Assembly: GCA_030448005.1 (NCBI GenBank)
Contig: JAUJNT010000004.1
Coordinates: 171,373 to 222,381, forward strand
Direction of reading: 5' to 3'
DNA from: Thermoleophilaceae bacterium
Lineage (GTDB): Bacteria; Actinomycetota; Thermoleophilia; Solirubrobacterales; Thermoleophilaceae
Length of the DNA stretch: 51,009 nucleotides
Shown: positions 1-51,009 of the stretch, piece by piece
How the letters are laid out: the number at the start of each line of letters is the position of its first letter
How positions within the stretch are numbered: the stretch's first letter is position 1
Notes under the pieces: generated by a model
Told to the model about the DNA's origin: nothing
The model's database searches: none
The model's input: the letters and a program-made list of their open reading frames with translations, nothing else
Position numbers and translations under genes: made by a program

Positions 1-58
1 GTCGTGATCCGTAATTGTCCACAGGCAGGGCGAAAGACCGCTTTGATCCCGCGTCCGC

Positions 59-435
59 TCAACTGCCGGTCTTCGGCGCCGGCGATCCGCGCTGCCACGG
101 CCAGCGCCCCTCGAGCTCCACCTCGAGGGTGAAGCTGAGGAAGGTTCGGACCAAGACAATTATCGCAAGTACCCCAACCCCGCGGAACGTCGGCGCTACC
201 GCGACCGTGCGAATGATGTCTGCGGCAACCAGGAGCTCGAGACCGAGAAGATCGCTCGTCCGATCCCCTGGCGGTACCGCCGATACGCACCCTCGGGCCC
301 CTCCGACGAGCCGCGGAGGTGCACGACGAAGACGACGGTAGCCACGACGATGCCACCGGCGATCACCGCCACTCCAGCCAAGTCGATCAGCTTGCCGACG
401 TATTCGACGGACTCCTTGAACCGTTCATCACTCAT
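59..435 (-). pseudogene. DUF1622 membrane protein gene broken by a one-base frameshift
   Basis: Read on the minus strand from ATG 435, the first half encodes a membrane segment (VAVIAGGIVVATVVFVV) followed by a YRRYRQGIGRAI stretch. This is the layout of DUF1622 family membrane proteins, whose function is unknown. Near position 250 the reading frame fails. Shifting by one base restores a matching second half, LGLELLVAADIIRTVAVAP and then a second membrane helix ending IVLVRTFLSFTLE, with a stop at 59-61. Adding one C after the ATC codon there would give I-L-L-G-L-E-L-L, the sequence expected for the family. So a single missing base explains the break. It may be a real recent pseudogene or an error in the assembly. 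ATG 459 and 447 are alternative starts. Confidence 0.75.
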
Positions 436-667
436 CAAGGGCCTCATCTCTCCGCGCATCGATGGCGCGAAACCGAGAAGGTGTCACAACTGACGTTGTG
501 CCTTGACCTGGTGGTGGCTGCCTGCACAGAGACGGAAGGTTCACCTGGCACATGCACGGCCAAGTCGGCGATCGGACAGCCGGGGTTCAGCGAAAGGGCT
601 TGGGGGGCAGCGAACCCCTGTGCATCTTCTCTTGGAGAAACTGCGCCATGAGCGCGGCGCGGCGAGC

Positions 668-1486
668 ATGGCCTTCGTCGGCGCGCTCGCGATCTCGACC
701 GTAGTTGTGTTGGCCGGCCTCGCGATCACGTCCGCCGTCTATGAGGACGAGAACGAGAGCACGGCCCGAGGTGTCGGGATCGAGGAGATCCTCCAGCACC
801 GCGCGAAGTACCTCGGACAGCGAGTGACGATTCGTGCTCCGATCGATGAGGTCCTCGGTCCGAAGGCCTTCACGGTGGCGTCTCCAGACGACGATCTACG
901 GTCGATGCTCGTCGTGACAGAGAAGCCACTCGAGGCCGAGAAGCCCGGATGGGTGAGCGATGAGGCCGTCGTCGAGGTGGAGGGCGTCATCCATGCCAGA
1001 GACCTACGTGAGATCGAGTGGGGCGTCGAGGGGCTCCCGGATTGGGCCGTCGAGCGCGGCAAGGACGCGCCGGCGCTGTTCGCCGAGATGGTCCGCGTAG
1101 TGAAGCGCGAGAAGCCCGTGTCCGTCGGCCAGACCGCGCAAGAGCTTACGAAGCGACCGACTGAGTTCTTCGGGCAGTTGGTCACGGTCGCGGGAGAGGC
1201 CGGGCGCGTGATCAACGATCGAGCCTTCATTCTCGAGCCGGGATTGCTCATCGTGGGACGTCTGAACGCGCTGGCCGGAGTCGAGAAGGGTGAGTACGTG
1301 GAGGTGACCGGCGAGTTCGAGCGCTACTCCAGCTTCGAGAAGCTCAACCGAAAGCTCGACGGGAGACTTACCGACCAGGATCTACGGCAGTTCGTCGGTC
1401 GCCCACTCGTGATCGCCCGCGCGGTCAACCTCGCGCTACCGGCGGGCGCGGTCAGCCGCGGCGTCGACGAGGAGTCGCTCGAGTAG
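668..1486 (+). CDS. membrane-anchored protein with two OB-like repeats
   Basis: The product is about 272 residues. Residues 2-24 form one hydrophobic helix (AFVGALAISTVVVLAGLAIT), likely a signal anchor. Two related modules follow outside the membrane. Each begins with a helix ending in a Y-LGQ-VTI or F-FGQLVTV strand, followed by beta-rich sequence (TIRAPIDEVLGPKAFTV, then LVTVAGEAGRVINDRAFIL and VEVTGEFERY). The spacing is that of OB-fold-like repeats seen in anchored actinobacterial proteins. I know no defined function. ATG 668 was chosen because the hydrophobic helix starts there. A TTG at 632 would add 12 charged residues. A ribosome-binding-like GGAGAA at 634 points instead to an ATG at 649 in another frame, which stops quickly. 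It has no operon partner: the neighbours on both sides are decayed genes. Confidence 0.7.
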   Translation: MAFVGALAISTVVVLAGLAITSAVYEDENESTARGVGIEEILQHRAKYLGQRVTIRAPIDEVLGPKAFTVASPDDDLRSMLVVTEKPLEAEKPGWVSDEAVVEVEGVIHARDLREIEWGVEGLPDWAVERGKDAPALFAEMVRVVKREKPVSVGQTAQELTKRPTEFFGQLVTVAGEAGRVINDRAFILEPGLLIVGRLNALAGVEKGEYVEVTGEFERYSSFEKLNRKLDGRLTDQDLRQFVGRPLVIARAVNLALPAGAVSRGVDEESLE

Positions 1487-1639
1487 CGGTGGTCAAGACC
1501 AGCTCGCCTTCGATCAGTCAGCACGTGGCGGGACGGGTCGGCGCAGTCGTGCGATCAGTGCCTTTGGGCCTCACGGCGGCGGTTGCCGGATTCGACGTCG
1601 TGGCGGCGCTTCACGCCAGGGGCCGGCCGAGGGCACACG

Positions 1640-2201
1640 GTACGTCTAGACCTGCATGCCGTCGGGCATCCGGCTCGGGCAGCTTCCTGCCTCGTGAGGC
1701 GACGACCTCATGGACGCGCTCGGCTGACGGTCAGCAGCGCTGAGCGGATGACGAGCACGCGCACGGCGGGCCATGGCTTCGCGCGAGCAGGACTGCGAAG
1801 GCATTAGGGCACGGCCGCGGACGCCGCTTGTCCGCTTGGGAAGCGAGGATCTGCTTCGGAGCCTCAGCGCTCGACCGGAGGCAAAAGCGAGGGCCTGGAA
1901 GTGCTCGCGCTCGTGCTGGTGGGACGTCTTCGCGACTGACAGCGCTGTTCTGTTGAGGACACCTCTGGCGAGGACGGCTTCGTAGAAGGACCTCCTGGGA
2001 CCCGCTCCAGCCGCAGGGCAAAGCGCACGATCTCGAGGTCGGACTTTCCTGCGTCGACTGCTGGGGCAGCTCGTCATCACCATCGGCTTGACATCCCACC
2101 GCTACGCCGAGCGCCGTGATCGCCACTGCGCTTGTGAAGAAGCCTTTTCTCGTGGCGCCCGCGCACCGGCTGCCCGTTGACGTGCTGGACCTGCGAGTCA
2201 T
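1640..2201 (-). pseudogene. ferritin-like domain protein, exported, multiply frameshifted
   Basis: Fragments in three minus-strand frames together spell an exported ferritin-like protein. At the start (2201 downwards) is a Tat- or lipoprotein-type signal: TRKGFFTSAVAITALGVAVGC, in which the final VAVGC resembles a lipobox. In a second frame, 2040-1999 reads DLEIVRFALRLERV, the usual first metal-site helix of the family (D-x-E-I-x-x-x-A-L-x-L-E). In a third frame, 1990-1889 reads SFYEAVLARGVL followed by a HEREHFQAL helix with the expected E-x-x-H type ligands. The frame then returns to the first. No frame is open across the whole protein, so this is a pseudogene. Identification rests on motif order only. 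The flanks 1487-1639 and 2202-2394 contain nothing I recognise. Confidence 0.55.
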
Positions 2202-2394
2202 GCGCTTCAGTCACCAAGGCCGAACTGCGCGTTGTCAGGTAACGGACTCGTCGGCGAGGCAGCCACCGTCCCGGGTCGCCTCTTTTGCCCGGGCCGCGGG
2301 CTCACGCGTCCAGCGAGACGCCACGCCTGCCGGACGTCGAGCTCGGCCGTGGCCGCTTGCCACCGCACTACCGCCGCGTGACATCCCTGCGCAG

Positions 2395-3204
2395 TCAGGC
2401 GTCGGAGAACTGGCTCGCGGCATGGCTCAGCCTGTCAAGCGATCGACGCAGAAGCCGTGAGACGTGCATCTGCGACACGCCGATGCGCTCGCCGATCTCT
2501 GCCTGCGTGCGGTCTTCGACAAAGCGCAGGTAGAGCACCTGTCGCTCCCGCGCCGACAGGCTGCGCGCCGTAGGGCCGAGAGCGTCCGCCAGTTCCACGA
2601 GCTCGAAACCTTCGTCTTTGCTGCCCAGCGTGTCCGCCAGCGAGGAACCACCCTCCGGATCGGCCGACCACGGAGCCTCTAGCGCCATTGGCCTGTACGC
2701 GCTATTCGCCTCCAATGCTTCGAGGACCTCCTCGACCGTTAAGTCGGCTGCGACGGCCACCTCACGCGGAGATGGGGAGCGCCCCAGCGAGGCAGTGAGC
2801 TCGTCGGTCACGTCTTGGACTGCCATCACAGCCTCCTGCACCGAGCGGCTCACGCGCACGGTCCAGCCCCGATCCCGGAAGTGGCGCTTGAGTTCTCCCT
2901 TGATCATCGGGACGGCGTAGTTGACAAAGGGTCCGATGTCCGGTTCGTAGCGGTCGAGCGCCTTTACGAGCGCAACTGCGGCGACCTGCTGCAGATCCTC
3001 GGTGGGCTCGCTCGAGAACCGATGGCGCGCCGCCAGGCGGTGCGCCAGCGGGAGGTAGCGCTTGATCAGCTCCTCGCGAGCCCGAAGATCCCCAGCGGCA
3101 TAACGGCGAAACAGCGTGCGCTCACTCGGTCGGGTGCCGGGAACCGGGCGGCGAGGTCGGAGCAGGGGCTGATACGAGCTTCGCAGTCGTGAGGAGGTAT
3201 GCAT
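2395..3204 (-). CDS. RNA polymerase sigma factor, SigB/SigF/SigG subfamily
   Basis: This 269-residue protein has the full group 3 sigma layout. Region 2 spans about 28-100 (LFRRYAAGDLRAREELI, then LPLAHRLAARH and the core-binding DLQQVAAVALVKALDRYEP). Region 3 is at about 118-190 (VQEAVMAVQDVTDELTASLG). Region 4 is at about 212-262 with the helix-turn-helix TQAEIGERIGVSQMHVSRLL. Members of this subfamily drive general stress or sporulation regulons in Gram-positive bacteria. They are usually held by an anti-sigma/anti-anti-sigma switch, but no such partner is encoded next to it. The stress-type genes around it (GlsB-like, DUF2795, ferritin-like remnant) fit a general stress role. That role is an inference. 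A GGGAGAG precedes ATG 3204 by two bases. Confidence 0.93.
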   Translation of the reverse strand: MHTSSRLRSSYQPLLRPRRPVPGTRPSERTLFRRYAAGDLRAREELIKRYLPLAHRLAARHRFSSEPTEDLQQVAAVALVKALDRYEPDIGPFVNYAVPMIKGELKRHFRDRGWTVRVSRSVQEAVMAVQDVTDELTASLGRSPSPREVAVAADLTVEEVLEALEANSAYRPMALEAPWSADPEGGSSLADTLGSKDEGFELVELADALGPTARSLSARERQVLYLRFVEDRTQAEIGERIGVSQMHVSRLLRRSLDRLSHAASQFSDA

Positions 3205-3585
3205 CGCTCTCCCAGCGTCTCGTTGGTTTGCACTGGAGCCGACCGGGTGAGGGGAGCTGCGAGCCAGTCGCTCGCCCCCGCGGTCGACGAAGTGCTTTCC
3301 AGTAGGAATACCGCCTCAGGGGTCGACCGCTTAGAGGATGGTTACCTCGCTGACACAACGGATGCTCGTCTCAGTATTCCCGGTCCACATTGCTGGGGAG
3401 CTTGGCGCCGACCGCTCGGCCGCGCACCCAAGTGAGGGCCGCGAGCCGCGACCAGCAGCGCGGGATACCAGCGGTCCCCGGGTCTCTGGATCAACAGGCA
3501 GGGGTATGGGTCTGTCCCGATGTCTCTAGCCCCCTCCCGCGGTCGCGCGGGAGGCCACTCGATGCCCGAGAGCCAGACGCCGTCT
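3205..3585. other. non-coding gap between sigma factor and transporter operon
   Basis: No reading frame here has family-like composition. The stretch should hold the promoter of the minus-strand sigma gene and the end of the transporter operon, which is also on the minus strand. On the plus strand, GGTTT at 3225 and GGGTGA at 3245 are 15 bases apart. This resembles a SigB/SigF-type promoter, but no plus-strand gene lies downstream. Confidence 0.4.
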
Positions 3586-6132
3586 TCAGGCGACTTCTCG
3601 CGCACGCCTTGCAAGCCGTCCGCCTGGCCATCCGCTGTGGGGACCGACGAGCGTGATGAGTGCGGGTACCAGCAGGGTGCGGACCAGGAAGGCGTCGACC
3701 ACAAGGCCGACCGACATGGTGAAGGCAAGCTCGCGAAATGGCCTCAGGGGCACCAGCGCGAGGAGAGCGAACGAAGCGGCGAGCACGAGCCCCGCGATCG
3801 TTATCGGAGTCGCGGCCCGCTTGCCGGCGACCGCGACCGCCTCCCGCAGCGGCCGCCTGCGGGCCTCCGCCCAGATCCGGCCCGCGAGAAAGACGTTGTA
3901 GTCAGACCCGAGCGACACGAGCAGCACGGCCGCCGCGAAAGGCACGTAGTAGGTGAGCTCCCCGTAGCCGAGCAGACCCTGAAAGACATAGCTCGCGAGC
4001 CCGAGCGAGGCGAGCAGCGCCAGCAAGCTCGCCGCCAGCAGGTAGAGCGGCGCCACCAGCGCGCCGAGGAAGACGATGAGGATGACGAGCACGACGCCGA
4101 GTGATGCAGGGGCGATCCGTCCCAGATCCTCGACCGTGCCATCGACCGTCTCGGCGACGAGGGCCGTATCGCCGGCAACCCCGACGCCGGCGCGTGGAAG
4201 CCCCGCAGCGGCGAGCAGCTCCGGCAGGCGCCGCTCGAGGCGGCGGAGGATCGTGATGGCTCGGGCGCCAAGCGGGTCGCCTCGCAGCACTACGAAGAAG
4301 CGCGCGGCAGCACCGGTGCGAGAGTAGACCGCCCCGAACTCGCGCTTGACGGGCTGGTCCGCGGGCCCGACCACCTCCGCCAGGCCCGGCTGGCGCTCGA
4401 GCAGTCGCTGAAGCTTCACGAGCCGATCGCGCTGTTCGACGATGCCCGGGCGCTCCACAATCAGTACGGTCGGCGAGAGGATCCCCGGTGTGAAGCCGCG
4501 GCTCGCCTGTTCGTAGGCTTGGCGGGCCTCCGAATCGGGCGGTAGACCACGGATCAAGGGGTTGCCGAGGTCGAGGCGCAGCACGCCGGTGGCCGCCACC
4601 GCCAGCAGTGCGGCCACGACCGCGGCCGTGAGTGCGGGGCGCTCCGTCGCGACGCGTAGCGCGCGCGAGCGTCGCGGACGCGCCGGCCCGGCGGCAGGCG
4701 AGTGCATCACTTCCTTGCCGGCCTGCGCCTCCACTCCCGGCCGGCGTGGCCAGAACAGCGTCCGACCCCCCATAGCGAGCAGGGCGGGGATCAGCGTGAC
4801 GGCCACGAGCAGCCCCAGCAGCACAGCCATCGCGGTGCCCGGACCGAAGGCCTGAAAGAAACCGAGCTTCGCCACGGCCAGCGCCGCGCTGGCGCCCACA
4901 ACGGTGATCCCCGCGGTGACGATGATCGGCAGGAGCTCGGCAGTGCCCCGCATCGCCGCGAACTTCGCCTCCTCCCCTTCCGCCATCCGTCTTCGGATCC
5001 GCGACAGGAAGAAGATCGCGTAGTCGGTCACGACGCCGAAGAGGAGTACGACGATGACCGGCTCGACCTCGCTCGGTACAGAGACGCCGATGCGCTGGCC
5101 GATGTAGGCGATCAGCCGGATCGAGACGAGGTAGGCGATCGCGACGGCGGCCAGCGTTGCGAGCGGCGCGCCGATCGCGCGGAAGTGAAGCCCGACGACG
5201 AGCCCCACGAGCAGGATGGTGCCGAGCTCGACGAGCGGCAGTGCCTCCTCGATCTCCTCGGCTTGCGCCGCGCGTGCCGGGATCGCGCCGGTCACCCCGA
5301 CGAACCCGTCGTAGCCCGGCTCTATCCGCCGCTCGATGAACCGGTCGGCCAGGATCTCCCGGTCGGTTTGGCTCACCTCCGGCTCGAAGAAGAGGTAGGT
5401 GATGGCGGTGGTCGAGCGCTCGCGTGAGAACGGCGGCTTGCCGAAGAGGTTGCTGATCGGAAGCGCGCCCGCGATGCGCCTCAGCGCGGGGTACTCGCCC
5501 TTGTTCAGCTTGAGCGCGCGGCGGGCGTGCCCGGCGAGCTCCGCGCCAGGGAGGCCGTCGGCGTCTCGCTGGACGACCAGCGTGCGGCTCAAGAGCGGAA
5601 AGCGGAACAGCTCGCTCGATCTGAGCTCGGCGTCGATCGCCCCGGCGTTGTTGGGCACGAGGTCGCCGAGCGCGCCGACCTGGGCCTCGCGGATCGTTGG
5701 CAGGCTCAGCGTCAGGAGCACCGCCGCCGCGATCCAGAACGCGATCACCGCAAAGCGGAGCTTCACGACGAGCCATGCGGCGAGTCCCCACGCGCCGGGC
5801 GGGCGGTGGCCAGGGGAGCTTCGCGCGGTTGGCGAGCGCCGGCGGGTGACGACCTTGGCAAGCAGCGGCTCGAACCCATCCGCTCCAGAGTCGGGGGCCA
5901 GCTCCGATCGAAGCGCTTCGAGGAGGCGCTCGAAGCGCCGCGAGAGCTGCTCAGGATCGGCCCCGCTGGTGGAGGCGATCTCCTCGACTTCGAGCGCGTG
6001 GTGGTAACGCAGCTCGAGCAGCGCGCGATCGGCGGGGTTCAGACGCCCCAGGACGGCGCGATGCTTGCGGGAGCGGAGGGCCGCTCCAACCGAGTTGTCA
6101 GGGGTCGAGGAAATCACCGATCGCGCCCGCAA
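3586..6132 (-). CDS. MmpL/RND-type transporter with N-terminal sigma-region-4-like HTH
   Basis: The product is about 848 residues. Residues 29-78 (LNPADRALLELRYHHALEVE, then EIASTSGADPEQL and a closing helix) match sigma-70 region 4 in pattern. There is no sigma region 2. After a disordered linker the protein becomes a two-domain MMPL transporter. Its first helix is near 125-143, followed by a large outside loop, a helix bundle with the TDY pair in GVVTDYAIFFLSR, a second loop, and a second bundle with SDY in SLGSDYNVFLAGR. The Asp-Tyr pairs are the proton-relay signature of MmpL proteins. Such transporters export lipids or hydrophobic compounds by proton antiport. The start overlaps the upstream gene by 35 bases. 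A GTG at 6117 is an alternative start, and a GTG before KLRFAVIAFW would omit the HTH. This is the last gene of a three-gene overlapping operon. Confidence 0.88.
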   Translation of the reverse strand: MRARSVISSTPDNSVGAALRSRKHRAVLGRLNPADRALLELRYHHALEVEEIASTSGADPEQLSRRFERLLEALRSELAPDSGADGFEPLLAKVVTRRRSPTARSSPGHRPPGAWGLAAWLVVKLRFAVIAFWIAAAVLLTLSLPTIREAQVGALGDLVPNNAGAIDAELRSSELFRFPLLSRTLVVQRDADGLPGAELAGHARRALKLNKGEYPALRRIAGALPISNLFGKPPFSRERSTTAITYLFFEPEVSQTDREILADRFIERRIEPGYDGFVGVTGAIPARAAQAEEIEEALPLVELGTILLVGLVVGLHFRAIGAPLATLAAVAIAYLVSIRLIAYIGQRIGVSVPSEVEPVIVVLLFGVVTDYAIFFLSRIRRRMAEGEEAKFAAMRGTAELLPIIVTAGITVVGASAALAVAKLGFFQAFGPGTAMAVLLGLLVAVTLIPALLAMGGRTLFWPRRPGVEAQAGKEVMHSPAAGPARPRRSRALRVATERPALTAAVVAALLAVAATGVLRLDLGNPLIRGLPPDSEARQAYEQASRGFTPGILSPTVLIVERPGIVEQRDRLVKLQRLLERQPGLAEVVGPADQPVKREFGAVYSRTGAAARFFVVLRGDPLGARAITILRRLERRLPELLAAAGLPRAGVGVAGDTALVAETVDGTVEDLGRIAPASLGVVLVILIVFLGALVAPLYLLAASLLALLASLGLASYVFQGLLGYGELTYYVPFAAAVLLVSLGSDYNVFLAGRIWAEARRRPLREAVAVAGKRAATPITIAGLVLAASFALLALVPLRPFRELAFTMSVGLVVDAFLVRTLLVPALITLVGPHSGWPGGRLARRAREVA

Positions 6133-6628
6133 GGCCCTTTCCTGTCCGGAACCCCTCGATCAACGTTTGGATTGGCAGCGCTGCAACCGCCCCGCGGAGT
6201 AGCGACGCCTGGGCGTCTGACAGGCTCCCGGCACGCTCGGCGTCCGCCACGGCGCGCTCGAGGCCGCTGCGGACGGCGCCCTCGAGCACCTCCTGACGGA
6301 TCCTGTGCTCGCGCGCGAAGCGCTCGCGGCCCTCCTTGCTTGTCAGTGCCAAGGCCAGCTCCTCGCGTGTCACCCGCAGTCTGCAGGCGGCGCCGTCGAG
6401 CGCGGACAGCAGTAGCTGCTGGGACACCTCCTCGAAGCCCGCCGCCGGCGTCGGCGGTCTTGGCTTGCATGGATCAGCTACCTCGAGCGGCTTGTACGAG
6501 CCGCCGCCGAGGGCGATATAGGTGATCACGAGCGCCGCAGCGGCCACTGTGACCACCGGCAGTGCGAGCGACGCTCGACGCGGCCTCTGCGTTGGCTCCC
6601 CCGCGTTCAACTGCGCCCCGGCCGCCAT
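6098..6628 (-). CDS. membrane-anchored protein of unknown function
   Basis: This 176-residue protein has one membrane helix at about 23-42 (ALPVVTVAAAALVITYIALG). A predicted outside part with a Cys pair (DPCKPRPPTP and AACRLRVTREELALAL) and mostly helical, charged sequence follows. I do not recognise a family. The pattern TREELALALTSKEGRERFA with helices after it resembles small helical domains but no named one. The gene overlaps the exporter gene upstream by 22 bases and the transporter gene downstream by 35 bases, so the three are probably translated together. A role as an accessory or regulatory subunit for one of the two transporters is an inference from position only. Confidence 0.75.
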   Translation of the reverse strand: MAAGAQLNAGEPTQRPRRASLALPVVTVAAAALVITYIALGGGSYKPLEVADPCKPRPPTPAAGFEEVSQQLLLSALDGAACRLRVTREELALALTSKEGRERFAREHRIRQEVLEGAVRSGLERAVADAERAGSLSDAQASLLRGAVAALPIQTLIEGFRTGKGLAGAIGDFLDP

Positions 6629-7995
6629 CTAAGGAGCAGGGATGGAAGGACCAGCAGCGCCAGCCCGCCACCGGCAAGGAACGACCGGCTGAAGGCTTGG
6701 GTCGCCGCTCGCCTGACCTCGTCTGTCAGCTCGTCGCGCAGCCGCGTCAGCGGGCCCCGCTCCTCCGCATCGGCATCCAGATCCCTGAAGGCGGGACGGA
6801 GGTTCGGCAGCCGGCCGTCCGCGCGCTGCACGCGCTCGGCAAGCCGCTCCCCGAGCCGGATCTTGAGGCCAGGGCGCAGGCGCGCGTCCAGCAGCAGCGC
6901 ACTCCCGGCTCTCTGGGCAGCGACCTCCTGATCATCCAGGTCGGCGGTGAAGAGCGGGGTGAGCAGAGCCAGTCCGAGCACGACGCCGGCATGCCTGGCA
7001 GCGATGCTCGCGGCGGCGCGCGGCGCGGCCGGGCCGTCGCCCGCGAGCGCACCCTCCGTGAGCGCCGTGAGCGTCAGTCCGAGGCCGAACCCGATCAGCA
7101 GCTGGGGCGCGACCGTCCAGGCGACGTGCGCGCCCGGCAGGAGGCCGAGCGCCGCGAGCCCGCCGGACACCGCGACCGCACCGGTCGCCGCCCGGAGCCG
7201 CTCACCGCCGATCCGGTTGCCGAGCGGCGCGGTGAACAGCGCGGCGATCGGCATGATCGAAACGACGCCGGCCGCCTCGAGAGCAGAGAGCCGCCAGCCC
7301 TCGATCAGCATGACGACGAGCAGGAAGAGCGCTGCCGTGAGAGCTGCGGAGATCAGCGCGAGTGCGACAAGAATTCCAAGCGGGCCGCGGTCGCTCGCAG
7401 AGCGCTCGCGTGGAGCGCTCGGCAGATCACGGCCGAACGCGCCGAGAGCCAGGAGCGGGACCTGCGCGGAGAAGATCGCTTGCCAGGACAGCAGCTCGGT
7501 CAGAGCGCCGCCAAGCGCCGGGCCCACGGCGGCGCCGAATATGCCCGCGCCGCCCCAAACCCTGATCGCACGCCGCGCCTCGAGCTCGGCGCAGATCAGC
7601 GCGAACGCCGCCGCCACTACCGCTGCGCCGCCGACCGCCTGCGCGCAGCGGGCCGCTACGAGGACAGTGAGTCCCGGCGCGAGCGCGCACACGAGCGACG
7701 CCCCCGCGAAGACCGCCAGCCCGCCGAGCCACGCGGGCGCCACGCCGCGACGGCGGACGAGTGTCGCGGCCGGCAGTGCCGCCAGCGCCAGCACAAGGTT
7801 GAAGGAGATCAGCACCCACGCGACCTCGGCCACGCTGGCGTCGAAGTCGCGGACGATATCGGGCAACGCGAGAGTCACGATCGAGGAGTCGGCGAGCACG
7901 GCGGCTACCGCCACGGCGACAAGTCCCACGCGCGCGCGGGCTCTCCCTCGCCCCCTTGGACGTACCACACCGGCGTGAGGACTCGACTCAGTCAC
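6607..7995 (-). CDS. DHA2-type MFS drug exporter
   Basis: The product is 462 residues with 13 to 14 predicted membrane helices. It opens with the DHA2 (EmrB/QacA-like) signature: LADSSIVTLALPDIVRDFDA in helix 1, then VAWVLISFNLVLALAALPAA. The helix 5 motif appears as GAAVGPALGGALTE. A loop of about 110 residues near the C-terminus (roughly 350-440) separates the last two helices, the place where QacA-like proteins also have an extra outside loop, although this one is long. These proteins expel toxic cations or hydrophobic drugs using the proton gradient. It is the first gene of the operon. The start is GTG 7995 with no clear ribosome-binding site, so the start is uncertain. Confidence 0.88.
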   Translation of the reverse strand: MTESSPHAGVVRPRGRGRARARVGLVAVAVAAVLADSSIVTLALPDIVRDFDASVAEVAWVLISFNLVLALAALPAATLVRRRGVAPAWLGGLAVFAGASLVCALAPGLTVLVAARCAQAVGGAAVVAAAFALICAELEARRAIRVWGGAGIFGAAVGPALGGALTELLSWQAIFSAQVPLLALGAFGRDLPSAPRERSASDRGPLGILVALALISAALTAALFLLVVMLIEGWRLSALEAAGVVSIMPIAALFTAPLGNRIGGERLRAATGAVAVSGGLAALGLLPGAHVAWTVAPQLLIGFGLGLTLTALTEGALAGDGPAAPRAAASIAARHAGVVLGLALLTPLFTADLDDQEVAAQRAGSALLLDARLRPGLKIRLGERLAERVQRADGRLPNLRPAFRDLDADAEERGPLTRLRDELTDEVRRAATQAFSRSFLAGGGLALLVLPSLLLRWRPGRS

Positions 7996-8369
7996 CGACG
8001 GGTCCCCGTCCGCCGTCCCTGCGGGGGTGGCCAGGGGTGGGGAGGACGGCGCGCCCTGTTGCCGCGCGCGCCACCGGGCTTAGGTACCGCCGAGTCGGAT
8101 GACGCTGAAGATTGCACCGGCGGATGCTCACCGCAACCACTCCTCCAACCGCTCACTGGCAGCAAGGTGCCCGCACGGACCTCTCCCAAGCGCTCCCGTG
8201 ATCATCTGGAAGGTTGCATGTCAGCGAGCGGACAACGGGCGGTCAGTCCATGCGCCGGCGGAGAAGGCTGCGACAACACCCGCGCCTGGAATGGATTCAG
8301 GCTGGAGACCTGTGGCCGGGCGAGCGTAGAGGGAGCAAGGGCGAGACCGACACTGCAGATGAGGCACCG
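7996..8369. other. non-coding gap, probable divergent control region
   Basis: No reading frame here looks like a protein. The stretch lies between the minus-strand exporter operon and the plus-strand SPW remnant and should hold the operon promoter. I could not pick out a convincing -35/-10 pair. Confidence 0.4.
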
Positions 8370-8570
8370 ATGGCAGAAATCGAAAGATGGCCGCACGACG
8401 ACGCTCGCGATCCGCTCTCTCGCCCCGACCCGGCCTCCGTTCCGCGTGCTAGCTGGCGCTCGGAGATCGAGGGGGCGAGCGGAGTCAACCTCCTGGCCGG
8501 CATCTGGCTTGTCCTATCGCCGTTCGTGCTCGCCTATCGAACGGTCGATCCCACCTGGACGCAGGTCACG
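8370..8570 (+). pseudogene. SPW-repeat membrane protein, 5' fragment
   Basis: From ATG 8370 the frame reads a short charged leader and then ASGVNLLAGIWLVLSPFVLAY. The W-L-x-L-S-P-F core is the signature of the SPW repeat family of small membrane proteins, whose function is unknown. After TWTQVTLGG the SPW similarity ends. The same frame runs into sequence from an unrelated gene, an MscS-type channel. Only the first helix of what should be two or four helices is left, so I call it a truncated remnant joined to another gene. Confidence 0.6.
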
Positions 8571-9085
8571 TTAGGGGGAGAAGCGTGGGTGACGGCGCGC
8601 CAGCCGACCGGTCGGGTGATAACGGTCTCCAACCGCAAGACCCTAACGGACCCGTCTTCGACTATCCGCTCACCTAGAGTGGATCTGGGAGGAACTGGCC
8701 TTCGCCGTGCCACAGGACGGCCGACTGGGAAACCGCGGAGACGATCCTGCTGGACGAGATCCGCGCGCACGCTCCGGAGCTCCGGGCCCGCGGCGAGGCG
8801 GCGCTGGCAAAGCTCGGCGAGCGCTACTTGCTCTCGCCCGCCGAGGTAGAGCCGCGAAGCTACATCCGGCTGAGCGACGGCGACATCGAGATCGTGGGGC
8901 GCTTCGTCACCGCAGTGCGAACTGCCCGCGCCGCCAAGGATGCCATCACCCGCGCGGTCGTAGAGCGGTTGCAGAGCTCCGACATACCGGTCGCCTACAA
9001 GACCTACTCCGTCGACGGCCTTGACGAGCCGCCATCAGGCAGCCGGCTGTGCGCGGTCGGCGCTCACCGCGCCTCCGCCGGCTGA
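8565..9085 (+). pseudogene. MscS-type channel, frameshifted 3' remnant
   Basis: Three frames together spell the C-terminal half of a mechanosensitive-channel-like protein. In the frame entering from the SPW remnant, EAWVTARQPTGRVITVSN matches the beta-domain pattern GEWV-A-Q-TGR-V-VPN of MscS-like proteins. The following VFDY and EWIWEELAFAV lie in the other two frames. After another shift, the final frame reads DWETAETILLDEIRAHAPEL and on to RFVTAVRTARAAKDAI and SSDIPVAYKTYSV, ending at 9085. This is the usual MscS C-terminal alpha/beta domain order. The pore helices are missing. At least three frame changes and a missing N-terminus mean it cannot make a channel. Confidence 0.6.
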
Positions 9086-9170
9086 CGGCCACGTCAGATC
9101 GCCGTCGCAAGGTTCACGTTGTCTTACGAGCGCTTCAGGTTGTGGAGCTTTTTTACGAGGAGCCATCACC

Positions 9171-10193
9171 GTGAACCCCTCGCACTCAAAGCTCAGCCAG
9201 GAAGGTTCGTCGGCGGTGACGCAGTCGAACCGCAGCTCGGGCTCGCTGCTGTGGCGGCTCTTGGCGACCAATGCGGCCGTGATCGGCGGCGCGATGGCCT
9301 TCCTGTCGCTATCGCCGGCGAGCGTTCCCTCGCCGGGCTCACTCGAGAGCGTGCTCGTGCTGATCTGCGGCATGACGGTCATGCTCGTGGCAAACCTCTT
9401 CCTGCTTCGCCGTGCGCTGAGCCCACTTCGCCGCCTGACGGAGCTGATGCATCGGGTGGATCCACTCAGACCGGGGGAGCGCATTCCGATCTATGGCCAC
9501 GACGCCGAGGTGAAGGAGCTGACGCAGGCCTTCAACCAGATGCTCGAGCGCCTCGAGGACGAGCGGCGCGAGTCGACGGGCCGGGCGATTGCCGCTCAGG
9601 AGGACGAGCGACGCAGGATCGCGCGGGAGTTGCACGATGGGATCGGGCAGGGCCTGACCGCCGCGCTGTTGCAGCTGGAGACGGCCACGAGGACCGCACC
9701 GCCGAATCTGGCGCCGAAGCTCTCGGGAGCGATGGAGTGCGTTCGCGGCAGCATGGAGGAAGCGAGGGCGGTTGCCGCGAGGTTGCGCCCCGAGGCGCTC
9801 GACGACCTCGGGCTGGTAAGCGCGTTGAGATCGCTCGGGAAACGGCTGGCTGAGCAGACCGGGATCGAGATCGAGCTTGACCTGCATGACGGCCTGCCGA
9901 AGCTCCCGGAGGAAGATGAGATCGTCGTCTACCGCGTTGCACAGGAGGCGCTCACGAACCTCCTCCGCCACGCCGACGCAACTCACGTGCGCGTCTGTCT
10001 TGAGCGCCGTGAGGGTGTGGTTCGGCTATGCGTCGTGGACAACGGCGTCGGGCTCGGCGGCTCGGCGGCCGGCGGCGGCATGCGGGGAATGCGAGAACGC
10101 GCCGTGCTCATCGGCGCTGACCTCGAAATACAGCCGGGGCAGGACGGGGGCGTAGCCGTTACGCTCGACGTGCCGGTCGAGGGCAGCGATTGA
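9171..10193 (+). CDS. sensor histidine kinase, NarL/DegS type
   Basis: The kinase is 340 residues. Two membrane helices (about 26-47 and 58-79) are joined by only ten residues, so there is almost no outside sensing domain. A HAMP linker (79-133) follows, then the HisKA_3 dimerisation helix with the phospho-acceptor in ARELHDGIGQG (His155), then an HATPase domain with the N box EALTNLLRHA and the G boxes DNGVGLGG and GGGMRGMRERA. It phosphorylates the response regulator encoded directly downstream, whose start overlaps its stop. I chose GTG 9171 because ACGAGGAG sits eight bases before it and the first helix follows. The tiny sensor loop suggests it senses the membrane itself or a partner protein. 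Confidence 0.92.
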   Translation: MNPSHSKLSQEGSSAVTQSNRSSGSLLWRLLATNAAVIGGAMAFLSLSPASVPSPGSLESVLVLICGMTVMLVANLFLLRRALSPLRRLTELMHRVDPLRPGERIPIYGHDAEVKELTQAFNQMLERLEDERRESTGRAIAAQEDERRRIARELHDGIGQGLTAALLQLETATRTAPPNLAPKLSGAMECVRGSMEEARAVAARLRPEALDDLGLVSALRSLGKRLAEQTGIEIELDLHDGLPKLPEEDEIVVYRVAQEALTNLLRHADATHVRVCLERREGVVRLCVVDNGVGLGGSAAGGGMRGMRERAVLIGADLEIQPGQDGGVAVTLDVPVEGSD

Positions 10194-10849
10194 CCGTCCC
10201 GCTCAAGACACGCGTCCTATTGGCCGACGACCATCCCGTCGTGCGGCGCGGTCTGCGTGACGTCCTCGATGCCGAGGCCGACTTCCAGGTCGTGGCCGAG
10301 GTGGACGACGGAGCGTCTGCCGTCAGCCGCGCTCTCGATGACGATGTCGACCTGGCGATCCTCGACGTCACGATGCCGCGGCTCACAGGGCTACAAGCCG
10401 CGGCCGAGCTGGCGCAGCGTCGCCCCGAGCTGCGTGTCTTGATGCTCTCGATGCACGACAACGAGGAGTACTTCTTCGAGGCGCTGCGGGCCGGGGCCTC
10501 CGGCTACGTCCTGAAGTCGGTGGTCGACCGGGACGTCGTCGAGGCTTGCCGGGCCACTATGCGCGGTGAGCCGTTCGTCTATCCGGGGGCGGTCAAGGCG
10601 CTGATCCGCGACTACGTCGACCGTGTGCAGAGCGGCGAAGACCCGGCAAGCGATCCCCTCTCCCGGCGCGAGTCCGAGGTGATCAAGCTCATCGCGGAGG
10701 GTCACACCAGCAAGGAGATAGCCGCCCTGCTCGTGATCAGCGAGAAGACCGTTGAGCGCCACCGTGCCAACGTCTTGGCGAAGCTGGGCCTGCGCAACAA
10801 GGTCGATCTGACTCGTTACGCGATTCGACGCGGCCTCGTCACGCCGTAG
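10190..10849 (+). CDS. response regulator, NarL/LuxR family
   Basis: The regulator is 219 residues. The receiver has the acidic pair DD at 13-14, the phospho-acceptor Asp59 in LAILDVTMPRLTG, and the conserved Lys109 in SGYVLK. A LuxR-type helix-turn-helix follows at about 155-215 (LSRRESEVIKLIAEGHTSKE, then IAALLVISEKTVERHRANVL). The start is TTG 10190, which overlaps the stop codon of the kinase gene (TTGA), so the two are translationally coupled and form one two-component system. Its targets are unknown. The GlsB-like gene 94 bases downstream is a candidate member of the regulon only by position. Confidence 0.94.
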   Translation: MTVPLKTRVLLADDHPVVRRGLRDVLDAEADFQVVAEVDDGASAVSRALDDDVDLAILDVTMPRLTGLQAAAELAQRRPELRVLMLSMHDNEEYFFEALRAGASGYVLKSVVDRDVVEACRATMRGEPFVYPGAVKALIRDYVDRVQSGEDPASDPLSRRESEVIKLIAEGHTSKEIAALLVISEKTVERHRANVLAKLGLRNKVDLTRYAIRRGLVTP

Positions 10850-10877
10850 GCGGCGGACGGCGCGCCACCCCGTATTT

Positions 10878-10894
10878 GATGGTTTCCCCCCATC
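10878..10894 (+). promoter_or_regulatory. small hairpin after the two-component operon
   Basis: GATGG and CCATC form a five-base-pair stem around a seven-base loop, with no T-run after it. It could be a weak terminator of the two-component operon or part of the leader of the next gene. Confidence 0.3.
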
Positions 10895-10942
10895 GTTCTG
10901 GCGCTCCGCTCTTGAAAGCCTTGGGCCTCTGGTGGACGGCTG

Positions 10943-11209
10943 ATGGGCATCGTGGTCTGGCTCCTGATCGGGGCGGTCGTCGGCGCGATCTTCGCTCCCG
11001 GCAAGCGCTACGCGTTCCCGACCGGGCGGTCGGCGTGCCTGATCGGGGGGATGGGCGGGGGCTTCCTCGGCGGCGGGGTCGTGACGGTCGCCACGGGCTC
11101 GCGCGAGACGTGCGTCTATGCCCCCAGCACCGCCGCAGCCGCCTGCGGAGCGCTGCTTATCGTCGCGGCCGTCGGGTGGGCCGGGCGCGGCGGAGGGTCG
11201 CCCGCGTGA
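10943..11209 (+). CDS. GlsB/YeaQ/YmgE-like small membrane protein
   Basis: The product is 88 residues and has three hydrophobic stretches: MGIVVWLLIGAVVGAIFAPG at the start, a glycine-rich CLIGGMGGGFLGGGVVTVA in the middle and AAACGALLIVAAVGWAG at the end. This is the layout of the transglycosylase-associated / GlsB family of stress-linked membrane proteins. The usual family opening (G-x-x-x-W-x-x-x-G-x-x-x-G) is present. The exact function of the family is not known. Two Cys residues in the loops are not typical of it. It lies between a two-component system and a Crp-type regulator, either of which may control it. Confidence 0.75.
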   Translation: MGIVVWLLIGAVVGAIFAPGKRYAFPTGRSACLIGGMGGGFLGGGVVTVATGSRETCVYAPSTAAAACGALLIVAAVGWAGRGGGSPA

Positions 11210-11300
11210 GTCGCCCGCCTGAGGCCGGCCGGATGGGCTCTTCGGACCCGTCATGCCATTCGGACGCTCCCTTCGCCCCCGGAAGGGGTGGCTCAGGATG

Positions 11301-11333
11301 GTGGGGACCAGTCAGCTAGATGACGGTTCCCAC
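11301..11333. promoter_or_regulatory. imperfect dyad upstream of the Crp-type gene
   Basis: The arms GGGACCAGTCA and TGACGGTTCCC are complementary at 9 of 11 positions around a six-base centre, about 70 bases before ATG 11401. Length and position fit an operator for a dimeric regulator, perhaps the Crp-type protein itself. Confidence 0.4.
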
Positions 11334-11400
11334 CCATAGCTCTCGACCGGGGCGTTCGAGACGCTCTCCGAGTCCGACAAAGAGCTACGGAAGGTAGAGC

Positions 11401-12267
11401 ATGGGCACAGCAAGCCGGCGGAACTCAGGGGGTATTGTCGGCGTGCGGGTGTTGGATGCCGATCCGGATCTAGCGGACGTACTGGACGAAGACGAGCTCG
11501 AGGAGGCCCGATACTCGCTCACCGCGCCGGCGATCACGCTGAGCAAGGGCGACTGGTGTCCACGCCAGGCGATCGCTGACAGCGAGGGGCACGTAGGAGT
11601 GCTGGTCACGGAAGGCACTCTCTGTCGCGAGGTGGTCATCGGCGACAGCGTGTGCGCCGAGCTCGTAGGGCCCGGAGACCTCTTGCGCCCATGGGACGCC
11701 GCGGGCGCCGGCGTGCTCATGTCCTGCGACGTCCGCTGGCATGTGCTCGAGGACGCTCGACTCGCCATCCTCGGCCGCGGCTTCGCGACGGTAGCCGCGC
11801 GCTGGCCGGCTCTAACGAGCGCGCTGGTCTCGCGCGCTGTCAGCCGCTCGCACGGGCTTGCGCTCTCCGCGACGATCAGCTGCACGACGGGGATCGAAAC
11901 GCGTCTTCTAATGCTTTTCTGGCACATGGCGGATCGCTGGGGAAGGGTCCGCAGCGACGGTGTCGTCGTCCCGGTTCCAATGACACATGTCCTGATCGGG
12001 CGCTTGATCGGCGCGCGGCGCCCGTCGGTGTCAACGGCGCTCAAGCGGCTCGAGCGGGAGGCGCTGATCACTCGACTGCCTGGCGGGGGGTGGCTCCTGA
12101 CGGGGGATCCGCCGAGCGCTGCTCTTCAAGGCCGCAGGCACTGCGACGACGCGGACCCCGACCACACCAACGGCACCAACGCCCCTGCGGCGACAGCCGG
12201 CTATCGAGCGCCATCCCTGCCACGCAGCGTCTCAACCAGCGCGGCTGCGGCCAGGGCGTTGGCGTAG
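11401..12267 (+). CDS. Crp/Fnr-type transcription regulator
   Basis: The product is 288 residues. The N-terminal half (about 40-130) has the beta-rich pattern of a cyclic-nucleotide-binding-like domain (GDWCPRQAIAD, then VGVLVTEGTL and LVGPGDLLRPW), but it lacks the R-x-A phosphate-binding motif. The ligand is therefore probably not cAMP. No Fnr-type Cys cluster is visible. A dimer helix near 133-180 leads to a winged helix at 193-236, with the recognition helix ARRPSVSTALKRLE typical of Crp_C domains. The last 50 residues are a low-complexity tail. AAGGTAG lies seven bases before the start. The gene stands alone and a dyad precedes it. Confidence 0.85.
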   Translation: MGTASRRNSGGIVGVRVLDADPDLADVLDEDELEEARYSLTAPAITLSKGDWCPRQAIADSEGHVGVLVTEGTLCREVVIGDSVCAELVGPGDLLRPWDAAGAGVLMSCDVRWHVLEDARLAILGRGFATVAARWPALTSALVSRAVSRSHGLALSATISCTTGIETRLLMLFWHMADRWGRVRSDGVVVPVPMTHVLIGRLIGARRPSVSTALKRLEREALITRLPGGGWLLTGDPPSAALQGRRHCDDADPDHTNGTNAPAATAGYRAPSLPRSVSTSAAAARALA

Positions 12268-12616
12268 GGGACGTAGTCGGGTTGAACGAGGGTCCCGTCG
12301 CCCGCCCTCGAGAAGCGATTCTCAGCCGCCGGAACCCGGTTTACCGCACGACAATCACCGGATTCAGCGCACCAGGTACCGCTGGTGTGGCATGTGGTGG
12401 CCTACCTGCAGCCGCAGCCGCTGCGCCAGTGAGCCGCCCGGGGATTGCACCGCTGTCCGCTACCCAGATGGAGAAGACGACAACCTGGAGCTGGGAAGAG
12501 GCTTGAAGCTGAGTGGAGTGGGCACCCTCAGCGCATGTACATCGAAGTGGTACGCGGGCCAGGGCCTATGGTCCCGAGCGCGAGTGCCAAGCCAACCGTG
12601 CATCGAAGGAGGCGCG
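12268..12616. other. non-coding gap upstream of the DUF2795 gene
   Basis: No convincing reading frame is present. A GGTTTACC at 12338 followed 17 bases later by GGATTC is the only promoter-like feature I noticed, and it is weak. Confidence 0.35.
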
Positions 12617-12799
12617 ATGGAAGTCGATCCGATTGAGGTTCAAAGGCACCTGGGCGGAGTCGAGTACCCCGTCAAGAAGGATGAGCTGATCGCCGCGGCC
12701 GATCGAAACGACGCCCCGCAAGCGGTGGTCGAGGCACTTCAAGCCCTCGACCAGGAGGAGTTCGATGGCCCGGACGAGGTTCAGGCCGCCCTGGGCTGA
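12617..12799 (+). CDS. DUF2795 domain protein
   Basis: This 60-residue soluble protein consists of a single DUF2795 domain: VQRHLGGVEYPVKKDELIAA, a helix with AVVEALQALDQEEF, and the final PDEVQAALG. The family is short, common in actinobacteria and often near stress genes. Its role is unknown, although the fold is thought to be helical and possibly nucleic-acid related. The start is fixed by GAAGGAGG six bases before ATG 12617. It converges on narK with 52 bases between the stops. Confidence 0.85.
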   Translation: MEVDPIEVQRHLGGVEYPVKKDELIAAADRNDAPQAVVEALQALDQEEFDGPDEVQAALG

Positions 12800-12851
12800 G
12801 GACCGGGCCGAAATGCTCGGTTGCTGACGGCGTCAACGCTGGCCGCCTCGC

Positions 12852-14393
12852 TCACGCCGAGGCGTACGCCATGCTCGGCACCTTCTCCACCGCCAGGGAC
12901 TTGCGCAGGTAGAAGAACCAGGTCATGGCGGCGAACACGAGGTAGGCGGCGAGAAAGACCCACAGCGCCGAGATCGACCAGTCGGCGTTTGCCTGAGCCA
13001 CGGCGAGCTTCTCGGCCGGAGTCTCGGCCGCCTTGACCAGCGCGCCGACGCCGAGGCTCGCCTGCCGGAAGACCACCTGGATCAGGAAGCCGCCGAACGC
13101 GCCGATCGCTCCCGCGATCCCGATCACCGCGGCTGCCTGACGCTTGAACGGCACCTGGGTGGACTTCGCGTCGAGGCCCTTCTCCTCGGCCTCCTTGCGC
13201 CCGAGGGCGGCGAAGATGCAGGGGATCATGCGATAGGTCGAGCCGTTGCCCATGCCGGCCAGCAGGAAGATGGCCATGAAGGAGCCGAAGAACAGCCCGA
13301 AGCTGTGGTTGCTCACTCCGGCGATCGCCGTCAGCGTGAAGACGCTCATTCCCACGAAGCAGCCGAGGGTGACGCGAGCGCCGCCGAGCCTGTCGGAGAG
13401 CCAGCCGCCGAAGGGCCGCGCGACCGACCCGATCAGCGCACCGGTGAACCCCAGGCCCGCGAGGTAGGTGGCGATGAAGGGATGACGGCCGAGAAACTCC
13501 GGGAACGTGTTCTTGATCACGAGCGGCAGCGCGAACGAGTAGCCGATGAACGAGCCGAAGGTGCCGATGTAGAGGAGCGACATCACCCACGTCTGGCTGT
13601 GACGCAGCGCCATCGCATACGACTTGGGGTCCGACTTGGCCTGGGTGAGGCTGTCCATGTAGAGCCACGCCCCCACGGCCGCGGCCACGATGAACGGGAG
13701 CCACACGAGGCCCGCGTAGGCCAGGTGCACCTCATGCTCGGGCAGCTTCACGGCCGCCGCGGGGACGCCGATGATGATCACCATCGGCACCATGAGCTGT
13801 GCCACGGCCACACCGAGGTTGCCGCCGGCGGCGTTCAGGCCGAGCGCCAGCCCCTTGCGCCGCTCGGGGTAGAAGAACGAGATGTTGGCCATCGACGAGG
13901 AGAAGTTGCCGCCCCCGAAGCCGGCCGTGGCCGCGCAGCCGAGCAGCAGCCATAGCTGGGTGTCGTGGCTCCGGTCCGCCAGCCAGCCGCCGGGCACGAC
14001 GATCGAGAGCAGCAGCGTCGGAATCAGAAGCAGCGAGGCGCTGATCGCCGTCCAGGCGCGGCCACCGAACTTCGGCACGGCAAAGGTGTAGGGGATCCGC
14101 AGCGTCGCTCCGACGAGGTTGGGCACCGCGATCAACCAGAACTGCTCGGGAAGCGACAGGACGATGTCGATGTTGGCGAGGTTGATGACGACGATCGTCC
14201 ACAGCACCCAGATGCTGAAGCCGAGGTGCTCGGCGAAGATCGAAAAGAGGAGGTTCTTGCGGGCGATGCGCCTGCCCTCCCCCTCCCAGAAGCGCTCGTC
14301 CTCCGGGTCCCACTGCTCGATCCACCGGCCTCGACGGGAGAACGACGTACCCTGGCCCCCGACCGCGTGCGCGGCTTTGCTTCCTCCGGACAC
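12852..14393 (-). CDS. narK: nitrate/nitrite transporter NarK
   Basis: The transporter is 513 residues with 12 predicted helices, of the nitrate/nitrite porter branch of the MFS. The nitrate signature appears twice in modified form: GFGGGNFSSSMANISFFYP in helix 5 and GMGNGSTYRMIP in helix 10-11. The opening EQWDPEDERFWEGEGRRIAR before helix 1 is typical of actinobacterial NarK. It brings nitrate in, and may export nitrite, for the reductases encoded across the divergent region. The start is GTG 14393 with GGGGAGG seven bases upstream. It lies downstream of and in line with glnR-like and glnA, 137 bases after the glnR-like stop, so it may be co-transcribed or have its own promoter. Confidence 0.95.
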   Translation of the reverse strand: MSGGSKAAHAVGGQGTSFSRRGRWIEQWDPEDERFWEGEGRRIARKNLLFSIFAEHLGFSIWVLWTIVVINLANIDIVLSLPEQFWLIAVPNLVGATLRIPYTFAVPKFGGRAWTAISASLLLIPTLLLSIVVPGGWLADRSHDTQLWLLLGCAATAGFGGGNFSSSMANISFFYPERRKGLALGLNAAGGNLGVAVAQLMVPMVIIIGVPAAAVKLPEHEVHLAYAGLVWLPFIVAAAVGAWLYMDSLTQAKSDPKSYAMALRHSQTWVMSLLYIGTFGSFIGYSFALPLVIKNTFPEFLGRHPFIATYLAGLGFTGALIGSVARPFGGWLSDRLGGARVTLGCFVGMSVFTLTAIAGVSNHSFGLFFGSFMAIFLLAGMGNGSTYRMIPCIFAALGRKEAEEKGLDAKSTQVPFKRQAAAVIGIAGAIGAFGGFLIQVVFRQASLGVGALVKAAETPAEKLAVAQANADWSISALWVFLAAYLVFAAMTWFFYLRKSLAVEKVPSMAYASA

Positions 14394-14530
14394 AATGACC
14401 TCCCCGAGACGGTTGGACGTGGCGGCTCACAACACGCGGATCCGATTGCGCCGTCGACGCTACGGGCGCGGCGTGTCCGGCTCGTGAGCGCCACATGTCC
14501 AGTGCGTGAACTGGGCGTTGCGGGCTCTTG

Positions 14531-15214
14531 TCAGAGCTCGAACCGGTACCCCACGCTCCGGACCGTCTTTATGCGGGCGGCATGCTCCTGTCCGAGCTTG
14601 GCGCGGACGCGGCGCACATGCACGTCGACGGTGCGGGCACCGCCGTAGTAGTCGTAGCCCCACACCGCCGAGAGCAGCGACTCACGCGAGAACGCGCGAC
14701 CGGGGTGCGTGACGAGGAAGCGGAGCAGCTCGTACTCCATGTAGGTGAAGCTCACCGGCTCACCAGCGATCGACACCTGGTAGGTGGCCACGTTCAACTC
14801 GAGGGACCCGGTGCGCACCACGTCACCCTCCTCCACCCGGTTGACCTGGCGCCTTGCGCGCGCAACCCGCGCCTCCAGCTCGCCACGAGCGAACGGACGC
14901 ACGAGCAGTTCCTGTACCTCTCCGAGCGCCCCAGCGCAGTCGAGGTGCTCGGGGTCGAGCGCGGCCAGGAGCGGCACCTCGCACAGGTCCTCGTGGTCGC
15001 GCAGCCGGGCTACGAGCGGGGCGGGGGAGGGCTCACCCGCTCCCGCCCCCACGATCACGAGCGCGGGACGGCGGGCGGCGGACCCGTCGTCGCCGCCTGG
15101 AAGCAGCGAGCCGTTCACGCTCACCCGCCTCGGGCTGAACCCCAGTTCCGCGAGTGCCTGGGTCAGGTCGCCCATCAACAGGCCGTCCTCGCCGTAGATC
15201 CATGCGTCCGCCAT
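14531..15214 (-). CDS. glnR: GlnR-like orphan OmpR-family regulator
   Basis: This is a 227-residue protein. The N-terminal receiver-like domain is degenerate: at the place of the phospho-Asp the sequence is PALVIVGAGAG, with no acidic residue. The C-terminal winged helix (about 130-227) is intact: LELNVATYQVSIAGEPVSFT, then RAFSRESLLSAVWGY and RTVDVHVRRVRAKLG. No kinase is nearby. Actinobacterial GlnR, the main nitrogen regulator, is also an OmpR-type protein that does not need phosphorylation. Its gene here sits one base after glnA and beside the nitrate genes, so a GlnR-type role is the best reading. True orthology to Streptomyces GlnR has not been tested. It is co-transcribed with glnA. 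Confidence 0.8.
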   Translation of the reverse strand: MADAWIYGEDGLLMGDLTQALAELGFSPRRVSVNGSLLPGGDDGSAARRPALVIVGAGAGEPSPAPLVARLRDHEDLCEVPLLAALDPEHLDCAGALGEVQELLVRPFARGELEARVARARRQVNRVEEGDVVRTGSLELNVATYQVSIAGEPVSFTYMEYELLRFLVTHPGRAFSRESLLSAVWGYDYYGGARTVDVHVRRVRAKLGQEHAARIKTVRSVGYRFEL

Positions 15215-15215
15215 C

Positions 15216-16550
15216 TCAAAGAAGGCCGAGCAGTCGCGTGCGGTCCAGCTCCGTGACGGTCCGCCGGTAGTCCTCCCACTCCCGCCGCTTGTTGGCCACG
15301 AACCAGTCGCAGATCGTCTCGCCGAGCGTCTCCCTGGCCAGCTCGGAGTGCTCGAACGCGTCGGTGGCCTCGCGCAGGTCCTGGGGCAGGCGCCGCAGAC
15401 CGTCGAGCGGCTCGCCGTTGGTCTCGGCGGGAAGCTGGTAGCCGCGCTCGATCCCGCGCAGGCCCGCCGCCAACATCAACGCAAACGTCAGGTAGGGGTT
15501 GCACGCGGGGTCCGGCGAGCGCAGCTCGATCCTCGCTGCGGCCTCCTTGCCCGGCCGGTTGGACGGGAGGCGCACGAGCGACGGGTTGCCGCGCCGCGTC
15601 CACGCCACGTGCTCCGGCGCCTCGAACCCGGTGGCCAGGCGCTTGTAGGAGTTCACCCACTGGTTGGTGAGCGCCGTGAGCTCGGGGGCGTGCGCCAGTA
15701 CGCCCGCCAGGAACGCGCGTCCGACCTCCGACAGCGGCACGTTCTCCTCCAGGCTCCAGAACGCGTTGCGGTCGTCCTCGAACAGCGAGCAGTGCAGGTG
15801 CATCCCCGAGCCCGCCGCCCCGTCGATCGGCTTCGGCATGAAGGTGGCGTACACGCCCAGCTCGCGGGCCACCTCCTTGACCGCCAGGCGAAAGGTGATC
15901 AGCGAGTCGGCCATGGACATCGCGTCCGTGTGCCGAAGGTCCATCTCGTGCTGGGAGGCGGCGGCCTCGTGGTGCGAGGCCTTCACAGGGATTCCCATCT
16001 GCTCGAGGTACTCGATCGTCCGCCGGCGGAAGTCGCTGCCAACGTCGAGGGTCGTGAGGTCGAAGTAGGCGCCCGCATCCAGCGGGCGCGGCTCCTCGCC
16101 CTGCCCCGGCTCGGCGAAGAGGAAGAACTCCACCTCCGGGCCGACCTGGAACGTGTATCCGAGCTCGGCGGCCCGTGCGAGCACATGGCGAAGCGCGTGG
16201 CGGGAGTCGCCCGGGAAGGGAGCGCCGTCCGGGAGGCGCACGTTGCACAACATTCGCGCCACGAGCGAGCCGGGCCGCCACGGCAAGACCTGAAACGTGT
16301 CGGGATCGGGGTGCGCGATCGCGTCGCGCTCGTGGCGGCGGGTACCTCCCTCCAGCGAGGAGCCGTCGATGCCAACGCCCTCCTCGAGCGCCTCCTCGAG
16401 CTCGGACACCGGGATGGCAAAGCTCTTGAGCAGCCCCAGGACGTCCACGAACCAGAGCCGCACGAAGCGCACCCCGCGCTCCTCCACGGTGCGAAGCACG
16501 TACTCGCCTCGGCGCGCGGCAGGCGTCATCGGTGTCACGTCCTCCGGCAC
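15216..16550 (-). CDS. glnA: glutamine synthetase type I
   Basis: The enzyme is 444 residues and joins ammonium to glutamate using ATP. Visible motifs are the beta-grasp part with DVLGLLKSFAIPVSELE and the Asp50 loop (GIDGSSLEG), the metal-site VGPEVEFFLF, GSGMHLHCSLF, the ATP/glutamate loop NSYKRLATGFEAP, and RIELRSPDPACNPYLTFA. The adenylylation Tyr motif NLYDLP of GSI-beta enzymes is not present; PAETNGEPLDGLRRLP stands there. Control is therefore likely by feedback and transcription, as in GSI-alpha. A GTG at 16550 is preceded by TAGCGT at seven bases, so the mRNA may start at the start codon. An internal ATG at 16529 is the alternative. It is one base upstream of the glnR-like gene. Confidence 0.94.
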   Translation of the reverse strand: MPEDVTPMTPAARRGEYVLRTVEERGVRFVRLWFVDVLGLLKSFAIPVSELEEALEEGVGIDGSSLEGGTRRHERDAIAHPDPDTFQVLPWRPGSLVARMLCNVRLPDGAPFPGDSRHALRHVLARAAELGYTFQVGPEVEFFLFAEPGQGEEPRPLDAGAYFDLTTLDVGSDFRRRTIEYLEQMGIPVKASHHEAAASQHEMDLRHTDAMSMADSLITFRLAVKEVARELGVYATFMPKPIDGAAGSGMHLHCSLFEDDRNAFWSLEENVPLSEVGRAFLAGVLAHAPELTALTNQWVNSYKRLATGFEAPEHVAWTRRGNPSLVRLPSNRPGKEAAARIELRSPDPACNPYLTFALMLAAGLRGIERGYQLPAETNGEPLDGLRRLPQDLREATDAFEHSELARETLGETICDWFVANKRREWEDYRRTVTELDRTRLLGLL

Positions 16551-16557
16551 GTCGCCA

Positions 16558-16563
16558 ACGCTA
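16558..16563 (-). promoter_or_regulatory. -10 box of glnA, leaderless spacing
   Basis: TAGCGT on the minus strand ends seven bases before GTG 16550. There is no good -35 hexamer. The region where a 17-bp spacer would lie is filled by a perfect 16-bp palindrome. Confidence 0.5.
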
Positions 16564-16564
16564 C

Positions 16565-16671
16565 GGAGGGCCGGCCCTCCGATCTATGGCCACTCGGTAG
16601 GAACTTGACCTACGATCGGTCGACCAGGGAGGCCGCCGGCGGGATCGGGCGCGGACGTCGACCAGGTCGAC
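16565..16671. promoter_or_regulatory. cluster of dyads between glnA and the nitrate reductase gene
   Basis: Within about 110 bases are a perfect palindrome GGAGGGCCGGCCCTCC (16565-16580), a dyad GTAGG-7-CCTAC (16597-16613), a palindrome GGTCGACC (16618-16625), and GTCGAC-CAG-GTCGAC (16657-16671), 19 bases before GTG 16691. The ten-mer GTCGACCAGG occurs twice, at 16619 and 16657. These are probable binding sites for a nitrogen or nitrate regulator. I do not see a clear copy of the published GlnR box. Confidence 0.55.
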
Positions 16672-16690
16672 TCCGTAACCGAGCGTTCAC

Positions 16691-19600
16691 GTGGCTGTCG
16701 CGGACGCGAAACCGCGCCGGCCCATCATCACCCGCTTGACCACCGAGACACGCACGCTGTGCCCCTACTGCGGCGTGGGCTGCGGCCTGATCGCCCGCGT
16801 GGAGGACAAACGGCTCGAGGCGGTGGCGGGTGACCCGCTCTACCCCGTGAACCGGGGGCGCACCTGCCGCAAGCCGCTCGAGCTCGGGCATGCGGTGCAC
16901 GCCCGCGACCGCGTGACGGCGCCCCTCATGCGCGACCGCCGAGACGTGCGCTTTCGCGAGTCCGGCTGGGAGGAGGCCATGCCCTCGCTGGCCGGCCGGC
17001 TGCGGGAGATCACCGCCGAGCACGGCGCGGACTCCGTGGCCTTCTACGTGAGCGGCCAGCTGCTGACCGAGGACTACTACGCGTGGAACAAGCTCGCCAA
17101 GGGCTTTCTCGGCACCAACAACCTGGACTCCAACTCACGCCTGTGCATGTCCTCGGCGGTGGCGGGCTACAAGGGCGCGTTCGGCAGCGACGGCCCACCG
17201 CCCGCCTACGCCGACCTCGCCCTGGCCGACTGCCTCCTGCTGCTTGGCACGAACACGGCGGCGTGCCACCCGATCGTCTGGTCGCGGATACGCGACCGCC
17301 TGGCCGAGGGCGCCTTTGCGATCTGCGCCGACCCGCGCCTGACCGCCACGGCGCGGGAGTGCGACCTGCACCTCCCTCTGCTGCCGGGCACGGACCTGGC
17401 GCTGCTGAACGCGATGCTCCACGTGGTGGAGCGCGACGGCCTGCTCGACACAGAGCACGTGCGCCGCCACACGACCGGCATCGAGGAGGCGCTGGGGGTG
17501 GCGAGGGAGTGGGCTCCCCAGCGGGCGGCCGAGACCTGCCGCGTGCCGGCGGCGGACATCGAGGAGGCGGCGCGGCGCTTTGCCGGATCGGGACGCGCGA
17601 TGGCCCTGTGGTCGATGGGCGCCAACCAGTCGGCGGTCGGCACGCTCAAGAACCGCGCGCTGATCAACCTCTGCCTGGCCACCGGGCAGCTCGGACGCCC
17701 GGGCACCGGCCCGCTGTCACTCACAGGACAGCCAAACGCGATGGGAGGGCGAGAGACCGGGGGCCTCTCGACGCTGCTGCCCGGCTACCGAGCGGTGGAG
17801 TCGGAGGAGGACCGAGCGGCGATGGAGGCCCACTGGGGGGTCGAGCCCGGTTCGATCTCGCCACAGCCCGGCATGGCAGCGGTCGACCTCTTCGACGCGC
17901 TGGCCGAGGGCCGCGTGAAGGCGGTCTGGATCATGGCCACGAACCCGCTCGTCTCGCTTCCCGACTCCGCGCGGGCGCGGGAGGCGCTCGAGCGTGCGGA
18001 GCTCGTGGTGGTGCAGGACGCCCATCACCCCACGGAGACCTCCGCACTCGCGCACGCCGTCCTGCCGGCTGCCGCCTGGCCGGAGAAGGAGGGCACGATG
18101 ACCAACTCCGAGCGCCGCGTGGGCCTGGTGCGGCGCGCGCTCGAGCCGCCCGGCAACGCGTTGCCGGACTGGCGGATCGCCGCCCGACTCGCGGCCGCGC
18201 TCGGCTTCGGGGAGGACTTCGCGTGGGGATCAGAGGCCGAGGTGTACGACGAGTTCGCGGCCTGCACGGCGGGTCGGCCGTGCGACATGTCGGGGGTCTC
18301 CCATGAGCGTCTGCTGCGGGAGGGAAGCCTTCAGTGGCCGTGCCCGGCCGGGCCCGAGGAGAGCGGGACCGAGCGGCTCTACGCCCACGGACGCTGCCAC
18401 GCGCCCGGCGGCCGAGCACGGTTTGCGCCCACGCCCCACAGCGGCCCAACCGAGCCCGTCGGAGAACGACGTCCGCTCACGCTCACCACGGGCCGGGTGG
18501 CCGAGCACTGGCACACGCTCACGCGTACCGGCAAGTCGCCGGCCCTGGCCGCGGCCGCCGCGGAGCCGATGGTGGAGCTTCACCCCGACGACGCCGATGC
18601 CGCCGGCGTACGCGAGGGCGAGCCGACCCGCATCGGCTCCGCGCGCGGTGAGCTCGTGGCCCGCGCCAGGCTGGACGCGAGCCTCCCCCGCGGCGTGGCG
18701 TTCGCTCCCTTCCACTGGGGGGCGCTGCACTCACCGGCGGCGGCCGGTCAGGCAAATGCGGTCACCGTGCCCACCGTGGACCCGGTCTCCGCCCAGCCCG
18801 AGTTGAAGGCGGCCGCGGTGTCGATCGAGCCGGCCGGGCGCCGGCCCAGACGCGCCGCGGCGCGTCGGGCACCGAGGACGAAGGTTCGCCGGCTCGTGGT
18901 GATCGGGACCGGCATGGCGGGGCTCGAGACCGTGGAGGAGCTGCTGCGGCGCCGGCCCGGCGGAGACTGGCGGGTCACGATGCTGGGCGAAGAGCCGGGG
19001 CCCGCCTACAACCGCATCCAGCTCTCGAAGCTGCTCGCCGGCACCGCCGGTCCCGGCGCCCTGCTGCTGCGCCCCGCCGCGTGGTACGCCGAGCGGGGCG
19101 TCGACCTCCGCGGCGGTTCGCCCGCGGCGGCGATCGACATCGAGCGCCGCCGTGTACGCGACCTGAGCGGCGGTGAGCACCCCTACGACGCCCTGGTGAT
19201 AGCCACCGGCTCCCGCCCGTTCATCCCGCCGATCCCCGGTGTCGACCTGCCCCACGTGCAGTGCTTTCGCACCGGCGCCGACGCGGCGGCGCTGGCCGCC
19301 GCGTCCGCCCGCGGACGGGCGGCCGTGGTCATCGGCGGCGGCCTGCTCGGGCTGGAGGCAGCCGCCGGACTGCGCGCGCGCGGCGCCGAGGTCACGGTGG
19401 TGGAGGCGGCCGACCGGCTGATGCCCCAGCAGCTCGACGCGGGCGGTGCCGCGGTGCTCAGGCACGCCCTTGCCCGCCTCGGCCTCTCCTCGCTCACCGC
19501 AGCCGGGGTGGAGGCGATCGAGCCCGCTGCGGTCACCCTCCGGGGAGGAGAGCGCCTGCGCGCGGACACGGTGGTCGTGGCGGCGGGCGTGCGCGCCGAG

Positions 19601-20299
19601 ACCACACTGGCGCGCGCGGCTGGGATCGAGTGCGGGCGCGGCATCGTGGTGGACGACTCCCTTCGCACCTCCGCCCCGTCGGTGCTGGCGGCGGGAGAGT
19701 GCGCCGAGCACCGGGGCACCGTGTACGGCCTGTGGGCCCCGCTGGCCGAGCAGGCACGCGTGGCCGGGGCCACCGCCTGCGGCGATCCCGCCGGGTTCCA
19801 CGGCGCCGTGCCGGCCACGACCCTCAAGGTGGCCGGGGTGGACGTCTACTCCGGCGGTGTGCAGGACGCCGCGGGCGATCAGGACGAGCTGCTGTGGTCA
19901 GACGGGCGCCGGGGCGCCTACCGAAAGCTGGTGCTGGAGGGCGACCGCCTGGCAGGCGCCGTGCTGGTGGGCGACACCACCGGAGCGCGCGAGCTCTCGG
20001 CCCTGCTCCGAAGTGGCGAGCGGGTGCCCGAGTCGCTGCTGGCGCCGCCCGGAGCCGCAGATGGCACGCCGCCCGAGCCGGACCCCGCGGCGATCGTGTG
20101 CAGTTGCAACGGCGTGAGCGAGGGAGCCATCGACACCGCCATCAGCGCGGGCGGGCTGAGCACCCTCAGCGAGGTGGCGCGGATCACACGCGCGTCCACG
20201 GGCTGCGGCTCGTGCGCCGGCGACGTCGAGCGGCGACTCGCTGCCGCGGAGACCGCGCGTGCCTCCGAGCGAGTTCATCGAGCCGAAACACGCGCGTGA
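16691..20299 (+). CDS. nasA: assimilatory nitrate reductase fused to FAD/BFD reductase module
   Basis: The product is 1202 residues. Residues 20-60 hold the [4Fe-4S] site C24-x2-C27-x3-C31-x27-C59. About 60-700 is the molybdopterin-bis-MGD oxidoreductase of the NasA/NarB type (NNLDSNSRLCMSS, QPNAMGGRETGGL, TNPLVSLP), with the MoCo dinucleotide-binding domain at about 590-700 (LTLTTGRVAEHWHT). From 731 begins a second enzyme: an FAD/NAD(P)-binding domain (RRLVVIGTGMAGLETVEELL and VVIGGGLLGLEAAAGL). A BFD-like [2Fe-2S] segment follows at about 1135-1185 (C1137-S-C1139 and STGCGSC). In Bacillus these two parts are separate subunits, NasC and NasB. Here one chain should carry electrons from NAD(P)H through FAD and FeS to molybdenum and reduce nitrate to nitrite. 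The GTG start is preceded by no clear ribosome-binding site. Its stop overlaps the nirB start. Confidence 0.93.
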   Translation: MAVADAKPRRPIITRLTTETRTLCPYCGVGCGLIARVEDKRLEAVAGDPLYPVNRGRTCRKPLELGHAVHARDRVTAPLMRDRRDVRFRESGWEEAMPSLAGRLREITAEHGADSVAFYVSGQLLTEDYYAWNKLAKGFLGTNNLDSNSRLCMSSAVAGYKGAFGSDGPPPAYADLALADCLLLLGTNTAACHPIVWSRIRDRLAEGAFAICADPRLTATARECDLHLPLLPGTDLALLNAMLHVVERDGLLDTEHVRRHTTGIEEALGVAREWAPQRAAETCRVPAADIEEAARRFAGSGRAMALWSMGANQSAVGTLKNRALINLCLATGQLGRPGTGPLSLTGQPNAMGGRETGGLSTLLPGYRAVESEEDRAAMEAHWGVEPGSISPQPGMAAVDLFDALAEGRVKAVWIMATNPLVSLPDSARAREALERAELVVVQDAHHPTETSALAHAVLPAAAWPEKEGTMTNSERRVGLVRRALEPPGNALPDWRIAARLAAALGFGEDFAWGSEAEVYDEFAACTAGRPCDMSGVSHERLLREGSLQWPCPAGPEESGTERLYAHGRCHAPGGRARFAPTPHSGPTEPVGERRPLTLTTGRVAEHWHTLTRTGKSPALAAAAAEPMVELHPDDADAAGVREGEPTRIGSARGELVARARLDASLPRGVAFAPFHWGALHSPAAAGQANAVTVPTVDPVSAQPELKAAAVSIEPAGRRPRRAAARRAPRTKVRRLVVIGTGMAGLETVEELLRRRPGGDWRVTMLGEEPGPAYNRIQLSKLLAGTAGPGALLLRPAAWYAERGVDLRGGSPAAAIDIERRRVRDLSGGEHPYDALVIATGSRPFIPPIPGVDLPHVQCFRTGADAAALAAASARGRAAVVIGGGLLGLEAAAGLRARGAEVTVVEAADRLMPQQLDAGGAAVLRHALARLGLSSLTAAGVEAIEPAAVTLRGGERLRADTVVVAAGVRAETTLARAAGIECGRGIVVDDSLRTSAPSVLAAGECAEHRGTVYGLWAPLAEQARVAGATACGDPAGFHGAVPATTLKVAGVDVYSGGVQDAAGDQDELLWSDGRRGAYRKLVLEGDRLAGAVLVGDTTGARELSALLRSGERVPESLLAPPGAADGTPPEPDPAAIVCSCNGVSEGAIDTAISAGGLSTLSEVARITRASTGCGSCAGDVERRLAAAETARASERVHRAETRA

Positions 20300-22752
20300 T
20301 GACCGGGAAACCGCGTTCGCCCAGGATGCACGGCATGGACGCACAGGGTATTGCCATCGTCGGCGGCGGCATCGCGGGGCAGGCGCTGTGCGAGGCGCTG
20401 CGCGAGCGCGACCCCGACCTGGCGATCACGCTCATCTGCGGTGAGAGCTGCCTCCCCTATGACCGCGTGCGGCTCTCGGAGATCCTCGTCTCCGGCGAGG
20501 AGCCCTCCGCGCTGCAGCTGCGCCCCGACGAGTGGTATGCCGACCGCCGCGTCGAGGTGCTGACCGGGCGGACCGTGGCCGCGCTTGACGCCGAGTCCGC
20601 CGCGCTGACCTTCGCAGGCGGCGAGCGGCGCTCGTTCTCCAAGGTGGCCCTCTGTACCGGCTCGCGACCGTTGATGCCGCCGATCCCCGGCCTCGACAAG
20701 GAAGGGGTGATCCCGTTTCGCGGTCCCGAGGACTGCGAGACGATCCGCGCGGCTGCGGCGGACGGGGCGCGCGTGGCGGTGATCGGCGGAGGTCTCCTCG
20801 GGCTGGAGGCCGCCTACGGCGTGGCCAGTCAGGGGTGTCCGGTCACCGTGGTGCACCTGATGGATCGGCTGATGGAGCGACAGCTCGACAGCGGGGCCGC
20901 GGCCATGCTTCAGCCGGCGATGGAGGCGCTCGGCGTGACCGTGCTCCTCGAGCACGGCACCGAGGAGGTGACAGGCAACGGACGCGCCACCGGCCTGCGG
21001 TTTGCCGGCGATGTGCAGCTCGACAGCGATCTGGTGGTGGTGAGCGTCGGGATCGCGGCCAACACCTCGCTCGCGACCGACGCGGGCCTGGAGACCGCTC
21101 GTGGCGTGCTGGTGGACGACCTGATGCGCACCTCCGCCGAGCGTGTCGTGGCCGTGGGCGAGTGCGCCGAGCACCGGGGCGTCGTGTACGGCCTCGTCGC
21201 CCCCATCTTCGAACAGGCCAAGGTGGCCGCTGACACGCTGCTGGGTGTGCCCGGATCCGCGTACGAGGGATCGCTGCAGTGGGCAAAGCTCAAGGTGATG
21301 GGTGTGGATCTCGTTTCGATCGGGCGGGCCGAGGGCTCCCAGGAGGCGGTCACCGCGGATGCGGGCCGCCCGAGCTACCGCAAGCTCGTCGTGGAGGACG
21401 GTCGCGCCGCCGGCGCAATACTGCTCGGCGACACCCGCGGCACCGAGGCGCTGCTCGACGCGATCCGCTCGGCCGGGGAGGTGTCCGACCCCCTCGAGCG
21501 CCTGGCCGAGGCGGCAACGGCAACGGCCGCAGAGCTGCCCGAGTCCGCCCAGGTCTGCGACTGCAACGGGGTCTGCAAGGGGGAGCTCGTGGAGGCGATG
21601 CGCGAGGGAGGCTGTGGCTCGGCCCGCGAGGTGATGGCCGTCACCCGCGCCGGCACGGGCTGCGGAAGCTGCAAGCCGATGGTGAAGGAGATCGTGGCGC
21701 TCGAGAACGGCGGCGCCGCTGAGGAGCCCGCGTTCCTGTGTCCCTGCATGCGCCAGACACGTGAGCAGCTCGCACTCCAGATCCGGGCAGACGGTCACGA
21801 GGCGGTCAGCGACGTGACCGCCGCCTGCGGCACCGGCAGGGACTGCGGGCTCTGCAAGCCGGCGCTTGCCTACCTCGTGTCGGAGATCCGGGAGAACCGG
21901 CACCGCGAGGAACGCTCCGCGCGCTTCATCAACGACAGGGTGCACGCCAACATCCAGAACGACGGCACCTTCTCCGTGGTGCCGCGCATGTACGGCGGCG
22001 TGACGACGCCCGACCAGCTCCGCCGCATCGCCGACGCCGCGGAGAAGTACGGCGCGCGCATGGTCAAGGTCACAGGCGGCCAGCGCATCGATCTGCTCGG
22101 CATCCGCAAGGCGGACCTGCCGGAGGTGTGGCGGGACATCGGCATGCCCTCCGGCCACGCCTACGCGAAGGCGGTACGGACGGTGAAGACCTGCGTGGGG
22201 ACCGACTTCTGCCGCTTCGGGCTCGGCGACGCGATCGACCTCGGCGTCCAGATGGAGCGCGAGTGGGAGGGGCTGCACACACCGGCGAAGGTCAAGTCCG
22301 GCGTGTCGGGCTGCCCGCGCAACTGCGCCGAGGCCACGGTGAAGGACATAGGCGCGGTGGCGGTCGAGGGAGCGTGGCAGCTGCGGGTGGGCGGGGCCGC
22401 CGGGGGCTCGGTGCGCGAGGCCGACGTGCTCGCGACGCTCGATGACGCCGGCGAGGTGCTGCGGGTGGCCACGATCCTCCTCCAGTACTACCGTGAGCAC
22501 GGCGACTACAAGGAGCGCCTCTACGACTTCGTCCCACGGATCGGCCTCGATCAGATCCGCGCGATCGTGCTCGACCCCGAGCAGGGGGCCGCGCTCCTCG
22601 AGCGCTTCCGGATCGCCAAGGCGGCGGTCACCGACCCCTGGCTAGAGCGCGACGAGCCCTACCACCCGCGTCAGTTCGACGGGCTCGATGAGGCCACCGC
22701 GGAGCGTGAGCTGCCAATGCTCGTCGGACCCCCCGAGGGGGCCGCACGATGA
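20299..22752 (+). CDS. nirB: nitrite reductase large subunit NirB
   Basis: The large subunit is 817 residues and reduces nitrite to ammonium with NAD(P)H in the cytoplasm. The order is: FAD domain from about residue 15 (QGIAIVGGGIAGQALCEAL), NAD domain (ARVAVIGGGLLGLEAAYGV), and a BFD-like [2Fe-2S] domain (QVCDCNGVCKGEL and GTGCGSC). A second Cys-rich BFD-like segment follows (FLCPCMRQTREQ and GRDCGLCKPAL). Then come the sulfite/nitrite reductase ferredoxin-like half and the siroheme/[4Fe-4S] site with C632, C638, C672 and C676 (TCVGTDFCRF, SGCPRNCAEA). ATG 20299 overlaps the preceding stop (TGATG), so translation is coupled. ATG 20326 or 20335 are possible internal starts. The FAD/BFD part closely resembles that of the upstream fusion protein. 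Confidence 0.96.
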   Translation: MTGKPRSPRMHGMDAQGIAIVGGGIAGQALCEALRERDPDLAITLICGESCLPYDRVRLSEILVSGEEPSALQLRPDEWYADRRVEVLTGRTVAALDAESAALTFAGGERRSFSKVALCTGSRPLMPPIPGLDKEGVIPFRGPEDCETIRAAAADGARVAVIGGGLLGLEAAYGVASQGCPVTVVHLMDRLMERQLDSGAAAMLQPAMEALGVTVLLEHGTEEVTGNGRATGLRFAGDVQLDSDLVVVSVGIAANTSLATDAGLETARGVLVDDLMRTSAERVVAVGECAEHRGVVYGLVAPIFEQAKVAADTLLGVPGSAYEGSLQWAKLKVMGVDLVSIGRAEGSQEAVTADAGRPSYRKLVVEDGRAAGAILLGDTRGTEALLDAIRSAGEVSDPLERLAEAATATAAELPESAQVCDCNGVCKGELVEAMREGGCGSAREVMAVTRAGTGCGSCKPMVKEIVALENGGAAEEPAFLCPCMRQTREQLALQIRADGHEAVSDVTAACGTGRDCGLCKPALAYLVSEIRENRHREERSARFINDRVHANIQNDGTFSVVPRMYGGVTTPDQLRRIADAAEKYGARMVKVTGGQRIDLLGIRKADLPEVWRDIGMPSGHAYAKAVRTVKTCVGTDFCRFGLGDAIDLGVQMEREWEGLHTPAKVKSGVSGCPRNCAEATVKDIGAVAVEGAWQLRVGGAAGGSVREADVLATLDDAGEVLRVATILLQYYREHGDYKERLYDFVPRIGLDQIRAIVLDPEQGAALLERFRIAKAAVTDPWLERDEPYHPRQFDGLDEATAERELPMLVGPPEGAAR

Positions 22753-23090
22753 GCGTGGCGCTCGAGAAGGGACTGTTACGGGTCTGCGCGACCGCGGACG
22801 TGCCGCTCGGGGAAGGCCGTCCCGTCACCGTCGGCGACCGCCGCGTCGCCGTCTTTCACACCGAGTCGGGCTGGTACGCGCTCGATGACTCGTGTCCCCA
22901 CCGCGGCGGCCCGCTCTCCGACGGCATCCTCGCCGACCGCTGCGTGGCCTGCCCGCTGCACGACCGCCGCTTCGGCCTCGCCGACGGCGCGGCCCTGACC
23001 GACGGCGCCGCCGTGGCCGCTCACCGCGTGATCGTGCGCGGCGAGGGGGTGCACCTGGAGATCGCCGAAGAGCTGGAGCAGGCTGCATAG
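22749..23090 (+). CDS. nirD: nitrite reductase small subunit NirD, Rieske type
   Basis: This 113-residue Rieske-fold protein forms the assimilatory nitrite reductase with NirB. Both cluster-binding motifs are complete: CPHRGGPL near residue 49 and CPLHDRRF near 69. It can therefore bind a [2Fe-2S] cluster, unlike enterobacterial NirD, which I recall lacks these ligands. It starts within the nirB stop codon (ATGA, four-base overlap). It ends the nas-nir operon and converges on a metallophosphoesterase gene 69 bases away. Confidence 0.95.
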   Translation: MSVALEKGLLRVCATADVPLGEGRPVTVGDRRVAVFHTESGWYALDDSCPHRGGPLSDGILADRCVACPLHDRRFGLADGAALTDGAAVAAHRVIVRGEGVHLEIAEELEQAA

Positions 23091-23159
23091 CCGGGCGGCG
23101 GTTCGGGCCGGGGCTTACCTACCCGTGCCCATGCCCGGCTTCGGGCCCTGGGGCGCGAC

Positions 23160-24095
23160 TCACCGAGCAGCGCCGAGCCGTGTGCAGCGCACGCTGCCGC
23201 GGTCGAGCACGCGACCGCTGGAGGCTACAAAGGCAAACCGAGCAGCCCCGGGCCGGAGGTCGAGACGCAGGGCGGCATGCCTGCCGGCGTCGCCGAAGGC
23301 GAGCCGGCTGTCGGAGCCCCGGATCGGATAGAGGGAACGGCCGCCGGCGCCCGCCACGAGTTGCGTGATGCCGTCCCTTCGCCGGAGCCGCTGCGAGTTG
23401 TGCTCGTGCCCGCCGATGACCAGCCGGGCTCGGCCTGCCAGCGCCTGCCACAGCGGGGCCACATCCGGCTGATCGCCATGCACGGTCCCCGCGCTGAACC
23501 GGGGGCGGTGCCAGAAGGCAAGCCGGCAGGTCCCCGGCTGTCGAAGACGCGCTCGCAGCCACCGGAGCTGGGCCGAGTCACCGCCGTGGCTCGTCTCCGA
23601 GTTCAGCGACAGGATCTCCCAGCCGGCGACCTTGAGGGCATACAGGCCCGGCAGCCTCCTGCCCGTGGCCCGCCTCCAGTAGGGGAAGTAACCGTTCCTC
23701 GCCATCGGCCAGTCGTGGTTGCCCGGGGTAGGGGCAGTCCGGCGGGCAAGCAGTCCGTAGGTCGGCGCGTACCGACGGGCGAAGTCCGCGGCCGTGCCGC
23801 GCTCGTAGACATCACCCAGGTAGAGGAAGAGGTCTGGGTGCGAGCGACCGATGACGCGGACGAGCCTTGCCGCAGCCGGCGTAGCGTCGCCATCGCCGAC
23901 GGCCCAGACGAGCGCCCGGCGCGCCGGCAGGTCGTTGAAGCCGGCGCCGCCGGAGGTCGCCACGGTGATGTCCCGAGCCTCGGTCTCCACGGCCGGGAGC
24001 GACGCGCCGGAGCTCCCATCTCCACACGCTCCGAGCACGAGCACGAGAACCATGACCGGCAGCAGCACCCCGGCGAAGGCGGGCAACGTCCGCAT
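23160..24095 (-). CDS. metallophosphoesterase lipoprotein
   Basis: The product is 311 residues. A lipoprotein signal (FAGVLLPVMVLVLVLGAC) ends at a lipobox LGAC, so the mature protein should be anchored outside the membrane. The calcineurin-like phosphoesterase motifs follow in order: VWAVGDGD, LFLYLGDVYERG, TPGNHDW, LAFWHRPRFS and VIGGHEHNSQRL. These supply the two-metal site. The substrate is unknown; acid-phosphatase-like proteins of this type act on phosphate esters outside the cell. ATG 24095 was chosen over more upstream starts because the signal begins there and TAAGGT lies seven bases before it. It converges on nirD. Confidence 0.88.
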   Translation of the reverse strand: MRTLPAFAGVLLPVMVLVLVLGACGDGSSGASLPAVETEARDITVATSGGAGFNDLPARRALVWAVGDGDATPAAARLVRVIGRSHPDLFLYLGDVYERGTAADFARRYAPTYGLLARRTAPTPGNHDWPMARNGYFPYWRRATGRRLPGLYALKVAGWEILSLNSETSHGGDSAQLRWLRARLRQPGTCRLAFWHRPRFSAGTVHGDQPDVAPLWQALAGRARLVIGGHEHNSQRLRRRDGITQLVAGAGGRSLYPIRGSDSRLAFGDAGRHAALRLDLRPGAARFAFVASSGRVLDRGSVRCTRLGAAR

Positions 24096-24102
24096 AGGGC
24101 AG

Positions 24103-24108
24103 ACCTTA
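24103..24108 (-). promoter_or_regulatory. -10 box of metallophosphoesterase gene, leaderless spacing
   Basis: TAAGGT on the minus strand ends seven bases before ATG 24095, the distance expected when transcription begins at the start codon. No ribosome-binding site is present. Confidence 0.5.
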
Positions 24109-24360
24109 TGCGTGAGGGCCCTCGGTCCGCCGGCAATGGATCCGCAACCACGCACGTGGCCTACCGGGGGGCTCATCGAGTCGCGATATCCGGGACAGCG
24201 TGGCGCGTATGCCCGGGCATGCTTTTTGGCGCCTTGGGTATCCTGATGAGGCGGCGGGGTCGTCTGTGAGGCGACACCGCAGCATGTTGACGATACGACG
24301 GTCCAGCTTCATCGAGGCCAGGGCGGGCGGGTCACATCTGATCCAAACGAGGAGAGCCAT

Positions 24361-24558
24361 ATGCCCTACGTCAATTGTCCGAAGTGCGAAGTCCGAAGCT
24401 TCGCGCTCGCCCCATGGTCGACGGTAGATCACTGCCCAACATGTGAGACGCCGCTGCGGGTGCCCCGCCAGAGCGTGGGCAGGGAAGCGAACCGCTGGGC
24501 GCAGCAGCTCTCGCCGGAGGAGGACGGGGGGACGCGCGGCACGGTCGAGGCCCGCTGA
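24361..24558 (+). CDS. small zinc-ribbon protein
   Basis: The product is 65 residues. Two CxxC knuckles (NCPKCEV and HCPTCET), 22 residues apart, form a zinc ribbon. A charged tail follows. Such proteins bind nucleic acid or partner proteins, but no function can be assigned. GAGGAGAG ends four bases before ATG 24361 and fixes the start. It stands alone. A second, unrelated small zinc-ribbon gene lies 0.6 kb downstream on the other strand. Confidence 0.8.
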   Translation: MPYVNCPKCEVRSFALAPWSTVDHCPTCETPLRVPRQSVGREANRWAQQLSPEEDGGTRGTVEAR

Positions 24559-24686
24559 GAACCGGTCTCCAGGTCAGGTCGGCGCGCCCCTACGCGGGCT
24601 CGGCCGGCGCTCGCTCCTAGATCCGCAACCAGACCGAGGGTCCAAGAGACCGGTTAGGCCGCCCGGCGCCGCCCGGCGGCCCGTAG

Positions 24687-24905
24687 TCAGCCCGTCATCA
24701 GTCCGATCAGCTTCGCGCTCTCGGCCAGCTCCGGGTCGACGCCCATCTCGCGCAGCGCCTCGGGATCCTGACCTATCAGTGCCGCTATCTCTTTTGGCTC
24801 GAGGTCGTACTGGTTCAGGCGGTTCGGATCGGCGCCGAGCATGGCTGCGAGCCCGACGTCCTTTCGCACCTCCTTGAGCAGCGACTCGACGGCTTCAACG
24901 CTCAT
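24687..24905 (-). CDS. small protein resembling Nif11-type leader peptides
   Basis: The product is 72 residues, acidic and helical, with no membrane segment. The order SVEAVESLLKEVRKDVGLAA, then a short DPNRLNQYDLEPKEIAAL, then helices, resembles the helical N-terminal leader of Nif11 / NHLP-type peptides. In those, A-x-x-x-L-L-x-x-x-x-x-D precedes a Y-x-L-[ST]-x-x-E-x-x-A-L segment. There is no Gly-Gly cleavage site followed by a Cys/Ser-rich core, and no modification enzyme lies nearby. It may be a stand-alone helical protein instead. TAGATT lies six bases before ATG 24905, with no ribosome-binding site. The function is unknown. Confidence 0.75.
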   Translation of the reverse strand: MSVEAVESLLKEVRKDVGLAAMLGADPNRLNQYDLEPKEIAALIGQDPEALREMGVDPELAESAKLIGLMTG

Positions 24906-24911
24906 GGGGTT

Positions 24912-24917
24912 AATCTA
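24912..24917 (-). promoter_or_regulatory. -10 box of the 72-aa protein gene, leaderless spacing
   Basis: TAGATT on the minus strand ends six bases before ATG 24905. The sequence between is AACCCC and holds no ribosome-binding site. Confidence 0.5.
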
Positions 24918-24973
24918 CCCGACGAGGGCTCCCGCTACACGCGCGGGGGACCCACGTCGCGGACGGAACGGGC

Positions 24974-25216
24974 TCAGGAGGCGGGTGCGTGGTGGCCGAT
25001 CACGTGGCTCACCGTGCGACAGCCCGGGCAGGCGCCCACATGGGAGTCGCCGCTCAGGATGTCCTCGACCCGCTTGGGCAGCGGAGGCGGATCCTCGCCG
25101 CGTTCGCGCGCCTTGTCGGCGAGCGTTTCGAAGCGCGGCTCGTGCTCGTGCTTCTCGTAGGCGAGCGGGGTGCCACACCAAGGGCAGAACTGGGGCTGTG
25201 ACAGCGGCGCGACCAT
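24974..25216 (-). CDS. small zinc-ribbon protein (double CxxC)
   Basis: The product is 80 residues, with FCPWCGTPL near the start and ACPGCRTVSHVIGHH near the end. The two CxxC pairs are about 50 residues apart, and three His follow the second. The middle is charged and Pro-rich (ERGEDPPPLPKRVEDIL). It is a likely metal-binding protein of unknown function. The gene lies 26 bases after the transglutaminase-like gene on the same strand and is probably co-transcribed with it. No in-frame start exists between that gene's stop and ATG 25216. Confidence 0.75.
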   Translation of the reverse strand: MVAPLSQPQFCPWCGTPLAYEKHEHEPRFETLADKARERGEDPPPLPKRVEDILSGDSHVGACPGCRTVSHVIGHHAPAS

Positions 25217-25242
25217 GACCGGGCAGACGTTACAGAAGCCAG

Positions 25243-25917
25243 CTAGTTGAGGTTGGCGCGAAGCGAGCGCAACTCCACCTCGAGGGCGGTCTTCACCGTC
25301 TCGAGGACCGGAAGCGCAAGGCGCAGCTCGGCTGCGCGTATCGCCCGGGAGAAGTCGGCTCTGGCCGAGTAGGCGGCCACCAGGTTGGTGAGCATCCGCA
25401 GGGCCGTCTCGTGGTTGGTCCAGGGCCGCACGGCGTCCCGCGCCACCTCGGGTGCCGGCGCCCGGGCGATCAGGCCTCCGGCGAACGGGTCCAGCAGCAG
25501 CGGCGGGCTGGCACCGAAGTGCCCCACCAGGTAGTGGCCCGGCAGCCCCACACCGGCCAGCGGGATACCGGCGCGCCGGGCGGTCTCCACGTAGACCACC
25601 GACAAGAGGATCGGCAGGCCACGACGCGTGGCCAGCACCCGGTCGAGCATCGAGTTGTCCGGATGGTCGTAGCGGTCGCGATCGCCGAGGAAGCCGTGCC
25701 GCTCGCCCAGAACGAGACGGCAGGCCTGAGCGTGGGCCTCGGGAGAGTCCGTTGCGCTCGCGTCCCGGAGCTCCGCTCCCAGGCGGTCGAGCTGGGCCAC
25801 CGCGCCGTCCGCGTCCACGGGGCCGAACTCGCCCGCAAGCGCCAGGGCCAGCTGGTCGAGCGGGGGCTCCGCGCTGCCGGCAAGCGTCTCGAAGCTCGGG
25901 ATCGGCATACCGCGCAT
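25243..25917 (-). CDS. transglutaminase-like protein, SirB1 family
   Basis: The product is 224 residues. It has the SirB1 / Transglut_core2 pattern: YDHPDNSMLDRVLATRRGLP, then ILLSVVYVETARRAGIP, then GVGLPGHYLVGH and LLLDPFAGG. The catalytic Cys of true transglutaminases is absent, as is usual in this family, so a protein-binding or structural role is more likely than catalysis. The exact function is unknown. The C-terminal third (NHETALRMLTNLVAAYSARA) is a TPR-like helix pair, also typical. Starts at 25908, 25917 and 25932 are possible; 25917 gives the usual short N-terminus. It is divergent from the ABC-F gene with only about 25 bases between. Confidence 0.82.
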   Translation of the reverse strand: MRGMPIPSFETLAGSAEPPLDQLALALAGEFGPVDADGAVAQLDRLGAELRDASATDSPEAHAQACRLVLGERHGFLGDRDRYDHPDNSMLDRVLATRRGLPILLSVVYVETARRAGIPLAGVGLPGHYLVGHFGASPPLLLDPFAGGLIARAPAPEVARDAVRPWTNHETALRMLTNLVAAYSARADFSRAIRAAELRLALPVLETVKTALEVELRSLRANLN

Positions 25918-25926
25918 GTTGACGCC

Positions 25927-25932
25927 TAGCAT
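25927..25932 (+). promoter_or_regulatory. -10 box of the ABC-F gene
   Basis: TAGCAT ends ten bases before ATG 25943, which predicts a leader of only a few bases. The divergent transglutaminase gene must have its promoter in the same 25 bases, so the two overlap. Confidence 0.4.
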
Positions 25933-25942
25933 TGAGCGCCGC

Positions 25943-27874
25943 ATGGCAGTCGTGATCGCATCGGACCTCGGGAAGGACATGGCGGGCAAGCCCCTCCTGC
26001 GCGGGGCCTCGTTCAAGCTCGAGCGGCGCGAGCGCATGACGCTGTCGGGCCGCAACGGCTCGGGCAAGACGACCCTTCTGCGGATGCTGGCCGGAAGTGC
26101 CTCGATCGACCACGGCAACCTCAGGCTGCAGAAGGGCGCCAAGGTGGCCCTCTATGACCAACGCCCGCCGCGCGAGCGAGACCTCAGCCTGCGCGACTAC
26201 GTGCTATCCGGGGCAAAGGAGATCGTGGCGGTGGAGCGTGACCTCGCCCGGCTCGAGAAGGCGATGGCCGAAGGCGCGCACGACGAGCGCACGCTCAAGT
26301 CCTATGCCGCCGCGCAGGAGCGCCTCGAGAGCCACGGCGGCTACCGCTGGCGCGACGGCGCGATGGCCACGCTCCACGGGCTGGGTTTCCGGGAGGGCGA
26401 CCTCGACCGTCAGCTCTCCTCCTTCTCGGGCGGAGAGCTCACCCGTGGATCGCTCGCCCGCGTCCTAACGGGTGAGCCCGACCTGATCCTCCTCGACGAG
26501 CCCACCAACCACCTCGACATCGCCTCGCTGGAGTGGCTCGAGCAGCACCTCGTGGGGCTAGACGCGGCCATCGTCCTCGTGGCACACGATCGCTGGTTCC
26601 TGGAAGCGGTGGGCACGTCGGTGCTCGAGCTGGAAGCGGGCCGCGCCCGCTTCTTCGCGGGCCCGTGGCACGCGTGGCGCAAGGAACAGGCCGCGCGCGA
26701 GCTAGCGCTCGGCAGGGCGGTCGAGCGCCAGCAGGCCGAGATCGAGCGGCTCGAGCGGTTCGTCGAGCGCTTCCGGGCCAAGGCCACGAAGGCGCGCCAG
26801 GCCCAGTCGCGCGTCAAGCGCCTCGAGAAGATGCAGCGCATCGAGCCCGACCCCAGAGACGAGCGCACGCTCTCGTTCACCTTCAAGGAGCCCGAGCGCT
26901 CCGGGCGCGTGGTCTTCGAGCTCAGCGGCGCCAGGCTCGAGGTGCCTGGCCGCGTCCTGTTGGAGGACGCGGAGATGTGGCTCGAGCGCGGTGAGCACGT
27001 CATGCTCGTCGGCGCAAACGGCACGGGCAAGACCACGCTGATCGAGACGCTCGCGGGCAAGCGCCCGCTTCCGGAGGGCAAGCTGAGCACGGGCCACAAC
27101 GTCACCGTGGGGTACGTCTCCCAGCACGCCGAGGAGCTCTCGGGGGAGGGGTCGCTGCTCGATGCCACCCAGCGAGCCACCGGGCTCACGCCGGGCAAGG
27201 CGCGGGCGCTGCTCGGGCGCTTCCTGTTCTCCGGCGAGGACGCCCAGAAGCCGATCGCGGGCCTCTCTGGGGGCGAGCGCCGGCGCTTCTCGCTGGCGGT
27301 GCTCGTGAACTCCGGGGCGAACCTACTGGTGCTCGACGAGCCCACCAACCATCTCGACCTGGAGAGCCGCGAGGCGCTCGAGGACGCCCTGCGGGGCTTC
27401 CCGGGCTCCCTCCTGCTCGTCTCGCACGACCGCGCTCTGCTCGACGCCGTCGGCACCCGCACGCTAGCGATCGAGGATGGCGAGCTGCGCTCCTACGAGG
27501 GCAGCTGGGCAGAGTACGTGCAGGCGCGCGAGGCACGCCGCGCGGCGCAGGCGGCCAAGGCGGACGGCGGGAAGGCATCGGCGCCGCCCAACCGCGGCTC
27601 ATCGAAGGCGGCTCCGAAGGGCGAGGTGGAGAGGACCGCGAGTCCCGAGCCGGGCGGCCGCCCGAAGCCGTCCAAGAACGCGGTGAAGGCCCAGCGGGCT
27701 CTGGAGCGCGAGCTGGAAACCGCAGAGGCCGCGCTGCGGTCCCTCGAGGAGGAGCTGGCCGACCCCGCCGCGTGGGCGGATCAGGAGCAGTCGGCCGGAT
27801 CGAGCGAGCGCCACGCCAGGGCCAAGCGGCAGGTCGAGGAGCTCTACGCCCGCTGGGAGGCGGTCGCCGGGTAG
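25943..27874 (+). CDS. ABC-F family ATPase
   Basis: The protein is 643 residues and soluble, with two ATP-binding cassettes and no membrane part. Cassette 1 has Walker A SGRNGSGKTTLL, signature FSGGELTRGSLA and Walker B LILLDEPTNHLD. Cassette 2 has GANGTGKTTLIE, LSGGERRRFSLA and LLVLDEPTNHLD. Between them is the ABC-F linker (about 250-300), rich in charged helices (AEIERLERFVERFRAKATKA). The C-terminus (about 580-640) is a coiled coil (LERELETAEAALRSLEEELA) as in Uup/EttA-type proteins. These act on the ribosome, as translation factors or antibiotic-protection proteins. Which subclass this belongs to cannot be told by eye. ATG 25943 was chosen because the first cassette begins at once. Confidence 0.92.
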   Translation: MAVVIASDLGKDMAGKPLLRGASFKLERRERMTLSGRNGSGKTTLLRMLAGSASIDHGNLRLQKGAKVALYDQRPPRERDLSLRDYVLSGAKEIVAVERDLARLEKAMAEGAHDERTLKSYAAAQERLESHGGYRWRDGAMATLHGLGFREGDLDRQLSSFSGGELTRGSLARVLTGEPDLILLDEPTNHLDIASLEWLEQHLVGLDAAIVLVAHDRWFLEAVGTSVLELEAGRARFFAGPWHAWRKEQAARELALGRAVERQQAEIERLERFVERFRAKATKARQAQSRVKRLEKMQRIEPDPRDERTLSFTFKEPERSGRVVFELSGARLEVPGRVLLEDAEMWLERGEHVMLVGANGTGKTTLIETLAGKRPLPEGKLSTGHNVTVGYVSQHAEELSGEGSLLDATQRATGLTPGKARALLGRFLFSGEDAQKPIAGLSGGERRRFSLAVLVNSGANLLVLDEPTNHLDLESREALEDALRGFPGSLLLVSHDRALLDAVGTRTLAIEDGELRSYEGSWAEYVQAREARRAAQAAKADGGKASAPPNRGSSKAAPKGEVERTASPEPGGRPKPSKNAVKAQRALERELETAEAALRSLEEELADPAAWADQEQSAGSSERHARAKRQVEELYARWEAVAG

Positions 27875-27895
27875 GTCCTCGGAGCGCGGCAGTTC

Positions 27896-29104
27896 TCAGT
27901 GGCCCTCGGGAAGTTGGCAGTTCACCTGGTAGATGGAGGTGAAGCCGGTGTCGAAGCCGTGCCGCGCCGCCCGCAGGTAGAGGCGCCACACCCGGACGCG
28001 CTCCGGTCCCGCCAGTCGCGTGGCCTCCTCGAGCCGTTCGTCGAGCCTTCGCGCCCAGTGGCGCAGCGTCTCGGAGTAGTCGCCCGGGAAGCCCTCGATG
28101 TGGTCGGCCCGGAAGCCCGCCCGCTCGAGTTCCTTCAGCACCCGCCAGAGCTGCAGCGGCTGGGCGTCGGGAAACACGAACCGATCCGAGAAGGGCCCGG
28201 CCGGCGAATGGCTCAGCGTGGCGATGCCGTGGTTGAGCAGTCGCCCGCCCGGTCGCAGCAGGTCGGCAAGCTGCCGTGCGTAGAGGTCGATCCTCTCCTC
28301 TCCCACGTGCTCGACCATGCCGATGCTCGCGATCGCGTCGAACCTCTCGCCGCGTAGCTCGCGGTAGTCGGCAACCCGGATGTCCACTCGCGCGGAGAGC
28401 CCCGCCTCGGCCGCCCGCTCCCTGGCAAGCACCGCCTGCGGCTCGGAGACCGTGATGCCCACCACCTCTGCGCCGTGCCTCTCAGCCGCGTGAATGGCGA
28501 AGCTGCCCCAGCCGCAACCCACGTCGAGGACGCGGTCCCCCTCCTTCAGGCCGAGCTTGGTGCAGACCATCTCGAGCTTTGTCTCCTGGGCCTCCTCGAG
28601 CGTGGTCGCGCCCCGGGAGAAGATGCCACAGCTGTAGGTCATCGAGCGGTCCAAGAAGAGAGCGAAGAACTCGTTCGAGACGTCGTAGTGGTGTCGCACC
28701 GCCCTCGCGTCGCGCGAGACGCTGTGACGCTCACCCCGCAGGCGCAGCTCGGCGGCCGGGCGCCGCGGGGGACGCGAGATCCCGCAGGCGCGCACGGCAG
28801 CGAGCGCGAGCCGCGCCCGCCGGCGCCGGCCAAGCGGCGGAGGCTGCCAGGTTCCGAGAAGGCGGATCACTCCGTCGAGGTCGTCCACGTGGAGCACCCC
28901 CGTGGTGTAGGCGCGGCTGAGGCCGAGCTGTCCGGGGGCCAGGAGGCAGTGGGCGACGGCAGCCGGTGAGCGCAGCATGAAGACCGGGCCGTCACCGCTC
29001 GTGCCGGGCACTTCGGTGTCGTCCCAGAAGCGCACTCCGAACGGCCGCTCGGGAAGGGCGCGCTCAAGCTCCTCACGCAAGGGCGCGGTTCGAGCGAATG
29101 GCAT
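27896..29104 (-). CDS. cfa: cyclopropane-fatty-acyl-phospholipid synthase family methyltransferase
   Basis: The product is 402 residues. The N-terminal third is the lipid-binding part of the Cfa/CMAS family. The methyltransferase core begins near 140 with YDVSNEFFALFLDRSMTYSC, a family hallmark. The SAM site VLDVGCGWGSFAIHAAE and the active-site region with SIGMVEHVG follow. The enzyme adds a methylene group from SAM across double bonds of membrane phospholipid acyl chains. The end (ARHGFDTGFTSIYQVNCQLP) is typical. TAGGCT lies six bases before ATG 29104 and no ribosome-binding site is seen. It converges on the ABC-F gene, 22 bases away. Confidence 0.93.
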   Translation of the reverse strand: MPFARTAPLREELERALPERPFGVRFWDDTEVPGTSGDGPVFMLRSPAAVAHCLLAPGQLGLSRAYTTGVLHVDDLDGVIRLLGTWQPPPLGRRRRARLALAAVRACGISRPPRRPAAELRLRGERHSVSRDARAVRHHYDVSNEFFALFLDRSMTYSCGIFSRGATTLEEAQETKLEMVCTKLGLKEGDRVLDVGCGWGSFAIHAAERHGAEVVGITVSEPQAVLARERAAEAGLSARVDIRVADYRELRGERFDAIASIGMVEHVGEERIDLYARQLADLLRPGGRLLNHGIATLSHSPAGPFSDRFVFPDAQPLQLWRVLKELERAGFRADHIEGFPGDYSETLRHWARRLDERLEEATRLAGPERVRVWRLYLRAARHGFDTGFTSIYQVNCQLPEGH

Positions 29105-29110
29105 CGGGCG

Positions 29111-29116
29111 AGCCTA
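29111..29116 (-). promoter_or_regulatory. -10 box of cfa, leaderless spacing
   Basis: TAGGCT on the minus strand ends six bases before ATG 29104. No -35 consensus is seen 17-18 bases upstream. Confidence 0.5.
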
Positions 29117-29159
29117 CCTCCGGACCGCCGGCGGCATCCGTTCGCGGGCAGCGCGAACG

Positions 29160-30326
29160 CTAAGAGGGGCGCGATACCAGGCTCAACCCGCCGCCGGGCT
29201 CCACCGAGACGGCGCATCGGCCCTCGATCAGCTCGCGCAGCTCGTCGCCGATCAGCTCGCGGCGCCACCCTCGGAGGGCCCGCACGCCGTCGTCCTCACC
29301 GCTGCGCTGCAGCGCCGCCACCAGCGCGGCCAGCTCGCCCTGTGTCGCGATCAACTCGGTGGCGATGCCGCTGTCCAGCGAGCGCTGGCGCACGAGCGCC
29401 TGCGCGAGCGACACGAGCGGCGCGGCGCGGGAGTCGCGCTTGGCGGCGTGGGGAGGCGGGGGAGGAGGATCTTCGTTTCGGCCGGCGGCGATCTCCTCGA
29501 GCAGCTCGGCCCCTCGGCGGTGGAGGGTCTGCTGGGGCAGGCCTCTGATGTTCTCCAACGCGGCGCGGTTACCCGGAGTGCGCCGCGCGAGCTCGACGAG
29601 CGTCTGGTCGGGAACCACGAAGGGGGGCGGGCGGTCCATCTCGCGGGCCAGCCGGTCGCGCCACTCGCAGAGCCGGCGCGCTACCGCGCGGCCCTGGGCG
29701 TCGAGGCGGGTCAGCTTCGGAAGGCGCTCGTAGGAGCGCTCCGCGCTGCGCTCGTCACGCGACTCCTCCACGACGACGCACTCCTCGCGCGCCCACTCGA
29801 GCCGTCCGCGCTCCCGTAGCCTCCTCTCGATCTCCTGTCCGAGGGCCAGAAGGCAGCGGGCGTCGTCGGCCGCGTAGCCGAGCTGCTTCTCCGTCAGGGG
29901 CCGCTTGTCCCAGCGGGTGAAGCCCTCGCCGCCCTTGAGCGTCACGCCGAGCGCCCTTCGCACGAGCGACTCGTAGCCCTCCTGGTTCCCGAACCCGAGG
30001 AAGCCCGCAGCCACCTGCGTGTCGAACACATGCGTCACGTCGGTGGCCCAGGTGCGCCGCAGTATCGCCACGTCCTGCCGTCCGGCGTGCACGATCACCT
30101 CGACCTCGGGGTCTGCGAGGACGCGCGCGAGGGGCTCGAAGTCGGGCACCGCTCGCTCGTCCAGGGGGTCGAGCACATCGGTGCGCACGCCCTCGGGCGC
30201 TCCGGCATCCGCCACCGCCACCTGCACGAGACAGAGCTGCGCCTGATAGCGGCGCTCCGAGACGAACTCCGTGTCTATCGCGAGGCGCCCGTCGTGCCTG
30301 GCGCGCTCGGCTATCTCCCGGGTCAC
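29160..30326 (-). CDS. rnd: ribonuclease D
   Basis: This 3'-5' exoribonuclease acts on tRNA and other stable RNA ends. The DEDD catalytic residues are visible: LAIDTEFVSER (D, E), VIVHAGRQDVAIL (D) and LGYAADDARCLL (Y, D). Two HRDC-type helical regions follow, one with FVVPDQTLVELARRTPGNRA near 240-300 and a second near the end. A poly-Pro linker lies between. I chose GTG 30326 (388 residues) because TAGATT lies seven bases before it and the fold starts directly after. A GTG at 30383 is open in frame and would add 19 residues. Confidence 0.9.
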   Translation of the reverse strand: MTREIAERARHDGRLAIDTEFVSERRYQAQLCLVQVAVADAGAPEGVRTDVLDPLDERAVPDFEPLARVLADPEVEVIVHAGRQDVAILRRTWATDVTHVFDTQVAAGFLGFGNQEGYESLVRRALGVTLKGGEGFTRWDKRPLTEKQLGYAADDARCLLALGQEIERRLRERGRLEWAREECVVVEESRDERSAERSYERLPKLTRLDAQGRAVARRLCEWRDRLAREMDRPPPFVVPDQTLVELARRTPGNRAALENIRGLPQQTLHRRGAELLEEIAAGRNEDPPPPPPHAAKRDSRAAPLVSLAQALVRQRSLDSGIATELIATQGELAALVAALQRSGEDDGVRALRGWRRELIGDELRELIEGRCAVSVEPGGGLSLVSRPS

Positions 30327-30333
30327 GCGATCG

Positions 30334-30339
30334 AATCTA
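30334..30339 (-). promoter_or_regulatory. -10 box of rnd, leaderless spacing
   Basis: TAGATT on the minus strand ends seven bases before GTG 30326 and supports that start over the GTG at 30383. Confidence 0.5.
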
Positions 30340-30410
30340 CTCGGTAGCGCCGGGCCGGTGACCGGGCCTTCCGCGCGAACCACCCGCCCCGGGCCGCCGG
30401 CGATGCGGCG

Positions 30411-30614
30411 CTACCGGCGCTCGCTCGGCGCCCCGTCGGCGCGCCCCAGCCTGCGCTCAGTGAGCCGCCGCCGCACGTTCCACGCAAGCCGGCGGAGGAG
30501 ATAGGAGACGAGGTCGGCGACCACGCTCCAGAGGTGGCCGAGGGGACCGCTCACGAGCCACGCCGTCAGGCGCTCGAGCGGGCCGCGAGTGAGCGGGGGG
30601 CAGGGAGCGCGCAC
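30411..30614 (-). CDS. small basic amphipathic protein, hypothetical
   Basis: The predicted protein is 67 residues: a hydrophobic/amphipathic middle (LTAWLVSGPLGHLWSVVADL then VSYLLRRLAW) and a very basic C-terminus (NVRRRLTERRLGRA). This looks like a small membrane-associated protein. No family is recognised. It starts with GTG 30614, divergent from tig, and ends about 85 bases before the rnd start. The coding case rests on the plausible hydrophobic pattern and on its position only, because shadow frames are long in this DNA. Confidence 0.45.
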   Translation of the reverse strand: MRAPCPPLTRGPLERLTAWLVSGPLGHLWSVVADLVSYLLRRLAWNVRRRLTERRLGRADGAPSERR

Positions 30615-30626
30615 GGTTGGCCACGC

Positions 30627-30632
30627 TATCGT
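30627..30632 (+). promoter_or_regulatory. -10 box of tig
   Basis: TATCGT ends 11 bases before ATG 30644, which predicts a leader of about four bases. No ribosome-binding site is seen. Confidence 0.4.
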
Positions 30633-30643
30633 CCGGCGCCTCC

Positions 30644-32053
30644 ATGGCAGCCGTCAAGACCACCACCAAGGAGCTCGGCGACTCGCGCGTTCGCGTCGAG
30701 GTCGAGGTCGGCCCCGAAGCCCTCGAGCGCGAGTTGGCCGGTGCGGCCGGCGAGATCGGGCGCGAGATGAAGGTGCCCGGTTTCCGCAAGGGAAAGGTGC
30801 CATCGCAGGTGGTGCTACAGCAGGTCGGACGCGACGCCGTGCTCGACGAGGCGGTGCGCCGCGGAATGCCCGCGTGGTACGAGGAGGCGGTGCAGGGAGC
30901 CGGGATCTCCACGGTCGGCGACCCGGCGCTCGAGCTCGCCGGCCTTCCCGAGAAGGGCGCGCCGCTGGCGTTCTCCTTCGAGGTAGGCGTGCTACCCACC
31001 GCCAGGCTCGGGGAGTACAAGGGAGTCGAGGTGGGCCGCCGCGAGCCGGCCGTCCCGGAGGACCAGGTCGCGGCCGAGCTCGAGCGCCTACGCGAGTCGC
31101 TCGCATCGCTCGAGACGGTCGATAGCGAGGCGGCCACAGGTGACTTCACGATCATCGACTTCGAGGGCGAGGTCGATGGCGAGCCCTTCGAGGGTGGCGA
31201 GGCGCGGGGCTTTGCCTACGAGCTCGGATCGGAGCGGCTGATCCCGGGATTCGACGAAGGGCTCGCCGGCGCCCGGGCGGGAGAAGAGCGGCAGGTGAGC
31301 GCCAGCTTCCCCGAGGACTACCCCGGTGAGCATCTCGCCGGGAAGGAGGCCCGGTTTGCGGTCTCGGTGAAGGAGGTCAAGGAGAAGCGCCTTCCCGAGC
31401 TCGATGACGACTTCGCGGTCGAGGCGGGAGGCTTCGACTCGCTCGAGGAGCTGCGCAAGGACATCGAGGATCGCCTGCGCCACGCCCACGAAGTCGAGAT
31501 CGAGAACGAGTTCCGCGAGGCCGCCGTCGATGCCGTGGCGGCGCGCGCCTCGATCGAGGTGCCACGCGACCTCGTCCACGCCAAGGCCCACGAGATGTGG
31601 CAGGTCACCGTCCGGCGCCTCCGGCAGCAGGGGCTCGACCCCGCCACCTATCTGCAGGTGACGGGCAAGAACGAGGAGGAGCTGGTGGTGGAGGCCGAGC
31701 CCGACGCCGAGCGCGCGCTACGGCGCGAGAGCGTCCTCACCGCGGTCATCGAGGCGGAGGGAATAGAGGTCACCGAGGACGAGATGCTCGATGCCCTGCG
31801 CCATGCTTCCGCCCAGCCGGGCACGCCCGCCCCGAGCGAGAAGGCGCTGCGCCGATCGCTGAAGAAGGCCCGCGACCGCGGTTCTGATGAGCCACTTCGC
31901 CAGGACATCGCGATGCGCAAGGCCGTGGACGTGATCGTGGAGCACGCGAAGGCGATCCCGGCCGAGCAGGCCCAGGCGCGGGAGGAGCTGTGGACGCCCG
32001 AGAAGGAGAAGGGCAAGGCGTCCGGAGAGCTCTGGACGCCGGGCTCCGACTAG
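30644..32053 (+). CDS. tig: trigger factor
   Basis: The chaperone is 469 residues. It binds the ribosome exit tunnel and holds new chains. The ribosome-binding tail contains the signature VPGFRKGKVP near residue 46. The FKBP-type peptidyl-prolyl isomerase domain is at about 160-245 (FEGEVDGEPFEGG, LIPGFDEGLAGARAGE). The helical substrate cradle follows to about 430. The C-terminus is charged and contains the motif ELWTP twice, at about 448-452 and 462-466. This short tail is not part of the described fold. It is the first gene of the tig-clpP-clpX block and the distance to clpP is 158 bases. ATG 30644 was preferred to an upstream in-frame start at 30617. Confidence 0.96.
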   Translation: MAAVKTTTKELGDSRVRVEVEVGPEALERELAGAAGEIGREMKVPGFRKGKVPSQVVLQQVGRDAVLDEAVRRGMPAWYEEAVQGAGISTVGDPALELAGLPEKGAPLAFSFEVGVLPTARLGEYKGVEVGRREPAVPEDQVAAELERLRESLASLETVDSEAATGDFTIIDFEGEVDGEPFEGGEARGFAYELGSERLIPGFDEGLAGARAGEERQVSASFPEDYPGEHLAGKEARFAVSVKEVKEKRLPELDDDFAVEAGGFDSLEELRKDIEDRLRHAHEVEIENEFREAAVDAVAARASIEVPRDLVHAKAHEMWQVTVRRLRQQGLDPATYLQVTGKNEEELVVEAEPDAERALRRESVLTAVIEAEGIEVTEDEMLDALRHASAQPGTPAPSEKALRRSLKKARDRGSDEPLRQDIAMRKAVDVIVEHAKAIPAEQAQAREELWTPEKEKGKASGELWTPGSD

Positions 32054-32133
32054 GCCGAGAGTCGCTTGCGAGGGCCCGGCATCGCCTTCGAAACCCCTCC
32101 CGGCGCACCCCCCGGACGCCGAAACCCCATTGC

Positions 32134-32139
32134 TAGACT
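32134..32139 (+). promoter_or_regulatory. candidate -10 box of clpP
   Basis: TAGACT lies 72 bases before ATG 32212 in the tig-clpP gap. It would give a leader of about 65 bases. No -35 consensus is seen. Confidence 0.35.
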
Positions 32140-32211
32140 CAGCCCACGCCGGCGGCCCGGACAGACGCGCCGGAAGGAATCCGTCCGAGCAAGCGAAACA
32201 GATCGAGAGCA

Positions 32212-32796
32212 ATGAGCCCACTGGTCCCGATGGTCGTCGAGCAAACCTCTCGCGGAGAGCGCGCTTTCGACATCTACTCACGCCTGCTGAACGAGCGCAT
32301 CGTGTTCCTCGGCACGCCCGTTACCGATGAGATCGCAAACCTCATCGTGGCGCAGCTTCTGCACCTGGAGTCCGAGGATCCGGACAAGGACATCTCCATC
32401 TACATCAACTCGCCGGGCGGCTCGGTGTATGCGGGACTCGCGATCTACGACACGATGCAGTTCATCAAGCCAGACGTGCAGACCATTTGCGTCGGCATCG
32501 CGATGTCCATGGGGGCGCTGCTGCTCTCAGGCGGTGCGGAGAGCAAGCGGATGGCGCTGCCCAACGCGAAGATCCTGATCCACCAGGTCTCATCCAGCTT
32601 CCAGGGTCAGGCCACCGACATCGAGATCCACGCCAAGGAGATCATCGACGTGCGGCAGAAGCTCGACGAGATCCTCGCCAAGCACACCGGCCAGGACCTC
32701 GAGAAGGTGGCCAAGGACACCGAGCGCGACTACTTCATGAGTGCCGAGGAGGCCAAGGAGTACAACCTCATCGACCGGGTGATCTCGAAGCACTAG
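32212..32796 (+). CDS. clpP: ATP-dependent Clp protease proteolytic subunit
   Basis: The subunit is 194 residues. The catalytic triad is complete: Ser99 in [13 protein letters not shown], His124 in ILIHQVSS and Asp173 in [13 protein letters not shown]. The family opening ([20 protein letters not shown]) is present. ClpP forms a barrel of 14 subunits and degrades proteins fed by ClpX, encoded 38 bases downstream. Only one clpP is present here. Many actinobacteria have a clpP1-clpP2 pair in tandem, so a second copy may lie elsewhere. The start follows a weak GAGAG. Confidence 0.97.
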
Positions 32797-32834
32797 CTCC
32801 TGGGTCTCACGGCCCTCCACGAGGGAGTAGAGAC

Positions 32835-34112
32835 ATGGCACGCCCCACTGACACAAACGAACAGCTTCTCTGCAGCTTCTGCGGCAAGTCACAGCGGCAG
32901 GTGAAGAAGCTCATCGCCGGGCCCGGCGTATACATCTGCGACGAGTGCATCGATCTCTGCAACGAGATCATCGACGAGGAGCTCACCAGCACCTCGACCT
33001 TCGACCTCGAGAACCTCCCGAAGCCGAAGGAGATCGACTCGGTGCTGCAGGAGTACGTGGTGGGCCAGGAGCCGGCCAAGCGCTCGTTGAGCGTGGCCGT
33101 CTACAACCACTACAAGCGCGTGCAGATGATGCAGTCGGAGCAGGAGCAGGACCTCGAGCTGCAGAAGTCCAACATCCTCCTGCTCGGCCCCACCGGCTGT
33201 GGCAAGACGCTGCTGGCCCAGACCCTCGCGAAGATCCTCAACGTGCCGTTCGCGATCGCCGATGCCACTGCGCTCACGGAAGCCGGGTACGTCGGGGAGG
33301 ACGTCGAGAACATCCTCCTCAAGCTGATCCAGGCGGCCGACTTCGATGTGAAGAAGGCGGAGACCGGGATCATCTACATCGACGAGGTGGACAAGATCGC
33401 CCGCAAGGCCGACAACCCCTCGATCACCCGCGACGTGTCTGGCGAGGGCGTCCAGCAGGCACTGCTGAAGATCCTCGAGGGCACGGTGGCCTCGGTGCCC
33501 CCACAGGGCGGGCGCAAGCACCCACACCAGGAGTTCCTCACGATCGACACCACGAACATCCTGTTCGTATGCGGGGGCGCCTTCGCGGACCTCGACAAGG
33601 TGATCGAGCGGCGCATCGGGCACAAGGGCGTCGGCTTCGGCGCACACGTGAGCTCGAAGCAGAACAAGGACACGGGGGCGCTCTTCGAGAAGGTGCTGCC
33701 GGAGGATCTCGTGGAGTACGGGCTGATCCCGGAGTTCATCGGTCGCCTCCCGGTGATATCGGTCATCCACCAGCTCTCGCAGAGCGACCTCGTCACGATC
33801 CTGACCGAGCCGCGTAACGCGCTCGTGAAGCAGTTCCAGCGCTTCTTCGAGTTCGACGGGATCGACCTGGTGTTCGCCGAGGAGTCGCTGTCCTCGATCG
33901 CCGACCGGGCACTCGAGCGCGAGACCGGCGCCCGCGGGCTCCGCTCGATCCTCGAGGAGACCCTGCTCGACGTGCAGTTCGAGCTGCCCTCCCGCCGGGA
34001 TGTGAAGAAGTGCGTGGTCACCAAGGAGACCATCGAGAAGGGCCTCAACCCGACCCTGGTGACAGAAGCCGCCAAGGACGAGCCCGACGAGGCGGCAGCC
34101 GAGTCGGCCTAG
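32835..34112 (+). CDS. clpX: ATP-dependent Clp protease ATP-binding subunit ClpX
   Basis: The unfoldase is 425 residues. The N-terminal C4 zinc-binding domain ([15 protein letters not shown] and CDECIDLC) recognises substrates and adaptors. Then come the AAA+ domain with Walker A GPTGCGKT, the pore loop with GYVGED, Walker [12 protein letters not shown] and the sensor and small domains ([27 protein letters not shown]). It feeds unfolded proteins to ClpP. ATG 32835 is preceded by GAGGGAGTAGAG, which fixes the start. It ends 60 bases from the convergent lipoprotein gene. Confidence 0.98.
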
Positions 34113-34172
34113 CGCCGGCGCCGCGCCGCATTCGCCCGTGCGACGCGGCGGTGTGCTTACCCCGCGGGTCTC

Positions 34173-34766
34173 TCAAGAAGGGTTCTGCGGGGGCTGCGCG
34201 CTGGGCGAGGGTACTTCGACGATGCAGTCCCTCGTGCCCATCCGCCGTGACAGCTGGTTGCCGCTGTTGATGACCCGGGCGAGGGCCGGCGCGGCCTTCG
34301 TGAACTCTCTGACCGGGTCCCCACCGCCTTCGATCCGCGCGAGCAGCTTGGTGAGCGTGAGCTCGGCCTGGTCGTTCAGGCGCAGGGAAGCCCTGTGGTT
34401 CGCGCGCAGGCCGGCGGGTGGGCGCAGCCGCTCGTAAAGGGGCTCGCGTTTCCTGGCGTACTTGATCGAGCGGCGCAGAAAGGGGGCAATCGATTCAGGG
34501 GCATCGATGTCCCCGAGCCGATCGGCGGCCGCCTTGTCCTCGCGGCACAGCCGGTTCACCGTCTTCCTGTACTGAGCAGCCGTGAGGGTGCCGCGGGGCG
34601 GCGCCGCCGTGCTCCCGGGGGTGCCGCCGCGATCCGGCGTAGTGGTGGTTCCGGGGGCGGTGGTGGCGGTCTCCGGTCGCTGCGCGGACTCACCGGAGTC
34701 GCCCCCGCAGCCCGCGGCGGACAACGCCACCGTGAGCAGCAGGAGTGCGGTCAGGGCCGCCGACAC
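34173..34766 (-). CDS. lipoprotein of unknown function
   Basis: The protein is about 197 residues from GTG 34766. A lipoprotein signal (SAALTALLLLTVALSAAGC) ends at lipobox SAAGC. A Thr/Pro-rich linker (about 30-60) separates it from a helical domain. That domain has AAQYRKTVNRLCREDKAAAD, a Tyr-Arg-rich middle and one more Cys near the end (RMGTRDCIVEVP). The pair of Cys may form a disulfide. I know no family name. TATCGT lies seven bases before GTG 34766, and two upstream in-frame ATGs (34868, 34832) would overlap the divergent valS start. It converges on clpX. Confidence 0.75.
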   Translation of the reverse strand: MSAALTALLLLTVALSAAGCGGDSGESAQRPETATTAPGTTTTPDRGGTPGSTAAPPRGTLTAAQYRKTVNRLCREDKAAADRLGDIDAPESIAPFLRRSIKYARKREPLYERLRPPAGLRANHRASLRLNDQAELTLTKLLARIEGGGDPVREFTKAAPALARVINSGNQLSRRMGTRDCIVEVPSPSAQPPQNPS

Positions 34767-34773
34767 CCCCCTC

Positions 34774-34779
34774 ACGATA
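34774..34779 (-). promoter_or_regulatory. -10 box of the lipoprotein gene, leaderless spacing
   Basis: TATCGT on the minus strand ends seven bases before GTG 34766, and this decided the start for this entry. Confidence 0.5.
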
Positions 34780-34830
34780 GCCAGAGCGCCCGGCGGCACC
34801 GCTCTCGTGGGTGAGAGACTTGCGCTGCCC

Positions 34831-37404
34831 ATGCCGGCCGACCGCCTGAAGTCCCTCGAGGAACGCACCCGCTACTCGCCCGCCGAGGTCGAGGAGGCGG
34901 TCTTCGCGCGCTGGGAGGAGGCCGGCATCTTCAGCCCCCGGCCGGAGGGCGATGCAGGGGACAACTTCTCGATAGCGGTGCCGCCGCCAAACGTGACCGG
35001 CGCCCTGCACATGGGCCACGCCCTCAACGGCTCGATCCAGGATCTCCTTATCCGCGTTGCACGGATGCGCGGCAGGCGGGCCAAGTGGATCTTCGGGACC
35101 GACCACGCCGGCATCGCCACCCAGGTCAAGGTCGAGCAGGCGCTCGCGGAGGAGGGCAAGAGCAAGGAGGACCTCGGCCGCGCCGCGTTCGAGGAGCGCG
35201 TATGGGAGTGGCGCCGAGAGCACGGCTCCACGATCACCGAGCAGTTCAAGCGGCTCGGCGCCTCGCTGGACTACGGCGACGAGCGCTTCACGATGGACGC
35301 GGCCTACGTAAAGGCCGTCACCCGGGTGTTCGTGGATCTGTTCGAGAAGGGGCTCGTCTACCGCGACAACTACATGGTCAACTGGGATCCCGGCACCCGT
35401 TCGGCAATCTCGGACCTCGAGGTGGAGCAGCGCCTCGCCGAGGACACCCTCTACTTCGTGGACTATCCGCTCGAGTCGGGATCGGGATCGATCACGGTGG
35501 CCACGGTTCGCCCCGAGACGATGCTCGCGGACACCGCGATCGCGGTGCATCCCCAGGACGATCGCTACACCCGCCTGGTGGGGGAGGCGGCGGTGCTCCC
35601 GCTCGTTGGCCGCAGGCTGCCGATCATCGCCGACGAGTACGTGAAGATGGACTTCGGCACCGGAGCGCTCAAGATCACGCCCGGCCACGACCCCAACGAC
35701 TTCGAGATCGGCCGCTCCCACGGGCTCGAGGAGATCAACGTGATCGGCGAGGACGGCCGCCTCACCGAGGCGGCCGGTGAGCGCTTCGCCGGCCTGAGCA
35801 CCGACGACGCACATCGCGAGGTCGTAGCCGCGCTGCGTGCGGAGGGCCTGCTCTCGGGAACGCAGCCCTACTCGCACGACGTTCCCTACTCGCATCGCTC
35901 CGGGATGCGGATCGAGCCGCTGATCTCGCTCCAGTGGTTCTGCGACATGAAGCAGCTCGCCGAGCCGGCCATCCAGGCGGTCGCCGACGGGCGCCTGCGC
36001 TTCCACCCCGAGCGTCCGTGGACCAAGGTCTACCTCGACTGGCTCGAGAACATCCGGCCCTGGTGCATCTCCCGCCAGCTCTGGTGGGGCCACCGCATCC
36101 CGGTGTGGTACCGGGGGGAGGAGATGCAGGTGGGCCCGGAGCCGCCCCCGGGCGAGGGCTGGGAGCGCGATCCGGACGTGCTCGACACCTGGTTCTCCTC
36201 GGCCCTGTGGCCCTTCGCCACGCTCGGCTGGCCCGACGAGACCCCGGCGCTGCGGGCCTTCTACCCCACCGACGTCCTCTCCACCGCGCGCGACATCATC
36301 TTCCTGTGGGTGGCGCGGATGGTGATGTTCGGCGTCGAGTTCACCGGCGAGCTCCCGTTCACCGATGTCCCGATCCACTCCGTCATCCAGGCGCCGGACG
36401 GCCGGCGGATGTCGAAGTCGCTGGGCACGGGGGTCGACCCGCTCGACCAGATCGCCGCCCACGGCGCCGACGCCGTGCGCTTTGGGCTGCTTGCGATGTC
36501 CTCGACCCAGGACGTGCGCTTCTCCGCCGACCGGGTGAAGCAGGGCGAGGATCTGGCCAACAAGCTTTGGAACGCCTCACGCCTGATCCTGCTACGTGTC
36601 GAGGAGGGGGTAGAGCCCTCGCCCGACCACGCACAGATCACCGAGGACCGCTGGATCCTGTCGCGGCTCGAGCGCGTCGGAGCCCGCACCGACGAGCTGA
36701 TCGATTCCTTCGACATGTCCGCGGCGGCGCTCGAGCTCTACGCGTTCTTCTGGTCGGAGCTGTGCGACTGGTACCTCGAGCTGGCCAAGCCGCGCCTCTA
36801 CGAGGAGGGCGCCGACCGCACCGCCGTCTCGGCCACATTGCTGTTCGCGCTCGATCGCACGCTGCGCCTGCTCCACCCGATAATGCCGCACGTGACAGAG
36901 GAGATTTGGTCGTTCCTGCCGGGGGAGCGAGTGCTGCTTGCCGCCTCCGAGTGGCCCGCGCGCGAGCCCGGCAGGGTGGACGAGGAGGCCGAGATGCGTG
37001 TGGGCCGCGCGATCGCGGCCATCACGGCGATCCGCCGCTATCGCGCCGAGGCGGGCGTCACGCCCTCCGCGGTGCTGCCGGCCACCCTGCGGGCCGAGGG
37101 CTACGAGCACCTCGAGGGGCAGATCGCCCGGCTGGCCCGCCTCGAGCTGTCTGCGGAGGGCGAGCCGGTGGCCGACGTGGCCGTGCCGGGCGGAGCGCTG
37201 GGGCTTCTCGCGAGCGAGGACTTCGACCCCGGCGCCGTCGAGCGACGCGCCGCTGCCGAGCGCGAACGGCTGGGGCAGGAGATCGGGCGACTGCGGGGCA
37301 AGCTCGCCAACGACCGGTTCGTGGAGCGCGCCCCCGCCGAGGTGGTCGAGGAGGAGCGCAGGAAGCTCGCCGAGTACGTCCGCGCCCTGGAGCGCCTCGG
37401 CTGA
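34831..37404 (+). CDS. valS: valyl-tRNA synthetase
   Basis: The enzyme is 857 residues and charges tRNA-Val. It has the HIGH motif in PPPNVTGALHMGHALN, the large editing domain (about 190-380) and the signature KMSKS as RRMSKSLGTG near residue 530. The anticodon-binding helical domain and a C-terminal coiled coil (RLGQEIGRLRGKLANDRFVE) follow; all are standard for bacterial ValRS. An ATG at 34831 begins the usual MPADRLKSLEERTRY. The stop is two bases from the folC start, so the two are co-transcribed. Length is as expected and no break is seen. Confidence 0.97.
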   Translation: MPADRLKSLEERTRYSPAEVEEAVFARWEEAGIFSPRPEGDAGDNFSIAVPPPNVTGALHMGHALNGSIQDLLIRVARMRGRRAKWIFGTDHAGIATQVKVEQALAEEGKSKEDLGRAAFEERVWEWRREHGSTITEQFKRLGASLDYGDERFTMDAAYVKAVTRVFVDLFEKGLVYRDNYMVNWDPGTRSAISDLEVEQRLAEDTLYFVDYPLESGSGSITVATVRPETMLADTAIAVHPQDDRYTRLVGEAAVLPLVGRRLPIIADEYVKMDFGTGALKITPGHDPNDFEIGRSHGLEEINVIGEDGRLTEAAGERFAGLSTDDAHREVVAALRAEGLLSGTQPYSHDVPYSHRSGMRIEPLISLQWFCDMKQLAEPAIQAVADGRLRFHPERPWTKVYLDWLENIRPWCISRQLWWGHRIPVWYRGEEMQVGPEPPPGEGWERDPDVLDTWFSSALWPFATLGWPDETPALRAFYPTDVLSTARDIIFLWVARMVMFGVEFTGELPFTDVPIHSVIQAPDGRRMSKSLGTGVDPLDQIAAHGADAVRFGLLAMSSTQDVRFSADRVKQGEDLANKLWNASRLILLRVEEGVEPSPDHAQITEDRWILSRLERVGARTDELIDSFDMSAAALELYAFFWSELCDWYLELAKPRLYEEGADRTAVSATLLFALDRTLRLLHPIMPHVTEEIWSFLPGERVLLAASEWPAREPGRVDEEAEMRVGRAIAAITAIRRYRAEAGVTPSAVLPATLRAEGYEHLEGQIARLARLELSAEGEPVADVAVPGGALGLLASEDFDPGAVERRAAAERERLGQEIGRLRGKLANDRFVERAPAEVVEEERRKLAEYVRALERLG

Positions 37405-37406
37405 GG

Positions 37407-38657
37407 ATGCCGTGGAGTGCCCGGCAGGCCGAGGAGTATCTCCTCGGCCTGGAGCCCTTCGGGATGCGGTTCGGGCTCGACCGGATGCACAAGCTGATGA
37501 CCGCGCTCGGCATGCCTCAGCGGCGGTTCGCGCAGATCCATGTCGTGGGCTCGAACGGCAAGTCCTCCACCGTGCGGTTCACGGCCGCGATCCTCGAGCG
37601 CCACGGCCTCCGTACCGGCAGCTACACCTCGCCCCACCTGCGCGCGTTCAGCGAGCGCATCGAGGTGGGGGAACGGCCGGTGAGCGAGGAGCGCCTGGCC
37701 GGGGCGGTCGAGCGGGCGGCGGCGGCGGCGCGGATGATCGAGCGCACCCTCGACGCCGAGGACAGGGTCACGCAGTTCGAGGCGCTCACCGGCGCCGCCT
37801 TTCATGAGCTTGCGGCCCAGGGCGTGGAGGTGGGCGTGGTGGAGGCCGGTCTCGGTGGCCGCCACGACGCCACCAACGTGATCCCGTCGCGCGTCCAGGT
37901 GCTCACCGGGGTGGCGCTGGAGCACACTCGCTGGCTCGGTCCCACGGTTACCCACATCGCCGAGGAGAAGCTTGCGGTGGTGGGTGATCACGCAACGCTC
38001 GTGGTGAGCGAACTGGATCCCCGGGCGATGGAGGTGGCGGAGCGGGTGGCGCGCGGCCATGCCACCCGCCTCGTACGCGTCCGCGAGGGCATCCCGGACG
38101 TGCCCCTTCGGGCGGCGGGAGAGTTCCAGCGTCGCAACTTCGCGCTCGCGGCCGCGGCCGCCGAGGCGTTCCTCGGCCGCCCGCTCGACCCGCTCGCCCT
38201 GAGGCGCGCGGCAGCCGAGACACGCATTCCCGGACGCCTAGACCGAGTGGGGGAGAGCCCCCTCACCCTCCACGACTGCGCTCACAACCCGGCGGGGGCG
38301 CAGGCGCTGGCCGAGGCGATCCCCTGCGCCACCGAGGGCCGGCGCCCGTTCGTGCTGGTGCTCAGCGTGCTCGAGGACAAGGACGCTGCCTGCATGCTCG
38401 CTGCGCTGCTTCCGCTGGCCGACGGGCTGGTGCTGACCCGCTGCGAGAACCCGCGCGCGCTCTCACCTGCGACCCTGGAAAGGCTCGCCGGCAAGATCGG
38501 GGGACCTCCCGCGGAGATCGTGTCCGACCCGCGGGCGGCGGTGACCCGCGCCCGGGAGCTGGCAGGGGAAGCGGGGGCGGTGCTGGCCACGGGCTCGATC
38601 TACCTCATAGCCGACCTGGTGGGCGATCCAGGCCGGCGGCATGGCGCCAGCTTGTAG
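37407..38657 (+). CDS. folC: folylpolyglutamate / dihydrofolate synthase
   Basis: The enzyme is 416 residues and adds glutamate to folate. It has the Mur-ligase-type fold: ATP loop VVGSNGKSSTVRF, then TGSYTSPHLRAFSERIEV, FEALTGAAFHELA, GLGGRHDATNV and the C-terminal DCAHNPAGAQAL with VLSVLEDKDAACML. The position directly after valS (two bases) is a common bacterial arrangement. Start ATG 37407 overlaps no other candidate. Whether it also makes dihydrofolate from dihydropteroate cannot be seen in the sequence. Confidence 0.94.
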   Translation: MPWSARQAEEYLLGLEPFGMRFGLDRMHKLMTALGMPQRRFAQIHVVGSNGKSSTVRFTAAILERHGLRTGSYTSPHLRAFSERIEVGERPVSEERLAGAVERAAAAARMIERTLDAEDRVTQFEALTGAAFHELAAQGVEVGVVEAGLGGRHDATNVIPSRVQVLTGVALEHTRWLGPTVTHIAEEKLAVVGDHATLVVSELDPRAMEVAERVARGHATRLVRVREGIPDVPLRAAGEFQRRNFALAAAAAEAFLGRPLDPLALRRAAAETRIPGRLDRVGESPLTLHDCAHNPAGAQALAEAIPCATEGRRPFVLVLSVLEDKDAACMLAALLPLADGLVLTRCENPRALSPATLERLAGKIGGPPAEIVSDPRAAVTRARELAGEAGAVLATGSIYLIADLVGDPGRRHGASL

Positions 38658-38669
38658 CGGAGGTACCCC

Positions 38670-38810
38670 ATGTGGGACGATCAGCGACTTATGGATCGCA
38701 GGGAAGGCCCCGGTTTCGGTGCGATGATCGGCCTGGTCGCGCTCGTGGTCGCGACGGTGATCCTCGTGTTCTTCGGTATCGGCTACGCCCTGGGCCGCAT
38801 ATTCCTCTGA
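38670..38810 (+). CDS. 46-aa single-span membrane protein
   Basis: This short reading frame encodes 46 residues. The start (MWDDQRLMDRREGPG) is charged and the rest is one membrane helix (MIGLVALVVATVILVFFGIG) with a short GRIFL end. GGAGG lies seven bases before the ATG and fixes the start. It sits 12 bases after folC and 26 bases before the zinc-ribbon membrane protein, in the same direction. No family is recognised. The strong ribosome-binding site and the clean helix make a real gene likely. Confidence 0.75.
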   Translation: MWDDQRLMDRREGPGFGAMIGLVALVVATVILVFFGIGYALGRIFL

Positions 38811-38819
38811 CCCCGTCAG

Positions 38820-38825
38820 TACACT
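38820..38825 (+). promoter_or_regulatory. -10 box of the zinc-ribbon membrane gene
   Basis: TACACT ends 11 bases before ATG 38837 and begins ten bases after the preceding stop codon. It predicts a leader of about four bases, so this gene may have its own promoter inside the operon. Confidence 0.45.
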
Positions 38826-38836
38826 CTTCGCCTGCC

Positions 38837-39826
38837 ATGAGCCCTCTTGCCGTCTTCGGGATCACGAGCGACGGTCTGAACCTCGTGGTCAACCTCCTTC
38901 TGCTGTTCCTCGTCGTCTTCTGGTTCGCGCTCGTCTACTGGACCTACGCGGACGCACGGCGCAGGATCGCCGACCCGATGCTGGTGGGCTGCGCCACCGC
39001 CGCCTCGCTGTTCCCGTTCGCCGGCACCGCCGTCTACATGATCGTGCGACCACCGGAGTACCTCGAGGACGTGCGCGAGCGCGAGCTCGACATCGCCGCC
39101 GCCGAAGTGCGCCTGGCCGCCATCGAGCACCTCTCGTGCTCGTACTGCAACTTCGAGATCGAACGGTCCTTCCTGCGCTGCCCGAACTGCCTGCGGCGCC
39201 TCAAGGAGCCCTGCTCCACCTGCAGCAAGCCGCTCGATCCGAGTTGGAAGATCTGCCCCTACTGCGAGTCGGAGATCGGCCAGCCGGCACCCCAGCCGCG
39301 CCGCCGCGCCCGCCCGGCCCCGGCCTCGGGAGCCCCGCCGCAGCGCCAAGCGGTGCCCTCCGGGGAAGCCCAGAGTCGGGAGCCAGCCGCTCGGCCCGTG
39401 CCGGCGCTCTCCGGGGACGGCCAGCGACGAGCGCCGTCCACGCAGCGTCCCCCCTCGGGGTCGGCTGACCCCCAGCGCCGGGTCCCGGCGGAGGACGGCT
39501 CGCGCCGGCGCGCCCCGTCCCGTGGCGATGGCCAGCGCCCGGCGGCCACCCCGGGCGGCGCTCAGCGGGACGGAGCCGCCGCCAATGGGCCGGCCAGAGC
39601 CGCCGCTGCGAAGCCCGAGGGCCGGTCAAACCGGGATGGCCGTACCAACCGGCCGCCAGCTGATGCTCCGCCCGCTCGTGAAGGGGGCAAGCCACGGCCC
39701 CCCTCCGGACCCAACCGTCAGAAGCGCTCGGGTGCGCCGGCCGCCAAGCGGCCGGCCTCTCAGGACGAAGTGACCGCCGAGCAGCCCGTGGCGCGACCGA
39801 GAACGCGCCGGCCTTCGGCGGGTTGA
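38837..39826 (+). CDS. double zinc-ribbon membrane protein with disordered basic tail
   Basis: The product is 329 residues. Two membrane helices come first (about 12-35 and 50-72), followed by a charged helix ([20 protein letters not shown]). Then four CxxC knuckles (CSYC, CPNC, CSTC, CPYC) form a double zinc ribbon at about 95-150. The last 170 residues are disordered and rich in Pro, Arg, Ala and Gln, with loose repeats of GDGQR-RAPS type. The ribbon would lie inside the cell, and the tail could bind nucleic acid or protein. The function is unknown. It lies between folC and ndk. Confidence 0.85.
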
Positions 39827-39845
39827 CCAGACCGATAGGAGCTTC

Positions 39846-40250
39846 ATGAACAGGACACTGATCCTGGTAAAGCCGGATGCCTACGAGCGCGGACTGACGG
39901 GAGAGATCGTCTCCCGCTTCGAGCGCAGGGGCCTCAGGATCCACGCCATCAAGCGACTGCATCTGAGCCGTGAGACCGCCGAGCGCCACTACGAGGAGCA
40001 TCATGGCAAGCCTTTCTTTGAGCCACTGATCGACTTCATCACCAGCGGGCCGCTCGTGGCGATGATCCTGGAGGGAGAGAGGGCGGTGGACGCAGCCCGC
40101 CAGGCCATCGGCGCCACCGACCCGGTCGAGGCCGCTCCGGGCTCGATCCGAGGGGACCTCGCTCTCGAGACGCAGAGGAACCTCGTGCATGGCTCCGATT
40201 CACCCGAGTCCGCCGATCGCGAGAGCAGCATCTTCTTCCCCGAGCTGTAG
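39846..40250 (+). CDS. ndk: nucleoside diphosphate kinase
   Basis: The enzyme is 134 residues, makes NTPs from NDPs and uses a phospho-His intermediate. The active-site segment [16 protein letters not shown] holds His115. The start has [19 protein letters not shown] with the conserved Lys9, and [18 protein letters not shown] and [14 protein letters not shown] follow, all standard. GATAGGAG ends five bases before ATG 39846. It lies between the zinc-ribbon membrane gene and maf, in the same direction. Confidence 0.97.
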
Positions 40251-40262
40251 CGCGGAGGCGGG

Positions 40263-42117
<1,855 letters not shown>

Positions 42118-42144
42118 CCGCGCCGGCCCCGGAGGACTCCGGCC

Positions 42145-43038
42145 GTGTTCGACAAGAAGGTGGTTCGCCGCAGAAGGGCGACGCTCGCCGCATTCATAGG
42201 CCTCTCGCTCGTGATGCTGACCGCCTACTTCGGTGAGTCGGGCAGCGGCGTCTTCCACACCTTCCAACGCGGCGCCCAGGAGGCGCTCGCCCCGCTCGAG
42301 ACGGGCACCGGCCGGGCGCTCAAGCCCTTTCGCGACCTGTTCGGGTGGTTCGGCGACACGTTGGATGCAAAGGACGAGAACGACAGGCTCAAGGGAGAGG
42401 TCGAGGCCCTGAGGAAGCGCCTTGGCGAGTCGGACACCGCCACCAGGGAGGCACGCGAGCTGCGCGGCCTGGTCAGGCTCGCCCGGGACGACGGCTTTCC
42501 CCAGGGCACCGCCCCGGTGGCCGCGCGCGTCATCGCGCACTCTCCCACCGTGTGGTACTCCACCGTCAAGATCGACAAGGGGTCGGGCGATGGCATCAAG
42601 GAGGACCAACCCGTGATAGCCGCGGGAGGGCTCGCCGGGAAGGTCACGAGGGTCACCGGGGGCACCAGCGAGGTCACGCTGATCACGGACGCATCGAGCG
42701 CCGTGTCGGCGCAGGTGATGCCCGACGGGGCCAACGGCATCGTCAAGCCCGAGCTCGGCGAGCCAGAGGACCTGCTGCTCGACTTCATCCAGAAGGGCAG
42801 GCGCGTCACAAAGGGCGCCACGGTGGTCACCTCCGGGTTCACGTCTTCCAAGGTCGAGTCCCGCTTCCCGAAGGGCATCCCGATCGGCCGCGTCTCCAGG
42901 GTCGACCTCGACGAGGTCGAGCTCTACCAGCGGGTCCACCTCGAGCCCTTCGCCGACCTGCGGCGAATCGACTTCGTCCAGGTGCTCACCTCGAAGGGCC
43001 GGGGAGCCCAGGAGCAGGCTGGGGTGCTGACACCATGA
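42145..43038 (+). CDS. mreC: rod-shape determining protein MreC
   Basis: The product is 297 residues, with one membrane helix at about 13-30 (ATLAAFIGLSLVMLTAYFG). A coiled coil follows (AKDENDRLKGEVEALRKRL), then the extracellular beta-domains with VARVIAHSPTVWYSTVKIDK and the GLAGKVTRVTGGTSEVTLIT segment. MreC links the MreB filament with the peptidoglycan synthases. The start is GTG 42145 with GGAGG about ten bases upstream, 27 bases after the mreB stop. The stop overlaps the mreD start (ATGA). Confidence 0.95.
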   Translation: MFDKKVVRRRRATLAAFIGLSLVMLTAYFGESGSGVFHTFQRGAQEALAPLETGTGRALKPFRDLFGWFGDTLDAKDENDRLKGEVEALRKRLGESDTATREARELRGLVRLARDDGFPQGTAPVAARVIAHSPTVWYSTVKIDKGSGDGIKEDQPVIAAGGLAGKVTRVTGGTSEVTLITDASSAVSAQVMPDGANGIVKPELGEPEDLLLDFIQKGRRVTKGATVVTSGFTSSKVESRFPKGIPIGRVSRVDLDEVELYQRVHLEPFADLRRIDFVQVLTSKGRGAQEQAGVLTP

Positions 43039-43613
43039 CCGCCACGCCCGGAGCCTTCGCAAGGCTGGCCCTGATCGCCGTCTTGGCGGTGATCCTGCAG
43101 CTCTCGGCGCTCGGGCCCGACCGCCTTTTCGGCGGCAGGCCCGATCTGGTGGTGCTGGCGGTGGCCGCCGTGGCCATCTACGCCGGCAGCTTCCCGGGGG
43201 CGGCGATGGGCTTCGGCACCGGCTTCCTGCTCGACCTCGCGGTGGGGGGCACGATGGGGGTGTCCTCGCTCGTGCTCAGCGCAGTGGGCTACGCCGTCGG
43301 TCGTTACCGCGAGGTACGCGACCCCGCGCACGGGCTGCTGCCGATCCCGGTAGGAGCGCTCGCCACGCTCGGCTGGGTCGCCGCATTCGCCGCGGTGTCG
43401 TTCATGCTCGACGTGGGAGCCTCGGTCAGCCCACTCGTTCTTCGTGACATGCTCGTGACGATCGCACTCAACACCGTGATCGCGGTGCCCGTCTTTGCGC
43501 TCTGCCGCCGTCTCCTGCGTCCCGCGCTGCGGGTGGATCCGCTCGACCTGCGCCGCAAGCGCCAGGCCCCGCGGGAGACCGGCCCGCTCGGCCTCCGAGG
43601 ACTCGAGATCTGA
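43035..43613 (+). CDS. mreD: rod-shape determining protein MreD
   Basis: The protein is 192 residues with five to six predicted helices (AFARLALIAVLAVILQLSAL at the start; FPGAAMGFGTGFLLDLAVGG in the middle). The DLAVGGTMGVSSL segment is the usual MreD core. It acts with MreC and RodA/PBP2 in the elongation complex. Its start overlaps the mreC stop by four bases, and its stop is four bases from the mrdA start, so the three genes are translated as one unit. Confidence 0.92.
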   Translation: MTATPGAFARLALIAVLAVILQLSALGPDRLFGGRPDLVVLAVAAVAIYAGSFPGAAMGFGTGFLLDLAVGGTMGVSSLVLSAVGYAVGRYREVRDPAHGLLPIPVGALATLGWVAAFAAVSFMLDVGASVSPLVLRDMLVTIALNTVIAVPVFALCRRLLRPALRVDPLDLRRKRQAPRETGPLGLRGLEI

Positions 43614-43617
43614 GCGG

Positions 43618-45546
43618 ATGTACCTCGACTCCGACAAGCGCCGCCCGTCCCTCACCCCGCAACTGGCGCTGCGCGTGGCGATGGTCGGCGGGGTGGCGCT
43701 CATGGCGTTTGCGTTGATCTTCTTCCGCCTGTGGTACCTGCAGGTGCTCTCGGGCGACAAGTACGAGGCCGAGGCCAACGAGAACCAGGTCCGCAAGATC
43801 AAGGTGCGCGCCCCGCGCGGGGAGATCGTTGACCGGGAGGGCCGCGTGCTGGTGGACAACCGGGTCGGCCTGGCAATCAAGGTCTCACCCAAGGGACTTC
43901 CGCGCGACGAGTCGAGGCGGCGCGCGCTGTACGAACGGCTCGCAAAGCTGCTTGGCGTGAAGCCGGCCCGCCTCCAGCAGGACGTGAAGAGCCAGCTCAA
44001 GGCGGTGCCCTTCTCGACCGCCACCGTAAAGGCCGACGCCGCGCGGCCCGCGGTGCAGTACGTGCTCGAGAACCAGGACGACTTCCCCGGCGTGACGGTC
44101 GAGCGGGTGTTCCTGCGCTCCTACCCGCACCGCAACGTCGGTGCCCACCTGTTCGGCACCGTCGGGGAGATCAGCGAGAACCAGCTGAAGGACCAGCGCT
44201 ACCGCGGGGTCACCCTCGGCGATCGGGTGGGCAAGTCGGGCATCGAGTACCAGTACGACCGTTTCCTGCGCGGCAGGAACGGGGCCACCCGGGTGCAGGT
44301 GGACGCGCTCGGCACCCTGCGGCGCGGGCTGGGAGTCATCGAGCCCCAGCAGGGCCGCCAGCTGCGGCTCTCGGTGGATCTCGACGTGCAGCGGGCCGGT
44401 CAGAAGGCCCTGGGAGGCGCCAAGGGCGCCTTCGTGGCGATGAACGTCAGGAACGGTGAGGTGCTCGGTCTCGGCAGCTCGCCCTCCTTCGACCCCAACC
44501 TCTTCTCGAAGGTGGTGCGAAAGCGCGATCTCGACCGCGTCTACTCGAAGGACAACGGCGAGCCGATCCTCAACCGCGCGATCCAGGGCGGCTATCCCAC
44601 GGGCTCCACGTTCAAGCTGATCACAGCCACGGCGGCGCTCGAGGGCGGGCTGATCACTCCGGACACGGTGCAGTACGACGGCGGCTCGCTGAAGGTCGGC
44701 AACGTGGTCTTCAAGAACGCGGGCAACGCCGTGCACGGAGCGGTGGCGCTGCGAAAGGCGCTGTCGGTCTCGAGCGACGTCTTCTTCTACCGCCTCGGCC
44801 AGGAGGCCAACGGCAGCGGCAGCGGCCTGCTGATCCAGGATTGGGCAAGGCGCCTGGGGCTCGGGCGGCGCACGGGCATCGACCTCCCCGCGGAGGCGCC
44901 CGGCCTGATACCCACACCGAAGTACCGCAACGAGGGCTTTTCCTCCTTCCGGCGGTGCGTCGCCCGCGAGGACCCCACTCCGGCGCAGATCTCGCTCGGC
45001 AAGTGCGGCTTCCTCGACAGGCCCTGGAGCGTGGGCGACAACGTCAACCTCTCGGTGGGCCAGGGCGACCTGCAGGCCGACCCGCTGCAGGTGGCGGTGG
45101 CCTACGCCGCGATCGCAAACGGCGGCAAGATCGTGCGACCGCGCCTGGGCCAGCGCATCGAGGACGCGGGCGGGCGCCCGTTACAGGAGCTCGAGGCCCC
45201 GACGGCTCGCAAGCTCAAGGTGCGGGAGACCTACCGGCAGGCCATCTTGGAGGGGCTGCGCAGCGCCGCCAGCGAGCCGGGGGGCACCTCCACCCCGGTG
45301 TTCGAAGGCTTCAAGATCCCGGTGGCCGGCAAGACGGGAACGGCGGAGAAGGGGGCCGGTCGCGCAGACCAGTCGTGGTACGTGGCGCTGGCGCCCTACC
45401 CGAGCCCCAAGTACGTCGTAGCGGTGACCTTCGAGGCGGGCGGCTTCGGGGCAGAGACCGCTGCGCCCGCGGCCCGCACGATCCTCGCCGAGCTCTTCGG
45501 CGTCAGCGGAGCCGGCCCAGTCCCGCGCGGAACGGCACCCGACTGA
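43618..45546 (+). CDS. mrdA: penicillin-binding protein 2 (elongasome transpeptidase)
   Basis: The protein is 642 residues. A membrane anchor is at about 20-40 (VAMVGGVALMAFALIFFRLW). The pedestal or dimerisation domain has RAPRGEIVDREGRVLVDN. The transpeptidase motifs are PTGSTFK (Ser330), SSD at 385-387 in the place of SxN, and KTGTAE at 572. The protein crosslinks peptidoglycan during elongation together with RodA. An insert with FSSFRRCVAREDPTPAQISL (about 440-460) carries two Cys that may form a disulfide outside the cell. It begins four bases after mreD. A 75-bp tandem repeat separates it from rodA. Confidence 0.96.
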   Translation: MYLDSDKRRPSLTPQLALRVAMVGGVALMAFALIFFRLWYLQVLSGDKYEAEANENQVRKIKVRAPRGEIVDREGRVLVDNRVGLAIKVSPKGLPRDESRRRALYERLAKLLGVKPARLQQDVKSQLKAVPFSTATVKADAARPAVQYVLENQDDFPGVTVERVFLRSYPHRNVGAHLFGTVGEISENQLKDQRYRGVTLGDRVGKSGIEYQYDRFLRGRNGATRVQVDALGTLRRGLGVIEPQQGRQLRLSVDLDVQRAGQKALGGAKGAFVAMNVRNGEVLGLGSSPSFDPNLFSKVVRKRDLDRVYSKDNGEPILNRAIQGGYPTGSTFKLITATAALEGGLITPDTVQYDGGSLKVGNVVFKNAGNAVHGAVALRKALSVSSDVFFYRLGQEANGSGSGLLIQDWARRLGLGRRTGIDLPAEAPGLIPTPKYRNEGFSSFRRCVAREDPTPAQISLGKCGFLDRPWSVGDNVNLSVGQGDLQADPLQVAVAYAAIANGGKIVRPRLGQRIEDAGGRPLQELEAPTARKLKVRETYRQAILEGLRSAASEPGGTSTPVFEGFKIPVAGKTGTAEKGAGRADQSWYVALAPYPSPKYVVAVTFEAGGFGAETAAPAARTILAELFGVSGAGPVPRGTAPD

Positions 45547-45570
45547 TGAGAGGCCAGGGCTCAAGAAGCG

Positions 45571-45790
45571 TGGAAACGGTCACGGGTGGCCGTAGGGCGA
45601 GCGGCGCCGGGGGTCCGGGGGCGGGAGCCCCCGGTGCTATCGGCGTGGAAACGGTCACGGGTGGCCGTAGGGCGAGCGGCGCCGGGGGTCCGGGGGCGGG
45701 AGCCCCCGGTGCTATCGGCGTCGAAACGGTAACGAGGGGCCGTAGGGCGAGTGGCGCCGGGGGTCCGGGGGCGGGAGCCCCCGGTGATCT
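45571..45790 (+). repeat. 75-bp tandem repeat, three copies, with GC-rich hairpin
   Basis: Copies start at 45571, 45646 and 45721 with an exact 75-base period. The third is slightly diverged (GTCAC to GTAAC, GGGTGG to GAGGGG) and ends near 45790. Each copy holds a CCGGGGG / CCCCCGG inverted repeat (GGTCCGGGGGCGGGAGCCCC region) and runs of G that could form a G-quadruplex on the plus strand. There is no T-run. Both strands stay open in one frame because 75 is a multiple of three, but neither reading looks like a protein. The array fills most of the mrdA-rodA gap. Confidence 0.9.
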
Positions 45791-45795
45791 AGTGT
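45790..45795 (+). promoter_or_regulatory. -10-like box before rodA
   Basis: TAGTGT ends nine bases before ATG 45805, directly after the repeat array. rodA may have its own short-leader promoter. Confidence 0.4.
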
Positions 45796-45804
45796 GAACG
45801 GCTG

Positions 45805-46995
45805 ATGCAGGCATCCCCATACGGCACATCGGTCAAGGACTTCAGGGACGCTCATGGCCCCCGGTTCGTCAGGATCGACGTGCCGCTGCTGCTGGCGGTG
45901 CTGGGCCTCGTGGCGTGCTCGCTATACACGATCGGCACCGCCACGCAGGACGACATCGCCGGCAGCCCCTACTACTTCGTCGTCCGCCAGGCGGCCTACT
46001 GTGCGGTCGGCCTGGCCCTGATGATCCTGATCTCCCGCTTCGACTACTCGCGGCTGCGCGAATGGCGCGCGGGCCTTTACGTTCTGATGATCGGAGGCAT
46101 CCTCATCGTCTATGCGCTCGGCTCCGCCTCCCGCGGATCCAAGCGCGCGATCGAGCTGCCGTTCTTCCAACTGCAGACCTCCGAGCTGGGTAAGGTGTTG
46201 CTGATCCTCACCCTGTCGGCGTTCATGGTCGATCGCATCCGGCAGCTCGGAGACCGGGAGACGACGAGCCGCGTCATGCTGATGGCGCTGATACCGGCCA
46301 TGCTCGTGATCGCACAGCCCGATCTCGGCACCGGTCTCGTCTACATCAGCATCGTGCTCGCGACGCTGTTCGTCGCGGGCACGAAGTGGACTCACTTCGC
46401 CGCCCTGGGGGCTCTCGGTGCCACGGCCTTGGCCGTCGTGCTGATAGCGGCGCCCGCAGTCGGCGTCGAGATCCTCAAGCCCTATCAGATGGACCGCCTG
46501 ACGGCGTTCGTGAACCCGTCGGAGAACCCCGCTAAGGAGGGCTATCAGCAGACCCAGTCGCTCGTGGCCATCGGAGCCGGAGGCAAGACCGGCCGCGGTG
46601 AAGAAGCCACCCAGACCAAGCTCGACTTCCTGCCCGAGCACCACACCGACTTCATCTTCTCCGTGGTGGGCGAGGAGTTCGGCTTCATGGGGGCGGCACT
46701 GGTGCTGTCCCTCTTCGCGCTCTTGATCTGGCGCTGCCTGCGCATCCTGACCATGGCCAAGAACCTCTACGGCACCTTGATCGCCGGAGGGATAGTTGCC
46801 ATGCTGATGCACCAGATCTTCGTCAACGTGGGCATGACCATTGGAATCATGCCCATCACCGGCGTCACGCTGCCGCTCATGAGTTACGGCGGCTCGTCGG
46901 TGATTGTCACCTTCATGGCCATTGGCCTCCTCCAGTCGATCCACGCGCAGGCGCGCGAGACGGCGTTCGCCAAGGGCCGAGATCTAGCGATATGA
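45805..46995 (+). CDS. rodA: RodA-type peptidoglycan polymerase (SEDS family)
   Basis: The polymerase is 396 residues with about ten helices. SEDS hallmarks are the RAIELPFFQLQTSELGKVLL segment, QPDLGTGLVY with the catalytic-region Asp, and GEEFGFMGAALVL. The last helices have MTIGIMPITGVTLPLMSYGG and SSVIVTFMAIGLL. It polymerises glycan strands for side-wall growth with PBP2, encoded just upstream. ATG 45805 was chosen as the only good start after the repeat array. Confidence 0.96.
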   Translation: MQASPYGTSVKDFRDAHGPRFVRIDVPLLLAVLGLVACSLYTIGTATQDDIAGSPYYFVVRQAAYCAVGLALMILISRFDYSRLREWRAGLYVLMIGGILIVYALGSASRGSKRAIELPFFQLQTSELGKVLLILTLSAFMVDRIRQLGDRETTSRVMLMALIPAMLVIAQPDLGTGLVYISIVLATLFVAGTKWTHFAALGALGATALAVVLIAAPAVGVEILKPYQMDRLTAFVNPSENPAKEGYQQTQSLVAIGAGGKTGRGEEATQTKLDFLPEHHTDFIFSVVGEEFGFMGAALVLSLFALLIWRCLRILTMAKNLYGTLIAGGIVAMLMHQIFVNVGMTIGIMPITGVTLPLMSYGGSSVIVTFMAIGLLQSIHAQARETAFAKGRDLAI

Positions 46996-47076
46996 AAAGG
47001 GACACAGCCCACACGGACACAGATACCGACGAGGGCATGCGCACTCGATCCGGGCTGGGCCCCAGGAAAGGAATCT

Positions 47077-49023
47077 TTGAGAAAGCAAGTGCTCGTCACG
47101 GTTGCCCGTGGCGAAACCAAGGTCGCCATCCTCGAGGCGGAGGGAAGCCCCGCCGCTGAGGAAGACGAGAACCCCCGCGGCCGCCGCGGATCCCGCGCGG
47201 GGAGCCCGGCGGCCGAGCCCGAGCCAGCCGGCGAGCCGAAGTGGCGCGTCGGGGAGCTGTATGTCGAGCGGCGCGGCTCGCGCTCGATAGTCGGAAACGT
47301 CTACAAGGGCAAGGTCGACAACGTGCTGCCCGGGCTCGAGGCCGCGTTCGTGGACATAGGCCTCGACAAGAACGGCTTCCTGCACGCGGACGACGTGGTC
47401 ATCCCGGGCGTGGAGGTGGCACGCCGCGGACGCACGGGCGGGAAGGGCCAGCGCATCGCCGAGCTGCTCAAGCCGGGGCAGGAGATCCTCGTCCAGGCGG
47501 TCAAGGACCCGCTGAAGACGAAGGGCCCCAGGCTCTCGATGCAGCTGTCCATCGCCGGGCGCTACCTGGTCTACGTGCCGCAGGGCGAGGGCGTCGGCGT
47601 GTCGCGCAGGCTCGATGACCGGGAGCGCGATCGGCTGCGAAAGCAGGCCTCCGGGCTCGACCTCCGCGGGGGCGGCGCCATTGTCCGCACCGCGGCGCAG
47701 GGCGCCGAGCGCGAGAACTTCGAGCACGAGATCAAGTACCTGCACAAGCTGCACGAGGTGCTGCAACAGCGCGCCCAGGAGACCGCCGCGCCCGCGATGG
47801 TCTTCCAGGAGGCGGACCTCTCCGTGCGCGTAGTGCGGGACATCTTCTCGAAGCAGTTCGAGCGCGCGATCGTCGATGACCCGCAGCAGCACCATCGCCT
47901 GCAGTCCTTCTTCACCCGCACGGCGCCGGAGCTGCTCGAGCGCCTCGACCTCTACAAGGACGACAAGAACCCGTTGTTCGAGAGGTACGGCATCGACGCG
48001 GCCATCCAGTCGACGCTCAGACGGCGCGTGGACCTGCCCTCGGGCGGCTACCTGATCATCGACTACGCCGAGGCGCTCACTGTCATCGACGTGAACTCCG
48101 GCTCCTTTACGGGCCGCGGCAGGGGCGCGCGGCTCGAGGACACCATCACCAAAACCAACCTCGAGGCCGCCGACGAGGTCGTGGCGCAGCTGCGCCTACG
48201 GGACATCGGCGGCATCATCGTCATCGACTTCATCGACATGTCGCGCGCCCGTAATCGCGACGCCGTGCTCAAGACGCTGCGCAAGGCCCTCGACGAGGAC
48301 CGCACGAAGACCTACGTGGTCGAGATCTCGCCGCTCGGCCTGGTGGAGATGACCCGCCAGAACGTGACCGAGGGGGTCCGCGAGATCCTCACGAAGATCT
48401 GCCCCACCTGTGAGGGCGAGGGGGTGGTGCTCTCCGAGGAGACGGTCGCGATCGACGCAGAGCGCCGGCTGCGCGAGCTGGCAGCCGAGCGTCCGAGCAT
48501 CGAGGCGTTCCTCATCCAGTTGCACCCGCGAGTGGCTGCGCTGCTCGCCGGGGGGCCTGGACGTCCACTGCTCGAGATAGAGGCGGAGACGGGCAAGCAC
48601 TTCCACTTCGAGGGCTCGGAGGCACTGCCGATCGACCACTTCGCAGTGAGCCTCGAGGGCTCGCGGGAGGGGGTGGAGGAGCGCGCGCTGCCGTTCATCG
48701 AGGGCGAGGAGGTGCTCGTCACGATCGAGGAGCCCCACATGTACAACGAGGACGACGCCGTGGCCAAGCTGGGCGGCTACGTGATCTCCGTGGCCGGCGC
48801 CGGGCGCCTCATCGGCAAGAAGACACTCGTCCGAATCGAGAAGGTGGGCCGCTCCGCCGCCTCGGCGACGCTCGTGGAAGGCGCAGGGATCGTGGATGCC
48901 GTGCAGAGCAACGGTACGGGCGATGTCGACCATGGCGAGGACAAGCGCCCGCGCGGGCGGGGACGCGGTGGCCGTGGCAGGCGGCGCAAGCCCGCCGAGG
49001 CCGAGTCGAAGGGCGGGGACTGA
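47077..49023 (+). CDS. rne: ribonuclease E/G
   Basis: The protein is 648 residues. The S1 domain is split by an acidic, Ala/Gly/Pro/Arg-rich insert at about 24-52 after VAILEA, and resumes at VGELYVERRGSRSIVGNVYK. The catalytic core has the Mg ligands Asp338 in VIDVNSGSFTGRG and Asp384 in IVIDFIDM. The zinc-link Cys442 and Cys445 lie in CPTCEGEG. A basic tail (RPRGRGRGGRGRRRKP) ends it. The enzyme cuts single-stranded RNA, matures rRNA and starts mRNA decay. The start is TTG 47077 with AGGAAAGG ahead of it; no ATG fits the S1 start. In many actinobacteria rplU-rpmA follow, but here a non-coding gap does. Confidence 0.95.
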   Translation: MRKQVLVTVARGETKVAILEAEGSPAAEEDENPRGRRGSRAGSPAAEPEPAGEPKWRVGELYVERRGSRSIVGNVYKGKVDNVLPGLEAAFVDIGLDKNGFLHADDVVIPGVEVARRGRTGGKGQRIAELLKPGQEILVQAVKDPLKTKGPRLSMQLSIAGRYLVYVPQGEGVGVSRRLDDRERDRLRKQASGLDLRGGGAIVRTAAQGAERENFEHEIKYLHKLHEVLQQRAQETAAPAMVFQEADLSVRVVRDIFSKQFERAIVDDPQQHHRLQSFFTRTAPELLERLDLYKDDKNPLFERYGIDAAIQSTLRRRVDLPSGGYLIIDYAEALTVIDVNSGSFTGRGRGARLEDTITKTNLEAADEVVAQLRLRDIGGIIVIDFIDMSRARNRDAVLKTLRKALDEDRTKTYVVEISPLGLVEMTRQNVTEGVREILTKICPTCEGEGVVLSEETVAIDAERRLRELAAERPSIEAFLIQLHPRVAALLAGGPGRPLLEIEAETGKHFHFEGSEALPIDHFAVSLEGSREGVEERALPFIEGEEVLVTIEEPHMYNEDDAVAKLGGYVISVAGAGRLIGKKTLVRIEKVGRSAASATLVEGAGIVDAVQSNGTGDVDHGEDKRPRGRGRGGRGRRRKPAEAESKGGD

Positions 49024-49567
49024 ACAAGCGAGCGACCCATCGGGCCGCGGAGCTGCTCGGGGTCGAGTAAAGGTCGTGCGGGAGGTACAGCGCCGGCCAC
49101 CGACCTCCTCCGGTCGGAGGCGACCGCCGGGGCATGGCCCGCCTCCCCTCCGAGCGCCAGCCGTCCTAGACAAGCTCCCGGCCGCCGGTAGCGAGCCTGC
49201 GCAGCCGGAGCCGTGTTCGGCGTCCGTGTGTCGTTTGGGCCGCCCGAGCCACACCCCGGGGGCAGGACCGGCGGGATCCCGAGGTTGGGATCGTTCACGT
49301 CCGAGCTGTTCGTCTGGGTCGGCGCCTGTCCACGACAGCCCCGAGAGTCGCTGCTCGAGTACCGTGCATGTACTCGCGCCAATGCGAAGCGTGGACGAAC
49401 GTCCGACGCGTGGGCCCGGCGAGGGCCGGCGGTCGGCGGCGGGATGAGACGTCATAAGGCCCGCGAGGTGCCACCGAACGCCCCGCCGTCCCTCTGACCG
49501 CGCCGAGCCTTCTGGACGGATGTGCGATGTACGCGGGGGGCGGAACGCGTTCTCATGTGGGGAGGAG
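49024..49567. other. non-coding gap between rne and the ECF sigma gene
   Basis: None of the reading frames in this 544-base stretch has family-like composition. It holds a perfect 7-7-7 dyad at 49356-49376 and the promoter of the sigma gene. It is the boundary where the conserved housekeeping gene order ends. Confidence 0.5.
49356..49376. repeat. perfect dyad CGAGTAC-7-GTACTCG
   Basis: Seven-base arms are fully complementary around the loop CGTGCAT. No T-run follows. It could be an operator or a stem in the leader. It lies 191 bases before ATG 49568 and 332 bases after rne. Confidence 0.5.
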
Positions 49568-51009
49568 ATGAGCACGAGATCGAATGGCGCTCCTGCCGGC
49601 CGAGCAGAGTCTCGAGGATCACCGTCGAGGCGCCTACTCGCAAGGCTTACCGATGAGCGGCTCGTGACTCTCCTGCGTGGCGGGAATGAGTCCGCCTTCG
49701 AGGAGCTCTTCGACCGCCACAGCGGCGGCGTCCTCTCGTTCTGCAGCCGGGTCCTGTGGTCCCGAGAGGAAGGAGAGGATGCACATCAGCACGCCTTTCT
49801 GACGGTCTATCAGGCGATTCGCAAGCGCAACTTCGAGCCGCGGGCGTTCAAGCCGTGGCTCTACACGGTCGCCCGCAACCACTGCTTCTCAGTGCTTCGA
49901 TCGCGCAGGGGAGTTGGGTTTCGCGGGGACGACGACACCGTCGCTGCAGTCGCGGAGACGGCCGAGCGCGCAGAGCAGCAAGCCGAAGTGCGCGAGCTGC
50001 TGACCGACATACGCGCTCTGCCCGAGCCCCAACGCCTCGCGCTCCTCCTTTCGGAGCTCGGTGACCTCTCGCATACCGAGATCGCTCAGGTAATCGCCTG
50101 TCCACCCGCGAAGGTGAAGTCGCTTCTGTTTCAGGCCCGCGCGTCATTGTGCCTCAGCCGCGAAGCCCGGGAGACCTCTTGCAGCCGCGTCCGCGAGGAG
50201 CTCGCGGGCTCGCCGCGCTCGCGCCTGCCGGTTGCGCTGCGACGCCACCTGAAGCGCTGCGAGGGCTGCAGCGAGTTCGCGCGCGAGCTCCGCAGGCGGC
50301 GGCACCTCATTGCGATCGCGCTACCGGTGGCGCCCTCGATCGGCTTGAAACGCAGCCTGCTCGCGGCGGCGGGTGGCGGCGGTGCAGGCAGTGGAGGCGG
50401 TTTGGCGGCCGGGCTCGTGACGAACGGCGGGTCGGCGAGCCTGGCTCCGGCCGCCTTCGCGGGCGGACCCTTTGGTGCCGCCTTGGGCCTCAAAGCATGC
50501 CTCGTCGTGGCAGCCACCGCCGGCGCGACGGCCCTGAGCCTTGTGGGCGCCGGTGAGATGCGGGCCCCACCGGATGAGCAAGACAGCCGCCGTGGAACGC
50601 CGGCGAGTGGAGCCGGCTCGGGCGCGACGGAAAGGCGGACCCCCTTGGGGGACACTGTGGCTGCGCCGCGCGACGATCTAACTCGTGCTGCCGACCGGCG
50701 CCCTCGTCCGACCCGCCCGAGCGCAGCGTCACCGCGCCCCGCTCAGCGGGCTCCGGCAGCGGCTCAGGCCGCCGCGCGTGAAGGCGGCCCCCTGTCGCTA
50801 CGTCGGGCGAGACATGAACCGGCCACTCACCTCGAGATGGGTGAGCAGGTGCCCGATCTCGATGTCGGAGCGCCGCTGCTCGATTTCGTGCTCGGAGTGC
50901 CGCTACCCGACCTTCCGCTCGAAACGACGGTACCCGATCTCGGTGTAAGCCCGCCGACACCTGATCTCGGGGTCACGCCGCCGGCGCCCGATCTCGGGGT
51001 CACGCCACC
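49568..51009 (+). CDS. ECF-type sigma factor with fused zinc-finger, membrane segment and repeat tail (incomplete)
   Basis: The frame is open from ATG 49568 to the window end: at least 480 residues with no stop. Residues 28-85 are sigma region 2 (RLVTLLRGGNESAFEELFDR and DAHQHAFLTVYQAI). Residues 140-195 are region 4 (LPEPQRLALLLSELGDLSHT, then EIAQVIACPPAKVKSLLFQA). A zf-HC2-like zinc site follows (C205, then H227-x3-C231-x2-C234 in HLKRCEGC), as in anti-sigma factors. Then come Gly/Ala-rich sequence and a likely membrane helix at about 309-328 (KACLVVAATAGATALSLVG). The tail is Pro/Arg-rich and then acidic, with PDL-type repeats (PDLGVSPPT, PDLGVTPPA, PDLGVTP). GGAGG lies only two bases before ATG. 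The C-terminus is not in this window. Confidence 0.85.
   Translation, partial: MSTRSNGAPAGRAESRGSPSRRLLARLTDERLVTLLRGGNESAFEELFDRHSGGVLSFCSRVLWSREEGEDAHQHAFLTVYQAIRKRNFEPRAFKPWLYTVARNHCFSVLRSRRGVGFRGDDDTVAAVAETAERAEQQAEVRELLTDIRALPEPQRLALLLSELGDLSHTEIAQVIACPPAKVKSLLFQARASLCLSREARETSCSRVREELAGSPRSRLPVALRRHLKRCEGCSEFARELRRRRHLIAIALPVAPSIGLKRSLLAAAGGGGAGSGGGLAAGLVTNGGSASLAPAAFAGGPFGAALGLKACLVVAATAGATALSLVGAGEMRAPPDEQDSRRGTPASGAGSGATERRTPLGDTVAAPRDDLTRAADRRPRPTRPSAASPRPAQRAPAAAQAAAREGGPLSLRRARHEPATHLEMGEQVPDLDVGAPLLDFVLGVPLPDLPLETTVPDLGVSPPTPDLGVTPPAPDLGVTP

Follow-up and report, generated by a model that had tools for sequence, protein, structure and literature searches.

A sigma region-4-like domain ahead of an MMPL-type exporter in a Thermoleophilaceae bacterium, and related domains on other envelope proteins of the family

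Introduction

The stretch of DNA analysed here (the window, 51,009 nucleotides from a Thermoleophilaceae bacterium) carries on its minus strand an open reading frame, 3586..6132, in which a helix-turn-helix (HTH) like that of sigma region 4 is followed by a short linker and an MMPL exporter. Is this one protein, is the N-terminal domain really of sigma type, how did it come to stand there, and can it have a role on an exporter?

Results and discussion

An earlier note on this DNA, made from the letters alone, had read the ORF as an HTH that is followed at once by an exporter. Its coordinates, strand and frame are correct and the frame is uninterrupted, with a short linker between the two parts. 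The product has 848 aa from TTG 6132 or 843 aa from GTG 6117, and the next in-frame start is GTG 5766. The HTH (5896..6090, minus strand, residues about 15-79, core RLNPADRALLELRYHHALEVEEIASTSGADPEQLSRRFERLLEALRSEL) is identified by PF04545 and TIGR02937, a local profile and a residue table; the linker (5812..5895, minus strand, residues about 80-107) is without clear homology, and the MMPL/HAE3-type RND exporter body (3589..5811, minus strand, residues about 108-848) matches PF03176 with an E of 8.6e-78. Over residues 26-100 the coding bias is strongest in the frame of the fused ORF (+11.2, +4.7 and +4.6 per 25 codons), with -5 to -11 in the other forward frames; the antisense mirror frame is positive too, as it is throughout the MMPL part. 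Among the in-frame starts only the one ahead of the HTH has a Shine-Dalgarno-like sequence, and TTG 6132 is preceded by AGGAAAGGG.

The fusion would be an artefact if an assembly chimera or a sequencing error had joined two genes, or if translation began at GTG 5766. The genome is a draft, and a start at 5766 would give MKLRFAVIAFW, which resembles ordinary MMPL starts. That codon lacks a Shine-Dalgarno-like sequence, however, and its use would remove AAWLVVKL, a segment common to the ortholog in G002, a genome of the same genus (AAWLIVKLRYAVVAFWI). There is no frame change at the junction, and both flanks belong to an operon also found in the genomes G226 and G255, so that this is no chimera of distant contigs. 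We consider an artefact very improbable. When the two are aligned, the G002 protein begins near residue 104 of the window ORF, where its RPPG pairs with HRPPG, and the window gene thus looks like a full MMPL gene of which the start has been replaced by a sigma-like segment. A single polypeptide is the simplest reading of the ORF, and as far as the sequence goes we hold it with high confidence.

The genes on the minus strand follow each other in the order MFS, p176, fused ORF and SigB-type sigma gene. The first gene of the MFS-p176-MMPL operon codes for a DHA2/EmrB-like MFS transporter (6607..7995, minus strand; PF07690, E 2.4e-25), and the second, p176 (6098..6628, minus strand), for a protein with one N-terminal TM segment, an extracytoplasmic domain and no Pfam match, and it overlaps the start of the fused ORF. 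A full SigB/F/G-type sigma factor (2395..3204, TIGR02980, E 7.7e-72) is encoded on the same strand 381 nt downstream of the fused ORF. Rfam gave no match anywhere in the window. Homologs of p176 occur in 87 of 249 genomes of the class, mostly adjoining or fused with an MFS gene; none of 20 p176 neighbourhoods shows a sigma domain, and the idea that this upstream gene provides one elsewhere was rejected.

That the domain is of sigma region-4 type is indicated by several profiles. PF04545 (Sigma70_r4) matches residues 27-75 with 21.8 bits, against a curated cut-off of 24.1; the search with the N-terminal part alone that the earlier note had proposed bears this out (E 2.3e-4 with the first 121 residues), and the trimmed domain gives 1.3e-4. 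The NCBIfam sigma70-ECF model TIGR02937 matches with an E of 1e-6 over model positions 102-165 of 165, which is the region-4 end only. A local profile of true sigma region 4 gives 47.9 bits, the best of 2000 shuffles 13.6. The fused ORF opens just before the domain and, as previously claimed, has no region 2, sigma models being matched at their region-4 end only; for these reasons we do not regard the product as a sigma factor. A single-sequence structure model of the domain is all-helical (pLDDT 81), with weak Foldseek/VIA matches. The domain probably has a stable sigma-4 fold.

The identity with any ECF region 4 is about 33-41%, with all core positions kept. The contact positions are given in what we take to be RpoE numbering. 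Arg is kept at the sigma positions 149, 173, 176 and 182, and the domain agrees with true sigma factors at 149 (R), 150 (Y), 174 (hydrophobic), 176 (R) and 182 (R); where RpoE has F175 and S172, the domain has E and R. The region-4 pattern had been called complete, which is true of the core but not of some promoter-contact positions.

The exporter body is that of a complete MMPL/HAE3 RND exporter, with MMPL domains, about 12 TM segments and two TM Asp-Tyr pairs (residues 370-371 and 744-745). The nearest solved structures are MmpL3/4/5, with E down to 1e-34. Like these exporters the window ORF has the MMPL domain and both Asp-Tyr motifs, but known MmpL proteins, judging from Pfam matches and the papers found, have no sigma-4-like domain, and the ORF scores far below the cut-off of the MmpL3 equivalog HMM. 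MMPL proteins have their N-terminus in the cytoplasm. In neighbours, the related domains stand without exception before the single TM segment of proteins with an extracytoplasmic other end, which places these domains in the cytoplasm as well. The window HTH must then, we infer, lie on the cytoplasmic face, in line with the earlier note.

Strong orthologs of the MMPL protein were found in 26 genomes of the order, 23 of them, besides the window, with a readable N-terminus. They can be aligned with the window ORF from about residue 106-112, and none of the 23 has a sigma-4 domain at its N-terminus, so that the N-terminal form of the fusion is known from one genome only. The earlier note had listed as a refutation that relatives lack the HTH owing to a wrongly joined frame; the 23 do lack it at the N-terminus, but the frame in the window is not misjoined, and the extra segment lies between p176 and MMPL with its coding bias in frame. 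The MFS-p176-MMPL order is present also in G226 and G255, which belong to two other families of the order. In G226 the MMPL gene starts 15 nt past the p176 stop and is not extended; the MMPL protein of G255 has, at the same junction, about 80 additional N-terminal residues that include hydrophobic segments and are unrelated to the window domain. Comparison with these two shows that in this lineage the sigma-like segment was inserted between p176 and MMPL in an already existing MFS-p176-MMPL operon.

Most of the other orthologs instead have before the MMPL gene a small two-TM partner gene, which is absent from the window genome. The partner has a conserved cytoplasmic tail (L022:9888-10496, L023:9408-9992, L024:3536-4165 and L027:11155-11781). 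An N-terminal match in genome G300 (query 24-754) was rejected, being the cytoplasmic tail of a separate upstream two-TM gene read through its stop. The MMPL ortholog in G002 (L022:6197-9886) carries a C-terminal DUF2254 membrane domain (E 9e-100).

These comparisons also speak for the main rival explanation, which is that a fragment of sigma region 4 came to be joined to the start of MMPL in a rearrangement and is a tolerated passenger without a role on a working transporter. The 23 other orthologs do without the domain, the different extension in G255 means that the junction tolerates additions, and there are other add-ons, such as the DUF2254 in G002. A donor of the window domain was not found in the class, the phylum, relatives or plasmids, as the best identity was only 41%, and a derivation from the ECF factors of the genome itself was rejected, since no match in G000 besides the domain itself was obtained at E <= 1e-3. 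All core positions are kept at this distance, however, and decay would erase them unless the event was recent and the donor is unsampled. The divergence from every ECF region 4 seen (identity at most about 41%) with the fold pattern intact rather suggests that the domain is being kept up. A silent fusion is also less easily reconciled with an independent sigma-4-like addition in another ortholog and with a family-wide habit of such fusions, and we put its probability well short of even.

The independent addition is found in G019, where the MMPL ortholog (L023:6809-9382) is 63% identical and has a sigma-4-like domain at its C-terminus, residues 753-820, in frame and with coding bias. A search with profile A1, built from the window domain and 11 relatives and run over 232 genomes of the order, found it at G019:C21:49919-50125, just behind the MMPL ortholog. 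The 70 loci with MMPL orthologs contain no third fusion of this kind. The earlier note had proposed to look for the same domain order in other MMPL proteins; the N-termini gave no case, the C-termini this one.

In all, the A1 search returned about 40 region-4-only domains in the order. They are present in 23 of the 31 listed genomes of the window's family (E <= 1e-12) and rarer elsewhere, and a search with one member as query found none in plasmid or phage records. The domain is carried by GT2 glycosyltransferases (L171, L172, L178, L221), a PMT-type mannosyltransferase (L216), O-antigen ligase-like proteins (L220, which has two of them, L242, where it is C-terminal, and L215 from the window's own genome, whose called gene gives a weak N-terminal match), L,D-transpeptidases (L181, L223-L225, L232, L233), beta-propellers (L174, L177), oxidoreductases (L217-L219) and RskA-like proteins (L169, L183, L228, L230, L231, L235-L237, L239, L241), the last named from a reading of the C-terminal sequence, with L183 lacking a Pfam match. 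Pfam and NCBIfam recognise this fused set just as sub-threshold sigma region 4. Its profile matches a solved sigma region 4 (SigL, 3hug, E 2.2e-6), and among its best PDB matches are complexes of region 4 with an anti-sigma factor (3hug, 3vep). The hydrophobic core is kept in the set, Arg 149 and 176 are mostly lost and a near-invariant Arg 174 has been gained. The fusion in the window is shown to be one instance of a habit of this lineage, in which region-4-like domains are apparently placed on the cytoplasmic side of envelope proteins.

Some members have features of their own. In G013 the domain is inserted near the N-terminus of an ATP-synthase beta subunit between low-complexity linkers, and the epsilon gene follows (L222:1-1785). 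Two nearly identical tandem copies stand ahead of the O-antigen ligase-like protein in L220:3126-5687. The gene coding for a region-4-only domain, a TM segment and an RskA-like part lies beside sucCD and an aminotransferase gene in several genera (L169, L228, L230, L235), often with a DUF4397-like neighbour, and since its genomic place has been kept across these genera at least this member is maintained.

The window domain itself stands between this set and ordinary ECF region 4, also in the tree. Left out of the model, it scored 44.1 bits on the fused set and 48.3 on true sigma region 4, and 44.1 is above all of 20 sampled true sigma factors (maximum 38.2) and just below the weakest member of the set (44.5). 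The difference between set and sigma score is +24 to +89 for members of the set and -16 to -73 for true sigma factors, one poor row aside. The window domain shares with the set 144 A and 147 E; at the hallmark positions, where the set has S149, D156 and R174, it has R149, V156 and F174. It is thus like the region-4-only envelope fusions of the same order in being sigma-4-like, without region 2 and on the cytoplasmic side of the membrane, and unlike them in its hallmarks and in scoring equally with true sigma region 4. The G019 domain is a member of the set (72.7 versus 35.3 bits) and has S149, D156 and R174. As the two MMPL proteins carry different subtypes at opposite ends, they have probably gained them by separate events.

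One alternative is that the window domain mimics region 4 in a partner switch: it would bind an anti-sigma factor and titrate it, much as NepR is bound by the sigma-like domain of PhyR. The PhyR domain mimics regions 2 and 4, and it is soluble and controlled by a receiver domain; both put a sigma-like fold to use in a protein that is no sigma factor, but the window domain is region-4-only and sits on an exporter. The fused set has mostly lost the promoter-facing Arg 149 and 176 and gained R174, as a protein-binding surface might, its PDB matches include the anti-sigma-bound structures, and pairs of ECF and anti-sigma factors are abundant in these genomes. Against this, no anti-sigma gene adjoins the window ORF, in which the Arg residues of promoter type are still present. 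We find such mimicry improbable.

Our favoured reading, to which we give about even chances, is that of a tethered sigma-4-like docking module: a region-4-only HTH would be held on the cytoplasmic N-terminus of a predicted proton-driven MMPL exporter, where it may bind what region 4 normally binds, that is -35-type DNA, the beta flap of RNA polymerase or an anti-sigma factor. Through such binding the exporter's state or location could be coupled to transcription or to a partner held in common. Because Arg 149, 173, 176 and 182 are kept, binding of the DNA or RNA polymerase type is more plausible for the window copy than for the fused set. The single frame, the coding bias, the start context, the sigma-4 profiles, the G019 domain and the about 40 related domains argue for a docking module; against it are the N-terminal form being confined to one genome, MMPL fusions that differ in subtype and end, the absent hallmarks, the replaced F175 and S172, a close donor that may be unsampled, a structure model from a single sequence and weak fold-search matches. 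A selected function of any kind has slightly better than even prospects, binding of DNA, RNA polymerase or an anti-sigma factor somewhat less than even ones, and actual gene control by the fusion seems doubtful.

Membrane extensions are known from ECF sigma factors (ECF48, ECF52, ECF53; SCO4117; IutY), which keep both region 2 and region 4 (PMC8999054). They resemble the window ORF in having a sigma-type HTH and TM segments in one chain, but they are real sigma factors, whereas the window ORF lacks region 2 and has an exporter with 12 TM segments as its membrane part. Regulators of the ToxR, TcpP and CadC type have a cytoplasmic HTH tethered to the membrane (PMC10269533), but of other HTH families and usually with one TM segment, and the main text of PMC10269533 never names sigma. 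The earlier note knew of no described system of this form; searches of the open-access literature likewise turned up no exporter, and no comparable array of envelope proteins, joined to a region-4-only domain, an absence that weighs lightly as evidence.

Conclusions

It is unexpected in itself that one bacterial family should have joined region-4-like domains, repeatedly and independently, to many of its envelope proteins. It is conceivable, although we think it rather unlikely, that a promiscuous "sigma handle" derived from sigma region 4 has spread in the family on the cytoplasmic side of envelope and membrane-linked proteins (exporters, glycosyltransferases, L,D-transpeptidases, O-antigen ligases and ATP synthase beta), with the MMPL fusion as one case, and such a handle would connect the machinery of the envelope with RNA polymerase, promoters or anti-sigma factors. 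If the domain does bind DNA, RNA polymerase or an anti-sigma factor, transport and cell-wall enzymes would have a direct line to transcription, with no separate sensor.
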